A stretch of 64,000 nucleotides of DNA from Haladaptatus sp. R4 (GCF_001625445.1 NZ_LWHG01000021.1:434001-498000), one strand, 5' to 3'. Counted from the first letter of the stretch, positions 1-64,000 are shown. Numbers and translations: made by a program. The notes: generated from the letters alone by a model not told the origin.

Positions 1-1
1 A

Positions 2-385
2 GTCGCCGACCGCGTGGACGAACTCGTCGATCAGCGACTCGCCACGGACGTGGCTCCCCGCGGCGACGGGCGGGACATCAACGTCAACGTCACGCTCGAA
101 GGCGCGGGAGCGGGAACGGCAAGCGCGCACGAGGAAGAAGAATCGTCGACGGTCAAGACGGAAGAGCACGTTCGTACGACGCCCACCGACGCGGGCCACG
201 CCGAAAACACGTGCCAACAATGTGGCGAATCGCTGGACGCGAACCACGTTTACTGCCCGAACTGTGGCGAGAAAGCCACACATCGCGTGTTCTGTGACTG
301 CGGTGACGAGCTGCGCTCCGATTGGGCGTTCTGCCCCGGGTGCGGCCGACGAACGCCGTCCGCTGACGTTTTAGACTCGTCGTAA
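2..385 (+). CDS. C-terminal part of a double zinc-ribbon regulator (CdrL-like), truncated by window edge
   Basis: The reading frame is open from the left edge, so only the last 127 residues are visible. The tail carries two zinc ribbons, CQQCGE...CPNCGE followed by CDCGDE...CPGCGR. An acidic Ser/Glu/Thr-rich linker precedes them. The gene sits directly upstream of the ribbon-helix-helix gene and ftsZ2. In haloarchaea this is the place of CdrL, a longer RHH protein with zinc ribbons that controls the cdrS-ftsZ2 operon. The RHH part that would confirm this lies outside the window, so the CdrL identity is inferred from the neighbourhood and the zinc ribbons. Its stop codon overlaps the first dyad of the downstream control region. 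Confidence 0.7.
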   Translation, partial: VADRVDELVDQRLATDVAPRGDGRDINVNVTLEGAGAGTASAHEEEESSTVKTEEHVRTTPTDAGHAENTCQQCGESLDANHVYCPNCGEKATHRVFCDCGDELRSDWAFCPGCGRRTPSADVLDSS

Positions 386-399
386 AACGATTGTTTTAC
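382..399. promoter_or_regulatory. Operator-like dyad 1 upstream of cdrS-ftsZ2
   Basis: GTAAAAC and its exact complement GTTTTAC flank a GATT centre. The site overlaps the stop codon of the upstream gene and lies just before the TATA-like element. The same architecture recurs at 444-463, which suggests binding of a dimeric RHH factor. The factor is inferred. Confidence 0.6.
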
Positions 400-410
400 A
401 AACGCCGTTA

Positions 411-419
411 ATTATATAT
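411..419 (+). promoter_or_regulatory. TATA-like element for cdrS-ftsZ2
   Basis: The string ATTATATAT is the only strong TATA-like run before the operon. It predicts initiation near 440-445, so dyad 2 would lie on the transcription start and the message would carry a leader of roughly 120 nt. Confidence 0.5.
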
Positions 420-443
420 GCCGTGGCTATGTGGATACTTCTA

Positions 444-463
444 CGTAAGACGATTGTCTTACG
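444..463. promoter_or_regulatory. Operator-like dyad 2
   Basis: CGTAAGAC and GTCTTACG are perfect 8-base arms around GATT. This is the best of the three dyads and sits where the TATA element predicts the transcription start, a position expected for repression. Confidence 0.65.
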
Positions 464-509
464 CCATCTGAATACGGCCGAAGCCGGGTGTCTCGGCCGC
501 TAAAACGGC

Positions 510-548
510 GTAAGACGGACGAAACAAAACTACCGCGTGTCGTCTTAC
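510..548. promoter_or_regulatory. Split dyad 3 (GTAAGAC...GTCTTAC)
   Basis: The same GTAAGAC half-site at 510-516 recurs inverted at 542-548, 25 bases apart, ending 19 bases before the cdrS ATG. It could be two half-sites read by the same factor as dyads 1 and 2. Confidence 0.5.
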
Positions 549-567
549 CAAACAAGGGGAACCAACT

Positions 568-747
568 ATGGAGCGCGTGACACTACGAATCCCAAAGCAA
601 CAAATCGAAGAAGTCGAACAGATGGTCGAAACCGGCGAATTCCCGAACCGCAGTGAAGCGATTCGGGCAGCAGTGCGGGATATGCTCAACGAGCATGAGA
701 ACGCCGGGACCGAGACCACGAACAAGCGCACGTGGGCCAAGGTATAA
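568..747 (+). CDS. cdrS: Ribbon-helix-helix regulator CdrS
   Basis: A 59-residue protein starting [20 protein letters not shown], a classic RHH domain: a short beta strand (residues 2-8) followed by two helices with the [14 protein letters not shown] segment. CdrS is known in haloarchaea as a short RHH regulator co-transcribed with ftsZ2 and needed for normal cell division. Here the stop is followed by three bases and then the ftsZ2 ATG, so the two genes are clearly one operon. The upstream dyads (382-548) are the natural sites for CdrS/CdrL control. The gene is short enough to be missed by usual length cut-offs. Confidence 0.92.
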
Positions 748-750
748 TCG

Positions 751-1938
751 ATGCAGGATATCGTTCAAGAAGCGCTGGAAAACGCCGAAAGCGAGCAGCG
801 TGAGATGGAAGCAGTGGACACGGGCGACGAGTTCGGCGACCCACGAATCGTCATCGTCGGCTGTGGTGGTGCGGGCAATAACACCATCAACCGACTGTAT
901 AACATCGGCGTCGATGGCGCTGACACGGTTGCCATCAACACCGACAAACAACATTTGAAGATGATCGAAGCCGACACGAAAATCCTCGTCGGCAAATCCC
1001 TCACGTCCGGTCTCGGCGCGGGTGGCGACCCCTCGATGGGCGAGCGTGCGACCGAGATGGCACAGGGAACGGTCAAGGAAGTGCTCGGCGACGCCGACCT
1101 CGTCTTCGTGACCGCAGGCATGGGTGGTGGCACCGGCACTGGCGCGGCACCAGTCGTCGCAAAAATCGCCAAAGAGCAGGGTGCAATCGTCGTGGGGATG
1201 GTCTCCACGCCGTTCAACGTCGAGCGTGCCCGCACGGTGAAGGCCGAGGAAGGGCTGGAGAAACTCCGCAACGAAGCGGACTCCATCATCGTCCTCGACA
1301 ACAACCGACTGCTCGATTACGTCCCGAACCTCCCGATCGGCAAGGCGTTCTCGGTCATGGACCAGATCATCGCCGAAACCGTCAAGGGGATTTCGGAGAC
1401 GATCACACAGCCGTCGCTCATCAACCTCGACTACGCGGACATGTCCACCATCATGAATCAGGGCGGCGTCGCCGTGATGCTCGTCGGTGAGACACAGGAC
1501 AAGAACAAGAGCGACGAAGTGGTGCGCGACGCGATGAACCACCCGCTTCTCGACGTGGACTATCGCGGCGCATCCGGCGGTCTCGTCCACATCACGGGCG
1601 GTCCCGACCTGACGCTCAAAGAGGCAGAGGGCATCGCGGCCAACATCACCGAACGGCTCGAAGCGGACGCCAACGTAATCTGGGGCGCTCGCATTCAGGA
1701 GAACTACAAGAACAAGGTTCGTGTCATGGCCATCATGACCGGCGTCCAGAGCGCACAGGTGCTCGGCCCGACGACACAGAAACAGGCCGACCGCTCCCGA
1801 CAGAAGATGCGCGACGTCGACGCACAGTCGTACGATAGCGGTAACGACCAGTCCGAAGGGCGCAAAACGTTCGGCGCTCAGAGCGACGGCGGCCGGAGCG
1901 AACTGGAGAAGAACAACGGCCTCGACGTTATCCGATAA
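751..1938 (+). CDS. ftsZ2: Cell division tubulin homologue FtsZ2
   Basis: A 395-residue tubulin-superfamily GTPase that polymerises into the mid-cell ring. The tubulin signature GGGTGTG is at residues 125-131, the nucleotide-binding GCGGAGNN at about 38-45, and the T7-loop catalytic motif NLDYAD at 225-230. The polar tail ends in a short hydrophobic GLDVIR motif typical of this subfamily. Haloarchaea have two division FtsZ proteins: FtsZ1 scaffolds and FtsZ2 drives constriction. Linkage to cdrS identifies this copy as FtsZ2. Nothing suggests loss of function. Confidence 0.95.
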
Positions 1939-1950
1939 CTGCTTCGCCTC

Positions 1951-1976
1951 ATTTATTCTCGTTTTCTTCTGTTCTC
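1951..1976. terminator. T-rich stretch between convergent genes
   Basis: The run from TTTATTC to TTTTCTTCTGTTC follows ftsZ2 and ends at the stop of the convergent propeller gene. Archaeal termination needs only U-rich tracts, so this is a plausible ftsZ2 terminator. Confidence 0.4.
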
Positions 1977-3180
1977 AGTGCAACGCCAGCAAGTGGTACG
2001 ATTCTTCCCCCGTCTGCGCGACGACGTACAACACGCCGTCATCGAGCACGGGACCGGGACCAACACGACCGTGGAACGCTTTCTCGAACCTGAGTGCGGG
2101 TCCGCCCGAGAGCCCTCCCGTCGATGGCGTCGGGTCGAAAGCGAACAGTTTGTCGCCACCGACGAAGAGCGTATCACGACCGAGAACGGGCGCAGTATAG
2201 CGCCAGTTACCCGTATCCCGTTTCCAGAGTTGGTCGCCGGATTCGAGGTCGATGGCGCGTAATCCGCCAGTTCCCGACGCGTAGAGATGTTTCCCGACTG
2301 CGAGTCCGCCGTTCGCCCACCCGGTCTCGACGTGCCAATCGACGTTCAACCGTGGCGTGCGCTCGGTTCGGATTCCGTACGTCTTACTGTCGAGACAGTT
2401 GACGTAGATGCCGTCCGTATCGGCCGTTGGCGGTGCCTGTGGTTTCGAAGGTAGTTTCCACTCCGCGTACCCGGTTCTGTCTCTGTCGAGCGAGTACAGT
2501 TTCCCGGCCTCGGTCGTGACCGTCAAGCCCGTCATACTGCACAGTGGCGACCCGAGAATGGTACCGAACAGGCGACGGGACCACGCGATATCGCCCGTCT
2601 TCGCATCGACTCGGTAGACGGTTTCACCGACCGGGACGTAAAGCTGTTTACCGCCAGCGGTCGCCGGTGACTGAACCACTCCGCGGGCGTCGAACGTCCG
2701 TTTCCATTTCGTCTCACCGGTTTTCGCGTCCAGTGCGAGAAGACGGTCGCTGTCTCCCACGTACACCGTTCCGTCGCGGACGAGTGGCGTCGAATACGGG
2801 TCGATTTCCTTCGTCCACAGTTTGCTGCCGTCTCGAACGTCGTACACTTCGAGTCGGCCCGGAATCGAAAGGAAGAGCCGACCGTTCGAAACGATCGGTT
2901 CGTCGTACATCAACTGCGGAACTTCGACACGCCACCGCTCCGAGACACCATCGACGGGGGCCTTTCCGTCGCTGATGCTTCGGGTATTACTGGCATTGCA
3001 GCCAAAACTCGACCACTCGCCGTTTGCACCGTAAATGTGTCTCGTGGGGTCCGGTTGTTCGTCCACACCCGCTTTCGGCGGGTCGTCGGCTTTCGTCATA
3101 CATCCGGTAAACATCGTGGTTATGCCGAGGGCGAGAAACGTCCGTCGGGAGGGCATATTCTCCGTGTTGATCAGTGACAT
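1975..3180 (-). CDS. PQQ-type beta-propeller lipoprotein
   Basis: The 401-residue product begins with a Tat signal (SRRTFLALG) leading to a lipobox-like FTGC, so it is probably exported folded and anchored by a lipid. The body has repeated propeller blades with motifs such as VYVGDSDRLLALDAKTGETKW and LYSLD, the PQQ/BamB-like family. These proteins bind cofactors or act as scaffolds; a catalytic role cannot be assigned. Two starts are possible (3180 or 3156); the second leaves a more usual short n-region. A second, larger propeller lies at 10206-12308. Confidence 0.82.
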   Translation of the reverse strand: MSLINTENMPSRRTFLALGITTMFTGCMTKADDPPKAGVDEQPDPTRHIYGANGEWSSFGCNASNTRSISDGKAPVDGVSERWRVEVPQLMYDEPIVSNGRLFLSIPGRLEVYDVRDGSKLWTKEIDPYSTPLVRDGTVYVGDSDRLLALDAKTGETKWKRTFDARGVVQSPATAGGKQLYVPVGETVYRVDAKTGDIAWSRRLFGTILGSPLCSMTGLTVTTEAGKLYSLDRDRTGYAEWKLPSKPQAPPTADTDGIYVNCLDSKTYGIRTERTPRLNVDWHVETGWANGGLAVGKHLYASGTGGLRAIDLESGDQLWKRDTGNWRYTAPVLGRDTLFVGGDKLFAFDPTPSTGGLSGGPALRFEKAFHGRVGPGPVLDDGVLYVVAQTGEESYHLLALH

Positions 3181-3415
3181 AATAAGTTTTCTCTGGCGTC
3201 ACGACGGATCGAAATTGCATATCGTCGGTCGCCTCTCGATTGTCAACACCCATCCTATTAAATGACAGTGGGTTGGCGTTAAATCACGTGCCATCGCTCA
3301 CCGTCGGGCACCGAAGCGTGTACGACACACGGGAGACGGAGTGAAAACAGTGAACTGAGAACCGGATTCGGTCCGTGTCAATCACCGTTTGGGAAGTGGT
3401 CGAGATGAAGTCGAA

Positions 3416-4384
3416 TTACACCGCGTGGATCGCCTCCACGAGCGCACATTTCCGACAGACGTCCCGCGTCGTGGCCGCACCACAGCGTTCACACTCGTTG
3501 AGTTCGCGCTTTCCTTCACCCGCGCCGAATTCGTCCGCCGCGAGTTTGGCGAGTTCCTCGTAGCCAGCCATGATGGAATGGCGCGTCCCCGGGTGATTCT
3601 CTTCGAGTGAGAGCATCAATTTCTGAATCTCGCCGCGGTACGCCTCGCTGGAATGGGGACATTCGGTGATGTGTGCCGGGAGGTTTTCCAGGTGTGCGTA
3701 CAGTGCGACTTCCTTTTCCGGCACGTCACGCAGCGGTTTCGCTCGGGGGACGAACTCGTCCTGTTCGCTTCGTTCGTCGAATCCCGCCAGACTCGCGTCG
3801 AAATGCTTTGCGACCTGTGCGACGTCCCCTTCGAGGAAGTTCATCAGTGCGGTTTCGGCTTCGTCGTCGAGGTTGTGCCCGGTGAGGAGTTTGTCCGCAC
3901 CGTACTCCTCGGCGTACTTCGAGAGCAGGTCGCGGCGGAAGACGCCACAGTACGCACAGGCGGCCATGCTTTCTGGGTCCTTTTGAACCACGTCGTCCAT
4001 CCGGAGGTCGAACTCCTCCTCGTAGGAGACGACCTCGTGGCGGATATCGAGGTCGTCGGTGAGTTCGAGACAGGCGTCCAAGCTCTTGTCCCGATATCCC
4101 TCGATCCCCTCGTGAATCGTCAGCGCCAGGAGTTCGATCCGCGGGTCCTCGGCGAACGTGTCGTGGAGGATCTTCGTGAGGACGACGCTGTCCTTGCCAC
4201 CCGACAATCCGATGAGCCACACTTGGGGGTCGTCCGGTGTCGCCGAAGCGGGCAAGAGGTCGTCGTCACGGATGCGTCGACGGAGTCGTTTCTCGACCGA
4301 CCGGCAGAAGTGGTCGTCACAGAGGTGAAGCCCCGAATACGCGGCGTGCATCACCGCCTCTCGGTCGCACTTATCGCAGTCCAT
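3416..4384 (-). CDS. ncsA: tRNA 2-thiolation enzyme NcsA (Ncs6/TtuA family)
   Basis: A 322-residue PP-loop ATPase that activates the wobble uridine of tRNA for sulfur insertion. The N terminus has zinc ligands CDKC and CDDHFC. The ATP-binding SGGKDS lies near residue 59. The catalytic-type cysteines are in CAYCGVFRR, and a C-terminal zinc ribbon (CERC...CRKC) completes the TtuA/NcsA layout. In Haloferax NcsA works with the ubiquitin-like SAMP2 and its E1 enzyme UbaA; a UbaA gene is also in this window at 55993-56811. The length is normal for the family. Confidence 0.93.
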   Translation of the reverse strand: MDCDKCDREAVMHAAYSGLHLCDDHFCRSVEKRLRRRIRDDDLLPASATPDDPQVWLIGLSGGKDSVVLTKILHDTFAEDPRIELLALTIHEGIEGYRDKSLDACLELTDDLDIRHEVVSYEEEFDLRMDDVVQKDPESMAACAYCGVFRRDLLSKYAEEYGADKLLTGHNLDDEAETALMNFLEGDVAQVAKHFDASLAGFDERSEQDEFVPRAKPLRDVPEKEVALYAHLENLPAHITECPHSSEAYRGEIQKLMLSLEENHPGTRHSIMAGYEELAKLAADEFGAGEGKRELNECERCGAATTRDVCRKCALVEAIHAV

Positions 4385-4610
4385 TACGTGTCGCTTTCGT
4401 CGCGGGCCGTTTCACGGTTTCGCTCCGGTATAAATCGAATACTGCGATAGTAAATCGGCATGTTCGTCGTCGGCCCAAGACGAAAGCGGAGAGACGGACG
4501 GTACCCGCGCGCCGACGGGAACTTCCCCGCCGATAATCGGCCGCCACGCCGTTTTCAGTGATGTCAATACGAAATTAAGTAGCGGGGTACCAATTTATTT
4601 CTAGCGAATA

Positions 4611-4620
4611 AGTATAAATT
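4611..4620 (+). promoter_or_regulatory. TATA-like element
   Basis: GTATAAATTT stands in a strongly AT-rich stretch (4590-4633) and predicts a start near 4640, about 15 bases before the ATG of the secreted protein at 4657. Confidence 0.45.
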
Positions 4621-4656
4621 TATATTCTGTATAGCTGTATCCGGGTCAAAATACCG

Positions 4657-5556
4657 ATGACGGATACCAACCGTACTGACCGACGATCGAGTTTCAATCG
4701 ACGCTCGTACCTGAAGGCGATCGGAGCGACGGGCGCTCTGACGTTCGGAAGTGGAGTGGCCGGCGCGATGTCGTCACCGACCGACTACGTGTACGTTCCG
4801 CACGGGAAGAGAGTGCGGACGGAGAAGGTGGTCGCACACGAGGATACGAATCGAACGGTGTCTCCTGCCGACGTTGCGACGATGCAATCAGAGCCGGAAG
4901 TGACGTCACAGAAAAACCCCGAAGTTCCCGACGTCCACGAGTGGCTCGCGTACACGCTCGGAACGTACAACTCCAACGATGGAAACGGGTTCAAGCGATA
5001 TCAGGGATACTTCGTCGTTCCCACGTCGCCGCCCACCTCGGGCGACGTCGACTTCCTCTTCCCGGCGTTCGAGGACGCCGATTACACGACCATCGTACAG
5101 CCGGTCCTCCAGTGGGACTGGGGTTCCTACACCGACCAGTGGACGTACTCGGCGTGGTGGGGTCCGGACAGCAGCGGCGCGTACCACCACGGACCGGTCA
5201 AGCCAGCCGACCCCGGCGACACGCTGTACGGCTACATGAACGTCGGCAGTTCGAGCGGCGGTCAGTGGTACATCGAGATGCAGAACGTGGATAAAGGCAC
5301 CTCGTCCAGCGTTTACTCGGACGACCTCTCGCTCGATTTCACGCACGCGTTTACAACACTTGAAGTCGCAGCCTACAACTGGGGACGCTGTGACCAGCTT
5401 CCGGGATACACGACGTTCTACAACCAGGTCTTCGAGAACTTCGCGGGACAGAGCGTCGGCGTGAATTGGAGCGGGATCGTCAACTCGAACGCGCAGTGTG
5501 ACGTCAGCGCGACGGCGAGTTCGTCGAGCGAGACGACGATTCACACACCGAACTGA
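4657..5556 (+). CDS. Tat-exported protein, possible G1-peptidase/concanavalin-like fold
   Basis: A 299-residue protein with a twin-arginine signal (NRRSYLKAIGATGAL) and an AGA-like cleavage region near residue 38. The mature part is rich in Trp, Tyr, Ser and Gly. From residue 110 it shows a beta-sandwich-like pattern, with IVQPVLQWDWGS and later TTLEVAAYNWGRC. The spacing of a Gln in a strand and a Glu in an LE-V strand followed by a LPGYTTFYN segment recalls eqolisin (G1) glutamic peptidases and neprosin-like folds. This is pattern similarity only. It could instead be a non-catalytic lectin-like protein. The gene stands alone behind its own strong promoter. Confidence 0.5.
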   Translation: MTDTNRTDRRSSFNRRSYLKAIGATGALTFGSGVAGAMSSPTDYVYVPHGKRVRTEKVVAHEDTNRTVSPADVATMQSEPEVTSQKNPEVPDVHEWLAYTLGTYNSNDGNGFKRYQGYFVVPTSPPTSGDVDFLFPAFEDADYTTIVQPVLQWDWGSYTDQWTYSAWWGPDSSGAYHHGPVKPADPGDTLYGYMNVGSSSGGQWYIEMQNVDKGTSSSVYSDDLSLDFTHAFTTLEVAAYNWGRCDQLPGYTTFYNQVFENFAGQSVGVNWSGIVNSNAQCDVSATASSSSETTIHTPN

Positions 5557-5771
5557 TCCGCCGAGGATACAGTTCGAGCTGCGAACGTATTTTTGCGGTC
5601 CGAGATTATCTGGGACAAGTATTTTTCGATACGATTCCGGCTCCATGGCAAAACAGGCAAGTAAATGCGACCAATACGCTTAGATAACGTCACAGAACCG
5701 GCACTGAGAAGGGGCTCGAATGGCACCGTTCCGGTACGTGTCACTCGATAGCCGTTTGCTGATAGTAAACC

Positions 5772-6350
5772 ATGAAAATTGAACGCGAAACAATAATCAT
5801 CCTGCTGCTAATAGCCTTGGTGCTTGCACCGGTTTGGTATTTCTCGCTCGCAGCTGGCGAGGAGAAATCCCCGGTCGTCCTTAGCAGCAACAAGGGAAGT
5901 ATTGCACCAAACGAAACGTTCCTGCCGACACCAGTAGAGGTCGGCGAGTTCGCTGCCGGTGTGGTCTCGTGGGCCGCACTGTTCGTCCTCGTCGGGATGT
6001 TATATTACACGAATCGATTCATCCGAGTTATCGGTCGGTCGAGCGGTTCGATAGCGACGGATGGGGGAATAAATCTCAACCTCCCATCGTACTTGACCAG
6101 CGATGGCCGATGGATCGCGGACTTCTGGCCCGCAGAGTATAGCACACCCGGCATCATCGGGATAGCACTCACGGCGTGGTCCACGGTCGTGTTTGCTGCT
6201 CTCTTCGGACTGGAAACGTTCGGCTATGCACGGACACAGTTCCTCGGCATCTACGCTGGTATGATGTTTCTCTCGATCGGCGCGATGACTGCTATCTACA
6301 CGACGTGGTTCATTCCGGATATGGTCGTGGTCGAGGACCGCAGTCACTGA
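5772..6350 (+). CDS. Membrane protein of the cytochrome bc cluster
   Basis: A 192-residue protein with about four hydrophobic segments (residues 8-26, 62-82, 126-146, 154-176). There is no cofactor motif. It opens a tight gene run with the Rieske and cytochrome b genes (26 bases to the next ATG), which implies a structural or assembly role in the complex. I do not recognise a characterised family; haloarchaeal bc clusters commonly contain such uncharacterised membrane proteins. Confidence 0.7.
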   Translation: MKIERETIIILLLIALVLAPVWYFSLAAGEEKSPVVLSSNKGSIAPNETFLPTPVEVGEFAAGVVSWAALFVLVGMLYYTNRFIRVIGRSSGSIATDGGINLNLPSYLTSDGRWIADFWPAEYSTPGIIGIALTAWSTVVFAALFGLETFGYARTQFLGIYAGMMFLSIGAMTAIYTTWFIPDMVVVEDRSH

Positions 6351-6376
6351 ATGGAACAAAACAGGAAATCTGAACA

Positions 6377-7063
6377 ATGACCAACGACGATTCCAACAAA
6401 CCAACGGACGGATCGAACGAAGAAAACGAGGTGCCCGACGAGCGGCAAGGAAAGCTCGTCGAGCGCGAAGAGGGTGGGTACGAATACCAACCGCCGGAAA
6501 TGTCGCGACGAGCAGTCGCGACGTGGCTCGCAGGTATCGGTGGCGCTGCCGCAGTCGGCAGCATCGCCGTGAGCGCCGTCGCAGCGCTGTCGGATGCCGG
6601 TGTCGGTGCTTCGCGTGAGAACGTCTACGTAAAGGGAACCCACCTCGTGGACGAAAACGGCAAACGAATCGGCATCGATACCCTCAAGGAAGGATCCGGG
6701 GACGAAAAAGTCGTACTCCCGGAAGCCGAGAAGGGTAAGCCGCTCGAAACGGGTGACGCACCGACCCTACTGGTCCGTTTCTCCGAGTCGAAGTACAAAA
6801 AACCGACCAACGTCGACGGAACGGTCAAGGGATACGCCGCGTATTCGATGGTCTGTACCCACGAGGGATGTCTCGTCTCGCAACGGGAAGGAGACGGTTT
6901 CAAATGTCCGTGCCACAACAGCGTGTACGACCCGCTCAAGGGTGCGGAAGTCACCGGCGGACCCGCACCACGCGCGCTTCCGCAACTCCCCATCGGAGTC
7001 AGTAAAGACGGAAAGCTACTCGTCGCCACCGGGCCGTTCGACGGCCCAATCGGACCACAGTAA
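6377..7063 (+). CDS. Rieske iron-sulfur protein
   Basis: A 228-residue protein with a charged N-terminal tail, one membrane anchor after a twin-arginine-like RRAVATWLAG (residues about 45-70), and a Rieske domain. The [2Fe-2S] ligands are in CTHEGC and CPCHNS, separated by a short loop, and PAPRALPQLP closes the fold. It should pass electrons from quinol to an external carrier, here probably the halocyanin encoded at 9378-10052. The gene ends 11 bases before the cytochrome b ATG. Confidence 0.93.
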   Translation: MTNDDSNKPTDGSNEENEVPDERQGKLVEREEGGYEYQPPEMSRRAVATWLAGIGGAAAVGSIAVSAVAALSDAGVGASRENVYVKGTHLVDENGKRIGIDTLKEGSGDEKVVLPEAEKGKPLETGDAPTLLVRFSESKYKKPTNVDGTVKGYAAYSMVCTHEGCLVSQREGDGFKCPCHNSVYDPLKGAEVTGGPAPRALPQLPIGVSKDGKLLVATGPFDGPIGPQ

Positions 7064-7074
7064 CGGAGAAAGCA

Positions 7075-8457
7075 ATGTTAGATCCATGGAAAAAACGAGA
7101 CCGGAAATCGGCTAACGATCAATACGCGGGTAGTCGCGTCTACACCTGGTTGGACGACCGACTCGACCTGCAGGACGGAATGTTGGGTAAGGCCTTCCCC
7201 GAGGACAAGTACGGGTCGTTCCTCCTCGGAGAGGTTGCGTTGTTTTCGTTCGTGCTCCTCTCGCTGACTGGGACGTTCCTCGGACTTCTGTACGCGCCCG
7301 TGGCAACGAAGGGAATGGAGTACTCGGGACAGGTACAGTCCTACACTGGAAAAACCCTCCCCGGTGCGTTCGCATCCGTCCTCCGAATCAGCTACGACAT
7401 CCGTCTCGGGATGTACTTCCGGATGATGCATCACTGGGCCGCGTACTTGTTCATCGCGGCCATCGCGCTCCACATGTTCCGGGTCTTCTTCAGCGGCGTC
7501 TACCGCAACCCACGTGAACTGAACTGGGTGGTCGGCAGCCTTCTGCTCCTGTTGGCGCTGGGCGAAGGGTTCCTCGGTTACTCGCTCCCGTACGACAACT
7601 TCAGCAAGACGGCGACTTCGATCGGGTTCGAAATCACGAATACCATACCGGTCATCGGTGGACAGTTAGTGAAGTTGCTCTTCGGTGGGGGCTTCCCCAG
7701 CAACGCGGACGTCGTGTTACCGCGGATATTCTTCCTCCACGTGTTCCTGCTTCCGGCGGCCATCGCCGCGCTCATCGCGGTGCACATGGGACTGCTGATT
7801 CGTCAGAAGCACACGGAACAGCGTAGTGCGAGGGACGAAGTCGACGAGATCGAGGACAAGGACGACAAGAGCATCGTCGCCGGCGTCCCGCTCGTTCCGA
7901 ACCAGGCCGCGATGACGGTGATCGTCTTCTCGTTCACCACGGCGGTCATCTCGTTCATGGCGGCATTGTTCCCCATCCAGCGGATCGCCATCACCGGTCC
8001 GGCGGACCCGCTCTCCACCCCACCCGGTGTGGTTCCGGCGTGGTTCTTGATGTGGGTGTACGGTATCCTCAAGGTCGTCCCGAGTGGTCTGGGGTCGCTC
8101 GGCCGATTCCTCGGCGGTGTCATCATCCCGACGATCATCATCGGCGTCCTAGTGATCTGGCCGTTCATCGACCGGAGCACGGAACAGATCACCTTCGCGG
8201 TGAACCCGCTCGACCGTCCGGCACCGACAGCGGTCGGTGTCGCGGCGATCACGTTCATCAACCTGACGTCGCTGGCCGGGATGAACTCGCAGATCGCGGA
8301 GACGTTCGATACCACGATCGGCGCGCTCGGAACGCCGCTCCTCGTCCTCGTCGTCGTGGTGCCGATCCTGTACGGACTCATCGTCTACTTCATGCTCCGT
8401 CGCCGACTGGAGCGAAAGGGTAAGACGACGGCGGCACAGATACAACCCGGAGATTAA
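7075..8457 (+). CDS. Cytochrome b of a haloarchaeal bc-type complex
   Basis: A 460-residue polytopic membrane protein. Two His pairs on opposite helices for the b hemes are visible (MHHWAAYLF with ALHMF, and FFLHVFLLP with VHMGLLIRQ), as is the quinol-site segment GYSLPYDNFS. The N-terminal half is the b6-like four-helix core. A charged loop (EVDEIEDKDDK) leads to a C-terminal half with further helices, so b6-like and subunit-IV-like parts are joined in one chain. Together with the Rieske protein it makes a proton-translocating quinol oxidoreductase. Confidence 0.93.
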   Translation: MLDPWKKRDRKSANDQYAGSRVYTWLDDRLDLQDGMLGKAFPEDKYGSFLLGEVALFSFVLLSLTGTFLGLLYAPVATKGMEYSGQVQSYTGKTLPGAFASVLRISYDIRLGMYFRMMHHWAAYLFIAAIALHMFRVFFSGVYRNPRELNWVVGSLLLLLALGEGFLGYSLPYDNFSKTATSIGFEITNTIPVIGGQLVKLLFGGGFPSNADVVLPRIFFLHVFLLPAAIAALIAVHMGLLIRQKHTEQRSARDEVDEIEDKDDKSIVAGVPLVPNQAAMTVIVFSFTTAVISFMAALFPIQRIAITGPADPLSTPPGVVPAWFLMWVYGILKVVPSGLGSLGRFLGGVIIPTIIIGVLVIWPFIDRSTEQITFAVNPLDRPAPTAVGVAAITFINLTSLAGMNSQIAETFDTTIGALGTPLLVLVVVVPILYGLIVYFMLRRRLERKGKTTAAQIQPGD

Positions 8458-8460
8458 CCG

Positions 8461-8646
8461 ATGGCAGTCGCTCTCCCACCACGACAGTATCGCGTGGTCG
8501 ATTGGGGGTCGAAACTGGTCGGTATCGTCGCCCTCGCAGCGGGGTTAGAACATCTCTTCGGGTCGCTCTCGATACCGGTTGCGATACTGGGATTCATCAT
8601 CGGCATCGCAACCGTCTTCATCGACGTCGACGGAACCGACGCGTAA
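8461..8646 (+). CDS. Small membrane protein of the bc operon
   Basis: A 61-residue protein with two hydrophobic segments (residues 19-30 and 37-54). It starts four bases after the cytochrome b stop codon region, so it is surely co-transcribed. It is probably a small accessory subunit of the complex; no characterised family is recognised. Confidence 0.7.
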   Translation: MAVALPPRQYRVVDWGSKLVGIVALAAGLEHLFGSLSIPVAILGFIIGIATVFIDVDGTDA

Positions 8647-8650
8647 CTAT

Positions 8651-8944
8651 TCAGCTGTTTTCGGAAACGGACAACACTTGTCGAATACGAACTCCGACGA
8701 GCCACAGCACACAGCAGCCGAGAATGACGATACCGACGATTCCGGTGAGGCTCGACACGAAGAACAACTGTGCGCTGAGGATCGCTTTTCCGGTGTATTC
8801 GATAGCGACGCCCGATGCCGCGATGAGAAACGAGACTCCCCAGAGCGCGATACCGGCGATAGCTATCGCCGCGATTCGTGGGTGGACGAACCGATCCAGA
8901 AACGAGTCCGGATTCGATTCCGCGGAGTCGTCATCAGCAGACAT
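8651..8944 (-). CDS. Small two- to three-helix membrane protein
   Basis: A 97-residue protein with an acidic, Ser-rich N terminus (MSADDDSAESNPDSFLD) followed by three hydrophobic stretches (residues about 25-45, 52-70, 70-88). It is convergent to the bc operon, four bases apart. Codon use and the acidic leader look like a real haloarchaeal gene. Function unknown. Confidence 0.6.
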   Translation of the reverse strand: MSADDDSAESNPDSFLDRFVHPRIAAIAIAGIALWGVSFLIAASGVAIEYTGKAILSAQLFFVSSLTGIVGIVILGCCVLWLVGVRIRQVLSVSENS

Positions 8945-9039
8945 TTGCAGTCGACTACGAACGGAATCGATAACACGATTGCGGTCGTGCGATGAACGGA
9001 AACGAGTAAATGCCCCCAGTCCAAGGGTTTTACTGAGAG

Positions 9040-9294
9040 ATGGGTCGAGAACGGACGGTCACCGTCTACACGCGCGATGGATGTCATCTCTGCGGGGATG
9101 CCATCGAAACCGTTCGCCGCGTCTCAGAGTCGGTGAACCACGACGTCAGCCTCGACATCGTCGACGTGGATACTGACCCGGAACTGCAGGAGCGCTACGG
9201 TGAACGTGTTCCATACGTACTGATCGACGGTCGTCCACGATTCAAATACCGTGTCGACGAGGACGAGTTCAGAGACCACCTAACAGGAGAGTAA
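9040..9294 (+). CDS. Glutaredoxin-like protein
   Basis: An 84-residue thioredoxin-fold protein with the redox motif CHLC at residues 15-18 after the first beta strand (TVTVYTRDG). The cis-Pro region is RVPYVLIDG. It has the normal short length of glutaredoxin-like disulfide reductases. Its position between cytochrome b and halocyanin suggests a role in maintaining thiols or metal sites of the respiratory proteins, which is inference. Confidence 0.85.
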   Translation: MGRERTVTVYTRDGCHLCGDAIETVRRVSESVNHDVSLDIVDVDTDPELQERYGERVPYVLIDGRPRFKYRVDEDEFRDHLTGE

Positions 9295-9377
9295 TACGAA
9301 TGGTCGAACCGATGTCGGAAAGTACAGTACCCCGGACTACAAAGATGCAACCAACTAGCTAGATTGAGGGAAATTCG

Positions 9378-10052
9378 ATGCATAGGAGATCATTTCTGAC
9401 AGGAGTAGCGGCCACCACGGTGGGTAGTACTGCTATCGTTAGCGGTCAGAAGGGCGGTGGAAAAACACACACCGTCAAGATGGCCACCGAAGCAGGAGAA
9501 TACGTCTTCGACCCGATCGGTTTGTACGTCGAACCGGGCGATACGGTGAAATGGGTCATCGACAGTGGCAGTCACTCGACGACATCCTACAGTAAAGGAA
9601 ACCCGAGCGCCAACAACACGCTCATCCCGAAAGGGGCAAAATCGTGGGACAGCGGCACGATCGGCAGTGGTAAGTCCTTCTCGTACACGTTCGAGAAGAA
9701 GGGGACCTACGACTACTACTGTATCCCGCACAAGACGCTCGGGATGGTCGGCCGAATCGTCTGTGGGGAACCGGGCGGACCGGCCGAAAAATCGGAAATT
9801 CCCGACAAGCCGGGTAGCGGAGTGATACCGCCGTCGGACGAAATCGTGAAGAAGAAGTCCCTCTCGTTCCCGTACATCCCGAACACGGGTCACGGCGGGC
9901 CACCGGCCCTCTTCTGGGGTGGGTTTAGCATCTTCTCCCTGACGAGCGTGTATCTGTTTTCGGTCTACGACCGAAAAACGGGCCGGTACGATCAGGCTTC
10001 GAACGCGGAAACCATCCTCACCGACGAACACGACCGACCATCGAACGACTGA
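9378..10052 (+). CDS. Membrane-anchored halocyanin (type-1 blue copper protein)
   Basis: A 224-residue protein with a Tat signal (MHRRSFLTGVAATT). The cupredoxin domain, at about residues 28-130, has copper ligands His in SGSHSTT and Cys-His-Met in YYCIPHKTLGM. A Pro/Gly-rich linker leads to a C-terminal hydrophobic helix (ALFWGGFSIFSLTSVYLF), so the copper domain is tethered outside the cell. It is likely the electron acceptor of the Rieske/cytochrome b complex encoded just upstream. Confidence 0.92.
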   Translation: MHRRSFLTGVAATTVGSTAIVSGQKGGGKTHTVKMATEAGEYVFDPIGLYVEPGDTVKWVIDSGSHSTTSYSKGNPSANNTLIPKGAKSWDSGTIGSGKSFSYTFEKKGTYDYYCIPHKTLGMVGRIVCGEPGGPAEKSEIPDKPGSGVIPPSDEIVKKKSLSFPYIPNTGHGGPPALFWGGFSIFSLTSVYLFSVYDRKTGRYDQASNAETILTDEHDRPSND

Positions 10053-10205
10053 TCCGATTCGAGGATTCCGTTCGCGGGAAGTGGGTTTTATTTGATATAA
10101 CCGATCAATAGACGCCTGCAACTGTTGTTCTGAAGGCCACAGCGGACGGTTACAGGCGATTTAATTGCTAAATAATAATCAAAGTGGTACTCCTGTATTC
10201 TTTTC

Positions 10206-12308
10206 ATGGTCGACCCCTCCGACGAGACACGACGGACTTTTCTCAAACTGACCGGTGCTGCTATCGGGACGACAGGACTTGTGGGGACCGCAGCGTCCGA
10301 CACGGCAACGACCACGAATCATGCGTGGTCGTCGTTTCAAAACGATACGGGGAACACGGGGAGTAGTGCCGATGGGAACGATCCCGGTCCAGGAGCGTGG
10401 GTCGACTGGAGCGAACAGGTGAGTGATCGGGGTCTCTATTCCCCGACCGTAGTCGACGGAATCGCCTACGTTTCCGATACGTCCGGAGGAATAACGGCGT
10501 TCGACATTGACTCGCGGAACGCGTGCTGGACGACGCATATCCGAGGGCTGGACTACGCACCGACCGTCGTCGGGGACACCGTGTACGTGGCCGGAACCGA
10601 CCTCGTCTCCCTCTCCGCCGATGACGGGAGCGAGCGGTGGCGGTTCGAAATCGGCGTCATCGAATCGTCCCCCGTGACCGTTGCCGACGGCATCGCCTTC
10701 TTCAAGACCAGCGACGTGAACGGACAGGGTTCCTGCTGGGCGATCGATACGGGGACCGGAACGAAACAGTGGCAAGTCCGTCTCCCATCCGGAAAGGACG
10801 GCGAGACACCGAGCGCCGAGAACGTGCCACCCGCAGTCGTCGACGGAACGGCGTACTTCGCCGACAAGGAGACGGTGTATGCCCTCGATGCGATCGACGG
10901 ACAGCCACAGTGGCAGGCCAGCACCGACGGGATGATCGACTACGCACCGACCGTGGCAAACGATGCCGTCTACGTCTCCGGACGGAAGACGTTCGCACTC
11001 TCGACGGAGGACGGAGCGACACGGTGGACGACGGACCTCGGCGATTCGACGCGACTCAGCCAATCACCCGCAGTCACCGACGACACAGTCGTCGTGACCG
11101 ACGGCGCTCGGGCACGGATTTGGGCACTCGCTGCCGACGACGGAACCGTACGGTGGACGGTCGAAACTCTCGACGGGTCGACCGGAACCCCATCGATCGC
11201 CGACGGAACGGTCTACGTCCCCATCACACGGGATAGCGGCGATGGACTCGGCGCGTTCGACCTTCGGAGCGGCAACCAGAAGTGGTGGGTTCCGGTACGT
11301 AATCTCGATACCTCGTCGTTGCCGCCCGCTATCGACGACGGGATATACATCGCCGACCGGGAGGGCTTTCTCTACTCCGTCGCGGACCCCGAATGGCTCG
11401 ACTGGCGAGCGAACGGGATCGGTTCGATGGACGTCGGAGAGAGCGTCTACCTTCAGAACGACGCACTGCGCGCGCTCGACACGGAGACCGGAAAGAAACG
11501 ATGGCGCAAAGAAGGCGATACGCCACCGGTTTCCGCGAACGGGATGGTGTACGAGACGGATTGGTCGGCGGTCGTCGCGTACTCACCGGACGGAACCCAA
11601 CGGTGGCGTTCGGAATGTGACGGCGGAGTCACGACCGTTCCGGCCGTCACCGATGACCGCGTCGTCGTTGGCGGCGACGGATGGGTGACCGCGTTCGACG
11701 CAACGACCGGTGTGCACGCATGGACGAGTACCGGCGACTGCGGCGGACTCGGGTCGGTCGATACGGTCGCTACCCACGACGAAACGGCATTTGCACTCGT
11801 GAACGGTCGAGTCGTCGCGCTCGATGCCGACGGGGAGCAGTGGTCCGCCGGGAATGGCGTGCGAGCCATCGCAGTCGACGATGCGGTGTACACCGGTACC
11901 GATTGTAACGAAGTCGTCGCCTACGATTTCGACGGAACCGAACTGTGGCGTGTAACCCTCGAAGACGGAGACACAGTGACGAGTCTCGTCCCGGATGACG
12001 GTCTCTACGCCGTGACGAGTGACGTGACGAGCACCGGAACCGATAGTCGCGACTGGCTGGTTTCGCTCGACGACGGGGATGTTTCGTGGACGTTCCACCC
12101 GAAATTCCTCCCGTTCGGATCGCTCTGTGAACCGGTTGTCGGCGACGAAACGGTGTACGTCGGCGCCAGCGACCGCCGAGTGTACGCTCTCTCGGCAAGC
12201 GACGGAGCGGAACGACGGCGGTTCGAAACCGGCGGCGAAGTCGAGTCCGTCGCGGTGGACGACGAACGCGTCTACGCGACGAGCGACGGCATCTACGCGT
12301 TTAGATAG
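10206..12308 (+). CDS. Large Tat-exported PQQ-type beta-propeller protein
   Basis: The 700-residue product starts with a twin-arginine signal (RRTFLKLTGAAIG) without a lipobox, so it is probably released or held by other means. More than ten propeller repeats follow, each with a GxVYV, ALDxxDG or RW core (for example VYVAGTDLVSLSADDGSERW), enough for two propellers. The family includes PQQ dehydrogenases and BamB-like scaffolds; no catalytic residues can be assigned. It is much longer than the lipoprotein at 1975-3180 but clearly related. Confidence 0.82.
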   Translation: MVDPSDETRRTFLKLTGAAIGTTGLVGTAASDTATTTNHAWSSFQNDTGNTGSSADGNDPGPGAWVDWSEQVSDRGLYSPTVVDGIAYVSDTSGGITAFDIDSRNACWTTHIRGLDYAPTVVGDTVYVAGTDLVSLSADDGSERWRFEIGVIESSPVTVADGIAFFKTSDVNGQGSCWAIDTGTGTKQWQVRLPSGKDGETPSAENVPPAVVDGTAYFADKETVYALDAIDGQPQWQASTDGMIDYAPTVANDAVYVSGRKTFALSTEDGATRWTTDLGDSTRLSQSPAVTDDTVVVTDGARARIWALAADDGTVRWTVETLDGSTGTPSIADGTVYVPITRDSGDGLGAFDLRSGNQKWWVPVRNLDTSSLPPAIDDGIYIADREGFLYSVADPEWLDWRANGIGSMDVGESVYLQNDALRALDTETGKKRWRKEGDTPPVSANGMVYETDWSAVVAYSPDGTQRWRSECDGGVTTVPAVTDDRVVVGGDGWVTAFDATTGVHAWTSTGDCGGLGSVDTVATHDETAFALVNGRVVALDADGEQWSAGNGVRAIAVDDAVYTGTDCNEVVAYDFDGTELWRVTLEDGDTVTSLVPDDGLYAVTSDVTSTGTDSRDWLVSLDDGDVSWTFHPKFLPFGSLCEPVVGDETVYVGASDRRVYALSASDGAERRRFETGGEVESVAVDDERVYATSDGIYAFR

Positions 12309-12312
12309 CGTC

Positions 12313-13458
12313 TTACGGCGCGGAACAGCGGTTCGGTCCCAGTTCGAGCTCCGTCGCCTCGTCTTCGTCTTCGGGTTCGTCCTTGCCACGGTTGATGGCG
12401 ATGACCGTTTCGTAGTTCGGTGGTTTTTCGGGCACGTCGTCCGAAAGACGGGAGACGAATTCGTCCTCGTCCAACTGAAGTACGTCGAGGTTTCGGCGGA
12501 CATTACCGACCGTCGACCGAATCGGTTCGCCGGGGCTGCCGTGAGCGAAACGTCCGTCTTCGGTGACGGTAACGTGTCCCGGCAGGACGACGACGCTGTC
12601 AGGGTCGCTCATCAACACCTTGTGAAGGGAATCGTACTGCATCTTCGCGCCCTCTGCTGCGCCTTCGTCGCCGAACTCCAGTTCCGTGCGACCGATGGAG
12701 TCTACGAACAGGGTGTCCCCGGTGATGACGGCTTCGTCGTTGACGAGATAGCTGGTGATCTCGGAGGTGTGACCGGGCGTGGGAACGGTCTTGATATCGG
12801 CGTTTCCGACCTGAACTACCTCGTTTCTGTCGAGGGCGTCGTACTCGTATTCGACGCCGCGTTTGCGGGCGCGTTCGCTGAGGTGGTACGGGACACCGAG
12901 CTCGTCGGCGAGCGTGCGCCCGCCGGAGATGTGGTCGGCGTGGACGTGGGTGTCGAACACGTGAGTGATTTCGTATCCACGGTCGTCGGCCGCTTCGCGG
13001 AACTCGTCGGTGTGTCGGCTCACGTCGATAGCCGCCGCCTTCCCCTCGCTTCCGACGAGGTAACCGAGACATCCCTTCGCACGTCGCTGTATTTGTACGA
13101 TTTCTACATCACCGTCCGTTCCGATGGGGACGTGATCGTACACCTCGCTCCACTCCTCCATGCCGCCGGTGACGACTTTCACGTTTTCGAACCCGCGTGC
13201 TTCGAGTTCGTCGACGAAGTGTGCCGACGAGATTCCCTTCGCACAGATTGTGAGGATCTCGTCGTTTCCGTCGAGCATCGATTCGACTTCCGAAGCGCCG
13301 TCCTCCGACAGCGACTCGTCGGGACCGAACGGGAAGTTCCGTGCCCCAGTGATATGCCACGATTCGAAGCTTTCCTCCGGTCGTGTGTCGATGAGGGCGA
13401 AGTCCTCGTCAGCATCCTGCCTGTCCGCCAACTCCGCGGTGGATATCGATTCGACCAT
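12313..13458 (-). CDS. Rhodanese-metallo-beta-lactamase fusion (persulfide dioxygenase-like)
   Basis: A 381-residue protein. Residues 1-105 are rhodanese-like, with the active-site-type loop CAKGISS. The rest is a metallo-beta-lactamase fold with the ligand set THVHADH, GHTSE and TGDTLF. Such fusions oxidise glutathione or other low-molecular-weight persulfides or transfer sulfane sulfur. The ATG at 13458 is chosen because a GAGGAGG ribosome-binding site precedes it and the family starts here. The stop lies five bases from the convergent propeller gene. Confidence 0.85.
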   Translation of the reverse strand: MVESISTAELADRQDADEDFALIDTRPEESFESWHITGARNFPFGPDESLSEDGASEVESMLDGNDEILTICAKGISSAHFVDELEARGFENVKVVTGGMEEWSEVYDHVPIGTDGDVEIVQIQRRAKGCLGYLVGSEGKAAAIDVSRHTDEFREAADDRGYEITHVFDTHVHADHISGGRTLADELGVPYHLSERARKRGVEYEYDALDRNEVVQVGNADIKTVPTPGHTSEITSYLVNDEAVITGDTLFVDSIGRTELEFGDEGAAEGAKMQYDSLHKVLMSDPDSVVVLPGHVTVTEDGRFAHGSPGEPIRSTVGNVRRNLDVLQLDEDEFVSRLSDDVPEKPPNYETVIAINRGKDEPEDEDEATELELGPNRCSAP

Positions 13459-13484
13459 GTCCGACGGTTGAACCTCCTCGGGGA

Positions 13485-13519
13485 AATATTGTTTGGCCTT
13501 GTGCCGACAATACAATATT
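13485..13519. promoter_or_regulatory. Inverted repeat AATATTGT...ACAATATT in a divergent promoter
   Basis: Perfect 8-base arms (13485-13492 and 13512-13519) lie between the divergent sulfur enzyme (start 13458) and the gene starting at 13601. The spacing and AT-rich arms are compatible with an operator. No regulator gene is adjacent. Confidence 0.4.
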
Positions 13520-13600
13520 AGTTCGACGGACGATTGTATCCTATCGGCTTCATCGTTCGTTCCACCGGACTTATCCACGGCACTCCCCAACCGAACACCG

Positions 13601-14248
13601 ATGGAGCGAAGCGCGGCGATAGAGCACGTCGAGGAAATCGTCGAGACGGTCGAGAATGATACAATGCCCGTTCCCGTGCGGGAGATTTGGGTTTACGGGG
13701 ATATCGCCCTCGGCCTCGACCCCATCGACCGGCTGGACGTGTACGTAACGAAGGACATCCTGCTTCGAGGTGACGATACCGACCGGGAGGATGAGTTCGT
13801 CGAATCACACGGCGTGAAGGGTGTCGGAAAGACGGTCCGTGCGTCGTGGGCAGACGAGCATCCCGATCTGATTCGGGCGAGCGAGAACGGCTACACCGCG
13901 CCCGAGAAGTGTCTCGCGGCCCATCTGCTCCCCGAGAACGACCCCGTCCACCTCGAAGTCTGCAATTCGGGGTTCGAGGACAACGTCACCCAACGCTTAC
14001 GTGGGGCGATGGCACGGGACGCCTACGAGCAAATCCTCGATCCACGCGGGGTCTGTCTCTGGGTCGATGGACAACGAAGCGAAGAAGCGTTCCGGAAGTT
14101 GCGAGCGGGGGAGTTCGCGTTCCCGACGCTCCCGGCCGCGTTGGAGATGCTCGGCATGGATGAAGAGGAAACGAGGAAAGCCGCGCAAGCCGTCGAATCC
14201 TATCGCCGTCGGCAGGACGGAACGACGGTTCGCGGCGATGTCGTCTAA
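13601..14248 (+). CDS. Conserved haloarchaeal protein (DUF7095-like)
   Basis: A 215-residue soluble, acidic protein. The N-terminal half reads like a nucleotidyltransferase-like or regulatory fold (VREIWVYGDIALGLDPIDRLDVYVTKD). No catalytic motif is certain. An in-frame extension back to 13493 exists but would overlap the promoter region; the ATG at 13601 is preferred. I associate it with the haloarchaeal family DUF7095 from memory. Function unknown. Confidence 0.65.
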   Translation: MERSAAIEHVEEIVETVENDTMPVPVREIWVYGDIALGLDPIDRLDVYVTKDILLRGDDTDREDEFVESHGVKGVGKTVRASWADEHPDLIRASENGYTAPEKCLAAHLLPENDPVHLEVCNSGFEDNVTQRLRGAMARDAYEQILDPRGVCLWVDGQRSEEAFRKLRAGEFAFPTLPAALEMLGMDEEETRKAAQAVESYRRRQDGTTVRGDVV

Positions 14249-14437
14249 TACAGGTACGAACAGGCGGCACGCAGGTTCTCACGCGAGGGAGCGCCACACA
14301 CCCGCCTCGACCGCTCGCGCGATACGGGTTCAGGTCACGCCGGTTCTGGTCCCGGCATCGTATATGAACCCTCGCGGTACTACTCCTCGCAAAAATCTGG
14401 ACCAAAAACATCCCGCTCGGTCACTCACGGCTCACAC

Positions 14438-14501
14438 GGCAAGAGCGTTGCTCTTGCCTGTTCTCGTTCGCCGTTCGTCTTTCGAGGCGCGGTACGCCTC
14501 G
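14438..14501. terminator. Two perfect hairpins between convergent genes
   Basis: GGCAAGAGC/GCTCTTGCC (14438-14458, three-base loop) and CGAGGCG/CGCCTCG (14483-14501, five-base loop) lie downstream of the gene ending at 14248 and just after the convergent aminopeptidase gene. They may stabilise 3' ends. The 14249-14437 part holds nothing I can recognise. Confidence 0.45.
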
Positions 14502-14515
14502 CATCCCTCGCGGCG

Positions 14516-15607
14516 CTACTCCCCGAACTCGTCTTCGAATCGGAAGACGCCGTTTCGCTGAACGACTTCGCCATCCACTTCGATGTACGAGTCGTCGCTC
14601 ATATCGACGATCATGTCGAGGTGTGTGGCGCTCTCGTTGAACGGTTGCCCCTCGGGAACCGTCTCGCCGATGGCTTGCCCGATGGCGAGGTGAATCGTGT
14701 CGCCCATCTTCTCGTCGAAGAGCATGTTGTAGGTGAACTGGTCGATATCGCGGTTCATCCCGATACCGAGTTCGCCGAGTCGGCGCGCGCCCTCGTCGGT
14801 GTCGAGGGTCCCTTCGAGGACCTCTTCGTTCTTGTCGGCACTGAAATCGACGACTTCGCCGTTCTCGAAGCGGAGCCACGCACCTTCGATTTCCCGTCCC
14901 TGTCGGACGAGGGGTTTGTCGAACAGTACTTCGCCCTCGACCGAGTCGGGAATCGGCGCGGTGAACACCTCGCCGCCGGGGAGGTTCTTCTCGGCGAAGT
15001 CGTTGATGGTTTTCATACCCTTCACCGACATCGTGAGGTCGGTCGTCTCGCCGGAGACGATGCGTACTTCGTCGGCAGGGTCGAGGATTTCGACCATCTG
15101 CTCCTGGAACTCGCGCTGTTCGTCCCAGTCCTTGTTTATCGCGTTGTACACGAACGCCTCGTAGGCTTCCGTGCTCATCTCGGCCAACTGGGCCTCTCCC
15201 GGGGCGGGGAACTGCGTGCCAACCCAGCGTTTGCCCATTCGTTCCTGTTGGATGGGCGCGTTGGCGCGGGCCTTGGCGGCGGATTTCTCCGCCGGGACGT
15301 CGCTGGTCTCCGCCGTGTTCTCCGCTCCTTTGATGATGATGACGGCGTCCGTCTCCTCTATCGCCGCCAACGTGTGGTCGAGCAGACCGAAATCGTCCGC
15401 GTCGCAGGAACGGAGGAACGCCCGGTCCGCCCGTTTGCTTCGCATCGACAGCGACGGTTTCGCGCCACGTTCCCCGAGTTTTTCGTACAGCGCGACGACG
15501 AGGTCCTCGGCGACCGTCGGTGCCATTACCTCGACGGTGTCACCTTCCTCGATGCTCACGGAATGATCGACGATGACTTCCGCATGTTCTCGAATTCGTG
15601 GGTCCAT
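14516..15607 (-). CDS. M29-family aminopeptidase
   Basis: A 363-residue cytoplasmic metallopeptidase of the thermophilic aminopeptidase T/PepS family, which removes N-terminal residues from peptides. Candidate metal ligands are all present in order: Glu in GGEVFTAP, Glu in LGELGIGMN, His in DTIHLAIG, and His/Asp in ATHLDMIVD. The start MDPRIREHAEVIVDHSV matches the family N terminus. The length is slightly below the usual 400 residues but nothing essential is missing. Confidence 0.88.
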   Translation of the reverse strand: MDPRIREHAEVIVDHSVSIEEGDTVEVMAPTVAEDLVVALYEKLGERGAKPSLSMRSKRADRAFLRSCDADDFGLLDHTLAAIEETDAVIIIKGAENTAETSDVPAEKSAAKARANAPIQQERMGKRWVGTQFPAPGEAQLAEMSTEAYEAFVYNAINKDWDEQREFQEQMVEILDPADEVRIVSGETTDLTMSVKGMKTINDFAEKNLPGGEVFTAPIPDSVEGEVLFDKPLVRQGREIEGAWLRFENGEVVDFSADKNEEVLEGTLDTDEGARRLGELGIGMNRDIDQFTYNMLFDEKMGDTIHLAIGQAIGETVPEGQPFNESATHLDMIVDMSDDSYIEVDGEVVQRNGVFRFEDEFGE

Positions 15608-15658
15608 ACGATGAGAAGAACCGTCAACTTGAAAACTGTTTCAATTTAAACAGGCGGT

Positions 15659-16450
15659 TCAAACGCGGGCGGTCGTCACGTAGAAGGGAACGACTTCCGC
15701 ACGCCGGTACTCCTCCCCACCCATCTGTCTGATGGTCTCTCTCCCCATCTCCCGCCACTCGGCGCGCAGGTCGTCGTACTCGTCGGTCGAAAGCGGTCCG
15801 ACCAGCGTGTCCCGTCGGTCCGTCAGCGCGCTCGCGGTCGCCTTCCGTTTTGCCGCTTCGATGTCCCGTTCCGAGTACGGCGGTTCGACCGTCTTCGCGT
15901 GGTGGTGCGGATGGGTCGAAGAGTCGTGGAGACCGGCCGTTCGGAACAGTTCGCGGGTCCCTTCCCCGCCGAGGGTGATGTCGGTGGCCGTTCCCGCGAC
16001 GTACGCCTCGCGAGCGGTTCGGGACAGGGACCGCTCCTCCGGCACCGTCGATTCGACGGAAACGGCGGCGTTGTCGGGTTCTATCGCCGCCACGAGGTCC
16101 GAGGAGACGCGGGCGAACTCGCGGACCGCACGAACTGGTTCGGGGAGGTTGATGAGCAACGCCTGACAGACCACGAGATCGAAGCTGTCGTCGGGAAAGG
16201 GCAACCGGTAGGCGTCGCCCGCGACGCAGGGAACGAACTCCCGTGCGACCGAGAGGAGGCGCGGGTCGGCGTCCGTCCCGAAGACGTCGCCCGGCGTCTC
16301 GTCCGCGAGGACGCGGGCCAGTTCGCCGGTCCCACAACCGACGTCCAGTACCCGCTCCCGGGAGTCGAGTTCGAGGTCCGCGAGCGCGTCGCGGGATTCC
16401 CACATCCCTTCCCGTGTTCGACGGAGATAGTCGGCGGAGAACTCGCGCAT
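15659..16450 (-). CDS. Class I SAM-dependent methyltransferase
   Basis: A 263-residue Rossmann methyltransferase with motif I VLDVGCGTGELA (about residue 35), the acidic end of strand 2 (GTDADP) and motif LPFPDDSFDLVVC. The substrate is unknown; the pattern fits small-molecule or UbiE-like enzymes. The ATG at 16450 is chosen because the domain begins right after it; an in-frame extension to 16546 would enter the AzlC promoter. It is divergent from azlC. Confidence 0.8.
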   Translation of the reverse strand: MREFSADYLRRTREGMWESRDALADLELDSRERVLDVGCGTGELARVLADETPGDVFGTDADPRLLSVAREFVPCVAGDAYRLPFPDDSFDLVVCQALLINLPEPVRAVREFARVSSDLVAAIEPDNAAVSVESTVPEERSLSRTAREAYVAGTATDITLGGEGTRELFRTAGLHDSSTHPHHHAKTVEPPYSERDIEAAKRKATASALTDRRDTLVGPLSTDEYDDLRAEWREMGRETIRQMGGEEYRRAEVVPFYVTTARV

Positions 16451-16591
16451 GTGTTGTGGTGGATTTTCGCGGGCGGCGTCAAAAACGGGATGGTTCGTTG
16501 GTGGGTTGCCGAACGGCCGTGGGAACGAATCACACAAGAGAATCACCGCGATACCAACGTTGATACCAGCCCCATCACCTACGAGTAACCA

Positions 16592-17269
16592 GTGTCAACC
16601 CGTGACGATTTTCTCTCCGGCGTTCGCGTCTCCTTACCGATCATGCTCGGGATCATCCCGTTCGGGATGGTCACGGGTGTCGCGGCGGTCGAAGTCGGTA
16701 TTCCGGCGATTCACGCGATCGCGATGTCGGTCATCGTCTTCGCCGGGGCGTCACAACTCGCGGCGACGGAACTCATCGGTCGGGACGCACCCATCGCCGT
16801 CATCGTCCTGACCGTCCTCGTCGTCAACCTGCGGATGATGATGTACAGCGCCTCGATCGCGCCGTACTTCGAGCGCGAATCGGCGCGTTGGAAGGCGGCG
16901 CTCGCCTATCCACTGACCGACCAGGCCTACGCCGTCTCGCTGTTGAAGTTCCGGAACGACGAGCACACCAGCAGACGGTGGTACTACCTCGGCGTCGCGC
17001 TGTCGCTGTGGACCGTGTGGCAGCTCTCGACGGTCGCCGGTATCCTGCTCGGCGCGAGCATTCCAGCGGGATGGCATCTGGAGTTCGCCGTCCCGCTGGT
17101 GTTCCTCGCAGTGTTAGTTCCGGCCGTCACCGACCGGCCGACGCTGGTGGCCGCCATCGTCGGCGGCATCACCGCAATCGCGGCCAACGGCCTCCCGTTC
17201 GATCTCGGACTCGTCGTCGGCGCGCTCTTCGGTATCGGTGCCGGACTGCTGACCGAGGAGGTGGCCTGA
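16592..17269 (+). CDS. azlC: Branched-chain amino acid exporter large subunit AzlC
   Basis: A 225-residue membrane protein starting with GTG. The family hallmark lies in GIIPFGMVTGVAAVEVG, and IVFAGASQLAATELIG is the conserved AzlC segment. It forms a two-component exporter with the small subunit encoded immediately downstream; the stop TGA is directly followed by the ATG of azlD. The substrates in bacteria are leucine/valine-type amino acids or analogues. The haloarchaeal substrate is inferred. Confidence 0.9.
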   Translation: MSTRDDFLSGVRVSLPIMLGIIPFGMVTGVAAVEVGIPAIHAIAMSVIVFAGASQLAATELIGRDAPIAVIVLTVLVVNLRMMMYSASIAPYFERESARWKAALAYPLTDQAYAVSLLKFRNDEHTSRRWYYLGVALSLWTVWQLSTVAGILLGASIPAGWHLEFAVPLVFLAVLVPAVTDRPTLVAAIVGGITAIAANGLPFDLGLVVGALFGIGAGLLTEEVA

Positions 17270-17614
17270 ATGGCGACGACGGGGCTGAGTGATGTGAGCC
17301 TCTGGCTCATCATCCTCGTCGGTGGTCTCGGAACGTACCTGATCCGCGTGTCGTTCATCGCGCTGTTCGGCCGACTGGACGACGTGCCCGACGGCGTCGA
17401 GCGCGCACTCCGATTGGTCCCCGCCGCAGTCCTCTCGGCGCTCGTCCTGCCCAAGTTCGTCTACATGGACGGGTCGCTCGCGCTCTCACCGGACAACCTG
17501 CGCCTCTTCGCGGGCGCACTGGCCGTCGCCGTCGCGTGGTACACCGAAGACATCTTCGCCACCATCGTCGCCGGGATGGGCGCGCTGTGGCTCCTGAGCT
17601 ACGTATTCGGCTGA
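17270..17614 (+). CDS. azlD: Branched-chain amino acid exporter small subunit AzlD
   Basis: A 114-residue protein with about four hydrophobic segments and the family features GTYLIRVSFIALFG and LVPAAVLSALVLPK. It has the normal length for AzlD. No spacing separates it from azlC, so the two are translationally coupled and make the complete exporter. Confidence 0.9.
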   Translation: MATTGLSDVSLWLIILVGGLGTYLIRVSFIALFGRLDDVPDGVERALRLVPAAVLSALVLPKFVYMDGSLALSPDNLRLFAGALAVAVAWYTEDIFATIVAGMGALWLLSYVFG

Positions 17615-17644
17615 ACGGGAGGATTCTGAGTCGATTACCGGGAA

Positions 17645-17674
17645 GACGACCTCGAAAACCCCCGCCCGCTCGCT
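17645..17674 (+). repeat. Motif copy 1 (GACCTCGAAAACCCCCGCCCGC type)
   Basis: The motif GACGACCTCGAAAACCCCC followed by GCCCGCTCGCT is the first of four copies. Copy 2 is in the same orientation, while copies 3 and 4 are reversed, giving an inverted outer frame. Confidence 0.55.
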
Positions 17675-17722
17675 ACGCAACTAATTTTGAGTCGGGTTTC
17701 CTGCGACAGCAGTGACTCCGAT

Positions 17723-17751
17723 GACGACCCCGAAAGCCCCTGTCCGTTCGC
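17723..17751 (+). repeat. Motif copy 2
   Basis: GACGACCCCGAAAGCCCC followed by TGTCCGTTCGC, about 85% like copy 1 over its length by eye. Confidence 0.55.
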
Positions 17752-17836
17752 GGCCGCTGTGCGGGATATCCACGCTCTCCACAACGCCCGCGTAGATAGT
17801 GCCCGCACAGCGACTACAGCAAGCGCGAACGGACAG

Positions 17837-17938
17837 CCCCTTTCAGTCCCACCCAGACAACGCTACCGCTCCGCCGCCGCACCGCGCCACGTCCTCCCCA
17901 ACCGACTCCTCGCTGACGCTCGTCGTCCCTCGCGCACG
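17837..17938 (+). repeat. Left arm of a ~100-bp inverted repeat
   Basis: It begins CCCCTTTCAGTCCCACCCAG and continues CAACGCTACCGCTCCG. The first 41 bases are matched exactly, in reverse complement, by the right arm at 18048-18158. The outer part, towards CCTCGCGCACG, is similar with small indels. Confidence 0.75.
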
Positions 17939-18047
17939 TTTCTCGCGCGCGCCGTGCGGTTGGTCAGTATCGACCGCCCCGTGCAACCGGGTGGCGCGCG
18001 CTGACAAGACGTTCGCCAGCGGTCCGGCTGAACCGTCTTAGAAGGTT

Positions 18048-18158
18048 CGTGCGAGGGATGACGGAAGGAGCGTTAGCGACTGGAGGAATCGGTTGGGGAG
18101 GTGTGTGGTGCGGTGCGGTGACGGAGCGGTAGCGTTGTCTGGGTGGGACTGAAAGGGG
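18048..18158 (-). repeat. Right arm of the ~100-bp inverted repeat
   Basis: The reverse complement starts CCCCTTTCAGTCCCACCCAG, identical to the left arm over its first ~40 bases, and stays alignable up to CCCTCGCACG. The loop between the arms is about 110 bases. The gap contains no gene. Confidence 0.75.
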
Positions 18159-18254
18159 CGCCCGCTCGCGTTTATCATGGGCGTCTCACCGACCCCTCTT
18201 GACGAAACGAGCGACGAAGGAGCGAGTGAAGGAAAGATGTCGGCGAGCGACCGG

Positions 18255-18281
18255 GAGCGGGCGGGGGCTTTCGAGACGGTC
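18255..18281 (-). repeat. Motif copy 3 (reversed)
   Basis: GAGCGGGCGGGGGCTTTCG followed by AGACGGTC, the reverse complement of the copy-1 type. Confidence 0.55.
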
Positions 18282-18327
18282 TTCCTCCTAGCAACTCCAA
18301 TCGCACACCAACCAAAACCAATTCGGA

Positions 18328-18353
18328 GCGAACGGGCGGGGGCTTTCGGGGTC
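18328..18353 (-). repeat. Motif copy 4 (reversed)
   Basis: GCGAACGGGCGGGGGCTTTC followed by GGGGTC, closely like copy 3 and the complement of copy 2. Confidence 0.55.
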
Positions 18354-18463
18354 TCAATCTCGTTGCTGAAGTCACGATAGAACCAAACACGCAGTTCGTA
18401 GCGAACGACCTGGCAAAAATAGCTGGGCGAGAAAAACCGCATCTCCACGGGTTACTCGTCGCC

Positions 18464-19333
18464 TTATTCGTCGCGCAGTTCTTTCACGCGAGCGATGTTC
18501 CACGAGAAGCCTTTCCCGTCTTCAGTCGGCGTCTCCAGCACCAACGGAACGTCCTCCAGTTCGGGGTGGTTGATGATGGCGGACATGCCCTCCTCGCCGA
18601 TGTAGCCCTCGCCGATGAGGGCGTGTTCGTCCTTGTTGGTGCCACACTCGTGTTTCGAGTCGTTGAGGTGGATGCATTTCAGGTGTTCGAGGCCGACGAC
18701 TTCGTCGAACTCCTCGACCGTTTCCTCGACGCCCTCCTTCGTGGAGAGGTCGTAGCCCGCGGCGAAGGCGTGGGCGGTGTCGACACAAACGTCCAAATCC
18801 TGCTCCGACTTGTCGAGCACTGCGGCGAGGTGTTCGAAGTCGCCGCCGAGTTTGGTGCCGCTTCCGGCGTCGCTCTCGATGAGGACGGTGACGCCGTCCG
18901 GGATGTCGAGTTCGTCCAGCGCGCTGGCGGCGTTGTTCAGGCCGCCTTCGACGCCCGCGCCGGTGTGTGCGCCGAGGTGGACGTTGACGTATTCGATGCC
19001 GAGTTCGTCCGCGGCGTCCACTTCGGTCTGCATGCTGGCGATGGATTTCGCCCGGAGGTCGTCCTTCGGCGTGCAGAGGTTGACGAGGTACGACGAGTGG
19101 ATGACCCACGGGCCGTCGAGTTTCTCGTCGGTTTCGTTCACGAACAGTTCGACCTCCTCGTCGCTGAGGTCCGGGTCCTGCCAGACCTGCGGGGACGTGG
19201 TAAAGATCTGTCCGCAGTTGCCGCCGAACGTGACCTGGCGGCAGACGGCGTTCGCGATGTTGCCGTGGGGTGGTTTCGTCTCGTCGCTCGTCACCTTCGA
19301 ACTGGACATGGAAACGTGTGCGCCGACTCGCAT
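18464..19333 (-). CDS. nfo: Endonuclease IV (AP endonuclease)
   Basis: A 289-residue TIM-barrel enzyme of base-excision repair that cuts the backbone 5' of abasic sites. It begins [12 protein letters not shown] as the family does. Zinc-site signatures include [31 protein letters not shown] and the C-terminal [20 protein letters not shown]. The ATG at 19333 is chosen because the in-frame upstream extension (to 19489) has no family counterpart. Confidence 0.94.
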
Positions 19334-19449
19334 ACTCACAGCCTCCCGTTCGGGGGTCAAAGGCACTTCGAAGCGGCGGCGAGGAACCGTATCGAAACCG
19401 ACAGTTCCGCGACCCGAACCGTTAACTCGGTCGGATGGAAGGAATCCGT

Positions 19450-19980
19450 ATGCCCGGATCAGGTGTCCTGTCGGTTGGGGACGACGCACCCGAGTTCAGC
19501 GCACCGCTCGTGACAGCGAGCGGGGAGGTGTCGGAGCGCGAGTTGTCGTCGCTTCTCTCGGACGGGCCGGTGCTCCTCTCGTTTTACCCGAACGACTTCA
19601 CGCCCGACTGCATCGAGGAGTGGTGTTCGTTCCGCGATTACGACTGGTTCGCGAGCGGCGGCGAGGTACAGGTCGTCGGCGTGAGCAAATCCCGTCCCGC
19701 GACACACCGCCGGTTCATCGACTACCTCGGCATCCAGTTCCCGCTGTACACCGACAGCGACCTCGACGTCGCAAGCGAATACGGCGTGAAATACCGCGTT
19801 TTCAAAACCGTCCACCGGGCGAAACGCTCGTGCTTCCTCATCGACCAATCCGGCGTCGTCCGGTACGCGTGGGTCAGTGACCATCCCATCGACCCGACGC
19901 TGGGACAACCGCCGCTCGGCGAAATTCACGAGGCCATCGTCGATTCGTTCGGCACGGAACCCGAGACGTTCGGATTCTGA
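19450..19980 (+). CDS. Peroxiredoxin-like redoxin (AhpC/TSA family)
   Basis: A 176-residue thioredoxin-fold protein starting [14 protein letters not shown] after the first few residues. The redox loop is [18 protein letters not shown]. The peroxidatic position normally read as PxxxTxxC has Cys in TPDC, with a second Cys four residues later, so an atypical two-Cys or BCP-like mechanism is possible. An alternative start lies at 19435. It is divergent from nfo, fitting an oxidative-damage context, though that link is inference. Confidence 0.82.
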
Positions 19981-20134
19981 GCCCGCTAGTTGCTGTTTTC
20001 GGGCAGAGATCCGTATGCGTGGGCCTCGTTCACAGTAAGTCAAATTTGAATTTCTGACGGATAGAGATTACTGATTGAAAACTACCAAAATACTTGACGA
20101 AGAAAATTAATATGTGTTTTAAGTAGTTATTGTC

Positions 20135-20473
20135 ATGTCCGAGGTTATGATTGCTCGTGCGCGTATTGCTTCTGGGAAAGAAGACCAGCTTCGTGCGTGG
20201 TTCAAGGAAATGCACGAGCGTGAGCCTGAAGTTATTGAAACTCTTCAGCATGAAGGTGTCTACACGGAGACTGCTTTTATCCAAACTATAGACGACACTT
20301 CATTTCTATACATTTACATGGAGGCGGAAAACCTCGAAACAGCGGATGAAGCCGGTGACAAAGAAGAGTACGAAATTGACGAAGAACATCACAAGGCTCT
20401 CCGAGAAACTCTGACTGGTGACTGGGAGGAACTCGAAACAATTGGTCACTTTACGAACCCCTCACTACGGTAA
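20135..20473 (+). CDS. DUF6176-like small protein
   Basis: A 112-residue protein with a ferredoxin-like pattern: strand (VMIARARIASGKE), helix (DQLRAWFKEMHER), strand (FIQTIDDTSFLYIYMEAE), helix. It resembles dimeric alpha-beta-barrel proteins (antibiotic-monooxygenase-like) and the DUF6176 family. The gene and its upstream region (20040-20134) are clearly more AT-rich than their neighbours, with many A- or T-ending codons, suggesting acquisition or low expression. Function unknown. Confidence 0.65.
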   Translation: MSEVMIARARIASGKEDQLRAWFKEMHEREPEVIETLQHEGVYTETAFIQTIDDTSFLYIYMEAENLETADEAGDKEEYEIDEEHHKALRETLTGDWEELETIGHFTNPSLR

Positions 20474-20567
20474 TAGACGAGCGTTGGTGGCAAGTTTAAA
20501 CCTATTTCGCTACCGGGCGGCGCTACAACGCGCCGACGATGATGAAAGCCTTCGTCTACAACTCACC

Positions 20568-21377
20568 TCACGCGGTCGGGTCCTCGTGGCGCTGTGTCCA
20601 CGGTTCGCTCTCGAACTTCGCTTTCGCGTGCTCGCGTGCGCGGGCCACTTCGTCGTCCGTCCACTCGCCGTCGGGTGCATCCGCCCAGTCGTGAAGCGCC
20701 TCCTCGACGGCGGTCACGGCGTCGGCGCGGTCGATGCTGACTTCCTCGTTGATGGTCGTCACGCGTTCGTGGAACTGCGCCGCCGTCGTCTCGGGTTTCG
20801 CAAACGTCGAGAGGTGGCGTTTCGCGTCGAGTGCGAACTTCAGGGAACCGTGCTGGATGACGGCGTCCTTGCGCCGATACTGAGCGTTGCCGCTGATTTT
20901 GCGCCCGTTAGCGACGATGTCGTGGGCGGGGTGGAGTTCCCGAAGGTAACACGCCGGTTCGTGGATGACCGGAAGCTTCTCCTCGGTAAACCTCGCGTCG
21001 ACGCCCATCCGCTCGAACGCGTCGAAGATCGGTTCACAGAGCAGTTCGTAGGTCTCCATCAGGTTCCCCGGCAGTTCGTCGGCGGGCGCGATGATTGAGT
21101 AGGAGATGTCGCCGTAGTTGTCGTGATAAATGCCGCCGCCGCCGGTCGGCCGCCGCGTGACGGTGATTCCTTCGTCCTCGCAGAACTCCCAATCGACCGT
21201 CTCGGGTTCCTGGCGGTAGCCGAGTGACAGGGTACTCGGATCCCACCGATACACGCGAAGGGTTCGCGGGCCGCCGTTCGCGGCGGTCTCGGCTGCGATT
21301 TCGTCAAGCGCCATGTTCAGCGGTCCGTCCCACGATTCTTCTCGAACGAGTCGCCACTCCCTATCCGCCAGCGTCAT
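20568..21377 (-). CDS. Lipoate-protein ligase A family protein
   Basis: A 269-residue biotin/lipoyl ligase-fold protein that attaches lipoate (or octanoate) to E2/GcvH domains. The signatures RRPTGGGGIYHD and the catalytic Lys in NGRKISGNAQYRR are intact. A C-terminal extension of about 50 residues resembles the small accessory domain. The gene is alone; no lipoylated partner is nearby. Confidence 0.88.
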   Translation of the reverse strand: MTLADREWRLVREESWDGPLNMALDEIAAETAANGGPRTLRVYRWDPSTLSLGYRQEPETVDWEFCEDEGITVTRRPTGGGGIYHDNYGDISYSIIAPADELPGNLMETYELLCEPIFDAFERMGVDARFTEEKLPVIHEPACYLRELHPAHDIVANGRKISGNAQYRRKDAVIQHGSLKFALDAKRHLSTFAKPETTAAQFHERVTTINEEVSIDRADAVTAVEEALHDWADAPDGEWTDDEVARAREHAKAKFESEPWTQRHEDPTA

Positions 21378-21441
21378 GCTACGACGTTCGCATGGCTGGA
21401 CGAAATCGGTTACGGACGACGGACGGCAAGAAAATCCTCCG

Positions 21442-21816
21442 CTACTCGCTCACTCCCTGCCACAGCAGGAACAACACGACGATGAGCAGGAGTTGAACCA
21501 GTTTGTCCGCGAGTCCGAGCGGGTCGTAAACGTTCGGCCACCGCAGACCGAAGTAGGCGGCGAACTGAATGCCCGTGTATGCGATGCCGACCGGATACAG
21601 GACTTCCCGATCGAACCCCAGCCAGAGGAGGACTATCGCCCCGAAAAAGCCGAGTCCGGCGAGGATGAACAACACCCCGATGAAACCCTCGCCGAGGTCC
21701 GCTACCCCCTCGTAGATGTGAATCACACCGGTAATCGCCGCCAGCAGGATACCGACGTAATCGAGCGACACCAACGCGGTGGAACGGTCGAACCACGAAC
21801 GAGTTTCGGTCGCCAT
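21442..21816 (-). CDS. Four-helix haloarchaeal membrane protein
   Basis: A 124-residue protein with four hydrophobic segments (about 14-34, 44-64, 70-88, 103-120) and no polar motif beyond GVIHIYEGVAD. It looks like the conserved haloarchaeal families annotated only as domains of unknown function (DUF7475 is my best recollection). It ends 65 bases from the start of the divergent lipoate ligase gene. Confidence 0.65.
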   Translation of the reverse strand: MATETRSWFDRSTALVSLDYVGILLAAITGVIHIYEGVADLGEGFIGVLFILAGLGFFGAIVLLWLGFDREVLYPVGIAYTGIQFAAYFGLRWPNVYDPLGLADKLVQLLLIVVLFLLWQGVSE

Positions 21817-22036
21817 ACGAGCGTCCCAACCGGGAATCGGTTAGCGATGACGGCCACCGGTTTTCGGCCCGACCAATGGAATCGTTGGTTTACGGTCGGT
21901 CGATTCGAAACGGAACGGCATGACCGACCACGGACAGAAGGTCACCGGTCCGTTCGTCAACGGCGTCGCCGTCACGGTGTCGTCGGGACGTGAGAACTAC
22001 ACAACCAACTAAATATTTCGGCGTCGTAACAGGTTC

Positions 22037-23323
22037 ATGCGCCTTGTACAGGTGCTCGTTCCGCGCGGTAAGCGAGACGCGGTTCTCGATGCGTTGGACG
22101 AGGAGGGGGTGGACTACGCGGTGTTCGACGAAACCGGGCGGACGGAGTTCTCCGCGCTGGTCACGTTTCCGGTGCCGCCGAGTGCCGTCGAGCCGATTCT
22201 CGAAAAGCTACGCATGGCGGGGGTAGAGGAGGACGCGTTCACCATCGTCCTGCAACCCGAAACCGTGGTGTCGAAGCGAATCGCCGAACTCAAGCGACGC
22301 TACTCGGGGTTCAACATCGCCCGCGAGGAACTCCGCGAGCGGGCGGCCGAGATGGCCCCCGAGAGTTCGACGTTCTTCTCGATGACGTTCATCAGCACTA
22401 TCATCGCGGCGACCGGCCTGCTCCTCGATTCGTCGGCCGTCATCATCGGCGCGATGGTCATCGCACCACTGATGGGTCCGGCGATGGCGGCCAGCGTGGG
22501 GACGGTCGTGGACGAACCGAAACTGGCGGAGCGCGGCGTACAGTACCAGATAACCGGCCTGCTGGTCGCCATCGCCTGTGCGGCTCTGTTCGGCTTCCTC
22601 GTCCGCGGGACGGTGCTCGTCCCCCCCGGTCTCGACATCCGAACCGTCCCGGCGATTACCGAGCGATTCACGCCGAATTTCCTCTCCTTGCTGCTGGCGC
22701 TCGGCGCGGGAGCGGCGGGCGTCATCAGCCTCATGCGCGGTGCCGGATCGGTCATCGTCGGCGTGATGATCGCCGTCGCGCTCGTTCCTCCGGCGGCGAC
22801 GGTCGGTCTCGGCATCGCGTGGCTCGATTTCGGTGTCGCACTGGGCGCGACCGTGAACGTCCTCGTGAACCTGCTGTCGATAAACCTCACCGCGCTGGCG
22901 TTGCTGTGGGTGTCGGGTTATCGTCCCGAACGAACCCGGTCGGTCGGCCAAGCGCGGTCGAGAACTCTCTGGCGGATCGCGATCATCCTCGTCGCCATCG
23001 CCGTGCTCTCGCTCGGACTGGGTCTCGTCACCTACGGGACGAACCGAACCACGGTGTATCAGGAGCAAGCGAAGGGCGAAATACAACACATGTTCGTCGG
23101 CCCGAACGCGGAGTACGCGGGCTACCAACTCGTGGACACCACGATCACCTACGGACCGCTGGATTTCTATCAGGAGAAACCCGCTCACGTTCGCATCGTC
23201 ACCGACCCTGAAGGGGAACCGCCGAACGACCTCGCACAGCAGATCGACCGCAAAATAACGCAGCGCACGGGACAGAAGACGACCGTCGAGGTCGTCTTCG
23301 TGCGATCGCAGGAGTCGACTTGA
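22037..23323 (+). CDS. TIGR00341/DUF389 membrane protein
   Basis: A 428-residue protein. Residues 1-75 form a soluble ACT-like domain (MRLVQVLVPRGKRDAVLDAL). The membrane part carries the DUF389 core DSSAVIIGAMVIAPLMGP and GSVIVGVMIAVALVPPAA. A soluble C-terminal domain follows the last helix. The family's function is not established. It is a single gene with an AT-rich promoter (AAATATTT at 22012-22019). Confidence 0.85.
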   Translation: MRLVQVLVPRGKRDAVLDALDEEGVDYAVFDETGRTEFSALVTFPVPPSAVEPILEKLRMAGVEEDAFTIVLQPETVVSKRIAELKRRYSGFNIAREELRERAAEMAPESSTFFSMTFISTIIAATGLLLDSSAVIIGAMVIAPLMGPAMAASVGTVVDEPKLAERGVQYQITGLLVAIACAALFGFLVRGTVLVPPGLDIRTVPAITERFTPNFLSLLLALGAGAAGVISLMRGAGSVIVGVMIAVALVPPAATVGLGIAWLDFGVALGATVNVLVNLLSINLTALALLWVSGYRPERTRSVGQARSRTLWRIAIILVAIAVLSLGLGLVTYGTNRTTVYQEQAKGEIQHMFVGPNAEYAGYQLVDTTITYGPLDFYQEKPAHVRIVTDPEGEPPNDLAQQIDRKITQRTGQKTTVEVVFVRSQEST

Positions 23324-23373
23324 GTCGATGAATTCGTCAGTAGAAATTTCGTCACGGCACCACGACTTCGTCC

Positions 23374-23787
23374 ATGGCAAACGAGCCCCCGCAAACCGGA
23401 CTGCTACACCACGTCGAACTGTACGCGAGCGATTTCCACGCGTCGGAGTCGTTCTGGGGGTGGTTGCTCTCCGAACTCGGCTACATCGTCTATCAGAACT
23501 GGGACGGCGGCAAATCGTGGAAACGGGGCGGGACGTACATCGTCCTCGTGCAGGGGGACGAAGAATTTCTCGACGAACCGTACCACCGCCGTCGGCCGGG
23601 GTTGAACCACCTCGCGTTTCACGCCGAATCGCGCGACCACGTGGACGAACTGACCGAAAAATTGCGGGCGCGAGACGTACCGATCCTGTACGAGGACGAC
23701 CACCCCTTCGCGGGCGGCGACGGCCACTACGCGGTGTACTTCGAGGATCCCGAACGGATCAAGGTCGAACTCGTCGCACCGAACTGA
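23374..23787 (+). CDS. VOC (glyoxalase/dioxygenase superfamily) protein
   Basis: A 137-residue vicinal-oxygen-chelate fold with candidate metal ligands His in GLLHHVELYA, His in GLNHLAFHA and Glu in VYFEDPERIKVELV. It is one two-beta-alpha-beta-beta-beta unit pair, so a homodimer is expected. The substrate is unknown. The stop is followed with no gap by the stop of a second VOC gene on the other strand. Confidence 0.82.
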   Translation: MANEPPQTGLLHHVELYASDFHASESFWGWLLSELGYIVYQNWDGGKSWKRGGTYIVLVQGDEEFLDEPYHRRRPGLNHLAFHAESRDHVDELTEKLRARDVPILYEDDHPFAGGDGHYAVYFEDPERIKVELVAPN

Positions 23788-24174
23788 TCAGTCGGGGAGT
23801 TCGGCGAGAACGATGTTGTTACCGTACAGATCCTCGAAGTGGACGTGGGTTCCGCTTTCACCCGTTTGGGGTTCTCCGAGAAACGTCACGCGGCCCCGAA
23901 GCGATTCGTACGTCTCCCGGCAGTTATCCGTGTAGAAGACGAACGTCGGTTCTCGACCGGTTTGGTTGCCGACGAGCGCACGCTCCCTCTCGTCGTCGGC
24001 CTTCAGCAACCAAATTCCCGAAGTTCGGTCGGCGACTCCAACGTGAACGGCCCGAAAGCCGTCCGCCAGTTCGTCGTCGAAGAGCACGTCGAACCCGAGC
24101 GTCTCCGTGTAGAACTCGATGGCCTCGTCGTACGCTTCGACCAGCAGCGTCGTCCGTCCGATGTCCGTTATCAT
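23788..24174 (-). CDS. VOC-family protein
   Basis: A 128-residue VOC protein with EAIEFYTETLGFDVLFDDEL and the C-terminal HVHFEDLYGNNIVLAEL, the usual bleomycin-resistance/glyoxalase outline. The start at 24174 is chosen because upstream in-frame residues are Arg/Ser-rich and unlike the family. It is convergent to, and abutting, the VOC gene at 23374. Confidence 0.82.
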   Translation of the reverse strand: MITDIGRTTLLVEAYDEAIEFYTETLGFDVLFDDELADGFRAVHVGVADRTSGIWLLKADDERERALVGNQTGREPTFVFYTDNCRETYESLRGRVTFLGEPQTGESGTHVHFEDLYGNNIVLAELPD

Positions 24175-24238
24175 GTTCAGTCGGGGAAACGGCGGGCGGA
24201 TATAAAGGACCGAGCAATGGGTAGACCGAAAGTGAACG

Positions 24239-24589
24239 CTACGGCGCTTTGATGTAGCCGTACCCCTCGGCCTGCAATCTGGCGAGTTCGCCGGACCCGG
24301 ACGGGACGCCCTCGACACCAGGGAGCAAATCGTCGTCCGTCGTGCCCATTCCCCGGAGTGCGTTCCGGCAGGCGCGGAGGGTGACGTCCCGATTTTTCAT
24401 CTCTTCGACCAACTCCGTCAGTGCGCTCGTCGCTTCGACGAACATCCGGACGCCCGCACCGTTGGCGAGGACGACGACGTCGTCGTCCGGCGCGGAGACG
24501 CTTTCGTCCATCACGAGGTTCAGCGTGTTCGCGACGGCTTCCCGCTGGTCGTTCGGGTCGGGGCTGGAAACGTGGATAACGGTCTTCAT
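24239..24589 (-). CDS. DsrE-like sulfur-relay/unknown protein
   Basis: A 116-residue protein with the DsrE/DsrF fold pattern: KTVIHVSSPD, then VVVLANGAGVRMFVE, then VTLRACRNALRGMG with a Cys at the usual position. Such proteins carry sulfur on Cys or act in peroxide sensing; which applies here is unclear. The in-frame extension to 24667 is rejected as a start because MKTVIHVS is the family N terminus. Confidence 0.75.
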   Translation of the reverse strand: MKTVIHVSSPDPNDQREAVANTLNLVMDESVSAPDDDVVVLANGAGVRMFVEATSALTELVEEMKNRDVTLRACRNALRGMGTTDDDLLPGVEGVPSGSGELARLQAEGYGYIKAP

Positions 24590-24711
24590 CACAGGGCGGG
24601 CAACGCGGAGGGACATAACCGGAGTACGAATTCGTCGGACCGTTTCGGAGCGGGATGATACTGGCAACTGTTAACATGGTCGGTGGCTTCCTCCCATTGG
24701 GGGGAACAGAT

Positions 24712-25047
24712 ATGAGCGATTCATCGACACCGGAGTACAGTCCGTTCGTCACACCGGAGAGCCCGGGCGAACGAATGGGATTCGACGGGTGTGACGTCCA
24801 CGTCGTCCACCACGACCCCGGCACCGAGCGGGAAGAACACACGCACGGCGAGGAACACATCATCTTCATCCGAGCGGGGCGGATGGAGTGGAGCGTGGAC
24901 GGAGAGGCACACGAAACCGGACCGGGCGACACCGTCGTCACGCCAGCGGACGTGCCGCATGGGTGGAAGGTGCTCGGCGACGAACCGTCACAAGTCGTCT
25001 GCGTCACCGCGCCGCCGGAACCCGAGAGCGAACCCGGCGAGCGGTAA
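24712..25047 (+). CDS. Cupin-domain protein
   Basis: A 111-residue single-domain cupin with motif 1 HTHGEEHIIFIRAGRMEW and motif 2 PGDTVVTPADVPHGW, giving a probable His/His/Glu/His metal site. It may be a small dioxygenase, isomerase or sensor; the substrate is unknown. The start at 24712 follows the run GGGGGGAACAGAT that can serve as a ribosome-binding site. Confidence 0.82.
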   Translation: MSDSSTPEYSPFVTPESPGERMGFDGCDVHVVHHDPGTEREEHTHGEEHIIFIRAGRMEWSVDGEAHETGPGDTVVTPADVPHGWKVLGDEPSQVVCVTAPPEPESEPGER

Positions 25048-25073
25048 AAAGTGCTGTTCGTTCGCGTTTCGCG

Positions 25074-26213
25074 CTATCGCCCGCGAACGAACGTTTCGAT
25101 TCGATTCATGGCCTCGCGCAGGTCGGCCATGCCGGTCGCGTAGGAGGCGCGAAAGTGGCCCGCGCCGCCGTCGCCGAACACGCTTCCGGGGACGACGGCC
25201 ACGCCCTGTTCCGTGAGGAGTTCCTCGGCGAACTCCTCGTCGTCGCCGCCGCAAGCCGGGAACGCGTAGAACGCGCCGCTGGCCTCGAAACACTCCAGAC
25301 CCATCTCCTCGAACCGCGAGAGGACGAACCGGCGGCGACGGTTGTACTCGTCGTGCATCTCGACCACGCTGTCCTCACAACTTCGAAGCGCCTCCAGCGC
25401 GGCGTACTGTGCGGTGACGGGGGCCGAAAGCATCGAATACTGGTGAATCCGGTTCATCGCCGTGATGGTTTCGGGCGGGGCGAGCGCGTAGCCCAACCGA
25501 AGCCCGGTCATCGCGTAGGCTTTCGAGAACCCGTTGAAGACGACGGTTCGCTCGCGCATGCCGGGGAACGTGGCGATGGAGGTGTGGTCGCCGTCGTAGG
25601 TGAGCGCGGCGTAAATCTCGTCCGAGAGGACGAACAGGTCGTGCTCGCGGGCGAACTCCGCGACCTCCGCGAGTTGGTCGCGGCTCATCGTCGCTCCGGT
25701 CGGGTTGTTCGGATAACACAGCATCAGCGCCTCGGCGTCGGCCGCGCCCGCGCGTTCGAGGTCGTCGTACGTCAGGGCGAACCCGTTCTCCGCCCGCGTC
25801 GGGACCGACAGCGGTTCGCCGCCCGCGAAGACGACGCCGGGGACGTAGGAGATGTACGACGGTTCGTGGACCGCCACGGTATCGCCGGGGTTCACCAGCG
25901 CGCGCATCGCCACGTCGATGGCTTCGCTCGCGCCCGCCGTCACGATGATTTCCTCGTCCGGGTCGTACTCGTGGTCGTAGCGCCGGACGTGGTCGGCGAT
26001 GGCTCGCCGAAGGTCCCGGCGGCCGCGGTTCGCGGTGTAGGACGTTTTTCCGCGCTCCAGCGCGTCGATGGCGGCGGTTCGGGCGGCCCACGGCGCGGAG
26101 AAGTCCGGTTCGCCGACACCCAAGGAGATCACGTCGTCGCGCTCCTCGGCGAGTTCGAAGAACCGACGGATGCCGGACGGCGGAACCCGTTGAACTCGGT
26201 CGGCCGGTTTCAT
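25074..26213 (-). CDS. Class I/II aminotransferase (PLP)
   Basis: A 379-residue fold-type I PLP enzyme. Key residues: Asn in CYPNNPTG, Asp/Tyr in LSDEIYAALTY, the PLP Lys in NGFSKAYAMTG, and the Arg in SYATG..R near the end that binds the carboxylate. It resembles aspartate/aromatic aminotransferases of the MalY/AspC line. The true start MKPADRVQR overlaps the stop of the Lrp gene (ATGA), so the pair is co-translated and the regulator probably senses an amino acid handled by this enzyme. Confidence 0.9.
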   Translation of the reverse strand: MKPADRVQRVPPSGIRRFFELAEERDDVISLGVGEPDFSAPWAARTAAIDALERGKTSYTANRGRRDLRRAIADHVRRYDHEYDPDEEIIVTAGASEAIDVAMRALVNPGDTVAVHEPSYISYVPGVVFAGGEPLSVPTRAENGFALTYDDLERAGAADAEALMLCYPNNPTGATMSRDQLAEVAEFAREHDLFVLSDEIYAALTYDGDHTSIATFPGMRERTVVFNGFSKAYAMTGLRLGYALAPPETITAMNRIHQYSMLSAPVTAQYAALEALRSCEDSVVEMHDEYNRRRRFVLSRFEEMGLECFEASGAFYAFPACGGDDEEFAEELLTEQGVAVVPGSVFGDGGAGHFRASYATGMADLREAMNRIETFVRGR

Positions 26214-26698
26214 GGCGAGATCGAGAGGCGGTCGTCCTCGTCGCGGTCCTCGAACTCGATGCCGCGTTCCTTGTACGTCTCCATCACGAAGTGGGTGACC
26301 GTCTGGGTCACCTCCGGGATGGGTGCGATCTGCTCGGAGACGAAGTTCGACACGTCGTGCATCGAATCGCCCTCGACGTCGATCGCGAAGTCGTAGTCGC
26401 CGCTGACCAGTCTGAGCGAGACGACCTGCGGGAACTTGGCGATTCGGCGGGCGATCTCCTCGTAGCCGGTTTCCCGGTCGAGTTCGACGTTGAGTTCGAC
26501 CTCCCCTTGGACGTGTTCGTCGTCCACGTTGTGCCAGTCCACGACCGCTTGATAGCCGCGAACGACGCCGTCCGCTTCGAGTTTTTCGATCCCTGATTCG
26601 ACTTCCGACTCCGACAGCCCGGTCTGTCGTGCGAGGTCCGTGGGGCTTTCGCGGGCGTTCGACAGCAGCAGTTCGAGTAGTTCCCGTTTCGGTTCCAT
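26210..26698 (-). CDS. Lrp/AsnC-family transcription regulator
   Basis: A 162-residue protein with an N-terminal winged HTH (LLELLLSNARESPTDLARQT then a recognition helix SESEVESGIEKLEADG) and a C-terminal RAM ligand-binding domain (VVSLRLVSGDYDFAIDVEG). It overlaps the aminotransferase start by four bases, so it is likely its local regulator. Confidence 0.9.
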   Translation of the reverse strand: MEPKRELLELLLSNARESPTDLARQTGLSESEVESGIEKLEADGVVRGYQAVVDWHNVDDEHVQGEVELNVELDRETGYEEIARRIAKFPQVVSLRLVSGDYDFAIDVEGDSMHDVSNFVSEQIAPIPEVTQTVTHFVMETYKERGIEFEDRDEDDRLSISP

Positions 26699-26828
26699 AG
26701 AATTCCGTTCTAGACGCGAGCACAAGTAGTTTGGTCGTGTGTGACAAGTGTTGCCATTGTAAGTCGGGAGGACAGTCGTCTCTGCCTGATCGAGTTATTG
26801 ATGCCAGTGGTCGGGGAACGGAAACTGG

Positions 26829-27314
26829 ATGACGCGAGTTCGAGAAGCGACGCGGGAGGACGCCGACGAGATTCTGACGCTTCACGTCGCGGCAATCCGC
26901 GCGTTCGGCCCGGACGCGTACGACGAAGAGCAGGTCGCGGCGTGGGCCGAGAAAGAGGATGGGACCGCGGGCTATCCCATCGACGAATCGGGCCACTACC
27001 TCGCGGTTGCGGAAGCGGACGAGGTGGTCGGATACGGTCATCTCGTCCCGGGAAACGACGAAGTACGGGCGGTGTACGTGCATCCGAACGCCGCTCGACG
27101 AGGTGTCGGGTCGGCGGTTCTCTCCCATCTGGAGGGCTACGCTCGCGGTGCCGGATTGCCCCGACTCGAACTGTGGTCGTCGCACAACGCCGTCGCGTTC
27201 TACGAGCGGATGGGCTACCGTCCCGTGACCGAGGAGGAGGAAGAGGTCACGAAGAGGTACGACGGGCGTGACGTCGCGCTCCCGGTGGTCGTGATGGAAA
27301 AGCGGTTGGAATAA
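26829..27314 (+). CDS. GNAT-family N-acetyltransferase
   Basis: A 161-residue GNAT with the acetyl-CoA pyrophosphate loop in VYVHPNAARRGVGSAVLSH and the closing NAVAFYERMGYRPV. The substrate is not predictable. It is divergent from the Lrp gene. Confidence 0.87.
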   Translation: MTRVREATREDADEILTLHVAAIRAFGPDAYDEEQVAAWAEKEDGTAGYPIDESGHYLAVAEADEVVGYGHLVPGNDEVRAVYVHPNAARRGVGSAVLSHLEGYARGAGLPRLELWSSHNAVAFYERMGYRPVTEEEEEVTKRYDGRDVALPVVVMEKRLE

Positions 27315-27379
27315 CGGTCCGCGAGACTGTTCGGGTTAGCTACGTGACGGGATGTCGGGAAAACCAAAAAGGATAAACA

Positions 27380-27401
27380 GTGTTTAGGCCTGCCTAAACA
27401 C
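27380..27401. promoter_or_regulatory. Perfect palindrome flush with a lipoprotein gene, iron-regulator-like operator
   Basis: The arms GTGTTTAGGC and GCCTAAACAC are perfect complements around CT. The site ends two bases before the ATG at 27404. The TTTAGG/CCTAAA core is like DtxR-family operators (TTAGG...CCTAA), and haloarchaeal SirR/Idr proteins belong to this family. A weak TATA-like GGATAAAC at 27371-27378 would place initiation in the palindrome's right half. Confidence 0.65.
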
Positions 27402-27403
27402 GT

Positions 27404-28633
27404 ATGTCTGGAACACCACCGAACCCGTCCCGACGCGACTATCTCCGGGGCGGCGGTGCGCTCGTCGTCGGCGGGTTGCTCGCCGGGTGCAGTGACGATG
27501 GCTCGAAATCGGCGAATGGACAGACGGATACCTCGGACACCGGAAATACGTCCTCAACCGCCGGGGAAACGACCTCGAACGACGGTAGCCCGTACTCGGT
27601 TTCGATGTCGCCGATGGGGAACGTCGAGTTCGATGGTGTCCCGAAAAGCGCCTTCGTGATTTTCCCGCAGTACGCCGACATGGCCGTCGCGCTCGGCCAC
27701 GGCGACGCGGTCAACGCCATCTACGTGCCGGAGATGTCCGGCAAAACGATGAACACGTACTACGACCGCCTCGACGGCGTCTCCTTCGAGTGGAAGGACT
27801 TGCCGAACGCCTTGGGAAGCACTCTGAACGAGGAGAAACTCTACCAACTCGACAGCGACGTGCACTTCGCCGACCCCGCCTACGTCTCCACCCAGAAGAA
27901 CTGGTCGAAGTCGGATATCGAAAAGGTCGGGAAGAACGTCGGGCCGTGGTTCGGCAATTTCTACAGCGGAACGAACGGCGAACCGCCGAAAGGATACCGC
28001 GACGGCTACCAGTACTACGGCCTCTGGGACGTGTTCGGCAAGGTGGCGGACGTGTTCCAGGAGAAGGAGCGCTACGACGCGCTCAAGAAGATGCACGACG
28101 GCGTGATCTCGACCATCGAAAAGAAGCTCCCGCCCAAAACGGAGCGACCGACCGCCGTCCGCGTCACCTACAGCGACGGGAAGTTCTACACCTATCACCT
28201 CAACAAACCCGGCTACTGGCTGGCCGACACTCGCCCGCTCGCGGCGAAGGACGCCTTCGCGGAGAAGGACTGGGGCAGCCTCTGGGGCACCGTCGACTAC
28301 GAGACGATGCTCGAAGTGGACCCGGACGTCATCCTCCACCTCTGGGGCGTCTCGCCGGGCTACTACGTCCAAGACATGAAGAAGAAAATCCAGAACCACC
28401 CCGCCGGAGGGAAGCTCTCGGCCATCGAGAACGACCGCTTCTACGCGTCCGGAATGCGGTATCAGGGGCCGATCATGAACCTCTTCCAGTTGGAGATGAC
28501 CGCAAAGCAACTGTACCCGGACCAGTTCGGCGAGTGGCCGGGCTACGAGAAGAAGAAGCCGTACCCCGAGATTCCCGAGGACGAACGACTGTTCGACCGC
28601 ACGAAGCTAGCCGACATCGTCACCGGAAAATAG
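27404..28633 (+). CDS. ABC transporter substrate-binding lipoprotein (iron-siderophore type)
   Basis: A 409-residue protein with a Tat/lipobox signal (SRRDYLRGGG...LLAGC), a Thr/Ser-rich linker, and a TroA/FepB-like two-lobe body containing long helices. FVIFPQYADMAVALGHGDAV and EVDPDVILHLWG fit the helical-backbone metal-receptor superfamily. The palindrome at 27380-27401 suggests repression by iron. No permease or ATPase is adjacent, so it must use transporter parts encoded elsewhere. Siderophore preference is inferred. Confidence 0.8.
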   Translation: MSGTPPNPSRRDYLRGGGALVVGGLLAGCSDDGSKSANGQTDTSDTGNTSSTAGETTSNDGSPYSVSMSPMGNVEFDGVPKSAFVIFPQYADMAVALGHGDAVNAIYVPEMSGKTMNTYYDRLDGVSFEWKDLPNALGSTLNEEKLYQLDSDVHFADPAYVSTQKNWSKSDIEKVGKNVGPWFGNFYSGTNGEPPKGYRDGYQYYGLWDVFGKVADVFQEKERYDALKKMHDGVISTIEKKLPPKTERPTAVRVTYSDGKFYTYHLNKPGYWLADTRPLAAKDAFAEKDWGSLWGTVDYETMLEVDPDVILHLWGVSPGYYVQDMKKKIQNHPAGGKLSAIENDRFYASGMRYQGPIMNLFQLEMTAKQLYPDQFGEWPGYEKKKPYPEIPEDERLFDRTKLADIVTGK

Positions 28634-29434
28634 CTACCACCAGGTCGCCCCCACCGACTCGCTTCTTTCCGTCTCCGGTTTCGTCCCGTACAACGCGGCC
28701 GAGTGAACCTCGACCGGACTCCACGGCTCGAACTCCCCCTGGCCGCACATGTTCCACCACTTCTCCTCCGCCCGGTTCCAGTAGACGCCGTCGAAGTTGA
28801 GTTCGGGACAGTACCACGTCCCCGTCGTGTCCATGATGAAATCGACGCCCCACGGCACCGAGAACGCGTCCGCGATTCGCTCGGCGTACCGGCGCGGGGC
28901 CGACAGGTCCACGTCCGCGATTACGGGTTCGAGGTAGTCGTAGGTGTCGTCACAGACGTTCGTCGCCCGCTCGGCGGTCATCGGCGTGTGGCCGAGAACC
29001 TCACCGTCTTCCACGAAGAACCGAACCGACGGGTGGCAGTTGTGCTTCGGATGGATGCAGAAGTCGAAGTCGAGCCACTCGCGCACGACCAACCCGTCCC
29101 CGTGCGGCCACCCCTGTTCGAGGTTCTGGGTGAGCAACGACTCGACGACGTCGTCGATGACTTCCGGGTCGCGGCGATAGATGAACGACCCGTCGCGCAA
29201 CCGCACCGTCGCGGCCTTGACCTGCGTCCGGACGAACGCGCGGTCGTACTCGTTTCTCTCCATGAACGCGAGGATATCGTCCGTCTCCCAGTGAATCCCG
29301 TCCTCGTCCGTTTCGAGGGCGACGAACGTCGTCTTCGGAACCGGCACGTCCAACTCGCGAAGCCGGGACCAGTAGCTGTCGAACCGACACCGTTCGTCGG
29401 CGAAGTTCGTGATGTGGAGTGACGGGGAGGGCAT
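28634..29434 (-). CDS. Putative ATP-grasp-like protein
   Basis: A 266-residue protein. Its tail is ATP-grasp-like: LVVREWLDFDF, then a strand VRFFVEDGEVLG, then GVDFIMDTTGTWYCPELNFDG, which resembles the metal-binding D...ElN triad at the end of that fold. The N-terminal half shows no glycine-rich loop I can identify, so it is a guess at moderate strength. It ends with no spare bases after the convergent iron-binding lipoprotein gene, and its upstream DNA has a strong hairpin at 29481-29495. Confidence 0.5.
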   Translation of the reverse strand: MPSPSLHITNFADERCRFDSYWSRLRELDVPVPKTTFVALETDEDGIHWETDDILAFMERNEYDRAFVRTQVKAATVRLRDGSFIYRRDPEVIDDVVESLLTQNLEQGWPHGDGLVVREWLDFDFCIHPKHNCHPSVRFFVEDGEVLGHTPMTAERATNVCDDTYDYLEPVIADVDLSAPRRYAERIADAFSVPWGVDFIMDTTGTWYCPELNFDGVYWNRAEEKWWNMCGQGEFEPWSPVEVHSAALYGTKPETERSESVGATWW

Positions 29435-29734
29435 TGAGAACAGTTCAGCCGGGAGTCACATCACTGTATCGCCGGAACATCCCCCGAGACGGGGGTCTTC
29501 GGGCGATGACCGTCGAGGACCACGGGGGACCCCAACTCATTTCATATCGTGCCATACGATTTATTGGTGGATTCGACCGCAACCGTTCGCGCTGTCGTCG
29601 AGAAGCGGGAACCGTATTCTACAGGAGCCGCGCGACCACAATCAAATATTCTGAGAGAATATCCGGCATTCTATCGTATTCTGCAAACCATCATGGCGTG
29701 ACCGTATCAATATAAGGGACTGCCGGACGTTGGC
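29435..29734. other. Intergenic control region with several dyads
   Basis: The region has no gene. It contains a CCCCCG/CGGGGG hairpin (29481-29495), the dyad ATCGT-GCCAT-ACGAT in 29546-29561 and a group of ATTCT elements (GTATTCT at 29614-29620 and 29676-29682, ATATTCT/AGAATAT at 29646-29662). A TATA-like AATATAAG at 29710-29717 serves the transporter gene. Confidence 0.45.
29646..29662. promoter_or_regulatory. Dyad ATATTCT-GAG-AGAATAT
   Basis: Perfect 7-base arms lie about 50 bases upstream of the TATA-like element of the NSS transporter, with extra half-sites at 29614 and 29676. This is a likely operator or activator site; the factor is unknown. Confidence 0.45.
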
Positions 29735-29746
29735 ATGGGCGTACCC

Positions 29747-31213
29747 ATGTCAGATGCTAGCGCACGGACAGTACGAGAGCAGTGGGGGAGTCGGTTCGGC
29801 TTCCTCATGGCGATGCTCGGGGCGATGGTCGGCGCGGGAAACATATGGCGAATGCCGTTCACGACCGGCGAGAACGGGGGTGGAGCGTTTCTCGTGGCGT
29901 ACATCATCCTCCTGTTCCTCATCGCCGTCCCCGGCCTGATGGCCGAGACGGTGTTCGGGTCGTACACGGATCGCGGCGTCATCGGGGCGTTCAAGTCCGC
30001 CTTCGGCGCGGGTCGGGCGGAAGGACTCGGGTTGGTCGTCGTCCTCGTGAACATCGCGCTGATGTCGTACTACGCGCCCATCATCGGGTGGACGCTGTAC
30101 TACGCGGCCCACTCGCTCCTGTTGACCTTCTCGCAAGGCTTCGCGTCGGAGGCGTTCTGGAATTCGTTCTCCGGATCGCCGTTGCTCACCGTCGGGATGG
30201 ACACCATCGCGATGGCGGCGACGGCGGGTGTGCTCCTGTTCGGCATCAAGGACGGCATCGAGCGCGTCGTCAAATGGATGATCCCGTTCCTCGTCCTCGC
30301 ACTCATCGCGATCGGAATCAAGGGACTCACGCTCCCCGGCGCGATGGACGGACTCGCGTTCGCGTTCACCCCGAAATGGGAGTACCTCAGTAAATCGTCC
30401 ACGTGGATCGCCGCGCTCGGACAGGCGCTGTTTTCCACGGGACTCGGTTGGGGTATCGCACTCACCTTCGGGAGTTACCTCAGCAAGAACGACGACGTGC
30501 CACTCGGCGGTGGCGTCTTCACCGCCATCGGCAACACGAGCGTCGGACTGCTCGCCATCTTCGCCACCTTCCCGGCGGTGTTCGCGTTCGGTTTCGAACC
30601 GAGCGGCGGTTCCAAACTGGCGTTCGTCGTACTCCCCAAAGTGTTCGGAGGCATGGCGGGCGGGCAGATATGGGCCATCCTGTTCTTCGTCGGCTTCCTG
30701 TTCGCGACGTTCTCGTCCGGACTCGCCATCACGGAAGTCGCGGTGACGACGATTTCCGAGGAGACGAGGTTGAGTCGGAAGAGCACCGTGCTCGCCGTCG
30801 TCGGTATCATTTGGCTGCTCAGCCTCCCGAGCGCCTATTCCGGGGACTTCCTCAACACGATGGACTTCATGTTCGGGAACTGGGGCCTGCCGCTCGCAAC
30901 CCTGCTCATCATCCTGACCGTTGGCTGGAAACTCGAAGCCGAACCCATGCGCGTCGTCGCGCTCAACCGCAACTCCGACATTCACGTCGGCAGATGGTGG
31001 GTCGGCATCATCAAGTACCTCATCCCGATAGTGATGGTGTTGATAATGGCCATATACGTCGTGACAAACGTGAGCAAATCGCTAGCCCAGACGGTAGGTG
31101 GCGTCGTGCTGATGGCCGTCCTCCTCGTCGGTTCCGTCCTCATCATGGGCGCACTTCGCGGCCGCGGAGGCTCGCGTGAATCGCCGGAAACTGCCGCAGA
31201 AGGGGGTGACTGA
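29747..31213 (+). CDS. Sodium-dependent NSS-family transporter
   Basis: A 488-residue protein of the neurotransmitter:sodium symporter (LeuT) family with about 11-12 helices. Family motifs include GSRFGFLMAMLGAMVGAGNIWRMP in helix 1 (split here into SRFGFLMAMLGAM and GAGNIWRMP), GQALFSTGLGWGIALTFGSY, and FSSGLAITEV. It takes up amino acids or similar solutes with Na+. The start at 29747 omits a four-residue extension. The stop is followed one base later by the small-subunit gene, so the two act together. Confidence 0.9.
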   Translation: MSDASARTVREQWGSRFGFLMAMLGAMVGAGNIWRMPFTTGENGGGAFLVAYIILLFLIAVPGLMAETVFGSYTDRGVIGAFKSAFGAGRAEGLGLVVVLVNIALMSYYAPIIGWTLYYAAHSLLLTFSQGFASEAFWNSFSGSPLLTVGMDTIAMAATAGVLLFGIKDGIERVVKWMIPFLVLALIAIGIKGLTLPGAMDGLAFAFTPKWEYLSKSSTWIAALGQALFSTGLGWGIALTFGSYLSKNDDVPLGGGVFTAIGNTSVGLLAIFATFPAVFAFGFEPSGGSKLAFVVLPKVFGGMAGGQIWAILFFVGFLFATFSSGLAITEVAVTTISEETRLSRKSTVLAVVGIIWLLSLPSAYSGDFLNTMDFMFGNWGLPLATLLIILTVGWKLEAEPMRVVALNRNSDIHVGRWWVGIIKYLIPIVMVLIMAIYVVTNVSKSLAQTVGGVVLMAVLLVGSVLIMGALRGRGGSRESPETAAEGGD

Positions 31214-31214
31214 G

Positions 31215-31532
31215 ATGGCACTCTCGCTAATCACGTGGGTCGTCATGCTCGGCGCAATCGTCGTCCTCTGGGGAACCGCGGTGTGGGCGCTGATTCGCTC
31301 CCTGCGCGACGAGGACGAGAAACTCGAACTGCTGGACGAACAGGGCGAAATCGACACCTACTCGCCGCGCTCGCTGACCGAACTCCGGGAGTGGATACGG
31401 GCGAATCCCGGCGACAAGCACGCGGACGAGGCCCGTGACCGATACAACGAGTGTGTCGAGACGCTCAGACGAATCGACACGACGTTCTACGACTGGGATC
31501 GGAGCGAGATAGACTCGCTCGAAAAGCTGTAG
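31215..31532 (+). CDS. Small subunit of the NSS transporter (MetS-like)
   Basis: A 105-residue protein: one hydrophobic helix (LSLITWVVMLGAIVVLWGTA), then a charged cytoplasmic tail. Bacterial MetP transporters need a small single-helix partner, MetS, encoded next door; the arrangement here is the same, although this protein is longer and has an extra acidic domain. An earlier in-frame start inside the transporter gene is rejected. Confidence 0.7.
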   Translation: MALSLITWVVMLGAIVVLWGTAVWALIRSLRDEDEKLELLDEQGEIDTYSPRSLTELREWIRANPGDKHADEARDRYNECVETLRRIDTTFYDWDRSEIDSLEKL

Positions 31533-31549
31533 TGCGGTAATTCCGCCTT

Positions 31550-32755
31550 TTATTCCACGCGGCACGGAAGGCTTTCGAGTCCGTACAGAACCTGACTCGG
31601 AACCGGTTTTTTCGCCGCATCCGTCGGCTCGATGGTGTCGAACTGTTCCAACAGCGCCTTGAGGGCGATGTCGGCCTCGACGCGGGCGAGCGGTGCGCCC
31701 AGACAGTAGTGGATTCCCTTGCCGAACGCGATGTGTCGGTTCGGACTCCGCTCGGGACGGAACTCGGTGGGGTCGTCGAACACGTCGGAGTCGCGGTTCG
31801 CCGAGGCGATCCACGCCGAGATCACGTCGCCCTTCTCGATGGATTTACCGCCGACTTCGACGTCGCGGGCGGCGACGCGGCGAAGCGACTGGACGGGCGA
31901 ACGGTATCGAAGCACCTCCTCGATGGCCTTTTTGCGGTCGATCTCGCCGGACCGAACGGCTTCCATGGTTCCCTGTTCGTGGAAACACCAAATCGCGTTC
32001 GTGATGAGGTTCGTCGTCGTGATATTGCCCGCGATGAGGAGCAGCATGCAGAAGCCGACCTTCTCCTCCCGGTCGAGTTCGTCGCTCGTCGCGGCGAGCG
32101 TCACGAGGTCGTCGCCGTCCCCGTCGGATCGTTCGTCCAGCAGGTCGCCGAAGTACTCGCCCATCTCCCGACGGGCGCGTTGGCGCTCCTGTTGGTTCTT
32201 TTCGACCGCCGCTTTCGTCTCCTCGCGCGGACTGGCGACGAGCGCGTCCGACCACGCCTTGAACTCGTCCCGGCGGTCGGCGGGGATGCCGAGCAGTTCC
32301 GCGATGACCGTCACGGGGAACGGGTACGCGAAATCGCCGACGACGTCGATCCGGTCTTCGTCCGCGATGCCGTCCAGGAATTCGTCGGTCAGCTCTTCGA
32401 GTCGGGGTTGCAGTTCGCGTATCGTTCCGGGCCTGAACCGCTCGTTCACGAAGCCGCGAAGTCGGTCGTGTTCGGGCGGTTCCGAGTTGATCATCGTCCG
32501 GTTGAACCCCTGCTGGTCGTCGTCGAACGGCGACTCCGTGGCGTCGCGTACGTTGGACGTAAACGTCTCGTAATCCGAGAGGATGCGGTCGACGTCCTCG
32601 TACCGGAACACGTCCCACATGTTCCGGTCGTCGTCGTACCGGACGGGCGATTCGAGACGCATCTTCTCGTACCAGTCGAACGGTGCCACTTGTCGTTCCC
32701 TGTCGCGCAGCGCTTTCGGAGGGCGGAGGACCGCCGCGGGTTGATCGGATGCCAT
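31550..32755 (-). CDS. Cytochrome P450
   Basis: A 401-residue heme monooxygenase of the bacterial CYP type. The heme-thiolate loop FGKGIHYCLGAPLAR is near residue 351. The I-helix is LLLIAGNITTTNLI, where the usual acid/Thr pair is changed to N-x-T-T. ExxR is present as EEVLRYRSP. It should receive electrons from ferredoxin partners encoded elsewhere. ATG 32755 is chosen because the palindrome at 32756-32777 ends directly before it; ATG 32770 would lie inside it. Confidence 0.92.
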   Translation of the reverse strand: MASDQPAAVLRPPKALRDRERQVAPFDWYEKMRLESPVRYDDDRNMWDVFRYEDVDRILSDYETFTSNVRDATESPFDDDQQGFNRTMINSEPPEHDRLRGFVNERFRPGTIRELQPRLEELTDEFLDGIADEDRIDVVGDFAYPFPVTVIAELLGIPADRRDEFKAWSDALVASPREETKAAVEKNQQERQRARREMGEYFGDLLDERSDGDGDDLVTLAATSDELDREEKVGFCMLLLIAGNITTTNLITNAIWCFHEQGTMEAVRSGEIDRKKAIEEVLRYRSPVQSLRRVAARDVEVGGKSIEKGDVISAWIASANRDSDVFDDPTEFRPERSPNRHIAFGKGIHYCLGAPLARVEADIALKALLEQFDTIEPTDAAKKPVPSQVLYGLESLPCRVE

Positions 32756-32777
32756 TGATTGAACGATCATTCAATCA
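32756..32777. promoter_or_regulatory. TetR-like operator abutting the P450 start codon
   Basis: TGATTGAA and TTCAATCA are perfect complements around CGATCA, making a near-perfect 22-bp palindrome with a TetR/AcrR-like core TGAACGATCATTCA. It touches the P450 ATG, so binding would block a leaderless message. No TetR gene is visible nearby. Confidence 0.6.
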
Positions 32778-32879
32778 GTTGTAGGCTTTTTGGTGGTGAC
32801 GAGTCCCCCGGATAAAAGAACGCAAACCGGATTTTCGACAGATCAACGGTCATTCAGCCGTCATAGAATAAATTTGTTA

Positions 32880-32893
32880 ACATTATTTAATAC
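32880..32893 (+). promoter_or_regulatory. AT-rich promoter element (TATTTAATA)
   Basis: The run CATTATTTAATA upstream of the transporter gene is the only TATA-like box between the P450 and the MFS gene. It predicts a start near 32915. Confidence 0.4.
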
Positions 32894-32992
32894 CGTGAGT
32901 GTTGTACGCCCGTTCGGGGGGATTACTAATGGACACGAGTGACCGGAAACGTGAGCGACGGCAGTTCGAGATCGCTCACCGCGGAGGGGGCG

Positions 32993-34653
32993 ATGTCGAC
33001 TGAAACCGCGGAAACGGGGACGGAGGCGGAGGGGGAAACCGGGTCGTTCCTCGACACGTGGGGGACGCTCGTCGTCGTGACCATCGTCATGTTCGTCGTC
33101 AGCCTCGACGGGGCGATGATTCCCGTGGCCATCGAACCGATCAGCACCGACCTGCGGACGGGTGCGAGCGGCGTGCAGGCCGCGCTGGCCATCTACTCGG
33201 TGGTGGATGCACCGCTGTTGCTGACCGGCGCTGCGCTCGGCGTTCTCTACGGCAACAAGCGAATCATCAGGTACGGAATCGTGCTCTTCTCGATCGGGAC
33301 GCTCATCGGTGCGTTGAGCCCGTCACTCGGGATATTCATCGTCGGTTGGTCGGTCATCAAGGCGTTCGCCGACACCATGGTGACGCCCATCTCGCTCGCG
33401 TTGCTTCTCGCCACCTACGACGGGAAACGGCGGGCGACCGCGTTCGGCGTGTGGGGTGCGGTCACCGCGTCGGCACAGGCCGTGGGACCGTTGCTGATGG
33501 GATTTCTGGCCACGGTCGCGACGTGGCGGTTGGCCATCGGCCTCGAAAGCGTCGGCCTGCTCGCGGCGTTCCTGCTGTTGTTTACGGTTCGTGAGACCGA
33601 GACGCAGGAGGAGGCCGTGTTCGACTGGGGTGGAACCGTCCTCTCGTTTCTCAGCGTCGGGGCCATCATCGTCGGCTTCCTGTTGGCGGGCAGTACGGGT
33701 GGGTGACGCCGATTCGCCCGTTCGTCGTCGGTGGCGTGACGATTGCGCCGTTCGGACTCTCCATCGTTCCGTTCGTCTTCGGGTTCGGGTTGACGGTGCT
33801 GTGGGGTCTCGTCGAGTGGGAGCGACGACGGTTGTCCCGCGGGGAAGCCGTGCTGTTCCGCCCGAAACTGTTCACGAACCGCGTGTACGTGACGGGGCTT
33901 TCGATTTACGCCATCTACAGCATCGTCACAACCGGGTTCGGGTTCGTCCTGCCGACGTTTCTGGCGATGGCCGTCGGGTTCGACCCGTTGACCATCGGCA
34001 TCGCGTTCCTGCCGTTCGCCGTCGCCGCGATACTCGTCTCGCTGGGGTCCGGAACGGTGGAGAAGTACCTCTCGCCGAAGCGCATGATTCAGGTCAGCGT
34101 CGTCCTGTTCGTCGTGGGACTGCTCCTGCTCGGCACCGTGCTATCGCCGACCGTGTCGGTCGTATCGATGGTGGCACCGTTGGCCGTGTTCGGGGCGGGT
34201 GCCGGTCTCATGCGAGCGCCCGTCTCGAACGTGTCGCTGTCCGCGGCGGGCAACGAGAAGGGCGGTGAAGCATCCGGTATCCTCGAAACCGGAAAGGAGT
34301 TCGGACGGGGGTTCGGTAACGCCGTCGTCGGGAGCATATTCCTGGCGAGTCTGTACGGCGGCATCGTGGATCAGGTCCTGAACTCCACGGGCATCAAGGT
34401 GTCACAAACCGAGCGAAGCCGACTCATCGTGTCGCTCGAAGATGCGGCGCAAAACTTCAATTCGCCAGGGAACAGCGCCGCGGCCGGGGGACTTCCGAAA
34501 GCGGTTCAGGGACTGTTGAACCGAATCGTCGAGACCGCGGCCGTCGATGCGGTACAGATCGCGCTGGTTCTCGTCGTCGGGTTCGTCCTCCTGCAGTTGA
34601 TACTCTCCGGGTTCCTGCCGAACACGCGTCGCTCGGAGGAAGACGAAGAGTGA
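32993..34653 (+). pseudogene. DHA2-type MFS transporter broken by a one-base frameshift
   Basis: Two abutting frames make one 14-helix drug-efflux-type MFS protein. The first (32993-33706, after a GGAGGGGG ribosome-binding site) has TM1 motif FVVSLDGAMIPVAIEP and the DHA2 segment ATAFGVWGAVTASAQAVGPLLMG. It stops at GSTGG. The second (GTG 33703 to 34653) continues VTPIRPFVVGGVTIAPFGL. Reading AGTTACGGG instead of AGTACGGG at about 33692-33699 restores GSYGWVTPIRPF across the break. So a single T is missing: a sequencing error or a recent mutation. Alternatively the two halves are translated as overlapping genes (GTGA overlap), which is unlikely. Confidence 0.8.
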
Positions 34654-34686
34654 ACGGGGATGTATTGATCCCGTCTGCCTTTTGAT

Positions 34687-34754
34687 CAATTCGCAGTCGA
34701 AAGCGGTGATAGCGGTCAAACGGTGATAGCGGTCGAACAGTGATCGCAATCGAA
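34687..34754 (+). repeat. Tandem 17-bp iterons
   Basis: Copies with unit CGGTGATAGCGGTC(A/G)AA run at 34704-34720 and 34721-34737, with a diverged third copy at 34738-34754 and a weaker one before (34687-34703). The repeat lies between the convergent MFS and HdeD-type genes. Iterons can bind a regulator or replication protein, or be a simple slippage product. Confidence 0.75.
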
Positions 34755-34777
34755 AACGGCACCGGAGGTCCGGTCGA

Positions 34778-35437
34778 TCAGTGACGCGCGGTGCCGGGGG
34801 ACGGGACCGGCGTTCGTTCGCGCGCCGCCCTCCGTCGTCCTACCGCGACGATGACGAGGGAAACACCGCTCACGAAGAGGTTGACGCCGAAAACGACGCT
34901 CACCGGTTCGAGCGACCCGACGGGAGGGACGAGCAGGACGACGACAGCGGCCAGCAGTGCGACGACGCCGCTGAGAACGACCCACACCCAACCCGCCTCA
35001 GGGCGAGTTTGAACCCCAATTCCGATTTCGAGGAGTCCATCGAGCAGGAAGAATCCGAACAACAGGGCCGTCAACGAGGCGACCCCCGCCAGCGGGTTGA
35101 CGAGGAGCACGAGCCCGAAAACCGTGTAGACGACCGCGAGCAGTATCACTCCTCGACTGCCCGACCACTCCCTCGCGCCGAATCCCGACGCGGTGAGCAC
35201 CGTTCCGCCGAGCAACAGGAGAACGCCGAACAGCGATGAGATGGCGACCGGCGTAGCGAACGAAACGAGGAACGCGATACTTCCCAGTCCGGCGCGTATC
35301 CGTGCCGCACCGACGACCGCGACGATACTCAACAGGATCAGTAACACCCCGACGCCCAGAAGCAGACCCCACCGACTCTCGGCGGAACTCGCTGGTCGGT
35401 CTTGCGATGGCTCTTGATTTCGGATTTCGACACCCAT
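34778..35437 (-). CDS. HdeD-family membrane protein (DUF308)
   Basis: A 219-residue protein with a short polar N-terminus then six hydrophobic segments in two threefold units. The repeated pattern GVLLILLSIVAVVG, SLFGVLLLLGGT and VVYTVFGLVLLVNP fits the HdeD/DUF308 family, known from acid-stress genes in bacteria but of unknown job here. The start at 35437 is chosen because the upstream in-frame sequence is Ser/Arg-rich. Confidence 0.75.
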   Translation of the reverse strand: MGVEIRNQEPSQDRPASSAESRWGLLLGVGVLLILLSIVAVVGAARIRAGLGSIAFLVSFATPVAISSLFGVLLLLGGTVLTASGFGAREWSGSRGVILLAVVYTVFGLVLLVNPLAGVASLTALLFGFFLLDGLLEIGIGVQTRPEAGWVWVVLSGVVALLAAVVVLLVPPVGSLEPVSVVFGVNLFVSGVSLVIVAVGRRRAARERTPVPSPGTARH

Positions 35438-35528
35438 TGTTCCCCCTCCATCCGGTCGTACGCCGGGCAGCGGCATAAACGAGTAGTCCCGTAGATGAAC
35501 TCGTCGGCCGGTGACGAACGAGGGAGAC

Positions 35529-35795
35529 TCAACGAGTCGTGGCGAACAAGTAGAGACCGCCGAGGACGAACAGGACGCCCACGCCGAGAAAGGCGATTCC
35601 GACGTAGTCGATGAGACGTCCGGCGAACAGACGGATGAGGGCGATACCGAAGATGAACGAGGCGAATCCGGTTCTGACGTACGAGAGTATCGTCCGAGTC
35701 CACGCGAGTCGCGTTCGTTCATCCGCGACGCCACTCTTCGGGCCTTCGTCCGTCGAGTCGGTTGCGTCAGTTGGGTCGGTCGAGTCGGTTGGCAT
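35529..35795 (-). CDS. DUF202-type small membrane protein
   Basis: An 88-residue protein. A Thr/Asp-rich leader (TDSTDPTDATDSTDEG) precedes ADERTRLAWTRTILSYVRTG, the hallmark of the DUF202 family. Two further hydrophobic helices follow. It lies 91 bases upstream of the HdeD-like gene in the same direction, so the two may be co-transcribed. Confidence 0.78.
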   Translation of the reverse strand: MPTDSTDPTDATDSTDEGPKSGVADERTRLAWTRTILSYVRTGFASFIFGIALIRLFAGRLIDYVGIAFLGVGVLFVLGGLYLFATTR

Positions 35796-35939
35796 GAACC
35801 CGAACACGACTCGGCCGAGCAAATCACTGTTCCCGGGACGGTCGTTACGACATCCCCATCGGTTCGTTACCGTATTACGGGTACTGTCACGCCGGAGAGG
35901 AGCGATTCGGCTATATCTTCAGCTAGCCTACACCAATCC

Positions 35940-36353
35940 ATGGCAACGAATTGGAGAGCGGTGATACTCGGGTTCATCGTCATGGTCATCATCGGCACGT
36001 TTGGCGGGGTTGTCATACCCGTCGTCGGGACCATCGGTGGGGGGATTATCGGGGGATTCATCGCGGGATACATGGCGGGGGAGGGGATCGGAAACGGAAC
36101 GTGGAACGGACTGCTGGCCGGTGCGTTCGGCGGTATCGTCGGCGCGATACTGCTCGCGGTCGGTGGCGCGCTCGTCGGGAGCGTCGCAGGGCCCGTCGGA
36201 AGCGTGCTCGCCGGAACCGGCGTCCTGCTCACCGGCATCGTCGTCGCGCTCCTGTTCGCCATTCCGAGCGGAATCGCGGGTGCACTCGGCGGGTGGCTGA
36301 AGGGCTCCCGGCAGAAGCGGGGCGTCAAACCGGCCGAACCCGCGACGCGCTGA
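35940..36353 (+). CDS. DUF5518-like membrane protein
   Basis: A 137-residue, very Gly/Ala/Val-rich membrane protein with four helices and repeated small-residue motifs (GGGIIGGFIAGYMAGEGIG, AGAFGGIVGAILLAVGGAL). It matches the haloarchaeal DUF5518 pattern. The ATG is directly downstream (about 25 bases) of the TATA-like CTATATCTT at 35911-35919, so the mRNA is probably leaderless. Confidence 0.75.
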   Translation: MATNWRAVILGFIVMVIIGTFGGVVIPVVGTIGGGIIGGFIAGYMAGEGIGNGTWNGLLAGAFGGIVGAILLAVGGALVGSVAGPVGSVLAGTGVLLTGIVVALLFAIPSGIAGALGGWLKGSRQKRGVKPAEPATR

Positions 36354-36530
36354 TTCGGCTCCCGAACGAGCATCGCTTTTTCGACCACCGGCACGGACTC
36401 GTCCGGTTACGGGACCGGGACGACGACACGTCATTCTTCGACATCGGATACGACGACCCGGCTAGATTGAACAACGTCTCGTCGGCGTCCTCCGGTTAAG
36501 CACCCCTACTACAGCCGGATATGACACAGT

Positions 36531-37655
36531 TTACGGGTGAGGGGTCGGGGGGCGCTCGTGAGCACCCGACGACGAGTGATAGATCGCTGCTCCGGTGTCG
36601 GAATGGAATAGGTGGAGGCGTTCGGGGTCGGCGGTGAGACCGACCGTTTCACCGACTGTTACCTCCCGACGCGGATCCGCTTTGACCGAGAGTTCGTTCC
36701 CGCCGACGGTCCCGCGGAGCAACAGCGACTCCCCGAGCGGTTCCGTAACGTTCACCGAGAGGTCGATGGTTCCCACCCCCTCACCGACCGTAAGGTCTTC
36801 GGGGCGGATACCGACCTGCGCGTGGTCTATCTCGGAGCCGATGTTCCCGTTCGCTCGGGGAAGCCGGATGCGGAAGCCGTCGCCTTCGGCAAACCGGCGT
36901 CCGTCGTCCTCCGAGATGCGAGCGGGAAGGACGTTCATCGATGGACTGCCGACGAACTCCGCGACGAACCGGTTGACGGGATAATCGTAGAGCGTCTGTG
37001 GCTCGTCGACCTGTTGGATTTGACCGTCGTTCATGACCGCGACGCGGTCGCCGAGCGTCATCGCCTCCGTCTGGTCGTGGGTGACGTAGATGGTGGTACG
37101 TTCGAGTTCGGCGTGGAGCTCGGCGAGTTCCGCACGCATCTCGACGCGAAGTTTGGCGTCGAGGTTCGACAGGGGTTCGTCCATGAGCAGGATTTCGGGG
37201 TCTCGAACGAGCGTGCGACCGATGGCGACTCGCTGTCGCTCACCGCCGGAAAGTTCGCCCGGCTTCCGGTCGAGCAGGTCGGCGATGTCGAGGGTGTCGG
37301 CGGCATCGGCAACCGCTCGCTCGATTTCGTCGTCCGTGTACGACCCCGACGAATTCATCCCGAAGGTCATGTTACGCTCCGCGGTCATATGCGGGTAGAG
37401 CGCGTAGTTCTGGAACACCATCGCCACGTTCCGATCCTTGGGGGGAATTCCGTTGATCACGGCGTCGCCGAACCGAATCGCTCCGTCGGATATCGTTTCG
37501 AGTCCGGCGAGCATGCGGAGTGTCGTGGACTTTCCACACCCGCTCGGTCCGACGACGACGAGGAACTCGCCGTTGTTCACTTCGAGGTCGATGCCGTTGA
37601 CTGCCGTTACGTCGTCGTACCGTTTGACGACATCATTTAGTGAGATGGTTGTCAT
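36531..37655 (-). CDS. ugpC: ABC transporter ATPase (UgpC/MalK type)
   Basis: A 374-residue ATPase. Walker A GPSGCGKST, Q-loop NYALYP, signature LSGGERQR, Walker B ILLMDEPLSNLDA and His switch VTHDQTEAM are intact. A C-terminal TOBE/OB regulatory domain (from about residue 240) is of the MalK/UgpC type. It is the fourth gene of the ugpBAEC-like run; the ugpE stop lies seven bases away. It powers uptake of a sugar, or glycerol phosphate as in the Escherichia coli Ugp system. Confidence 0.9.
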   Translation of the reverse strand: MTTISLNDVVKRYDDVTAVNGIDLEVNNGEFLVVVGPSGCGKSTTLRMLAGLETISDGAIRFGDAVINGIPPKDRNVAMVFQNYALYPHMTAERNMTFGMNSSGSYTDDEIERAVADAADTLDIADLLDRKPGELSGGERQRVAIGRTLVRDPEILLMDEPLSNLDAKLRVEMRAELAELHAELERTTIYVTHDQTEAMTLGDRVAVMNDGQIQQVDEPQTLYDYPVNRFVAEFVGSPSMNVLPARISEDDGRRFAEGDGFRIRLPRANGNIGSEIDHAQVGIRPEDLTVGEGVGTIDLSVNVTEPLGESLLLRGTVGGNELSVKADPRREVTVGETVGLTADPERLHLFHSDTGAAIYHSSSGAHERPPTPHP

Positions 37656-37661
37656 TACTGA

Positions 37662-38534
37662 TCACTTTTGTTGAAGACCGAACGTTTGGAGGAGCGGTCG
37701 GTGCAGGACGAGGAGGACCAAGAGCGGAGGAACGAGCGCGATTACGGCACCCGCCATGATGAGACCCCACTGGGTCTGTCCCGCGGCGCTGGCCGATTGC
37801 AGGAGTTTGACGCCAACCTGCGCGACCTGCTTTCGCTGCGTGCTCATGATGGTGAGCGGCCAGAGGTACTGATTCCAGGCGTAGATAAACTCGATGACCG
37901 CCACCCCGGCGATCATGCCCTTCGACATCGGCACGAGGACACGGAACAGGAAGGTGAGCGGTCCGATCCCATCGAGGCGAGCGGTTTCGATCAGCGAATC
38001 CGGAATGGACCGGAAGTGCTGTCGAAGCAGGAAGACGGTCGTCGCACTGGCGAGGTACGGCGCGGTCAACGCGAGCAACGAATCGGACCACCCGATGTTC
38101 GCCACGAACTGGAATAGCGAGAGGATACGCACCGGGACCGGGAGCATCAACGTGAACAGGATGAACATGAACACCAACCGCTTGAACCGGAACCGGTAGT
38201 AGACGATGGCCAGCGCCGCGAACAGCGAGATGGTCACCTTGCCCACGACGATGACGAGGGACATGACGAGCGAGTTGAGCAGATACCGACCCATCCCGTA
38301 CTCGGTCATGGCGGCGACGTAGTTGTGGACGGCCTGCCCACCGGGAGTGAGGTTCGACGTCTGGTATATTTGGGTCGTCGTCTGTGTGCTCATCAGGAGC
38401 GCGAGCAACAGGGGCAGCGCCATGACGAGCGTCGAGGCGACGAGCGCGACGTGCACGAAGAGGTCGTCCGGGAGCACGTCCTGCCACGACTGCCGTCGTA
38501 CTCGCCCATCCGTGGCGAGCGAGTCCGTACTCAT
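37662..38534 (-). CDS. ugpE: ABC transporter permease (UgpE/MalG type)
   Basis: A 290-residue permease with six helices and the conserved EAA loop ETARLDGIGPLTFLFRVLVP that docks to the ATPase. The start overlaps the stop of the other permease by four bases. It forms the membrane channel with UgpA. Confidence 0.9.
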   Translation of the reverse strand: MSTDSLATDGRVRRQSWQDVLPDDLFVHVALVASTLVMALPLLLALLMSTQTTTQIYQTSNLTPGGQAVHNYVAAMTEYGMGRYLLNSLVMSLVIVVGKVTISLFAALAIVYYRFRFKRLVFMFILFTLMLPVPVRILSLFQFVANIGWSDSLLALTAPYLASATTVFLLRQHFRSIPDSLIETARLDGIGPLTFLFRVLVPMSKGMIAGVAVIEFIYAWNQYLWPLTIMSTQRKQVAQVGVKLLQSASAAGQTQWGLIMAGAVIALVPPLLVLLVLHRPLLQTFGLQQK

Positions 38535-39430
38535 GAGCTACCTCCGTACTGGACGTAGCGATCGGAGAGTCGCAACTGGGCGTAGGTCAGCACGCCGACG
38601 ATGGCGAACAGGATGACCGACTCGGCGGACGCGAGTCCGGGGTTCGAGAACTCGAAGGCGTCGCGGTAGAGCTTGAAGATGAGGAAGTTAGTCGCTCCGT
38701 TCGGGCCGCCGTGGGTCATCAGGTCCACCAGCGAGAACGTGCTGAAGAAGGCATAGATGGTGTCCATGACGACGAGGAACAGAAGCGTTGGCGAGATAAG
38801 CGGGACGTAGACACGGGTGACGAGTTGGAACCGTCCAACACCGTCGAGGCGCGCGGCCTCGTTGAGCGTCTCCGGAACGTTGTTCAACGCGGCCAGGATG
38901 AAGATGATGTTGTAGCCGAGTTGCTTCCAGATGGCCGCGATTGCGACGACTATCAGCGCGAGCGAGCCGTTCGTGAACCAATCGAGGGAGATGCCGAACA
39001 GGTCGTCGAGGAAGTACGTGATGACGCCCAACGAGGGGTGTAACAGGAAGAGCAGAACGGTCCCTGCAACCGCTGGCGGAAGCGCGTACGGCCAGATGGC
39101 GGCAACGAGATACGCCGCTTGTCCGGTCGTCACCTCGTAGAGGAGCGTCGAGACGAACAACGAAATAGAGAGGGTCCCGACCACGACGACGACGGCGAAG
39201 AGAGCCGTCATCTCCATGCTGTGTCGATACTCGGGCGAGGTGAGGAGGGTGGCGAAGTTACCCAATCCGACGAACGTCTTGTGAATACCCAGCACACCGG
39301 TGTTGTAGAGACTCAGACGGATCGTGTCGACCGACGGGTAGTACAGAAACGCGACGAGGACGACGATCGTCGGCAGCAACAACAGGAAGGCCTGCCAGGT
39401 GCTCGAATACGTGGATTCCTTGGTGGACAT
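38531..39430 (-). CDS. ugpA: ABC transporter permease (UgpA/MalF type)
   Basis: A 299-residue permease with about six helices and the EAA motif NEAARLDGVGRFQLVTRVYV. The start at 39430 (MSTKESTYSS) is used; the upstream in-frame residues are an unrelated Arg-rich stretch. It follows ugpB by 19 bases. Confidence 0.9.
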   Translation of the reverse strand: MSTKESTYSSTWQAFLLLLPTIVVLVAFLYYPSVDTIRLSLYNTGVLGIHKTFVGLGNFATLLTSPEYRHSMEMTALFAVVVVVGTLSISLFVSTLLYEVTTGQAAYLVAAIWPYALPPAVAGTVLLFLLHPSLGVITYFLDDLFGISLDWFTNGSLALIVVAIAAIWKQLGYNIIFILAALNNVPETLNEAARLDGVGRFQLVTRVYVPLISPTLLFLVVMDTIYAFFSTFSLVDLMTHGGPNGATNFLIFKLYRDAFEFSNPGLASAESVILFAIVGVLTYAQLRLSDRYVQYGGSS

Positions 39431-39449
39431 GAAATACTGAGTTCGAGAG

Positions 39450-40781
39450 TTACTTCCCGTTCGAGCGGGCCAGTTCCGATTCGACGTCCTTCTTCGCACT
39501 GGCGAGTGCGCTATCGACGCCGGTGCCCTGGATCATACTCACGTAGCTCTTCTCGACGATAGTTCGGGTTTTTGCGAACGGTGCCATCTGTGCACCACGG
39601 GTCGCCGTCGTGTCCTTCGTGGCCTGAAGCTGGTCGAACGCGGTTTTGAAGTTGGGATTTTGGTCGAACCAACCGTTGTCTTGGAGCTGGCTGACGGCTT
39701 CCTTTCGAACCGGGAAGTAACCGGTGTTCTTGTGCCATCGAACTTGCTGTTCGGGCTTCGTGAGCCACACGAGGAAGTCCGCCGCCGCCTTCTGTTTGGC
39801 GTCCGAGAGGCCCTTCGGGACCCAGAGCGAACCACCGCCGATGACGACGCCCTCTCGCTTCCCCTCCGGGACGGGCAAGTAGCCGGTTCCCATCTCGAAC
39901 CCGTTTTCTTTCGCGCCCGCCGTGGTGGAGGAGATACCCGAAGTAGAGGTGATAAGCATCCCGACTTTTCCGGCGATGAACGCCTGTTTCGCGGCACTCC
40001 ATGCCTCGATACCGGGATTGAGGTATGCACCCTGATCGTACAGGTCGGTCCACCAGTTGAAGATGCGCTTTGCCGCGTCGCTTTCGAGATAGATCTCGGT
40101 CGGGTTACCCGCACGGCCGTTCTTCTCGTCGACGAGCAGTTGGTTTTGCTCCGCCATCCACTGCTCGACGAACCAGCCGTGGTTCGGCCACGTGATTCCC
40201 TTTTTCGTCGCACCCGAGTCCATCAACTTCGCGGAGGCATCCGTGATCCCTTGGAAGGTTTTCGGGGGATTCCCGGGGTCGAGACCGGCCTTCTCGAAGG
40301 CGTCCTTGTTGTAGTACAGCACCGGATTCGAGGAGTTGAACGGCATCGAATTGAGCGTGTCGCCGATACGGTAGTAGTTGAGAACCGGGTTCAGAAAGTT
40401 GTCGTAGTCGATACTATCCGACGGAATGATGTCTTGGACGGAGACGAACGCATCACTGGTTCGTGCCAGGCCGGTCCCGATGTCGAAGATCTGTGCGACC
40501 GCCGGGGGTTTTTTCGCTTTGACCGCCGAGAGGGTCGAATTCAACGTCTCGCGGTAGCTTCCCTTCGACGTCACCTCGACGGAGACATCTTCGTGGTCGG
40601 ATTCGAAATCCGATCCCATCTGTTTCAACAGCTTCGCGGTATCGCCACCCATCGCGTGCCAGAACTTGATGGTGGTCGTGGAGCTTCCACCGGTCAATTG
40701 ACCGGCACAACCGGCGAGTGTCACTGCACCGGTCGCAGCGCTCGTGGCGAGAAACGTTCGACGAGTGGAATCGTTCGTCAT
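39450..40781 (-). CDS. ugpB: ABC transporter substrate-binding lipoprotein (UgpB type)
   Basis: A 443-residue extracytoplasmic solute-binding family 1 protein. It has a Tat signal and lipobox (TRRTFLATSAATGAVTLAGC), a body typical of UgpB/MalE (KFWHAMGGDTAKLLKQM, GPxxW-type hinge segments) and C-terminal PVRKEAV. It leads the operon; TTAAG at about 40807 is a candidate TATA-like element. The ligand could be sn-glycerol-3-phosphate or a sugar; UgpB-like is the closest feel, but this is by overall organisation, not a binding-site match. Confidence 0.86.
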   Translation of the reverse strand: MTNDSTRRTFLATSAATGAVTLAGCAGQLTGGSSTTTIKFWHAMGGDTAKLLKQMGSDFESDHEDVSVEVTSKGSYRETLNSTLSAVKAKKPPAVAQIFDIGTGLARTSDAFVSVQDIIPSDSIDYDNFLNPVLNYYRIGDTLNSMPFNSSNPVLYYNKDAFEKAGLDPGNPPKTFQGITDASAKLMDSGATKKGITWPNHGWFVEQWMAEQNQLLVDEKNGRAGNPTEIYLESDAAKRIFNWWTDLYDQGAYLNPGIEAWSAAKQAFIAGKVGMLITSTSGISSTTAGAKENGFEMGTGYLPVPEGKREGVVIGGGSLWVPKGLSDAKQKAAADFLVWLTKPEQQVRWHKNTGYFPVRKEAVSQLQDNGWFDQNPNFKTAFDQLQATKDTTATRGAQMAPFAKTRTIVEKSYVSMIQGTGVDSALASAKKDVESELARSNGK

Positions 40782-40957
40782 TACCTGCCGATTCGAACAA
40801 CCGTACTTAAGGCGTTGTAATAGCTCTATGTGGAGAATACATAATCATACGTAGTCGTCTATTCCGATAGGATGCATGGGATAGTCACGGTTCCGTTCTC
40901 GAACATCCCGAGAAAAACGGGGCGTCGAACCATCCGAACCAGCGACTGTCCAATCAA

Positions 40958-41728
40958 TCATTCGACATTCTTCGAGACGTGATACAACGACCCGGAGAGG
41001 CTGAAGAACGTCCGTCCGGCGCGCTCCCGGGCTCGAACGGAGCATTCCCACGCGTCGGCCGCGTCTCGGGATAGCAGTTCGGCGGTGTGATCGCGTACTT
41101 CCGGAACTAATCGCCCGGCGAACGTTCCGTCCAACGTCGTGTTGCAGATGGTGTACGGTTCGACGGTTTCGATGCGGAAACCGGCTTCACGAAGCGGTGT
41201 CGCCATCTCCGATCCGAGACGCGGTCGAACGCAGTGGCTCTTCCAGGTTCGGGACACCTTCGCCGCGAGTTCGGGGTCGCCGACGCGCCAGACGAGGGTC
41301 TCCCAGTCAGTCACGTACACGACCGCCGACCCACCGGGACGGAGGACCCGAGCGAGTTCCGTGAGGGCCGTTTCGAGGGCATCGACGTAGCCGTACACCT
41401 GCACGGAGAGCGCGACATCGACCGATTCGTCGGCGAGTGGAAGCTCCGTCGCCTCACCCTCCAGTAGTTTCACGTCGCCGTCCGCCCCACATCGCTCGGC
41501 CGCCAGTGCGAGCATGGCTTGGCTCCGTTCGACGCCGATGACGGACTCGATATCGTAGTCGTTCGCCAACTCCGCGGGTTCGAACCCCGGACCCGGCCCG
41601 AGCGAGAGAACGACGTCGCCGGTATCGGGTGAGAGCACCTCGCGCACGCGACGACGACGTTCGACGGCTCCGGGCGTCCGATAGGCCGCCTCCTCACGAC
41701 GGGCGGCCTCCGAATCGTACACGTCCAT
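40958..41728 (-). CDS. Class I SAM-dependent methyltransferase
   Basis: A 256-residue Rossmann methyltransferase with motif I VLSLGPGPGFEPAEL (GxGxG partly replaced by GPGPG), the acidic residue of strand 2 in VIGVERSQAM, and LPLADESVDVALSVQVYGY. The substrate is unknown. ATG 41728 is used; an in-frame extension to 41851 overlaps the promoter of the divergent Rio2 gene. Confidence 0.78.
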   Translation of the reverse strand: MDVYDSEAARREEAAYRTPGAVERRRRVREVLSPDTGDVVLSLGPGPGFEPAELANDYDIESVIGVERSQAMLALAAERCGADGDVKLLEGEATELPLADESVDVALSVQVYGYVDALETALTELARVLRPGGSAVVYVTDWETLVWRVGDPELAAKVSRTWKSHCVRPRLGSEMATPLREAGFRIETVEPYTICNTTLDGTFAGRLVPEVRDHTAELLSRDAADAWECSVRARERAGRTFFSLSGSLYHVSKNVE

Positions 41729-41832
41729 GATGGTCAGTAACGGTACGGGCGACTTACAGGTTGTTTTCGATCGACCGTTCCCGTCGAGCCGTGGCGCAAC
41801 GCCCTTACGCGCCGGACGAGTAGGCGAACGCG

Positions 41833-42750
41833 ATGGTTCGGAACGTCGCACCCGAGATGGCGGAGTTGGAGCCGGAGGATTTCTATCTCCTCTCCGGCGT
41901 CGAGCAGGGGATGCGCTTCAGCGAATGGGTGCAAAAGGAGAAGATTCCAAACTTTTCACGGCTGACTGCCGAGGAGGTCGAGTATCGAATCGACCGCTGT
42001 CTCGACCGCGAACTGCTCCAGCGCAAGACCATTCAGTACGAGGGCTACACCCTGACGTTCGAGGGGTACGACGCGCTCGCGCTCCGGACGTTTTCGGAAC
42101 GCGAGACGATTCAGGGCGTCGGCTCGCCGCTCGGCGTCGGGAAGGAGAGCGACGTGTACGAGGTACAGTCGTTCCGGCCGCTCGCGTTGAAGTACCACCG
42201 CGAGGGGTACACGAACTTCCGCGAAGTGATGAAGGAGCGCGATTACACCTCCGACAACGAGCACGTCTCGTGGCTCTACACGGCCCGGAAGGCCGCCGAA
42301 CGGGAGTACGACATCCTGGAAGCGCTGTACCCCGACGTGAGCGTGCCGCGCCCCATCGACCACAACCGCCACGCGATCATCATGGAGAAGATAGACGGCG
42401 TCGAACTCGCGCGCTCGAAGTTCGAGGACGCGCAGGTCGTCCCCGTGCTGGACCTCGTGCTCCGCGAGGTGAGCGACGCCTACCAAGCGGGCTACGTGCA
42501 CGCGGACATGAGCGAGTACAACGTGTTCGTCAACAGCGAGGGCATCACCATCTTCGACTGGCCTCAGGGCATCCCGACCGACCACCAGAACGCGGCGGAG
42601 TTCCTCGAACGCGACGTTCGGAACGTGGTCGGGTTCTTCGAGCGGAAGTACCCGCGGCTAGTCAGCGACGTGGACGTATCGGCGGTCGCGGACGCCATCG
42701 AAAAAAACGAGTTCGAATCGGTTCGCGCGTACTCAGAAGACGTACGATAG
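41833..42750 (+). CDS. rio2: Rio2-type atypical protein kinase
   Basis: A 305-residue protein. Residues 1-85 form the Rio2-specific winged helix. The kinase core has a flexible nucleotide loop [11 protein letters not shown], the lysine in [18 protein letters not shown] (catalytic loop HxD...N) and the metal-binding IFDWPQ. Rio2 acts in maturation of the small ribosomal subunit, and a ribosomal protein gene (L15e) sits 3.5 kb away. Its 3' end overlaps the antisense DUF1328 gene by 18 bases. Confidence 0.93.
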
Positions 42751-42885
42751 CACCGCCAGTACGAGGAACACGATTACCAGCCACTTGGCGATGTTCATAG
42801 ACATACCGGCGATACCACCCGCGCCGAGCACGGCAGCGATGATGGCGAGAATGACGAACGCAACCGCGAGTGCCAGAAGCGCCAT
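42733..42885 (-). CDS. Small DUF1328-type membrane protein
   Basis: A 50-residue protein, [21 protein letters not shown] followed by a GGIAGM turn and [19 protein letters not shown], matching the two-helix DUF1328 family (usually about 53 residues). An in-frame extension back to 42936 adds a polar, Cys-containing leader without a family counterpart. It overlaps rio2 by 18 bases on the opposite strand. Function unknown. Confidence 0.75.
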
Positions 42886-42942
42886 CAGTGGCTCACCCCG
42901 CTGACGTATCTGTGTGCAAGATACATGGGTATCCATTGGACA

Positions 42943-42974
42943 GCTAATTATATGGTATGTTGGGCTGAATTAGC
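42943..42974. promoter_or_regulatory. Inverted repeat GCTAATT...AATTAGC upstream of the small peptide gene
   Basis: Perfect 7-base arms (42943-42949, 42968-42974) lie in an AT-rich 210-base region between the DUF1328 gene and the 44-residue peptide. A smaller ATGG-GTAT-CCAT dyad is at 42925-42936. They could serve either divergent promoter. Confidence 0.4.
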
Positions 42975-43097
42975 AAGGTAGGGATGTTATTTGTGGCCGA
43001 AACCGGATTTTATCACAGGAGATGAGGTTTCCAATAATTATTTTCTTGTTAAAATAGATTGAATAAATTGATAATATGTGGGAAATATTGTGTGTAT

Positions 43098-43232
43098 ATG
43101 GCACGACAGGAAGTCGCCAAATACCTCGAACAGCACCCACGAATGATCGGCGTTTTGTTCATGATGACGTTGTTGATGATGCAGACCGCGCCCGTGTTGG
43201 CAGGCGGTGGCGGAGCATCTCAGGGACCATAG
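43098..43232 (+). CDS. 44-residue hydrophobic peptide (DUF7503-like)
   Basis: ATG 43098 opens a 44-codon frame ending at TAG 43230. The N-terminal 15 residues are charged (MARQEVAKYLEQHPR). Residues 16-35 are one hydrophobic, Met/Leu-rich segment (MIGVLFMMTLLMMQTAPVLA) and the last nine are Gly/Ser-rich. It resembles the tiny haloarchaeal proteins I know as DUF7503. It stops five bases before the convergent CHAT gene ends. Either a membrane-inserting peptide or a short secreted peptide is possible; A-G after residue 35 could be a cleavage site. TATA-like AATAAATTGATAAT lies 25-38 bases upstream. Confidence 0.7.
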   Translation: MARQEVAKYLEQHPRMIGVLFMMTLLMMQTAPVLAGGGGASQGP

Positions 43233-43237
43233 AATAC

Positions 43238-45373
43238 CTATTCAAAATATTCCGTAGTTTGCCAGAGAATCTGACCGTCGATTATAATCGGTTCTGATTC
43301 GATATTCAGGTAGCTCTTTAGTTTCTCAAGCGATATATTTTCGAAAGAGGCACCATTTGAAACGAGAGTGCGAGAACTGGTTCCAAGGACGTTAACCGCA
43401 TACGTTGATCCAAGCCGACACAGGGTATTAGGATACGTCATAATTTCTACATTATATGAATTCTCGCCCGTCGTCTTGATGGATGATAATAAAGAAACGC
43501 CCCCGTCGGGTTGTACTAACGAACTACTCCCATTGCCTAATGTAATATACCGATAACCAGAGACAGTTTCTCGACGAGCAATTGATAACGCAGTTCGAAG
43601 AGAAAATCCGGCATTTAGCAGTCCAGCAAATGTTTGACCGACTCGGGTAGCAGTTGTATTTGGAACATCAGCCAACGTTACTACACCACCGATACTCCCC
43701 TTCTCAATTAGTGACATTCCCTGTTCGTATGAGGAACAAGCATTCAGAAAGAAAGCTTTTATTGCAACGTTATCGAGTGTCGATGCATCAAGACTACCAT
43801 CTTCACAGAGGAATCCATCCTTATCAACATGACCTATGTAGTGAAATAAATCCGCGGGCGTTTCGAGAATATCACGAATCTCAGACACAGTTCGGTTATG
43901 GTATATTTTTACTTCACAGTCAATTAGATCATGGAACTCGTACATCTTCTCGACTATTTCACCGGACATATTATTCTCGTTGCATACTACACGAATATTT
44001 ATGTTGGATTTATTTGGTGCTGCATATTCAAACCGCCGCTTCAGCGCGTCAACAGTCAGTTTATTGGCACCCAATGGGAATCCGTCACCTATCCATGCAT
44101 GCTCGGTTGTTTCTACAGGATCGGTATGGACAATTTTCTCGGTGTTGTCTTGACTACCCGTCCCTCGAAAAATATCGGTGTCGGCAGTTCGCTCTTGTTG
44201 TGAGAATCCTGTTCGATAGAAGTCGTCGAGCATCTGTGGTTGCGAAACCGTCTGTTCCACGGACCGGACCGGTGCGCTCCGAATCAAAGAGAGGTCGTAC
44301 GCAAGAAACGGGAGTACCGCTGCATGTTCGCTAAATGGCGTCAAATCAGTCGTAAGCGGCCACGTTGGAACGTACTCAGAGATGGTATCGTATGGTACCG
44401 AGAGGTACGTTTCCAACTGTTCGGTGTGCGAGCTTTCATATACTTCAGCAAATTCGAAATCTAGTAGCGATTCTACCTGATTCCGTTCGTGAAGGGTCGA
44501 TTGAATAATCCCATCAGTATTAATAATACAATCAAGGAACAATATTTGCTTGAGAATGCGATGAATCGTCTCCTCATACGTACAATCGGAGAGCAACGAA
44601 TACTCGAAATTACCGGCAACTAACTTTGGTGTGCCACTCGTCGGAACGACTTCTGCGCCGAGATAGTACGCAAGTGATGCCGCCGGAAACACCTTCCTGT
44701 GCGTCAATGGGAGTTCAAGGCGTACGTCCGTATCTGGCCGCGAAATGGAATCCGGAACGTGAAATTCGTCGCCGAGTTCTATAAGAGGAGGATGTCCTCG
44801 AAGTGTGGGATGGGCACGGTCGGGTGTCATCATTTTGAGTGCGGATCCGAATGTCGAGAGCGCACGCATCGTGTCCTGAACAGATCCGCTTACGGTAATC
44901 GTCCCCTGCGGTGATTCGTGGTATGATCGTGCACCAATCCGGACATGAGATGTTTCAGCGAACGAGAAGCTGATTGACTTCTGTTCTGTCCGAATGGTGA
45001 CCGGAGAGGAAACAGAGAGATAGACGACAATTGAGACACCATTTATTTGTAGATACCATCGCCCCTTATCATAGCGAGTTTCAGTATCAGTGTTCGGTGT
45101 GAAGTTCCGTACGAACTCACCATCCCCAGAATACACAGTAACGCTCGCCAGCACCGGCGAGACGATTTCATCCGTCTCGATGGTCACCGCCGAGTCGATA
45201 GGATAGTAAAACGAGTCGGCGTCCGCTGGCGTCGGTTCGACCGGGCGCGGCGTCTGTAGTTCGAACCGAACTTTCTCGATTGGGTCGTAAATCTCGATGC
45301 CGGGGTCTCCCAGCAATGGGGTGAACTGTGGTTCCACGGTTGTTGAGTGAATATCGCTCAGAGGTCTACCCAC
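43238..45373 (-). CDS. CHAT-domain (caspase-like) protein
   Basis: A 711-residue protein with a GTG start overlapping the upstream gene by 16 bases; GTG at 45337 is the alternative. The CHAT-type protease fold is in the last 220 residues: the catalytic His is in HYIGH (H515) and the Cys in FFLNACSSYEQG (C546), the order and spacing of HxxGH...NAC cysteine proteases. The N-terminal 480 residues are long and contain beta-rich, variable sequence with FYYPIDSAVTIETDE near residue 54, not a known sensor to me. The gene is visibly AT-richer than its surroundings, with codons ending in A/T common. It is predicted cytoplasmic. Confidence 0.82.
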   Translation of the reverse strand: MGRPLSDIHSTTVEPQFTPLLGDPGIEIYDPIEKVRFELQTPRPVEPTPADADSFYYPIDSAVTIETDEIVSPVLASVTVYSGDGEFVRNFTPNTDTETRYDKGRWYLQINGVSIVVYLSVSSPVTIRTEQKSISFSFAETSHVRIGARSYHESPQGTITVSGSVQDTMRALSTFGSALKMMTPDRAHPTLRGHPPLIELGDEFHVPDSISRPDTDVRLELPLTHRKVFPAASLAYYLGAEVVPTSGTPKLVAGNFEYSLLSDCTYEETIHRILKQILFLDCIINTDGIIQSTLHERNQVESLLDFEFAEVYESSHTEQLETYLSVPYDTISEYVPTWPLTTDLTPFSEHAAVLPFLAYDLSLIRSAPVRSVEQTVSQPQMLDDFYRTGFSQQERTADTDIFRGTGSQDNTEKIVHTDPVETTEHAWIGDGFPLGANKLTVDALKRRFEYAAPNKSNINIRVVCNENNMSGEIVEKMYEFHDLIDCEVKIYHNRTVSEIRDILETPADLFHYIGHVDKDGFLCEDGSLDASTLDNVAIKAFFLNACSSYEQGMSLIEKGSIGGVVTLADVPNTTATRVGQTFAGLLNAGFSLRTALSIARRETVSGYRYITLGNGSSSLVQPDGGVSLLSSIKTTGENSYNVEIMTYPNTLCRLGSTYAVNVLGTSSRTLVSNGASFENISLEKLKSYLNIESEPIIIDGQILWQTTEYFE

Positions 45374-46059
45374 GCGGTCGTCGTGCCGAGTTCCGGGACG
45401 TGCCAGCGGTGGTCAGGGTCGTCGCCGTTCTTCTGGCGGAGTTCGATTCGGGCGTCGAACAGCGGCGATAGCTTCGCGACGAGGTCGGCGTCGTCCGGCA
45501 TGGGGAAGTGGTAGTGGGCCATCCCGCGAACGCCCTTGGTGATGGCTCCGATGGAGCGCAGGAATCGCTTGACTGCCGGGAGACGATGCTCGTCCACGAG
45601 GTAGTTCAGCGAATCGACACAGAGCCGCAATTCCGCCGGGGAGACACCACCGGCGTTGTCGTCGTAGAACCCAATTGCGGTCACGATCTCCTCGCGGAGT
45701 TCGTGCAGTCCGTTGTGGCCGTCGAGCGGCGGGAGTTCGTCACCGAAACTCGACGCGGCCTCTGGCATGGCGCGGCGTCGGTTGCCGCGGTCGATGAGCC
45801 ACACCGAGGGATCGTCGTACGAGACGGTCTTCGGGAAATGCTCGTCCGCGGTCGCGATGCCCGCGTCGGTGAGCGCGAGGACTCGCTTCCGGTCGTTCAT
45901 ATCGTCGCCGAAGAGGGTTCGTGACGCTCGGTTGGTCACGCATTGAGATACTTCACCCGTGACGAGGAGGTTACTGCCGCTCTGCCGAAGCGCTTCGAGG
46001 TGTTCCCGAAACGCATACACGTCCTCCTTGTCCCGGAATAACGGCAGATCTCCTTTCAT
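45358..46059 (-). CDS. RecA-like small protein upstream of CHAT (DUF7504-like)
   Basis: A 233-residue protein of the haloarchaeal RecA-like type. SNLLVTGEVSQCVTNRASRTLF has the position of a P-loop but lacks the Gly-Lys-Ser/Thr, so nucleotide binding is doubtful. LRLCVDSLNYLVDEHRLPAV resembles a Walker B strand and helix, and MAHYHFPMPDDAD follows, as in KaiC/RecA-like proteins. I connect it with DUF7504 from memory. It is co-translated with the CHAT gene (16-base overlap). The TATA-like TTTATCAAATT about 20-30 bases upstream indicates a leaderless mRNA. GC content is normal, unlike the CHAT gene. Confidence 0.65.
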   Translation of the reverse strand: MKGDLPLFRDKEDVYAFREHLEALRQSGSNLLVTGEVSQCVTNRASRTLFGDDMNDRKRVLALTDAGIATADEHFPKTVSYDDPSVWLIDRGNRRRAMPEAASSFGDELPPLDGHNGLHELREEIVTAIGFYDDNAGGVSPAELRLCVDSLNYLVDEHRLPAVKRFLRSIGAITKGVRGMAHYHFPMPDDADLVAKLSPLFDARIELRQKNGDDPDHRWHVPELGTTTAWVDL

Positions 46060-46074
46060 CTTACATAGTCTTCC

Positions 46075-46088
46075 ACGTAATTTGATAA
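46075..46088 (-). promoter_or_regulatory. Promoter element of the CHAT operon
   Basis: On the minus strand TTTTATCAAATTAC lies 16-30 bases before the ATG at 46059, so transcription should begin at or next to that ATG. The CHAT operon and the L15e gene are divergent and share about 210 bases. Confidence 0.4.
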
Positions 46089-46163
46089 AACTGCTCTGGT
46101 TGCGACCGACGAGACGAAGCCCTTAAACCCGCCAACCGGGAACAATCGATAACTCGCTGGAAG

Positions 46164-46257
46164 ACGGGCACCAGTGGGCACCTGCGACCGCAGGACGGAA
46201 TGTGGCGTGGCCGGTTCGATGTCGAATCGTCGCCACGCTGAACCACTCAACGCCCGT
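46164..46257 (+). ncRNA. Structured leader upstream of rpl15e
   Basis: The sequence folds by eye into a three-way junction. The closing stem ACGGGC (46164-46169) pairs GCCCGT (46252-46257). Hairpin A is CCTGC-GACC-GCAGG (46181-46194). Hairpin B has GCGTGGC (46205-46211) with GCCACGC (46232-46238), continuing through CGGTTCG-ATGT-CGAATCG with a two-base bulge. It ends 11 bases before the L15e ATG, and TTAAA near 46119 would start a transcript before it. It may be a 5' leader that senses L15e or another signal, or a separate small RNA. Confidence 0.5.
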
Positions 46258-46268
46258 GGTGATAGACC

Positions 46269-46859
46269 ATGGCAAAAAGTTTCTACTCCCACATTCGAGA
46301 CGCGTGGAAGGACCCGGACGACGGCAAACTCGCCGAACTCCAGTGGCAACGAAAACAGGACTGGCGCAAACAGGGTGCCATCGAGCGAGTCGACCGCCCG
46401 ACCCGCCTCGACCGCGCCCGCTCGCTCGGCTACAAGGCCAAGCAAGGCATCGTCGTCGCACGCGCAAGTGTCCGCAAGGGTGGCGCGCGCAAACAGCGCC
46501 ACAAGGCCGGACGACGTTCCAAGCGCCAGGGTGTCAACCGCCTCGGTCGGCGCAAGAACATCCAGCGCATCGCCGAGGAGCGGGTCAGCAAGAAGTACCC
46601 GAACCTCCGCGTCCTCAACTCCTACTGGGTCGGCGAGGACGGAAGCCAGAAGTGGCACGAAGTGATCCTCGTGGATCCCGAGCACCCCGCCATCCAGAAC
46701 GACAAGGACCTGAACTGGATCTGTGACGACTCCCACCGTGGCCGTGCCCACCGGGGTCTCACGAGTGCAGGACAGCGCAACCGCGGTCTCCAACAGCGCG
46801 GTAAGGGTACCGAACACACCCGGCCGAGCAACAACAGCGGCAAAGGCCGCGGCAAGTAA
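46269..46859 (+). CDS. rpl15e: Large-subunit ribosomal protein L15e
   Basis: A 196-residue, highly basic protein with the L15e pattern ([45 protein letters not shown]). It binds 23S rRNA in the archaeal/eukaryotic large subunit. Its leader (46164-46257) is unusually structured. T-rich TTTTCGATTTTT at 46883-46894 is the likely terminator. Confidence 0.95.
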
Positions 46860-46882
46860 CGCGTTCGACGTTTCCACACACC

Positions 46883-46894
46883 TTTTCGATTTTT
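46883..46894 (+). terminator. T-rich tract after rpl15e
   Basis: TTTTCGATTTTT begins 23 bases after the L15e stop and precedes the next promoter. Archaeal termination at such U-tracts is usual. Confidence 0.4.
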
Positions 46895-47005
46895 CACCGG
46901 CCGAAGAGCGACTGCCATCCGGTTCCGCGATGGACGGCCTTAGGGACGGCTTACCGCCGAAACCATCTCAAGGACTATCATGTCGGCAGTCGTCCGTCGT
47001 ACGCA

Positions 47006-47644
47006 ATGGGGGATTCGGAGGGAGAATCGGATTTGGAAGAGGAGACCGAGTTGCGAACGCGGACGGAAGGGATGGCTCGGCTCATGGGATTCAGCGACGG
47101 CGTCTTCGCCATCGCCATCACGCTGTTGATACTGAACATCGAGGTACCGAAATCGACCGAGGCGACAGCAGTAGCGGTGAGTCAACTGTCGAACGAGTGG
47201 CCGGACATCCTGAGCTACGTCATCAGCTTCCTCGTCATCGGGAACTACTGGATCGTTCATCACGACATCTTCGAGGACGTCGAAAGCTACGACAGGAAAC
47301 TCCTCTGGTTGAACATCATCTATCTCATGTTCATCGCGTTCATCCCCTTCTCCACCTCGTTGATCGGCGATTTTCCGGGAGGAATTCCCGTCATCGTTTA
47401 CGCCGGAACCATCACGCTGACGAGCATCGCCCTCACCGTCCTCTGGCGATACGCGTGGACGTCGGACCTGCTCGACGCGACTATCGACAGCGACAAGGTG
47501 CGCGAGGTGACGTACGACATCCTCACCCCCGCCTCCGTCTTCGCCGGGTCGATGCTGATAGCGCTCGTAAACGCACAGTGGGCGATGTACTCGTGGTTCC
47601 TCCTCTTTTTCGCCGACTCGATTCGGGAGCGATTGATCGGGTAG
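47006..47644 (+). CDS. TMEM175/DUF1211-family channel-like protein
   Basis: A 212-residue protein with about six helices. The family filter motif is FSDGVFAIAITLLIL in helix 1. Prokaryotic TMEM175 proteins are K+-selective leak channels working as tetramers. The protein starts with an acidic leader. Single gene, function by homology of the motif only. Confidence 0.82.
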   Translation: MGDSEGESDLEEETELRTRTEGMARLMGFSDGVFAIAITLLILNIEVPKSTEATAVAVSQLSNEWPDILSYVISFLVIGNYWIVHHDIFEDVESYDRKLLWLNIIYLMFIAFIPFSTSLIGDFPGGIPVIVYAGTITLTSIALTVLWRYAWTSDLLDATIDSDKVREVTYDILTPASVFAGSMLIALVNAQWAMYSWFLLFFADSIRERLIG

Positions 47645-47854
47645 AAACGCGGATTTCGAGCGCCTCACGGAGGTCGAGTCGGCATTCACTGATGACGACG
47701 GGAGGGAGAATAAATCAGATATCGCGATATTAAATCACCACGAACGTACTCGTAGGCGGCGTTCGGACTGATCGAACGGCTTTCGTTCGCAGTCCACCCG
47801 CAACTGGACCGGTATCTGTACCATTCATAGTGCACGGCTCGGTTGTAACGGGAA

Positions 47855-48748
47855 ATGAAGGACGGTCAACCGAGCAAGACGGCCCAGTACGTCGCCGCCA
47901 ACGTCGCCTTTTCCAGCGTGCATCCGATGTTGGAGGGAGTGCTGCCGCCGGATGCCGGGAGGGAAACGTCCCGCTATTTCCGCAGCCTCGATACGTGGAC
48001 GGGGACCGCTGCTCGGCTGTTGCATCGACTGCCGAAGTTCGTCCTCAGACGACTCGCCGCCCGGATTCCACCGGGAGTAATCGCCCAGACGGTCCTTCGA
48101 AAGCGGTGGATCCAAGACGCGGTTCGGGCGAACCTCTCCGACTGTTCTCAGATTGTCGTCCTCGGTGCCGGGCTCGATACGCTCGCCCCGCGTCTTCGAC
48201 GGAAGTACCCGGACGTCCGATTTTGGGAGGTAGACCACCCGGCGACGCAGGGAGTAAAGCGGCGCGTCGTCGAACAGGGGTCGAACTTCACCCTTTGCTC
48301 GGAGGATTTCACCGAACGAGCGCCGATGAGTTCCCTCGACGCCGACACGGAGTACGATCCGGACGAGCCCACGGTGGTCGTCGCGGAAGGGTTGTTGATG
48401 TACCTCTCCGAAGCGGAAGTGAGGGAGGTGTTCGATGCCGTCCGTGAGCACACCGGCGGGGGAAGTCACTTGGTCGGGACGGCGATCAACCCGAACGCGA
48501 TGGCCGACGGACCCGACTGGATGGGGAGCGCGAACTCCAGCCGGAGCCCGACGTTCCTCGACCGACTCGGCGAACCGTGGCACTGGGTGGTCGAGTCGGG
48601 AAAGCTTTCGGACGAACTCGACGAGCACGGCTTCGAACTCACCGCGCTCAGTCAGATGCGCCACCTCCGAGCACAGTACCTCCCCGACCGGCCGAACCTG
48701 TCGGTGTACCCCATCGAGTACTGTTTCGAAGCGACGCGCGAGGAGTGA
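47855..48748 (+). CDS. LCMT/PpmA-like class I methyltransferase
   Basis: A 297-residue protein of the leucine carboxyl methyltransferase-like family, with VVLGAGLDTLAPRL (motif I), the strand-2 acid in FWEVDHPATQGVKR and VAEGLLMYLSEAEV. In bacteria and archaea these usually methylate small molecules rather than phosphatases, so the eukaryotic substrate is not transferable. Confidence 0.84.
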   Translation: MKDGQPSKTAQYVAANVAFSSVHPMLEGVLPPDAGRETSRYFRSLDTWTGTAARLLHRLPKFVLRRLAARIPPGVIAQTVLRKRWIQDAVRANLSDCSQIVVLGAGLDTLAPRLRRKYPDVRFWEVDHPATQGVKRRVVEQGSNFTLCSEDFTERAPMSSLDADTEYDPDEPTVVVAEGLLMYLSEAEVREVFDAVREHTGGGSHLVGTAINPNAMADGPDWMGSANSSRSPTFLDRLGEPWHWVVESGKLSDELDEHGFELTALSQMRHLRAQYLPDRPNLSVYPIEYCFEATREE

Positions 48749-48872
48749 ATCGAGAGGGGCTATTCGGTCGTTACGGGCCATCCACTCGCCCAGTATCGCC
48801 CGTCGCGCCCAGTATCTCCCGCAACGTTATGCGCCCGCACGTCCTGTTATACCGAGTGGTTCGGGGGGAGCT

Positions 48873-50087
48873 ATGAAGATCGAGTTCGACGACTCCATGT
48901 TCGAGGAATGGACCGAACGAGCGCTGTTGCACGCCGTGTACGGCGGCGCTGATTTCGGCGAGTGTCTGACGACCGCCGAACGAATCACCGACGGGGACCG
49001 GACGAGTTGGTACGACGAATGGACCGAAACCGCCGACCGCGTCGCCGCTATCGCCCGAGAAAGTGAGGACGGTGGCCACGCGGTCAGCGCGCGGGAGGCG
49101 TATCTCCGAGCTTCGAACTACTATCGAACGGCCTATCCGTTCCGCTACGGCGCACCCACCGACGAGCGTCTCGTCGAAGCGTTCGAGAAGGAAACGGACG
49201 CGTTTCGAAGCGCCGCCGCGCTGTTCGACCCGCCGGTCGAACCGGTCGAAATCCCGTACGAGGGGACGACGCTTCCCGGTTACTTCTACCGCGTCGATGG
49301 CTCCGACACGCCTCGGCCGACCGTCATCGCCACCAACGGATACGATTCGACGATTCAGGAGATGCACTTCGCCCACGCCGTCGCGGCCGTCCGCCGCGGG
49401 TACAACTGTCTCACCTTCGATGGGCCCGGACAGGGAGGACCGCTCATCGAGGAGGGAATCACCATGCGTCCGGATTGGGAACAGGTTGTCACGCCGGTCG
49501 TCGATTACGCGGTTTCCCGTCCGGAGGTCGATTCGGAGCGAATCGCACTCACCGGGTGGAGTTTCGGCGGGTATCTCGCCCCGCGAGCGGCCGCGAGCGA
49601 GCATCGACTGGCGGCGTGTATCGCCGACCCGGGACTATGGGACCTGCTCGAAATGATGAAGGGGATGGCCGTCGGCGTCGGGGTCCCGCAGGACGTGGCC
49701 GACCGATTGCCCGACGTCGATTTGGACGAATTGGAGCCGATGTTCGACGCCATCGAGGCGTCACCGGAACTCACGTGGACCATCGAGCAGCGCGGTCTGT
49801 GGGTGCACGGTGTCGATTCCGTTATGGACTACCTTCGGGCGACGGCGGAGTACACGCTCGAAGACCGTGCTGGCCAAGTCCGGTGTCCGACGCTCGTTAC
49901 CCAAGCTGAAAACGACCGGCTGTCAGCCGCTGCCGGGGAGTTGTACGACGCCCTCGACTGCCCGAAGGAACTGCAACGGTTCACGGCCGCCGAAGGTGCT
50001 GGCGACCACTGCGAAATGCACGGGCGCAAACTCTATCACCAACGCACGTTCGACTGGCTCGACAGCGTCGTGGGACACAAAGGATGA
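48873..50087 (+). CDS. Alpha/beta hydrolase (acyl-peptidase/FrsA-like)
   Basis: A 404-residue protein with an all-helical N-terminal region and an alpha/beta hydrolase core. The nucleophile elbow is GWSFGGY, the Asp is in TQAENDRL, and the His in AGDHCEMHG. The arrangement resembles 2,6-dihydroxypseudooxynicotine hydrolase and FrsA-type esterases; the substrate is open. The start is ATG 48873 after GGGGGGAG. Confidence 0.8.
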   Translation: MKIEFDDSMFEEWTERALLHAVYGGADFGECLTTAERITDGDRTSWYDEWTETADRVAAIARESEDGGHAVSAREAYLRASNYYRTAYPFRYGAPTDERLVEAFEKETDAFRSAAALFDPPVEPVEIPYEGTTLPGYFYRVDGSDTPRPTVIATNGYDSTIQEMHFAHAVAAVRRGYNCLTFDGPGQGGPLIEEGITMRPDWEQVVTPVVDYAVSRPEVDSERIALTGWSFGGYLAPRAAASEHRLAACIADPGLWDLLEMMKGMAVGVGVPQDVADRLPDVDLDELEPMFDAIEASPELTWTIEQRGLWVHGVDSVMDYLRATAEYTLEDRAGQVRCPTLVTQAENDRLSAAAGELYDALDCPKELQRFTAAEGAGDHCEMHGRKLYHQRTFDWLDSVVGHKG

Positions 50088-50121
50088 TTGCGAACGGTGA
50101 GATCGGGAAGGAGGAAATTTT

Positions 50122-51018
50122 CTACCGGCGTTGGGGGACTGCTTTGGCATGTTTAACCGCCGATTCGTCGATGTGTGCGTAGTAGTTGAACAGGTCCGTC
50201 CACGACGGTTCGGCGATGGAAACGTCGTCAGGCAGCGTCGCTTCGTCCGTCTCGGCGTCGATGAAGCCGCGTCGCCCCTCGTGGCTCTGGAACAGCCGGT
50301 CTTCGACGACGTATTCGCGGAGTGCTTCGGCCACCGTGCGCGTTCGCGCGAGAGCGACGCGTGGCACCGTTTCCAGGAGGTCTTCGGGGGAACCAGTCGC
50401 CGCTATTTTACCATCCCGGACGAACGCGATTCGGTCGGCGATTTGGATGTCGGCCGGCGTGTGACTCGACAGAACAATCGTGTGCCCGTCGCGCCGCCGT
50501 TCCTCGATGAGTGCGTGAACGAGGTCGATGGCTGAGAGGTCGAGTTCCGCCGTCGGTTCGTCGAGGAGGTACAGTGGAACGTCCACACCAAACGTGATGG
50601 CGAGTTCGAGTTTGCGAACCATCCCGCCCGAGTAGTCGTTGACCGGGTCATCGAGACTGTCCGCGATGTCGAATCGCTCGGCGATTTTCTCCCAGTCGTC
50701 GGTGCCGTGCGGGTGAAGGTCCGCGTAGAACTCACCGTTCGCTCGCCCCGAGAGCTCCGAAAACAGGAGTCCACCCTGAAGCATGAAGTTCATGTTCGAG
50801 CGGGCGTCGTCCGCGGACGATCCGAACACTGAAATCGACCCACTCGTCGGGTGGAGACCGTCGGCGAGACACGAGAGCAGGATGGTTTTTCCGGACCCGT
50901 TTTCGCCCATCAGGAGCGTCACCTCACCGGCGGGAATATCGAGGTCGATACCGTCGAGCACGGTTGCCCCGTCGAACGACTTCTTCAGGTCCCGAACCGA
51001 AATGGCGGCTTCGGTCAT
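50122..51018 (-). CDS. ABC-2 type exporter ATPase
   Basis: A 298-residue ATPase with Walker A GENGSGKT, signature YSGGMVRKLELA and Walker B LYLLDEPTAELD. It is of the drug/polysaccharide exporter type (short C terminus). The TGATG overlap with the permease shows the two are one transporter. Confidence 0.88.
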   Translation of the reverse strand: MTEAAISVRDLKKSFDGATVLDGIDLDIPAGEVTLLMGENGSGKTILLSCLADGLHPTSGSISVFGSSADDARSNMNFMLQGGLLFSELSGRANGEFYADLHPHGTDDWEKIAERFDIADSLDDPVNDYSGGMVRKLELAITFGVDVPLYLLDEPTAELDLSAIDLVHALIEERRRDGHTIVLSSHTPADIQIADRIAFVRDGKIAATGSPEDLLETVPRVALARTRTVAEALREYVVEDRLFQSHEGRRGFIDAETDEATLPDDVSIAEPSWTDLFNYYAHIDESAVKHAKAVPQRR

Positions 51019-51887
51019 CACTCACCGACCTCCCCGGCGTAGATGAAACGACGAACGAGCACCGTGGCAACCGCCGCGCCGATAACGGTGTACAGGACGA
51101 GCAGTCCCACGTATTCGATACCCTTTGGAAGCGGCGTCGAGGACAACTTCGCCGCGTCACCAACGAGGTACGTCATCTGGAAGCGTGCGGCGAGTGAGTT
51201 CGGGACGTAGTTGACGATACCCTGTAGGTTCGGCGGGAGCAACGAGACGCTCATTCCGTTGAATCCGGTAACGAAGAACACGATCAGCATCAGGAAACTC
51301 GAAATCTGGGGGACGCTATCGCCCGTGAGGAGGATGGCGATGACCGTCGCGGCCGCCATTGCCACCAAGCAGAACGAGAACAACGTAGCGAGGACGACGA
51401 GCACCGAAACGGGACCGAACGCGTCGAACCGACCGCCGTCGAGTGCGGCGATGACGAGGACGACCGCGTCGGTGAAGACAGCAGCCACGTAACATCCCAG
51501 AAATCGCCCGACAAAGTCCGCGGAGGGCGAAATCGGGAGCGAGCGGAGCTTGCGATACCGTTTGGTCGAAATATCTTCGCTCAGCTGTCGTGCGAAACCG
51601 ATCAGCGCGACTGAGAACGCGGCGAATATCCCGAACGCGACGGCCATGACGGCTTTTCCGACGGCGACCGATCCGGGACCGGTGTCGGTAAGGAACATCC
51701 GCGATTCGAGCAGATAGAGGATCACCGGAAAGGCGAGCGCGAACAGTAACGTCCGTCGGTTCTGTAGTTGCCCCCGTATCGTGAGTTTGGCGAACGTGAG
51801 CGTCTGCTTCCCCCACGGAACGGCGGTCGGTCCACCCGATGGTGGCACGGCAGGGGAACTGGAATTCACCGACGCCATCAGCGACAC
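51018..51887 (-). CDS. ABC-2 type exporter permease
   Basis: A 289-residue permease with about six helices; the first (LLFALAFPVILYLLESRMFL) and FVGRFLGCYVAAVF are characteristic of ABC-2 permeases. Together with the ATPase at 50122 it exports an unknown substrate. The start could also be 51878. Confidence 0.82.
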   Translation of the reverse strand: MSLMASVNSSSPAVPPSGGPTAVPWGKQTLTFAKLTIRGQLQNRRTLLFALAFPVILYLLESRMFLTDTGPGSVAVGKAVMAVAFGIFAAFSVALIGFARQLSEDISTKRYRKLRSLPISPSADFVGRFLGCYVAAVFTDAVVLVIAALDGGRFDAFGPVSVLVVLATLFSFCLVAMAAATVIAILLTGDSVPQISSFLMLIVFFVTGFNGMSVSLLPPNLQGIVNYVPNSLAARFQMTYLVGDAAKLSSTPLPKGIEYVGLLVLYTVIGAAVATVLVRRFIYAGEVGE

Positions 51888-52050
51888 GCTCCTGACCGTA
51901 CCGGGAACGAACGACTAGCAGGGAGGATATCGAATCGAGAAATCAAATCCGAGTTCATCGTGGGTAGCTACTAAGAGAACGAGCAAATACCTTTTTCCGA
52001 TATCTCCCCACCTTCATAAGTGGTATGCGTGTCCCATGCCGAGGTCGGGT

Positions 52051-52680
52051 ATGCCGACCGTGCACACGAAAGTGGAGCCTCAAATCGGAGCCGTCGCCTG
52101 CCTGTCGCGGGACCATCCGAACACGACGTTTCGGATGCTGGGCAATCATCCGGTCGATGACGGGACCGTTTTCGTCCTCCTCGAAGCGCCGGACCTGCCA
52201 GGGGAGGACGTAACCACGTACTTCGAAGGCGACGACGACGTCATCGAGTACGAGATAATCCACGACGCCGAAACGGCGGTCTTCGTCAGGATCAGAATCC
52301 CATTGCCAGCCCCCCACCGTGCAGGAATCTCGTCCGGAAGCGTCCCCCACGCGGCGCTAACCGTCCGCAACGGCTGGATACACGGGGAGATGACCACCTC
52401 GATGGAGCGCATACAGGAGTTCGTCTCGGCGCTTCGGGAGGCGGACGTTCGGTACGAAGTCGCCTCGCTCACCCAGTCCGACGAGACAGGGGCCATCCTG
52501 ACAGAGCGCCAGCAAACCGTGGTCGAGACGGCGGTCGAACACGGTTACTACGAGACGCCACGGAGCTGCACGCTGGAGGATCTCGCGGATGTGCTCGACG
52601 TGCATCGCTCGACCGCAGGGGACGTGTTGAACCGCGCCGAGGGGCGAATCATCACGTCGTTCGTCCGCGATTCGTCGTGA
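52051..52680 (+). CDS. HTH-10 (bacterioopsin-activator-type) regulator
   Basis: A 209-residue regulator with an uncharacterised N-terminal sensory-like region and a C-terminal HTH-10 domain: LTERQQTVVETAVEHGYYE, PRSCTLEDLADVLDVHRST and LNRAEGRIITSF. This is the haloarchaeal one-component architecture (Bat-like). Its targets are unknown; the divergent ABC exporter and the downstream lipoprotein are candidates. Confidence 0.88.
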   Translation: MPTVHTKVEPQIGAVACLSRDHPNTTFRMLGNHPVDDGTVFVLLEAPDLPGEDVTTYFEGDDDVIEYEIIHDAETAVFVRIRIPLPAPHRAGISSGSVPHAALTVRNGWIHGEMTTSMERIQEFVSALREADVRYEVASLTQSDETGAILTERQQTVVETAVEHGYYETPRSCTLEDLADVLDVHRSTAGDVLNRAEGRIITSFVRDSS

Positions 52681-52774
52681 ACGACCACTTGCATAGCATC
52701 GACGAAGTCGGGCAAATTCGATGAGTCAATCAAACAGATAGTTTTACCCAACGATCAGAAAAACAGAGTACCGA

Positions 52775-53806
52775 ATGAATCCGTCCTCTCGTCGGACGTT
52801 CCTCGCGACAGTCGGTGTGAGCGCGCTCGCTGGCTGTAGCGCGCTTCGAGGAAGCGGTTCCGACTCCGACGCGCCACCCGACTATCTCTCCGGACACGTC
52901 GTTTCGCTCGCCGACGGCGTCGAACTGCCGGATGTCAACGGAGTGGACGAGCAGGACGACCCGGCCGACGCCGATATTGTCCTCTTTCCGGCGAAAGAAG
53001 CGAGCGAAGACGATGCTGCACAAGCACTGGCGATCGGGACGCCAGTCGTCTTCGTCGGAGACGGCGCTCCGTTGCAGTCACAGCGGACCTGCGCAGCGAC
53101 GGGAAAGCGGTACGGACTCCCCGGTGACGGGTGGGGAAGTGGCGAACTCGTCTCGGCCATCGTTCCCGCGGACGGGAGACTCGACACCCAACGGTTCATG
53201 AACATCGAACTCCCCGACGATGTACCGTGGGCGATCAACGAGATACTGACCGGCCATCCCCCCGATTCCGACGTTTCGGTAAACGGCATTTCACGCGCCG
53301 GTTCGGCAACCGAGTTGGGAAGGACACGGATCAGAGGACGAACTCAGGTCGGCGCGTTCGACCGGTGGAAGCGTGCTACCGCCGTTCCCGATGGCTCGCC
53401 AACGCACGCCGTCGTGGACACCGTGGCGACCATCGAGTCGGGGAGGGAAGTCGCCGGACACGACATCGAAGCGGGCTACCACGCCGACCGAGTCAAAGTC
53501 GTGTCCGAATTCGGCGAGGAACTCGAATCGACGGTACCGGACACAGGGGAAACCGATTCGCTCACCATCAGCGAGACTGAGCGACCGAAAAGGGGGTCGG
53601 TAACGCACAGCTTCGAGCCGAGGACCGACGACGCCCTGAAGTCGTTCACCGTCGCCACCCGGTCACGGATCCACCTCGATTCGTTCTCGTACCCCTTCGA
53701 CGTCCACCAGAACGTCCGTTTCAACTGGCGCAAACCGGGACTGTTCCACGACGAAACGTGGACACAGCACACGCCCGGGCGGTCGCTGTGGGACCGGGGA
53801 AAATAG
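52775..53806 (+). CDS. Tat-exported lipoprotein of unknown function
   Basis: A 343-residue protein with signal/lipobox SRRTFLATVGVSALAGC. The mature part begins with an acidic linker. ADIVLFPAKEASEDDAAQALAIGTPVVF looks like an alpha/beta segment, with a beta-rich second half. No family is recognised. It could be a substrate-binding or surface protein. Confidence 0.65.
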   Translation: MNPSSRRTFLATVGVSALAGCSALRGSGSDSDAPPDYLSGHVVSLADGVELPDVNGVDEQDDPADADIVLFPAKEASEDDAAQALAIGTPVVFVGDGAPLQSQRTCAATGKRYGLPGDGWGSGELVSAIVPADGRLDTQRFMNIELPDDVPWAINEILTGHPPDSDVSVNGISRAGSATELGRTRIRGRTQVGAFDRWKRATAVPDGSPTHAVVDTVATIESGREVAGHDIEAGYHADRVKVVSEFGEELESTVPDTGETDSLTISETERPKRGSVTHSFEPRTDDALKSFTVATRSRIHLDSFSYPFDVHQNVRFNWRKPGLFHDETWTQHTPGRSLWDRGK

Positions 53807-53846
53807 ATCGTCGAAAACAGACCGTTGAAAACGGCGTGACCGTGCC

Positions 53847-54863
53847 TTATTCCTCTCGCTCGCCGACCTTCACCAACTGCTTGCCGATGTTCTCGCCCTC
53901 GAAGAGGCCGAGGAAGGCGTTGGGGGCGTTCTCCAAGCCCTCGGTGACCGTCTCGCGGTACTCGATCTTCCCCTCGGAGATCCACTGCCCGAGTTGTTTC
54001 GCGCCCTCCGCGAAGCGCGGCGCGAAGTCGCCGACGAGGAGGCCCTCGACGGTCGCACGCGTCTCGATGAGTTTGCCCAGTTTGCGCGGGCCGGTGGGCA
54101 TGGAGGTGGCGTTGTACAGCGCGATTTGGCCGCAGACGGCGACCCTCGCATCGACGTTGAGTCGGGCGAAGACGGAATCCGTGATCTCGCCGCCGACGTT
54201 GTCGAAGTAGCGGTCCACGCCTTCGGGTGCGGCCTCGTCCAGCGCTTCGCCGTAGTCGTCCACGTCCTTGTAGTTGATTCCCACGTCGAAGCCGAGGTCG
54301 TCTTCGAGGAAGGAGACCTTCTCGTCGGATCCGGCGAAACCGACGACCTTCGCGCCGGTGAGTTTGGAGATTTGGCCGACGACGGAACCGACCGCTCCGG
54401 CCGCACCGGTCACGACGACCGTATCGCCCGCTCTGGGTTGGAGCACTTCGCGGGTCCCGAAGTAGCCCGTCAGACCGGGCATGCCGAGAACGCCGAGCGA
54501 CGTGGAGATGGGTGCGAGATCGGGGTTGACCTGCTGGAGTTCGGGTCCGAGGGCGGTGACGTAGTCGGCCCATTCGAGGTTTCCGGTGACGATGTCACCC
54601 TCCTCGAACTCCGTGCCGTTGGATTCGACGACTTCGCCGACGACGCCGCCCTCTAAGGGTTCGCCGACATCCCACGGTTCGGCGTAGGATTCCCCGGCGT
54701 CCATCCGTCCGCGCATGTAAGGGTCCACGGAGAGATACAGCGTCCGGACGAGCGCCTCGCCGGGTCCGGGTTCCGGTACGTCCTCTTCGACCAGTTCGAA
54801 CGTGTCGTCGTCGGGCGTTCCCGTCGGTCGCTGCGACAGCAAGAATTTTCGATTCGTCGCCAT
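53847..54863 (-). CDS. NADP-dependent MDR oxidoreductase (CurA/PTGR type)
   Basis: A 338-residue zinc-free medium-chain dehydrogenase. It starts MATNRKFLLSQRPTGTP as the CurA/prostaglandin-reductase subfamily does. The Rossmann motif VVVTGAAGAVGSVVGQIS is intact, and SVDPYMRGRM and DRYFDNVGGE are subfamily signatures. It reduces alpha,beta-unsaturated carbonyl compounds. The long in-frame extension to 55136 is rejected. Confidence 0.9.
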   Translation of the reverse strand: MATNRKFLLSQRPTGTPDDDTFELVEEDVPEPGPGEALVRTLYLSVDPYMRGRMDAGESYAEPWDVGEPLEGGVVGEVVESNGTEFEEGDIVTGNLEWADYVTALGPELQQVNPDLAPISTSLGVLGMPGLTGYFGTREVLQPRAGDTVVVTGAAGAVGSVVGQISKLTGAKVVGFAGSDEKVSFLEDDLGFDVGINYKDVDDYGEALDEAAPEGVDRYFDNVGGEITDSVFARLNVDARVAVCGQIALYNATSMPTGPRKLGKLIETRATVEGLLVGDFAPRFAEGAKQLGQWISEGKIEYRETVTEGLENAPNAFLGLFEGENIGKQLVKVGEREE

Positions 54864-55014
54864 GCAGGAGAATACAAGATACACGGATAAGGGACCTGTG
54901 GCGGAAGCCGCCCTTGCCGGTATGCGGGTATTGCTCAAATCAAGTATGGCTCGGTGTTTCATACGGGTAGCTGAACACGGATGGTCGAACGTACAGCGGT
55001 GTGAAACGACGGTT

Positions 55015-55824
55015 TTACAGGGAGAGGAGGAGCGAGACGAAAAGAACGACGACGCCGAACGAGACGTGGCCGACCATCGCCGATTCGAGGCTCTCGCCCC
55101 AGTAGAGCCACCCCAAGCCGACGCCGATGACCGCATTGACGAGAACGATCTGTACGAGAAGGGCAGGGGCCACCGACGAGAACGCGACCATTGCGAGGAG
55201 ATGGCCCAGACCGAACACCAGCGCCGTAATGCCGATTGCCGTCCACATGACGCGGGACGATGGCCGTTTTCCGCCCGCGAGCTTCCAGCATCCCCACACG
55301 ACGAGCGTCATGAACCCGTACCGGAGGAACAGTTCCTCCGTGATCCCGCCGTAGAGGAACCGATTGGAAACGGTTTCCAGGACCGAGAAGACGGTCGGGT
55401 CACTCATCGGTCTCACGACGAGGGGCGAGAGACCGGGTACGAGGACCGCGAATAGCCCGTCGAGGGCGATGGCGACGACGGCGACACCGACGCCGACGCC
55501 GACGGCGGCGGGGAGTTCCTCGCCGAACAGAACCGGCGGTTGAGTTCTCCCGACGATTCGATAGAGAACGTGCGAGTTGAGCCTCGTGCGCGGTGCGAGA
55601 GCCGTCCCGACGAGGCAGGCGAGCGCGAGCAGCAGGAGGGGCTGGGTGACGATGAGGAGGAACAGGGCGGGGGTCGATGCTCCCGCGAACTGTGGGAGGG
55701 AACGCAGCGTCCCGAGCAGCGATACGCCGACGACGACGACGCCGGGCAGTCCGAGTACGAACATCGCCACGACCCCTTTGACGAACGAACTCTGCCGCGC
55801 CCGTTTCGCTGTGGGGGTTTGCAT
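55015..55824 (-). CDS. CPBP-family intramembrane metalloprotease (CaaX-like)
   Basis: A 269-residue protein with about eight helices. Motif 1 is GITEELFLRYGF (EExxxR), motif 2 FGLGH and motif 3 GHVSFGV, forming the metal site of the Rce1/CPBP family. The role (processing membrane proteins, or bacteriocin-immunity-like) is unknown. Confidence 0.88.
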   Translation of the reverse strand: MQTPTAKRARQSSFVKGVVAMFVLGLPGVVVVGVSLLGTLRSLPQFAGASTPALFLLIVTQPLLLLALACLVGTALAPRTRLNSHVLYRIVGRTQPPVLFGEELPAAVGVGVGVAVVAIALDGLFAVLVPGLSPLVVRPMSDPTVFSVLETVSNRFLYGGITEELFLRYGFMTLVVWGCWKLAGGKRPSSRVMWTAIGITALVFGLGHLLAMVAFSSVAPALLVQIVLVNAVIGVGLGWLYWGESLESAMVGHVSFGVVVLFVSLLLSL

Positions 55825-55992
55825 ACCGGGCGCCGCGCACCCGAGCGGGAAAAAGGATTCGAGTGACGACGGACGGTCTCGGTAGGTTGAAATATCGAAT
55901 ATCGATCATTCGTGCCCGAAAAGGAATACCCGACGCGGGTTCGTGATTTCGCCGAACCACGGATTTATAGCTCGATGCGACTACGTCGAACC

Positions 55993-56811
55993 ATGAGCGG
56001 CCTCTCGCTTGACGCGACACAACTCGACCGCTACTCCCGGCACATCATCATGGACGAGGTTGGGTCGGAGGGACAGCAGGCGCTCCTCGACGCACGGGTT
56101 CTGGTGATCGGCGCTGGCGGTCTCGGCGCACCGGCCATCGAATACCTCGCGGCGGCCGGTGTCGGCACCGTCGGCATCGCGGACGACGACGCCGTGGAAC
56201 GGAGCAACCTCCAGCGACAGGTGATTCACGGGGACGACGACGTCGGTCGTCCGAAGGTCGAGAGCGCGGCCGACTTCGTGCGCGGTCTGAACCCCGACAT
56301 CGCCGTCGAAACGCACGAGGTTCGCGTCGAACCCGACAACGCCCGCGCGCTCGTCGCGGAGTACGACTTCGTCGTGGACGCCAGCGACAACTTTCGGACG
56401 CGCTACCTCGTCAACGACGTGTGCACCCTCACGGACACCCCGTTCTCCCACGGCGCGATTTACAAGTTCGAGGGACAGGTGACGACGTTCACGACAGACG
56501 GGCCGTGTTATCGCTGTCTCTTCCCGGAATCCCCCCCAGAAGACGCGGTCGCCGACTGTGCGACGACGGGTGTCCTCGGCGTCCTCCCCGGAACGGTCGG
56601 CTGTATTCAGGCGACCGAGACGGTGAAAGCCATCACGGGTACCGGCGAACTCCTCGACGGCCGGATGCTGTTTTACGACGCGATGGACATGAGTTTCGAG
56701 GAGGTCGAGTTCCGACGAAATCCCGAATGTCCGGTTTGCGGCGACGACCCCATCGACTCCATCGACGAGGTCGAGTACACCGAATCGTCGTGTGCAGTGC
56801 GGGCGAACTGA
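55993..56811 (+). CDS. ubaA: E1-like SAMP-activating enzyme UbaA (MoeB/ThiF family)
   Basis: A 272-residue adenylation enzyme. The ATP-binding GAGGLGAP is at residues 40-47, the catalytic Cys is C189 (ADCATTGVLG), and zinc ligands CYRC and CPVC are present. UbaA activates the small archaeal modifiers (SAMPs) for protein conjugation and also feeds sulfur to molybdopterin and tRNA thiolation; NcsA at 3416-4384 is its partner in the latter. The start at 55993 is chosen because the family begins MSGLSLDATQLDRYSRH. Confidence 0.92.
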   Translation: MSGLSLDATQLDRYSRHIIMDEVGSEGQQALLDARVLVIGAGGLGAPAIEYLAAAGVGTVGIADDDAVERSNLQRQVIHGDDDVGRPKVESAADFVRGLNPDIAVETHEVRVEPDNARALVAEYDFVVDASDNFRTRYLVNDVCTLTDTPFSHGAIYKFEGQVTTFTTDGPCYRCLFPESPPEDAVADCATTGVLGVLPGTVGCIQATETVKAITGTGELLDGRMLFYDAMDMSFEEVEFRRNPECPVCGDDPIDSIDEVEYTESSCAVRAN

Positions 56812-56919
56812 CATCATCTCCTTGAGTGCTAAACACCGTCAAGCACGTTCTAATGCCATGAGAACCGCAATATGAGTTTATCTCCTCTGCGGTCGTCTCT
56901 ACATTCGTAGGTGACTGCA

Positions 56920-57489
56920 ATGGCAACTAAGCAATTCAACACCGGAGTAAACACGTTCGAGAGCAAGATCGGCGGCCTGACCGTTCGCGGGCAGGCACAC
57001 AGCCTGAGTGCCTGGTTCGTGTTGGCGCTCCGTCTCATGATGGGGGCCGCGTTCCTCGCCGCTGGCTGGGCGAAACTCACGGCGGCGGAGTCGTTCGGCG
57101 CGGCGGGGTACCTGACGAACGCGGTTCCGAAGGCCAGCCCCATGCTCGGCGTGTTCCACTGGATGGGCACCACGCCGTGGTTCGTGGACTTCGTGAACGT
57201 CGCGGTGCCGTGGGGTGAACTGTTCATCGGTCTCGCCCTCATCGTCGGCGCGTTCGTCCGCCTCGCGGCGTTCTTCGGCGCGTTCATGATGCTGATGTTC
57301 TACTTCGGCAACTGGACCGTCGAACACGGAATCATCAACGGCGACTTCGCGTACATGCTCGTCTTCCTCGCCGTCGCGGCGTTCGGGGCGGGCCACATCC
57401 TCGGACTGGACGCGCGCATCGAACGCTACGAAGTGGACGGCGAACCGCTGGTCGAGAAGTACCCCGCCCTCCAGTACATCCTCGGCTGA
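56920..57489 (+). CDS. DoxX-family membrane protein
   Basis: A 189-residue membrane protein with four helices; LRLMMGAAFLAAGWAKL and AVPWGELFIGLALIVGAFVRLAA are the DoxX pattern (an oxidoreductase subunit or carrier in thiosulfate or quinone metabolism). The ATG at 56920 is taken; a GTG three codons upstream is possible. Confidence 0.85.
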   Translation: MATKQFNTGVNTFESKIGGLTVRGQAHSLSAWFVLALRLMMGAAFLAAGWAKLTAAESFGAAGYLTNAVPKASPMLGVFHWMGTTPWFVDFVNVAVPWGELFIGLALIVGAFVRLAAFFGAFMMLMFYFGNWTVEHGIINGDFAYMLVFLAVAAFGAGHILGLDARIERYEVDGEPLVEKYPALQYILG

Positions 57490-57556
57490 GCTATTTTTCT
57501 GGGACTCAGATTTCGTACACGAAATAAATACAACCGAGGCGACACAAGGGTGGCGT

Positions 57557-57739
57557 ATGGAACACAGCTTATCTCCGTACGAAGTGGTCCTCTTCGTAGG
57601 AATTCTCGCGGCAGTTGTCGTGAGCGGCAACCTCCTCCTCGGAATCGTCGCCGCAGTCTTGCTTCGTATTCTGAGCGTCCTGCTCGATATTCGAAACTCC
57701 CTTTCGACGCTTTCGGAACGGGAAGTCCTCGAAGGCTGA
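57557..57739 (+). CDS. Small membrane protein
   Basis: A 60-residue protein with a 35-residue hydrophobic stretch (residues 9-43) followed by a charged tail. It lies in line between doxX and the VIT1 gene, 68 bases after doxX. No family recognised. Confidence 0.5.
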   Translation: MEHSLSPYEVVLFVGILAAVVVSGNLLLGIVAAVLLRILSVLLDIRNSLSTLSEREVLEG

Positions 57740-57814
57740 TTTCCCGCTCCTGTTGGTTCTCGACTTCCCGATTTTCACGGCACTGTTTTCCCGAATGGCG
57801 ATGATACAACAACT

Positions 57815-58978
57815 ATGGAATCAGGGGACGAAGACTCGGACGACGCGGACCCGAGCAACGTGGACCTGGACGACGTCGAACGCTGGCGAGCCAACTGGCA
57901 GGACGAGGTGGACGGCGCGGCGCTGTACCGGGCGATGGCCGAGGGGGAATCGAACCCCGAACTCGCCGAACTGTACGAGAATTTGGCGAAGACCGAAGGG
58001 GAGCACGCCGATTTCTGGGCGGCGAAGTTAGACGAGGCGGGCAAGCCCGTCGGTCTGCCCGCACCGAGTCGTCGCGCACGGACCCTCTCGTGGTTGGCGC
58101 GGCGGTTCGGCGCGAACGTCGTCCTCCCGGCGGTTCGCGGGAGCGAAATCGGCGGGGGCGTGGAGTACCACTTACAACCCGACGCGGATCCATCGCTCGC
58201 GGAGGACGAACGCTCGCACGCCCGTCTCCTCGCGAACCTGGATACGTCGGGTGGCGTGGAGGGCGGGACGCTGGCGCGACTCGAAGGCAGACATCGGGCG
58301 ACCAGCGGGAACGCCCTCCGCGCCGCCGTGCTCGGTGCGAACGACGGACTCGTCTCGAATCTGAGTCTGGTGATGGGCGTCGCCGGAGCGGCGCTGTCGG
58401 CGAACTCGATTCTCATCACGGGGCTCGCGGGGCTGCTGGCGGGTGCCGGATCGATGGCGATGGGCGAGTGGCTCTCCGTGACGAGTTCGCGCGAACTGTA
58501 CCAGCGCCAGATTTCGGTCGAGGCGGACGAACTCGCGGAAGTACCGGAGGAAGAGGAAGCCGAACTCGCGCTGATCTATCGGGCGAAAGGGTTGTCGAAG
58601 GAACAGGCGGACGAACTCGCCGCACAGATCATCGCTGACCGCGAGACGGCGCTCGACACGCTGGCACGGGAGGAACTCGGCATCGACCCCGAAGGACTCG
58701 GTGGGTCCGCGTGGGAGGCCGCGGGGTCGTCGTTCGTCCTGTTCGCGCTCGGTGCGATCGTTCCGGTCGCGCCGTTCGCCCTCTTCACCGGACTCACGGC
58801 AGTCGGAGCCAGCCTGCTCGCCAGCGCGGTTGCGCTGTTCGCCATCGGGGCAGGAATCACGCTCCTGACCGGCCGAAGTATCTGGTACTCGGGCGGGCGA
58901 CAGGTGCTCATCGGACTCGCGGCGGCCCTCCTGACCTTCGGCGTGGGGCGACTCATCGGGGTGACGATTGCGGGGTGA
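57815..58978 (+). CDS. Ferritin-like/VIT1 fusion (MbfA-like)
   Basis: A 387-residue protein. Residues 20-75 and 125-145 are the two helical pairs of a rubrerythrin-type four-helix bundle, with candidate iron ligands E in WQDEVDG, ExxH in TEGEHADFW, and the second ExxH in EDERSHARLL. From residue 165 a VIT1/CCC1 domain begins (ALRAAVLGANDGLVSNLSLVMG, GLLAGAGSMAMGEWLSV). The bacterial MbfA proteins of this design export or store iron. It ends overlapping the convergent reductase gene. Confidence 0.88.
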   Translation: MESGDEDSDDADPSNVDLDDVERWRANWQDEVDGAALYRAMAEGESNPELAELYENLAKTEGEHADFWAAKLDEAGKPVGLPAPSRRARTLSWLARRFGANVVLPAVRGSEIGGGVEYHLQPDADPSLAEDERSHARLLANLDTSGGVEGGTLARLEGRHRATSGNALRAAVLGANDGLVSNLSLVMGVAGAALSANSILITGLAGLLAGAGSMAMGEWLSVTSSRELYQRQISVEADELAEVPEEEEAELALIYRAKGLSKEQADELAAQIIADRETALDTLAREELGIDPEGLGGSAWEAAGSSFVLFALGAIVPVAPFALFTGLTAVGASLLASAVALFAIGAGITLLTGRSIWYSGGRQVLIGLAAALLTFGVGRLIGVTIAG

Positions 58979-60147
58979 TCTGACGAAGCGCGTCGTCGTA
59001 CTCCCACTCGTCGCGGAGCGCTCGCCACACCGACCGCCGTGCGGCGGGAATCGACAGCAACCGAGCCGCCAGCGACGGATGCGAGAGCAAGCGGGCCAGC
59101 GCCCGCGACGGGTGTCGGTCGATGTCCTCGATGTCGATACCCGACGCGGCCGAGAGCAGGTCGGCCAGTAGGTCGGATCGTCCCTCCGCCAGCACGGTCG
59201 TGGCGAGCGATGCGAGCAAGTATTCGGTCCGCATCCCGCGGTGAAGTCGGTCGGGATACTCGGCCAGTTCCCCTGCCGCGACACACTCCGCGAGCAGGGT
59301 GGCCGAGTGGATCGCCTGCGAGATTCCCTTTCCGGTGAAGCGGTTCGCGATTCCGGCGGCGTCACCGACGCGGACCACGTTCGCTCGGGGGCGAATCCGT
59401 TCCGGGTCGAGGCTCGGCCGCGCGGGATGATCGCGACGTTCGTTTCGTCTCGCGTGGGTTTCGGCCAGCCGTTTCGGTCACAGGCGTCGTGAAGCGCCGC
59501 GAAGTAGTCGTCCGGCACGTCGCGTTCGTGCCACCCGACGCCGACGTTGGCCCGCGTCTCGGTCTTCGGAAACAGCCATCCGTAGCCGAGGTAGCCCTCG
59601 AAGACGATGCGCGAACGGGGATACACGGCCGAGAAATCGCCCGTCACGTCGGCGTTGAGCGCGACCATCCGTCCCGAATACTCGTCGGTCGTGCCGTCGG
59701 CTTTGCTCGCGAGTGAGGGCTGACCCGTGGCGTCCACCACCAGGTAGTACTCGTCCGCCAACTCACGAAATTCCGCCTTGCTGACGCCGTGATTTGCTCT
59801 CAGTTCGACGCCGTGGTCTTCCACCCACTCCGCCCACCTGCGCTCGACCGTATTTCGGTCGTGATGTAGGCATCCCGGGCGGGAAACCGACCGCCGCCGA
59901 CGATTCCCGCTCCACGACGAACCGAGATCTCGAACGAGGGAACGCGGTTCAGAAAGCCGTTTTCGGCCGTCTTCTCCAGCGGGATTTTCGACGCCGCGGT
60001 CATCGCCTCGCCGCAGTTGACCCGCTTTTCGTCGTAGCGCTGGCGCTCGAACAGGGTCACGTCGTGCCCGAGTCGGCGGAAGGCGGTGGCGGCCGCGAGG
60101 CCGCCGACCGCACCGCCGACGACGGCGATATCGCGCCGGTATCGCAT
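58953..60147 (-). pseudogene. Geranylgeranyl reductase-like flavoprotein broken by two one-base deletions
   Basis: Three frames give one FAD-dependent reductase: 60147 to about 59862 (MRYRRDIAVVGGAVGGLAAATAFRR, the FAD-binding GxGxxG variant), about 59862 to 59415 (RWAEWVEDHGVELRAN...YGWLFPKTETRANVGVG) and about 59415 to 58953 (VVRVGDAAGIANRFTGKGIS). Inserting one G near 59860 (ACGGACC for ACGACC) and one base near 59415 restores DRNTVERRWAEW and SLDPERIRPRANVVRVGDAAG. The family hydrogenates isoprenoid lipids or chlorophyll-like chains. The 3' end overlaps the ferritin-VIT1 gene by 26 bases. The frame breaks may be errors in the sequence. Confidence 0.82.
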
Positions 60148-60180
60148 ACCGTGGCGGATACGACGACCGGGAGCAAAAAC

Positions 60181-60693
60181 CTACTCGACGAGCAAACTGT
60201 CCACGAGTCGGGTGAATCGGTCCACCATCCGCTCGGGAACCGACGGTGTGACGGCCGTCAACAGGCGGGCCGTCTCCTCCGGCCGCGTCGGTGCGAGCGT
60301 CACGCGATTTCGCACGTCGTGGCGCTTCTCGACGAGGTCCTGTTCTTCGAGGTGGGAGACGTGCCATTCGAGCGTGCTGCGCGCGATTCCGAGGTCGTCG
60401 GCGAGCGTCGCGGGGCGGGCAGTACCCCGTTCCAGCAACGAGACGAGCACGTCACGGGCCGTTTCCCGGCGGAGCAGCGCGAGCGCCGCTCGCTCCCACT
60501 CGTCGTACTCCGGTTCGTAATAGTGGGTCTTCCCGTAGAGTTGTTCGCTGACGAGTCTGTCGTCGGTCAGCAATCCCCGAAGGTGGTACTGGACTTGTCC
60601 GGGGGCGATGTCGGCCTTCCGGACGAGGTCGTTGAAGTGAATTCCCGGACGGGATTCGACGCATCGGCGTATCCGCGTTCGTGTTTCAGTCAT
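60181..60693 (-). CDS. Winged-helix transcription regulator
   Basis: A 170-residue protein with two wHTH units: residues 1-65 (CVESRPGIHFNDLVRKADIAPGQVQYHLRGL) and 75-140 (TARPATLADDLGIARSTLEWHVSHL). Haloarchaeal regulators of this two-domain type control membrane or stress genes. It overlaps the start of the DUF7471-like gene by eight bases. Confidence 0.83.
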   Translation of the reverse strand: MTETRTRIRRCVESRPGIHFNDLVRKADIAPGQVQYHLRGLLTDDRLVSEQLYGKTHYYEPEYDEWERAALALLRRETARDVLVSLLERGTARPATLADDLGIARSTLEWHVSHLEEQDLVEKRHDVRNRVTLAPTRPEETARLLTAVTPSVPERMVDRFTRLVDSLLVE

Positions 60694-61018
60694 CGTATTT
60701 CCTTTTTTCCACAGTTCTGGCGTAGTACACCGCTCCGATGAGCAGGAGCATCATCACGATGTCCAATCCGTGTTCGAACAGGTGATGAGCGTTCGCGGTG
60801 AGGTAGTTCGCCATCGTCAGCCCACCGATGAGTTCGCGGCCCGCGAGGGCCGCGAACGCGAGCGCGATCAGCAGATACGGAAGCGAACGTCGTTGGCGAA
60901 ATGCCGCGAGCGCCAGCAGAAAGATGGCCGCCGACCCGAGTCCCGCGACTGCGAGCACGACGTGGAGCGCGACGCTCCCCCCTTGGGTAACGACGTGAAG
61001 CGGGTACAGCGGCACCAT
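60686..61018 (-). CDS. Small membrane protein (DUF7471-like)
   Basis: A 110-residue protein with three helices and two conserved His in HHLFEHGLDIVMM. It has the pattern I recall for haloarchaeal DUF7471, often next to a winged-helix gene as here. The start at 61018 avoids an Arg-rich in-frame extension. Confidence 0.68.
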   Translation of the reverse strand: MVPLYPLHVVTQGGSVALHVVLAVAGLGSAAIFLLALAAFRQRRSLPYLLIALAFAALAGRELIGGLTMANYLTANAHHLFEHGLDIVMMLLLIGAVYYARTVEKRKYDD

Positions 61019-61127
61019 CTGGCGTCGAGTTCGTTCCCGAGACACCTGAGGGATTCGATTCACGGACGAAGGGGCAACCGCTTCCGGGGCCATCCGCTTT
61101 TAGCGGTTCACCGCCCAACGTTCGGCC

Positions 61128-61763
61128 ATGAGCGAAACACACGCGAACGAGGAACTGGTCGTCTACTCCGATTACGTCTGTCCGTTCTGCTATCTCGGTC
61201 GGCGGTCGTTGGAACGGTATCGGGAGACGCGGGAGGAACCGCTCTCGCTCGATTGGCATCCGTTCGACCTCCGAAGCGGGAAGCGAAACCCCGACGGAAC
61301 CATCGACACGGCCGCGGACGACGGGAAGGGCGACGAGTACTACGAGCAGGCGCGGGAGAACGTGCGGCGGTTGCAGGAGAAATACGGGGTCGAGATGGCA
61401 CAGGAGATCGCGACCGACGTCGATTCGCTCCCCGCGCAGGTCGCCTCCTACTACGTCAAAACCGAGCACCCCGACCGATGGCTCGACTTCGACGAGGCCA
61501 TCTTCGCCGCGCTCTGGCAGGACGGCCGCGACATCGGGGACACTGCCATTCTCGCCGACCTCGCATCGGACGTCGGACTCGACGGGGACGAGATACGGGA
61601 CGCGGCCGAGAACGACGAACTCCGCGCGGAACTCGACGAACTGTTCACGGACGCACAGCAGCGTGGCATCACGGGCGTCCCGACGTTCGTCTACGACGGA
61701 TACGCCGCACGCGGCGCGGTTCCGCCGGAGCAACTCGAACGACTCGTCGACGGCGTCGAATAA
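61128..61763 (+). CDS. DsbA/FrnE-family oxidoreductase
   Basis: A 211-residue thioredoxin-fold protein with the active site CPFC at residues 18-21 (YSDYVCPFCYLG) and the cis-Pro GVPTFVYDG. There is no signal peptide, so it is a cytoplasmic FrnE/2-hydroxychromene isomerase-like member. Residues 100-165 are the helical insert. Confidence 0.87.
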   Translation: MSETHANEELVVYSDYVCPFCYLGRRSLERYRETREEPLSLDWHPFDLRSGKRNPDGTIDTAADDGKGDEYYEQARENVRRLQEKYGVEMAQEIATDVDSLPAQVASYYVKTEHPDRWLDFDEAIFAALWQDGRDIGDTAILADLASDVGLDGDEIRDAAENDELRAELDELFTDAQQRGITGVPTFVYDGYAARGAVPPEQLERLVDGVE

Positions 61764-61827
61764 ACCAACCTCCTCGCGTCGCGATTACAGCAGTTTTACC
61801 TGTCCCGCCCGGCCTCGTGAACGGTAG

Positions 61828-62547
61828 ATGGCAGGACGGTTCGCACTCGACATCGAGACGGTGAGTCCGACGCTCGAATGGTACGAGACACCGCCGGAGT
61901 TCGACGATCCAAGATATTTCGAGCTACTCGCGGTCGCCCTCGGTCACGAACCACCGGACGGCGACCGTGAAGCGGAGGTGCTGTTTCGGGAGGGAGAAAC
62001 GCCCGCCAGCGAACTGGACCTGGTGGCGCGAACGCTCGACTGGTTCGCCCGACGGGACGGAACCGAAGTCGTCACCTACGGCGGGGAGACGTTCGACGTG
62101 CCGCAGTTGGTGGGACGGGCGAAGGCCGCGGAATCGGCGGACGCGGGGAGAGCAGAAACGGGGGCGGCCGAGCGGTTGCGTTCCCTACTCGAATCCGAAC
62201 TGACGCACGTCGACCTGCGCCGCCCGGCGTGGGACGCCTTCGGCGACTACACGCGACTCGAAGACGCCTGTCGGAACGTCGACGTGGAACCTGACGACAC
62301 GTACTGGCAGGAGTACGACCACGGGGTAGACCTCGACGAACTGCGACCCGAGAAGTTCCGGGGCTTCGGGAAAGTCATCAACAAGGACGTCCCGGTGTTC
62401 GGCGAGCGGTATCTCGCGCTCGCGGAGGTCGGCGCGACGGAGACCCTGACGTTCCGCTCGCTCCACGAACTGCTGGACCACTACAGTCGGGAGGACGTAC
62501 TGCACCTGTTCGACCTCGCCGACGCCCGTCCGTTTCGGGACGTGTGA
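61828..62547 (+). CDS. DnaQ-like 3'-5' exonuclease
   Basis: A 239-residue RNase-H-fold protein with the catalytic acids D8 and E10 in FALDIET, Asp in VDLRRPAWD, and YxxxD in HYSREDVLHLFDL. That is the DEDDy set, similar to YprB/ribonuclease H-like proteins of this size. It probably degrades nucleic acid ends; the exact substrate is unknown. Confidence 0.8.
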   Translation: MAGRFALDIETVSPTLEWYETPPEFDDPRYFELLAVALGHEPPDGDREAEVLFREGETPASELDLVARTLDWFARRDGTEVVTYGGETFDVPQLVGRAKAAESADAGRAETGAAERLRSLLESELTHVDLRRPAWDAFGDYTRLEDACRNVDVEPDDTYWQEYDHGVDLDELRPEKFRGFGKVINKDVPVFGERYLALAEVGATETLTFRSLHELLDHYSREDVLHLFDLADARPFRDV

Positions 62548-62572
62548 TTCTACCGGCGGCCGTCCACGGTTC

Positions 62573-63103
62573 TCAAAGGTCGACGGACGCCACTACCTCG
62601 TGTTCTTCCCCCGCGGCCGGTGGCCGAGTAATCGTGATATCGTCAACCGTGAAATCCCACTCGAAGTCGTAGTCCAGCAGGAATCCGACGACGTCACGAG
62701 TTCGTTCGTCGTCGAGACCGAGTGCAAAGCCCACGTGCGGGAACCATCTCTGTGGTTCGTAAAACGGCACCGGTGCGGTTCCCAAATCCTCGACCGCCCG
62801 AACGACGTCGGCGTGGAGTGCCGTGATCTGGGGGGATTTCGCGACCGGGAGCCAGACGTGATTCCCGGGAAAGATGCCGATACCGTCCGTGTGAACCGAT
62901 AACGGGGAATATTCCTCCGAGGCCTCCGCAACGGCGGCCTCGACGGTCGCGATATCGACCTCGTCGCCCAGGGCGTACAAGGTAAAGTGCGGAAACGGGT
63001 TGGGATACCTGTCGATACCGAATTCGGCCACTAACTCGTCCCAAATCGATTCGACGGTGCTGAAATACGGGTCAGGGAGCGTGGGTCCGATTATTGTAGC
63101 CAC
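62573..63103 (-). CDS. 2H phosphoesterase (2'-5' RNA ligase-like), second motif degenerate
   Basis: A 176-residue protein of the 2H superfamily. The first HxTx motif is HFTL (H39). The second repeat reads HVGF (in WFPHVGFAL), where the catalytic Thr is replaced by Gly, so activity may be reduced or changed. The length fits LigT/2H proteins. Confidence 0.72.
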   Translation of the reverse strand: MATIIGPTLPDPYFSTVESIWDELVAEFGIDRYPNPFPHFTLYALGDEVDIATVEAAVAEASEEYSPLSVHTDGIGIFPGNHVWLPVAKSPQITALHADVVRAVEDLGTAPVPFYEPQRWFPHVGFALGLDDERTRDVVGFLLDYDFEWDFTVDDITITRPPAAGEEHEVVASVDL

Positions 63104-63291
63104 GATTCGTACTTTTCAGATAGCTATAAGAATATTTCCACGATAGTCCGAGCGACAACTCACGCAGCGATCATAGCTCGCACCAATGGGGGGGTTCCGT
63201 CCCCTCGTTTCCCGTTCGAACTCGAACGTTCCACCTACCGAGCCGTATAGGATAGTGGGACAACGCGACGGAAACCCTCGATTGAGCGTCG

Positions 63292-64000
63292 TTATCCGCC
63301 TTCCATTCCGACCGTCTTCGGGTGGGGTTCGTTTTCGTCCTCGGCCATGCCGAGGTACAGCGCGGAGTTGACCAGTCCGACGTGGCTGAACGCCTGTGGG
63401 TAGTTGCCCAACTGCCGACCCGTCTCGGGGTCGATTTCCTCCGCGAGCAGGCCGAGCGGACTCGCGTACGAGCAGACCGACTCGAACACCTCGCTGGCCT
63501 CCTCGACGCGTCCCGACTGTGCCAGCGCGGACACCAACCAGAACGAACAGATGACGAACGCGCCTTCCTCACCCGGGAGGCCGTCCTCGGCATCGTAGCG
63601 CTTCACGAGGCCGTCGGTTTCGAGGCGGTCGCGGATGGCGTCGATGGTGTTCTGTACTTTCTCGTCGTCGAACGGGAGAAACCCGACGACGGGAATCAGC
63701 AACGCCGTCGCGTCGAGCGCGTCCGTGTCGTAAGCTTGGGTGAAGCTCCCGACCTCGTCGTCGTAGCCGTGTTCGAGCACGTCGCCACGGATCATATCGC
63801 GCGTCTCCTGCCACTTTTCGGCGGGCGCGTCGAACCCCCACTCGTCGGCGATTCGCAGGCCGCGGTCGAGCGCGACCCAGCACATCACCTTGGAGTGGAC
63901 GAACTGGTCCGGACCGCCACGAACCTCCCAGATACCGGCGTCCGGTTTGTCCCACACGTCACAGACGTGCTCGACGATACGGCGAATCGCCTCCCAGTCG
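63292..64000 (-). CDS. GH15 glucoamylase/trehalase-like protein, 5' end beyond window
   Basis: The frame is open to the right edge, leaving only the C-terminal part (about 236 residues). It contains the alpha/alpha toroid pattern of GH15: VWDKPDAGIWEVRGGPDQFVHSK (split as VWDKPDAGIWEVRGG and PDQFVHSK), YDTDALDATALLIPVVGFLP, and SALAQSGRVEEASEVFE. The catalytic Glu regions include GIWEVRG, and the end is SHVGLVNSALYLG. Such enzymes release glucose from alpha-glucans or trehalose. Confidence 0.87.
   Translation of the reverse strand, partial: DWEAIRRIVEHVCDVWDKPDAGIWEVRGGPDQFVHSKVMCWVALDRGLRIADEWGFDAPAEKWQETRDMIRGDVLEHGYDDEVGSFTQAYDTDALDATALLIPVVGFLPFDDEKVQNTIDAIRDRLETDGLVKRYDAEDGLPGEEGAFVICSFWLVSALAQSGRVEEASEVFESVCSYASPLGLLAEEIDPETGRQLGNYPQAFSHVGLVNSALYLGMAEDENEPHPKTVGMEGG

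Follow-up and report, generated by a model that had tools for sequence, protein, structure and literature searches.

Does the CHAT-type protease gene of Haladaptatus sp. R4, with a hydrophobic 44-codon gene converging on it and a RecA-like gene overlapping its start, form a defence system with these two neighbours, a functional unit of another kind, or part of the ordinary housekeeping complement? A sequence-only reading of the locus had proposed a three-part signalling or abortive-infection-like system while allowing equally for housekeeping. We examined the locus in a window of 64,000 nucleotides, the whole stretch of DNA analysed, from a genome of 4.9 Mb, and compared its genes with relatives across the haloarchaea.

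The peptide gene (43098–43232, plus strand) encodes a 44-residue hydrophobic protein (YLEQHPRMIGVLF...GP-stop) that belongs to Pfam family DUF7503 (PF24335, 68.5 bits against a cut-off of 27). Facing it, the protease gene (43238–45373, minus strand, GTG start) encodes 711 residues, assigned as separase/caspase-like from an AF2 model and Foldseek searches. The two stop codons (43230–43232 and 43238–43240) have five bases between them. The third gene (45358–46059, minus strand) encodes a 233-residue member of Pfam family DUF7504 (PF24336, 183 bits against a cut-off of 27), and the start of the protease gene overlaps it by 16 bases (45358–45373). The details given in the sequence-only reading (a peptide of 44 codons, a protease of 711 residues, the 16-base overlap and the five bases between the stops) were exact to the base.

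That reading also described the protease gene and the peptide region as AT-rich, which holds for the protease gene (GC 0.474; window 0.611; DUF7504 gene 0.634) and for a stretch of 148 bases ahead of the peptide gene (0.324) but not for the peptide coding sequence (0.563), so that the AT-richness lies in the protease gene and the peptide upstream region. It is not a trait of the CHAT family, as CHAT genes elsewhere fall just 1–2% below their flanks in GC. The peptide upstream contains an AT-rich promoter-like box (TTAAAATAGATTGA, 43049–43062, plus strand) 36–49 bases before the start codon. Its pattern, learned from 111 peptide upstreams, in which the box lies ~43 bases (mostly 40–46) ahead of the ATG, matches the window only here, with 0.01 matches expected. 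Elsewhere in this genome the box is also found ahead of a ParA-like gene and a Tat-signal gene; because these genes are unrelated, a private regulon signal is unsupported, and the box may instead be a strong basal promoter.

A protease and a peptide gene arranged tail to tail

Among the 196 genomes surveyed in the order, 174 contain a CHAT relative, 164 DUF7503 (163 of them over the cut-off) and 191 DUF7504. A CHAT relative is present in each of the 163 genomes whose DUF7503 passes the cut-off, and the 22 genomes that lack CHAT all lack DUF7503 (Fisher p ~3e-21, phylogeny ignored). Co-occurrence is far beyond chance, and the catalytic His and Cys are conserved (below), so that neither of the two outcomes named in the sequence-only reading as refuting it came about. 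The 11 genomes with CHAT and no peptide comprise ten whose best CHAT matches are remote (E >1e-80) and one fragmented draft. In a wider sample of the phylum, no DUF7503 scored over the cut-off outside the order, and distant CHAT relatives also occur in four genomes of one other family, where no similar peptide lies alongside; at least the catalytic Cys is retained in three of these four.

The arrangement is conserved too. A genus panel of 40 DUF7503 genes from 33 haloarchaeal genera was drawn from the best-scoring peptides, together with ~5 kb of flanking DNA either way; 39 of the genes face a CHAT gene tail to tail, the stops lying −17 to 260 bases apart. A second set, of 79 named loci carrying the 85 CHAT genes most like the window protein, has a convergent peptide for 72, and in 57 of these 72 the gap is −4 to 5 bases. 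No peptide was found near 12 of the 85, tandem copies among them, or beside most of the remote CHAT relatives. As background, one 42-kb Haladaptatus stretch has about ten convergent gaps, mostly of 12–82 bases and one within −4 to 5; against this small comparison the closeness of the CHAT and peptide stops is notable. The link between peptide and protease is therefore tight, and the unit that emerges is a pair, CHAT and DUF7503 tail to tail.

Pairwise distances among CHAT proteins and among their peptides correlate (r 0.52), a value attained in none of 5,000 trials in which peptides were reassigned at random to the CHAT genes within each organism. Restricting the comparison to organisms with several copies gave an r of 0.46, where shuffling averaged 0.05. 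Protease and peptide evolve as one unit. Had the linked genes been duplicated or transferred jointly, such a correlation would arise just as under direct co-evolution, with no physical contact between the products.

Variant arrangements were also seen. Tandem same-strand CHAT copies without a DUF7503 peptide occur at four loci (L223, with three in a row, L122, L127 and L167), and two tandem DUF7503 genes (G056:C1 486534–486659 and 486671–486796; L034, L200) face a single CHAT gene. The peptide gene had been left unannotated in the one Haladaptatus plasmid record that we inspected.

Features of the three proteins

The AF2 model of the 711-residue protein, built from an alignment of 62 sequences, has a mean pLDDT of 88.3. 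Foldseek matched its C-terminal part to separase (E 3e-7), SAVED-CHAT (2e-6) and gingipain R (7e-5), each with probability 1.00, and to Craspase protease subunits (2e-4 to 1e-2). His515 (codon 43829–43831, minus strand) and Cys546 (43736–43738, minus strand), picked out beforehand as the catalytic dyad, are both invariant in 69 aligned relatives. The Pfam CHAT model scored the protein at 11.1 bits, under its cut-off of 24, and the CHAT profile had no match among PDB sequences. The assignment as a CHAT-type protease therefore rests on the predicted structure and the conserved dyad; judged by its model, the protein is CHAT-like by fold and not a Pfam CHAT member, and it would be expected to be proteolytically active. 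Two CHAT relatives of one genus (L217, 4152–6590; L225, 4010–7372) lack both the catalytic His and Cys and are probably pseudoproteases.

The N-terminal region of the protease covers residues 12–370 (44264–45340, minus strand). Residues 1–370 are predicted to fold into a beta-rich part and then an alpha/beta part, and searches of Pfam, NCBIfam and solved-structure sequences gave no match to them. TPRs before the CHAT domain are absent: Pfam gave no TPR match, and residues 12–161 are predicted strands. Conservation is pronounced in this region, with the residues around R149-S150-H152 (RSxH) and R192-G193-H194-P195-P196 (RGHPP) among the most conserved of the whole protease. It may be a regulatory or ligand-binding region of no recognised family. 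The longer motifs that contain these residues, GARSxH and PTLRGHPP (residues 143–203; window ~44763–44947, minus strand), are near-invariant and polar and resemble the ligand or active site of a family not yet recognised.

The peptides are nearly constant in length and strongly constrained. In 130 distinct DUF7503 relatives aligned on an [HN]-P-[RK] motif ahead of the hydrophobic stretch, the Pro and the Arg/Lys are present in 100%, the Leu preceding the motif in 97%, a Gly in 98% and a Phe within the stretch in 100%; later in the stretch, Gln-Ala-Gly occur at 88, 75 and 92%. From the motif to the end of the peptide there are 30–33 residues, and charged residues are almost absent from the C-terminal tail. 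Positive charge ahead of the hydrophobic stretch suggests an N-in topology. The peptide ends in Gly-Pro in 142 of 155 cases, and every one of the four Gly and four Pro codons is used; selection therefore acts on the peptide as a protein, and this ending is not a by-product of DNA overlap. Convergent peptides also accompany remote CHAT genes at L214 (4081–4353, plus strand), L220 (3718–4425, plus strand) and L157 (1649–1861, plus strand); these were missed by the family profile and have HP[RK], a hydrophobic stretch and the Gly-Pro end. The DUF7503 family is probably larger than its Pfam model.

The DUF7504 protein (model mean pLDDT 92.8) had been called RecA-like, correctly as regards fold: its best structural match is the KaiC CI domain (E 1e-7, TM ~0.56). 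It differs from the KaiC/RecA-family ATPases in that none of 84 DUF7504 members has a Walker A motif (GxxxxGK[ST]), which makes ATP hydrolysis unlikely. An obligate three-gene system did not survive the comparison. Immediately upstream, in the same orientation, a DUF7504 gene is present for 48 of the 82 CHAT genes from the named loci and for 13 of the 38 from the genus panel (~35–60%). DUF7504 is absent near many pairs and is far commoner than the pair, with up to 16–17 scored matches per genome. The core is thus the CHAT/peptide pair, and DUF7504 is its accessory.

Proposed function of the pair and rival explanations

We put at roughly 60% the probability that CHAT and DUF7503 are a functional pair in which the peptide is the substrate of the protease or its membrane regulator. 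The two-gene module would combine a separase-like CHAT cysteine protease with its own single-pass membrane peptide, encoded tail to tail and acting jointly. Most likely, the peptide sits in the membrane with its N-terminus inside; the protease would dock at the conserved L-x-x-[HN]-P-[RK] motif on the cytoplasmic face and probably cut there, and would thereby set the amount of intact peptide in the membrane. At loci that have it, the KaiC-like DUF7504 protein would probably carry the signal or help the protease assemble. Taken by itself, cleavage of the peptide by CHAT is a tentative proposal, at somewhat less than even odds. In separase, D2151 reads the P1 arginine (PMC9729208). Hand alignment revealed no obvious counterpart in the CHAT protein, and for that reason we leave the exact cut site unpredicted.

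A more specific form of this reading, which comes a little short of an even chance, is a near-universal haloarchaeal switch that serves normal physiology and not defence and consists of a separase-like protease and a dedicated 44-residue membrane peptide, which the protease either processes or is restrained by. Just as tentatively, the switch would join a protease bearing a new type of N-terminal region to its peptide as a signalling pair unlike known CHAT systems. The explanations weighed below overlap with the preferred one, and the probabilities given to them need not add up to one.

The strongest of them is one branch of that reading and predicts an intact peptide. As a pure inhibitor or membrane anchor, the peptide would hold CHAT inactive, as securin does separase, until a signal frees the protease for other proteins. 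The fold closest to that of CHAT is indeed separase, which is controlled by the inhibitor securin (PMC9729208), and conservation extends into the hydrophobic segment of the peptide (F, QAG), beyond the needs of a simple cut site; the tail-to-tail order, however, does not favour making enzyme and inhibitor together. We consider this version unlikely, while giving it real weight.

Considerably less probable is that the peptide is a Sec precursor releasing an uncharged extracellular signal of 7–10 residues that ends in Gly-Pro; CHAT would then either process the precursor or respond downstream. The peptide does have an n-region, a hydrophobic core and an A-x-A-like site, with SQAGxVAA following the core and then a short variable tail, nearly free of charged residues, to Gly-Pro. 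Yet a signal peptide has no need for an invariant Pro, R/K and Phe or a near-invariant QAG, conservation falls mainly within the part that would be cut off, and no export or receptor gene is consistently close by among the neighbour families.

These neighbours also bear on antiviral abortive infection, along the lines of the sequence-only reading, in which DUF7504 would sense, CHAT would cut and the peptide would permeabilise the membrane, as in CHAT–gasdermin systems. It has precedent in known defence systems, where CHAT proteases are the activators of gasdermins and Csx30 (PMC9729208). Haladaptatus and Halorussus have several copies of the module, a relative is present in 25 haloarchaeal plasmid records, and the window copy is AT-rich. 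Against this, PADLOC, applied to 116 neighbour proteins, returned thirteen models, mostly HerA, each matching a single neighbour, and gave no match for the peptide, CHAT or DUF7504 protein. The neighbours are housekeeping or signalling genes, and their families include DUF7504, response regulators, HalX, MFS transporters, aminotransferases, universal stress proteins and PAS domains. On these neighbours a defence island is rejected, as is a viral origin, no relatives having been found among viral contigs. With 174 of 196 genomes of the order carrying a CHAT relative and DUF7504 not obligate, we regard abortive infection as improbable.

Shared surroundings instead recur within lineages. In Haloferax, Halogeometricum, Halobellus and a Haloferacaceae archaeon, a response-regulator gene follows the peptide and an aminotransferase and/or stress-protein gene precedes it; Haloarcula and two Halomicroarcula have a second common context, with the same two upstream genes. 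The window neighbours, which from our own reading of their sequences we take to be an L15e gene and a RIO-kinase-like gene, are kept in Haladaptatus sp. DYF46; the closest named relative of the window CHAT protein is also from a Haladaptatus. These shared contexts point to vertical retention in ordinary surroundings in some lineages, which is a further argument against abortive infection. Between the presumed RIO-kinase-like gene and the peptide gene, a short ORF (42733–42936, minus strand) encodes a hydrophobic protein that, judged by eye, looks like small two-helix membrane proteins.

Least probable of all is a link at the level of RNA or DNA, with overlapping convergent transcripts damping each other and protein functions otherwise separate: the conserved tail-to-tail order, with stops at most five bases apart in 57 of 72 pairs, and the peptide gene's own promoter-like box would suit it, but selection is clearly on the peptide as a protein, pairing is kept at gaps of up to 260 bases, and short convergent gaps are not rare (most of the ~ten in the 42-kb Haladaptatus stretch are below 100 bases).

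Relation to known systems

The window protease shares its predicted fold and invariant His/Cys dyad with the CHAT/separase branch of clan CD, and differs in falling under the Pfam CHAT cut-off and in having 370 N-terminal residues without a known family or TPR pattern. Bacterial CHAT–gasdermin and type III-E Craspase–Csx30 likewise set a CHAT protease gene beside one specific partner gene. Here, in contrast, the partner is a 44-residue membrane peptide and not gasdermin or Csx30, the order is convergent and not that of an operon, and there is no CRISPR or defence neighbourhood; gasdermin, Csx30 and gRAMP partners were all lacking at the haloarchaeal locus. This is a CHAT-type protease with a dedicated partner whose partner, N-terminal region, gene order and setting are all unlike known systems. 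By curated score the peptide falls in DUF7503 and the third protein in DUF7504. To these Pfam entries, neither of which has an assigned function, our analysis adds that DUF7503 is paired with CHAT and that DUF7504 has a KaiC-like fold from which Walker A has been lost.

The open-access literature, outside which most subscription papers lie, contained no mention of DUF7503 or DUF7504, and nothing joining the CHAT domain with haloarchaea or Haloferax volcanii; searches on DdvA and orthocaspase likewise gave nothing. The CHAT/DUF7503 pairing, kept across the order, is apparently unstudied so far.

One published observation may bear on the family. A caspase-like activity has been described in H. 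volcanii, its gene unnamed (PMC3615174). H. volcanii has DUF7503 and DUF7504, and the CHAT gene is present in many other Haloferax species. The CHAT family is a possible candidate gene for this activity, as a lead only, because the activity prefers Asp substrates and is also reported from non-halophilic archaea (PMC3615174), beyond the range shown for the family. It nonetheless gives the hunt for that gene a concrete candidate, and H. volcanii, the main laboratory model, possesses the peptide family. About four fifths of the sampled haloarchaeal genomes retain the CHAT/DUF7503 pair. If the proposed reading is true, archaeal caspase/separase-like proteases would have a dedicated micro-peptide partner outside defence.
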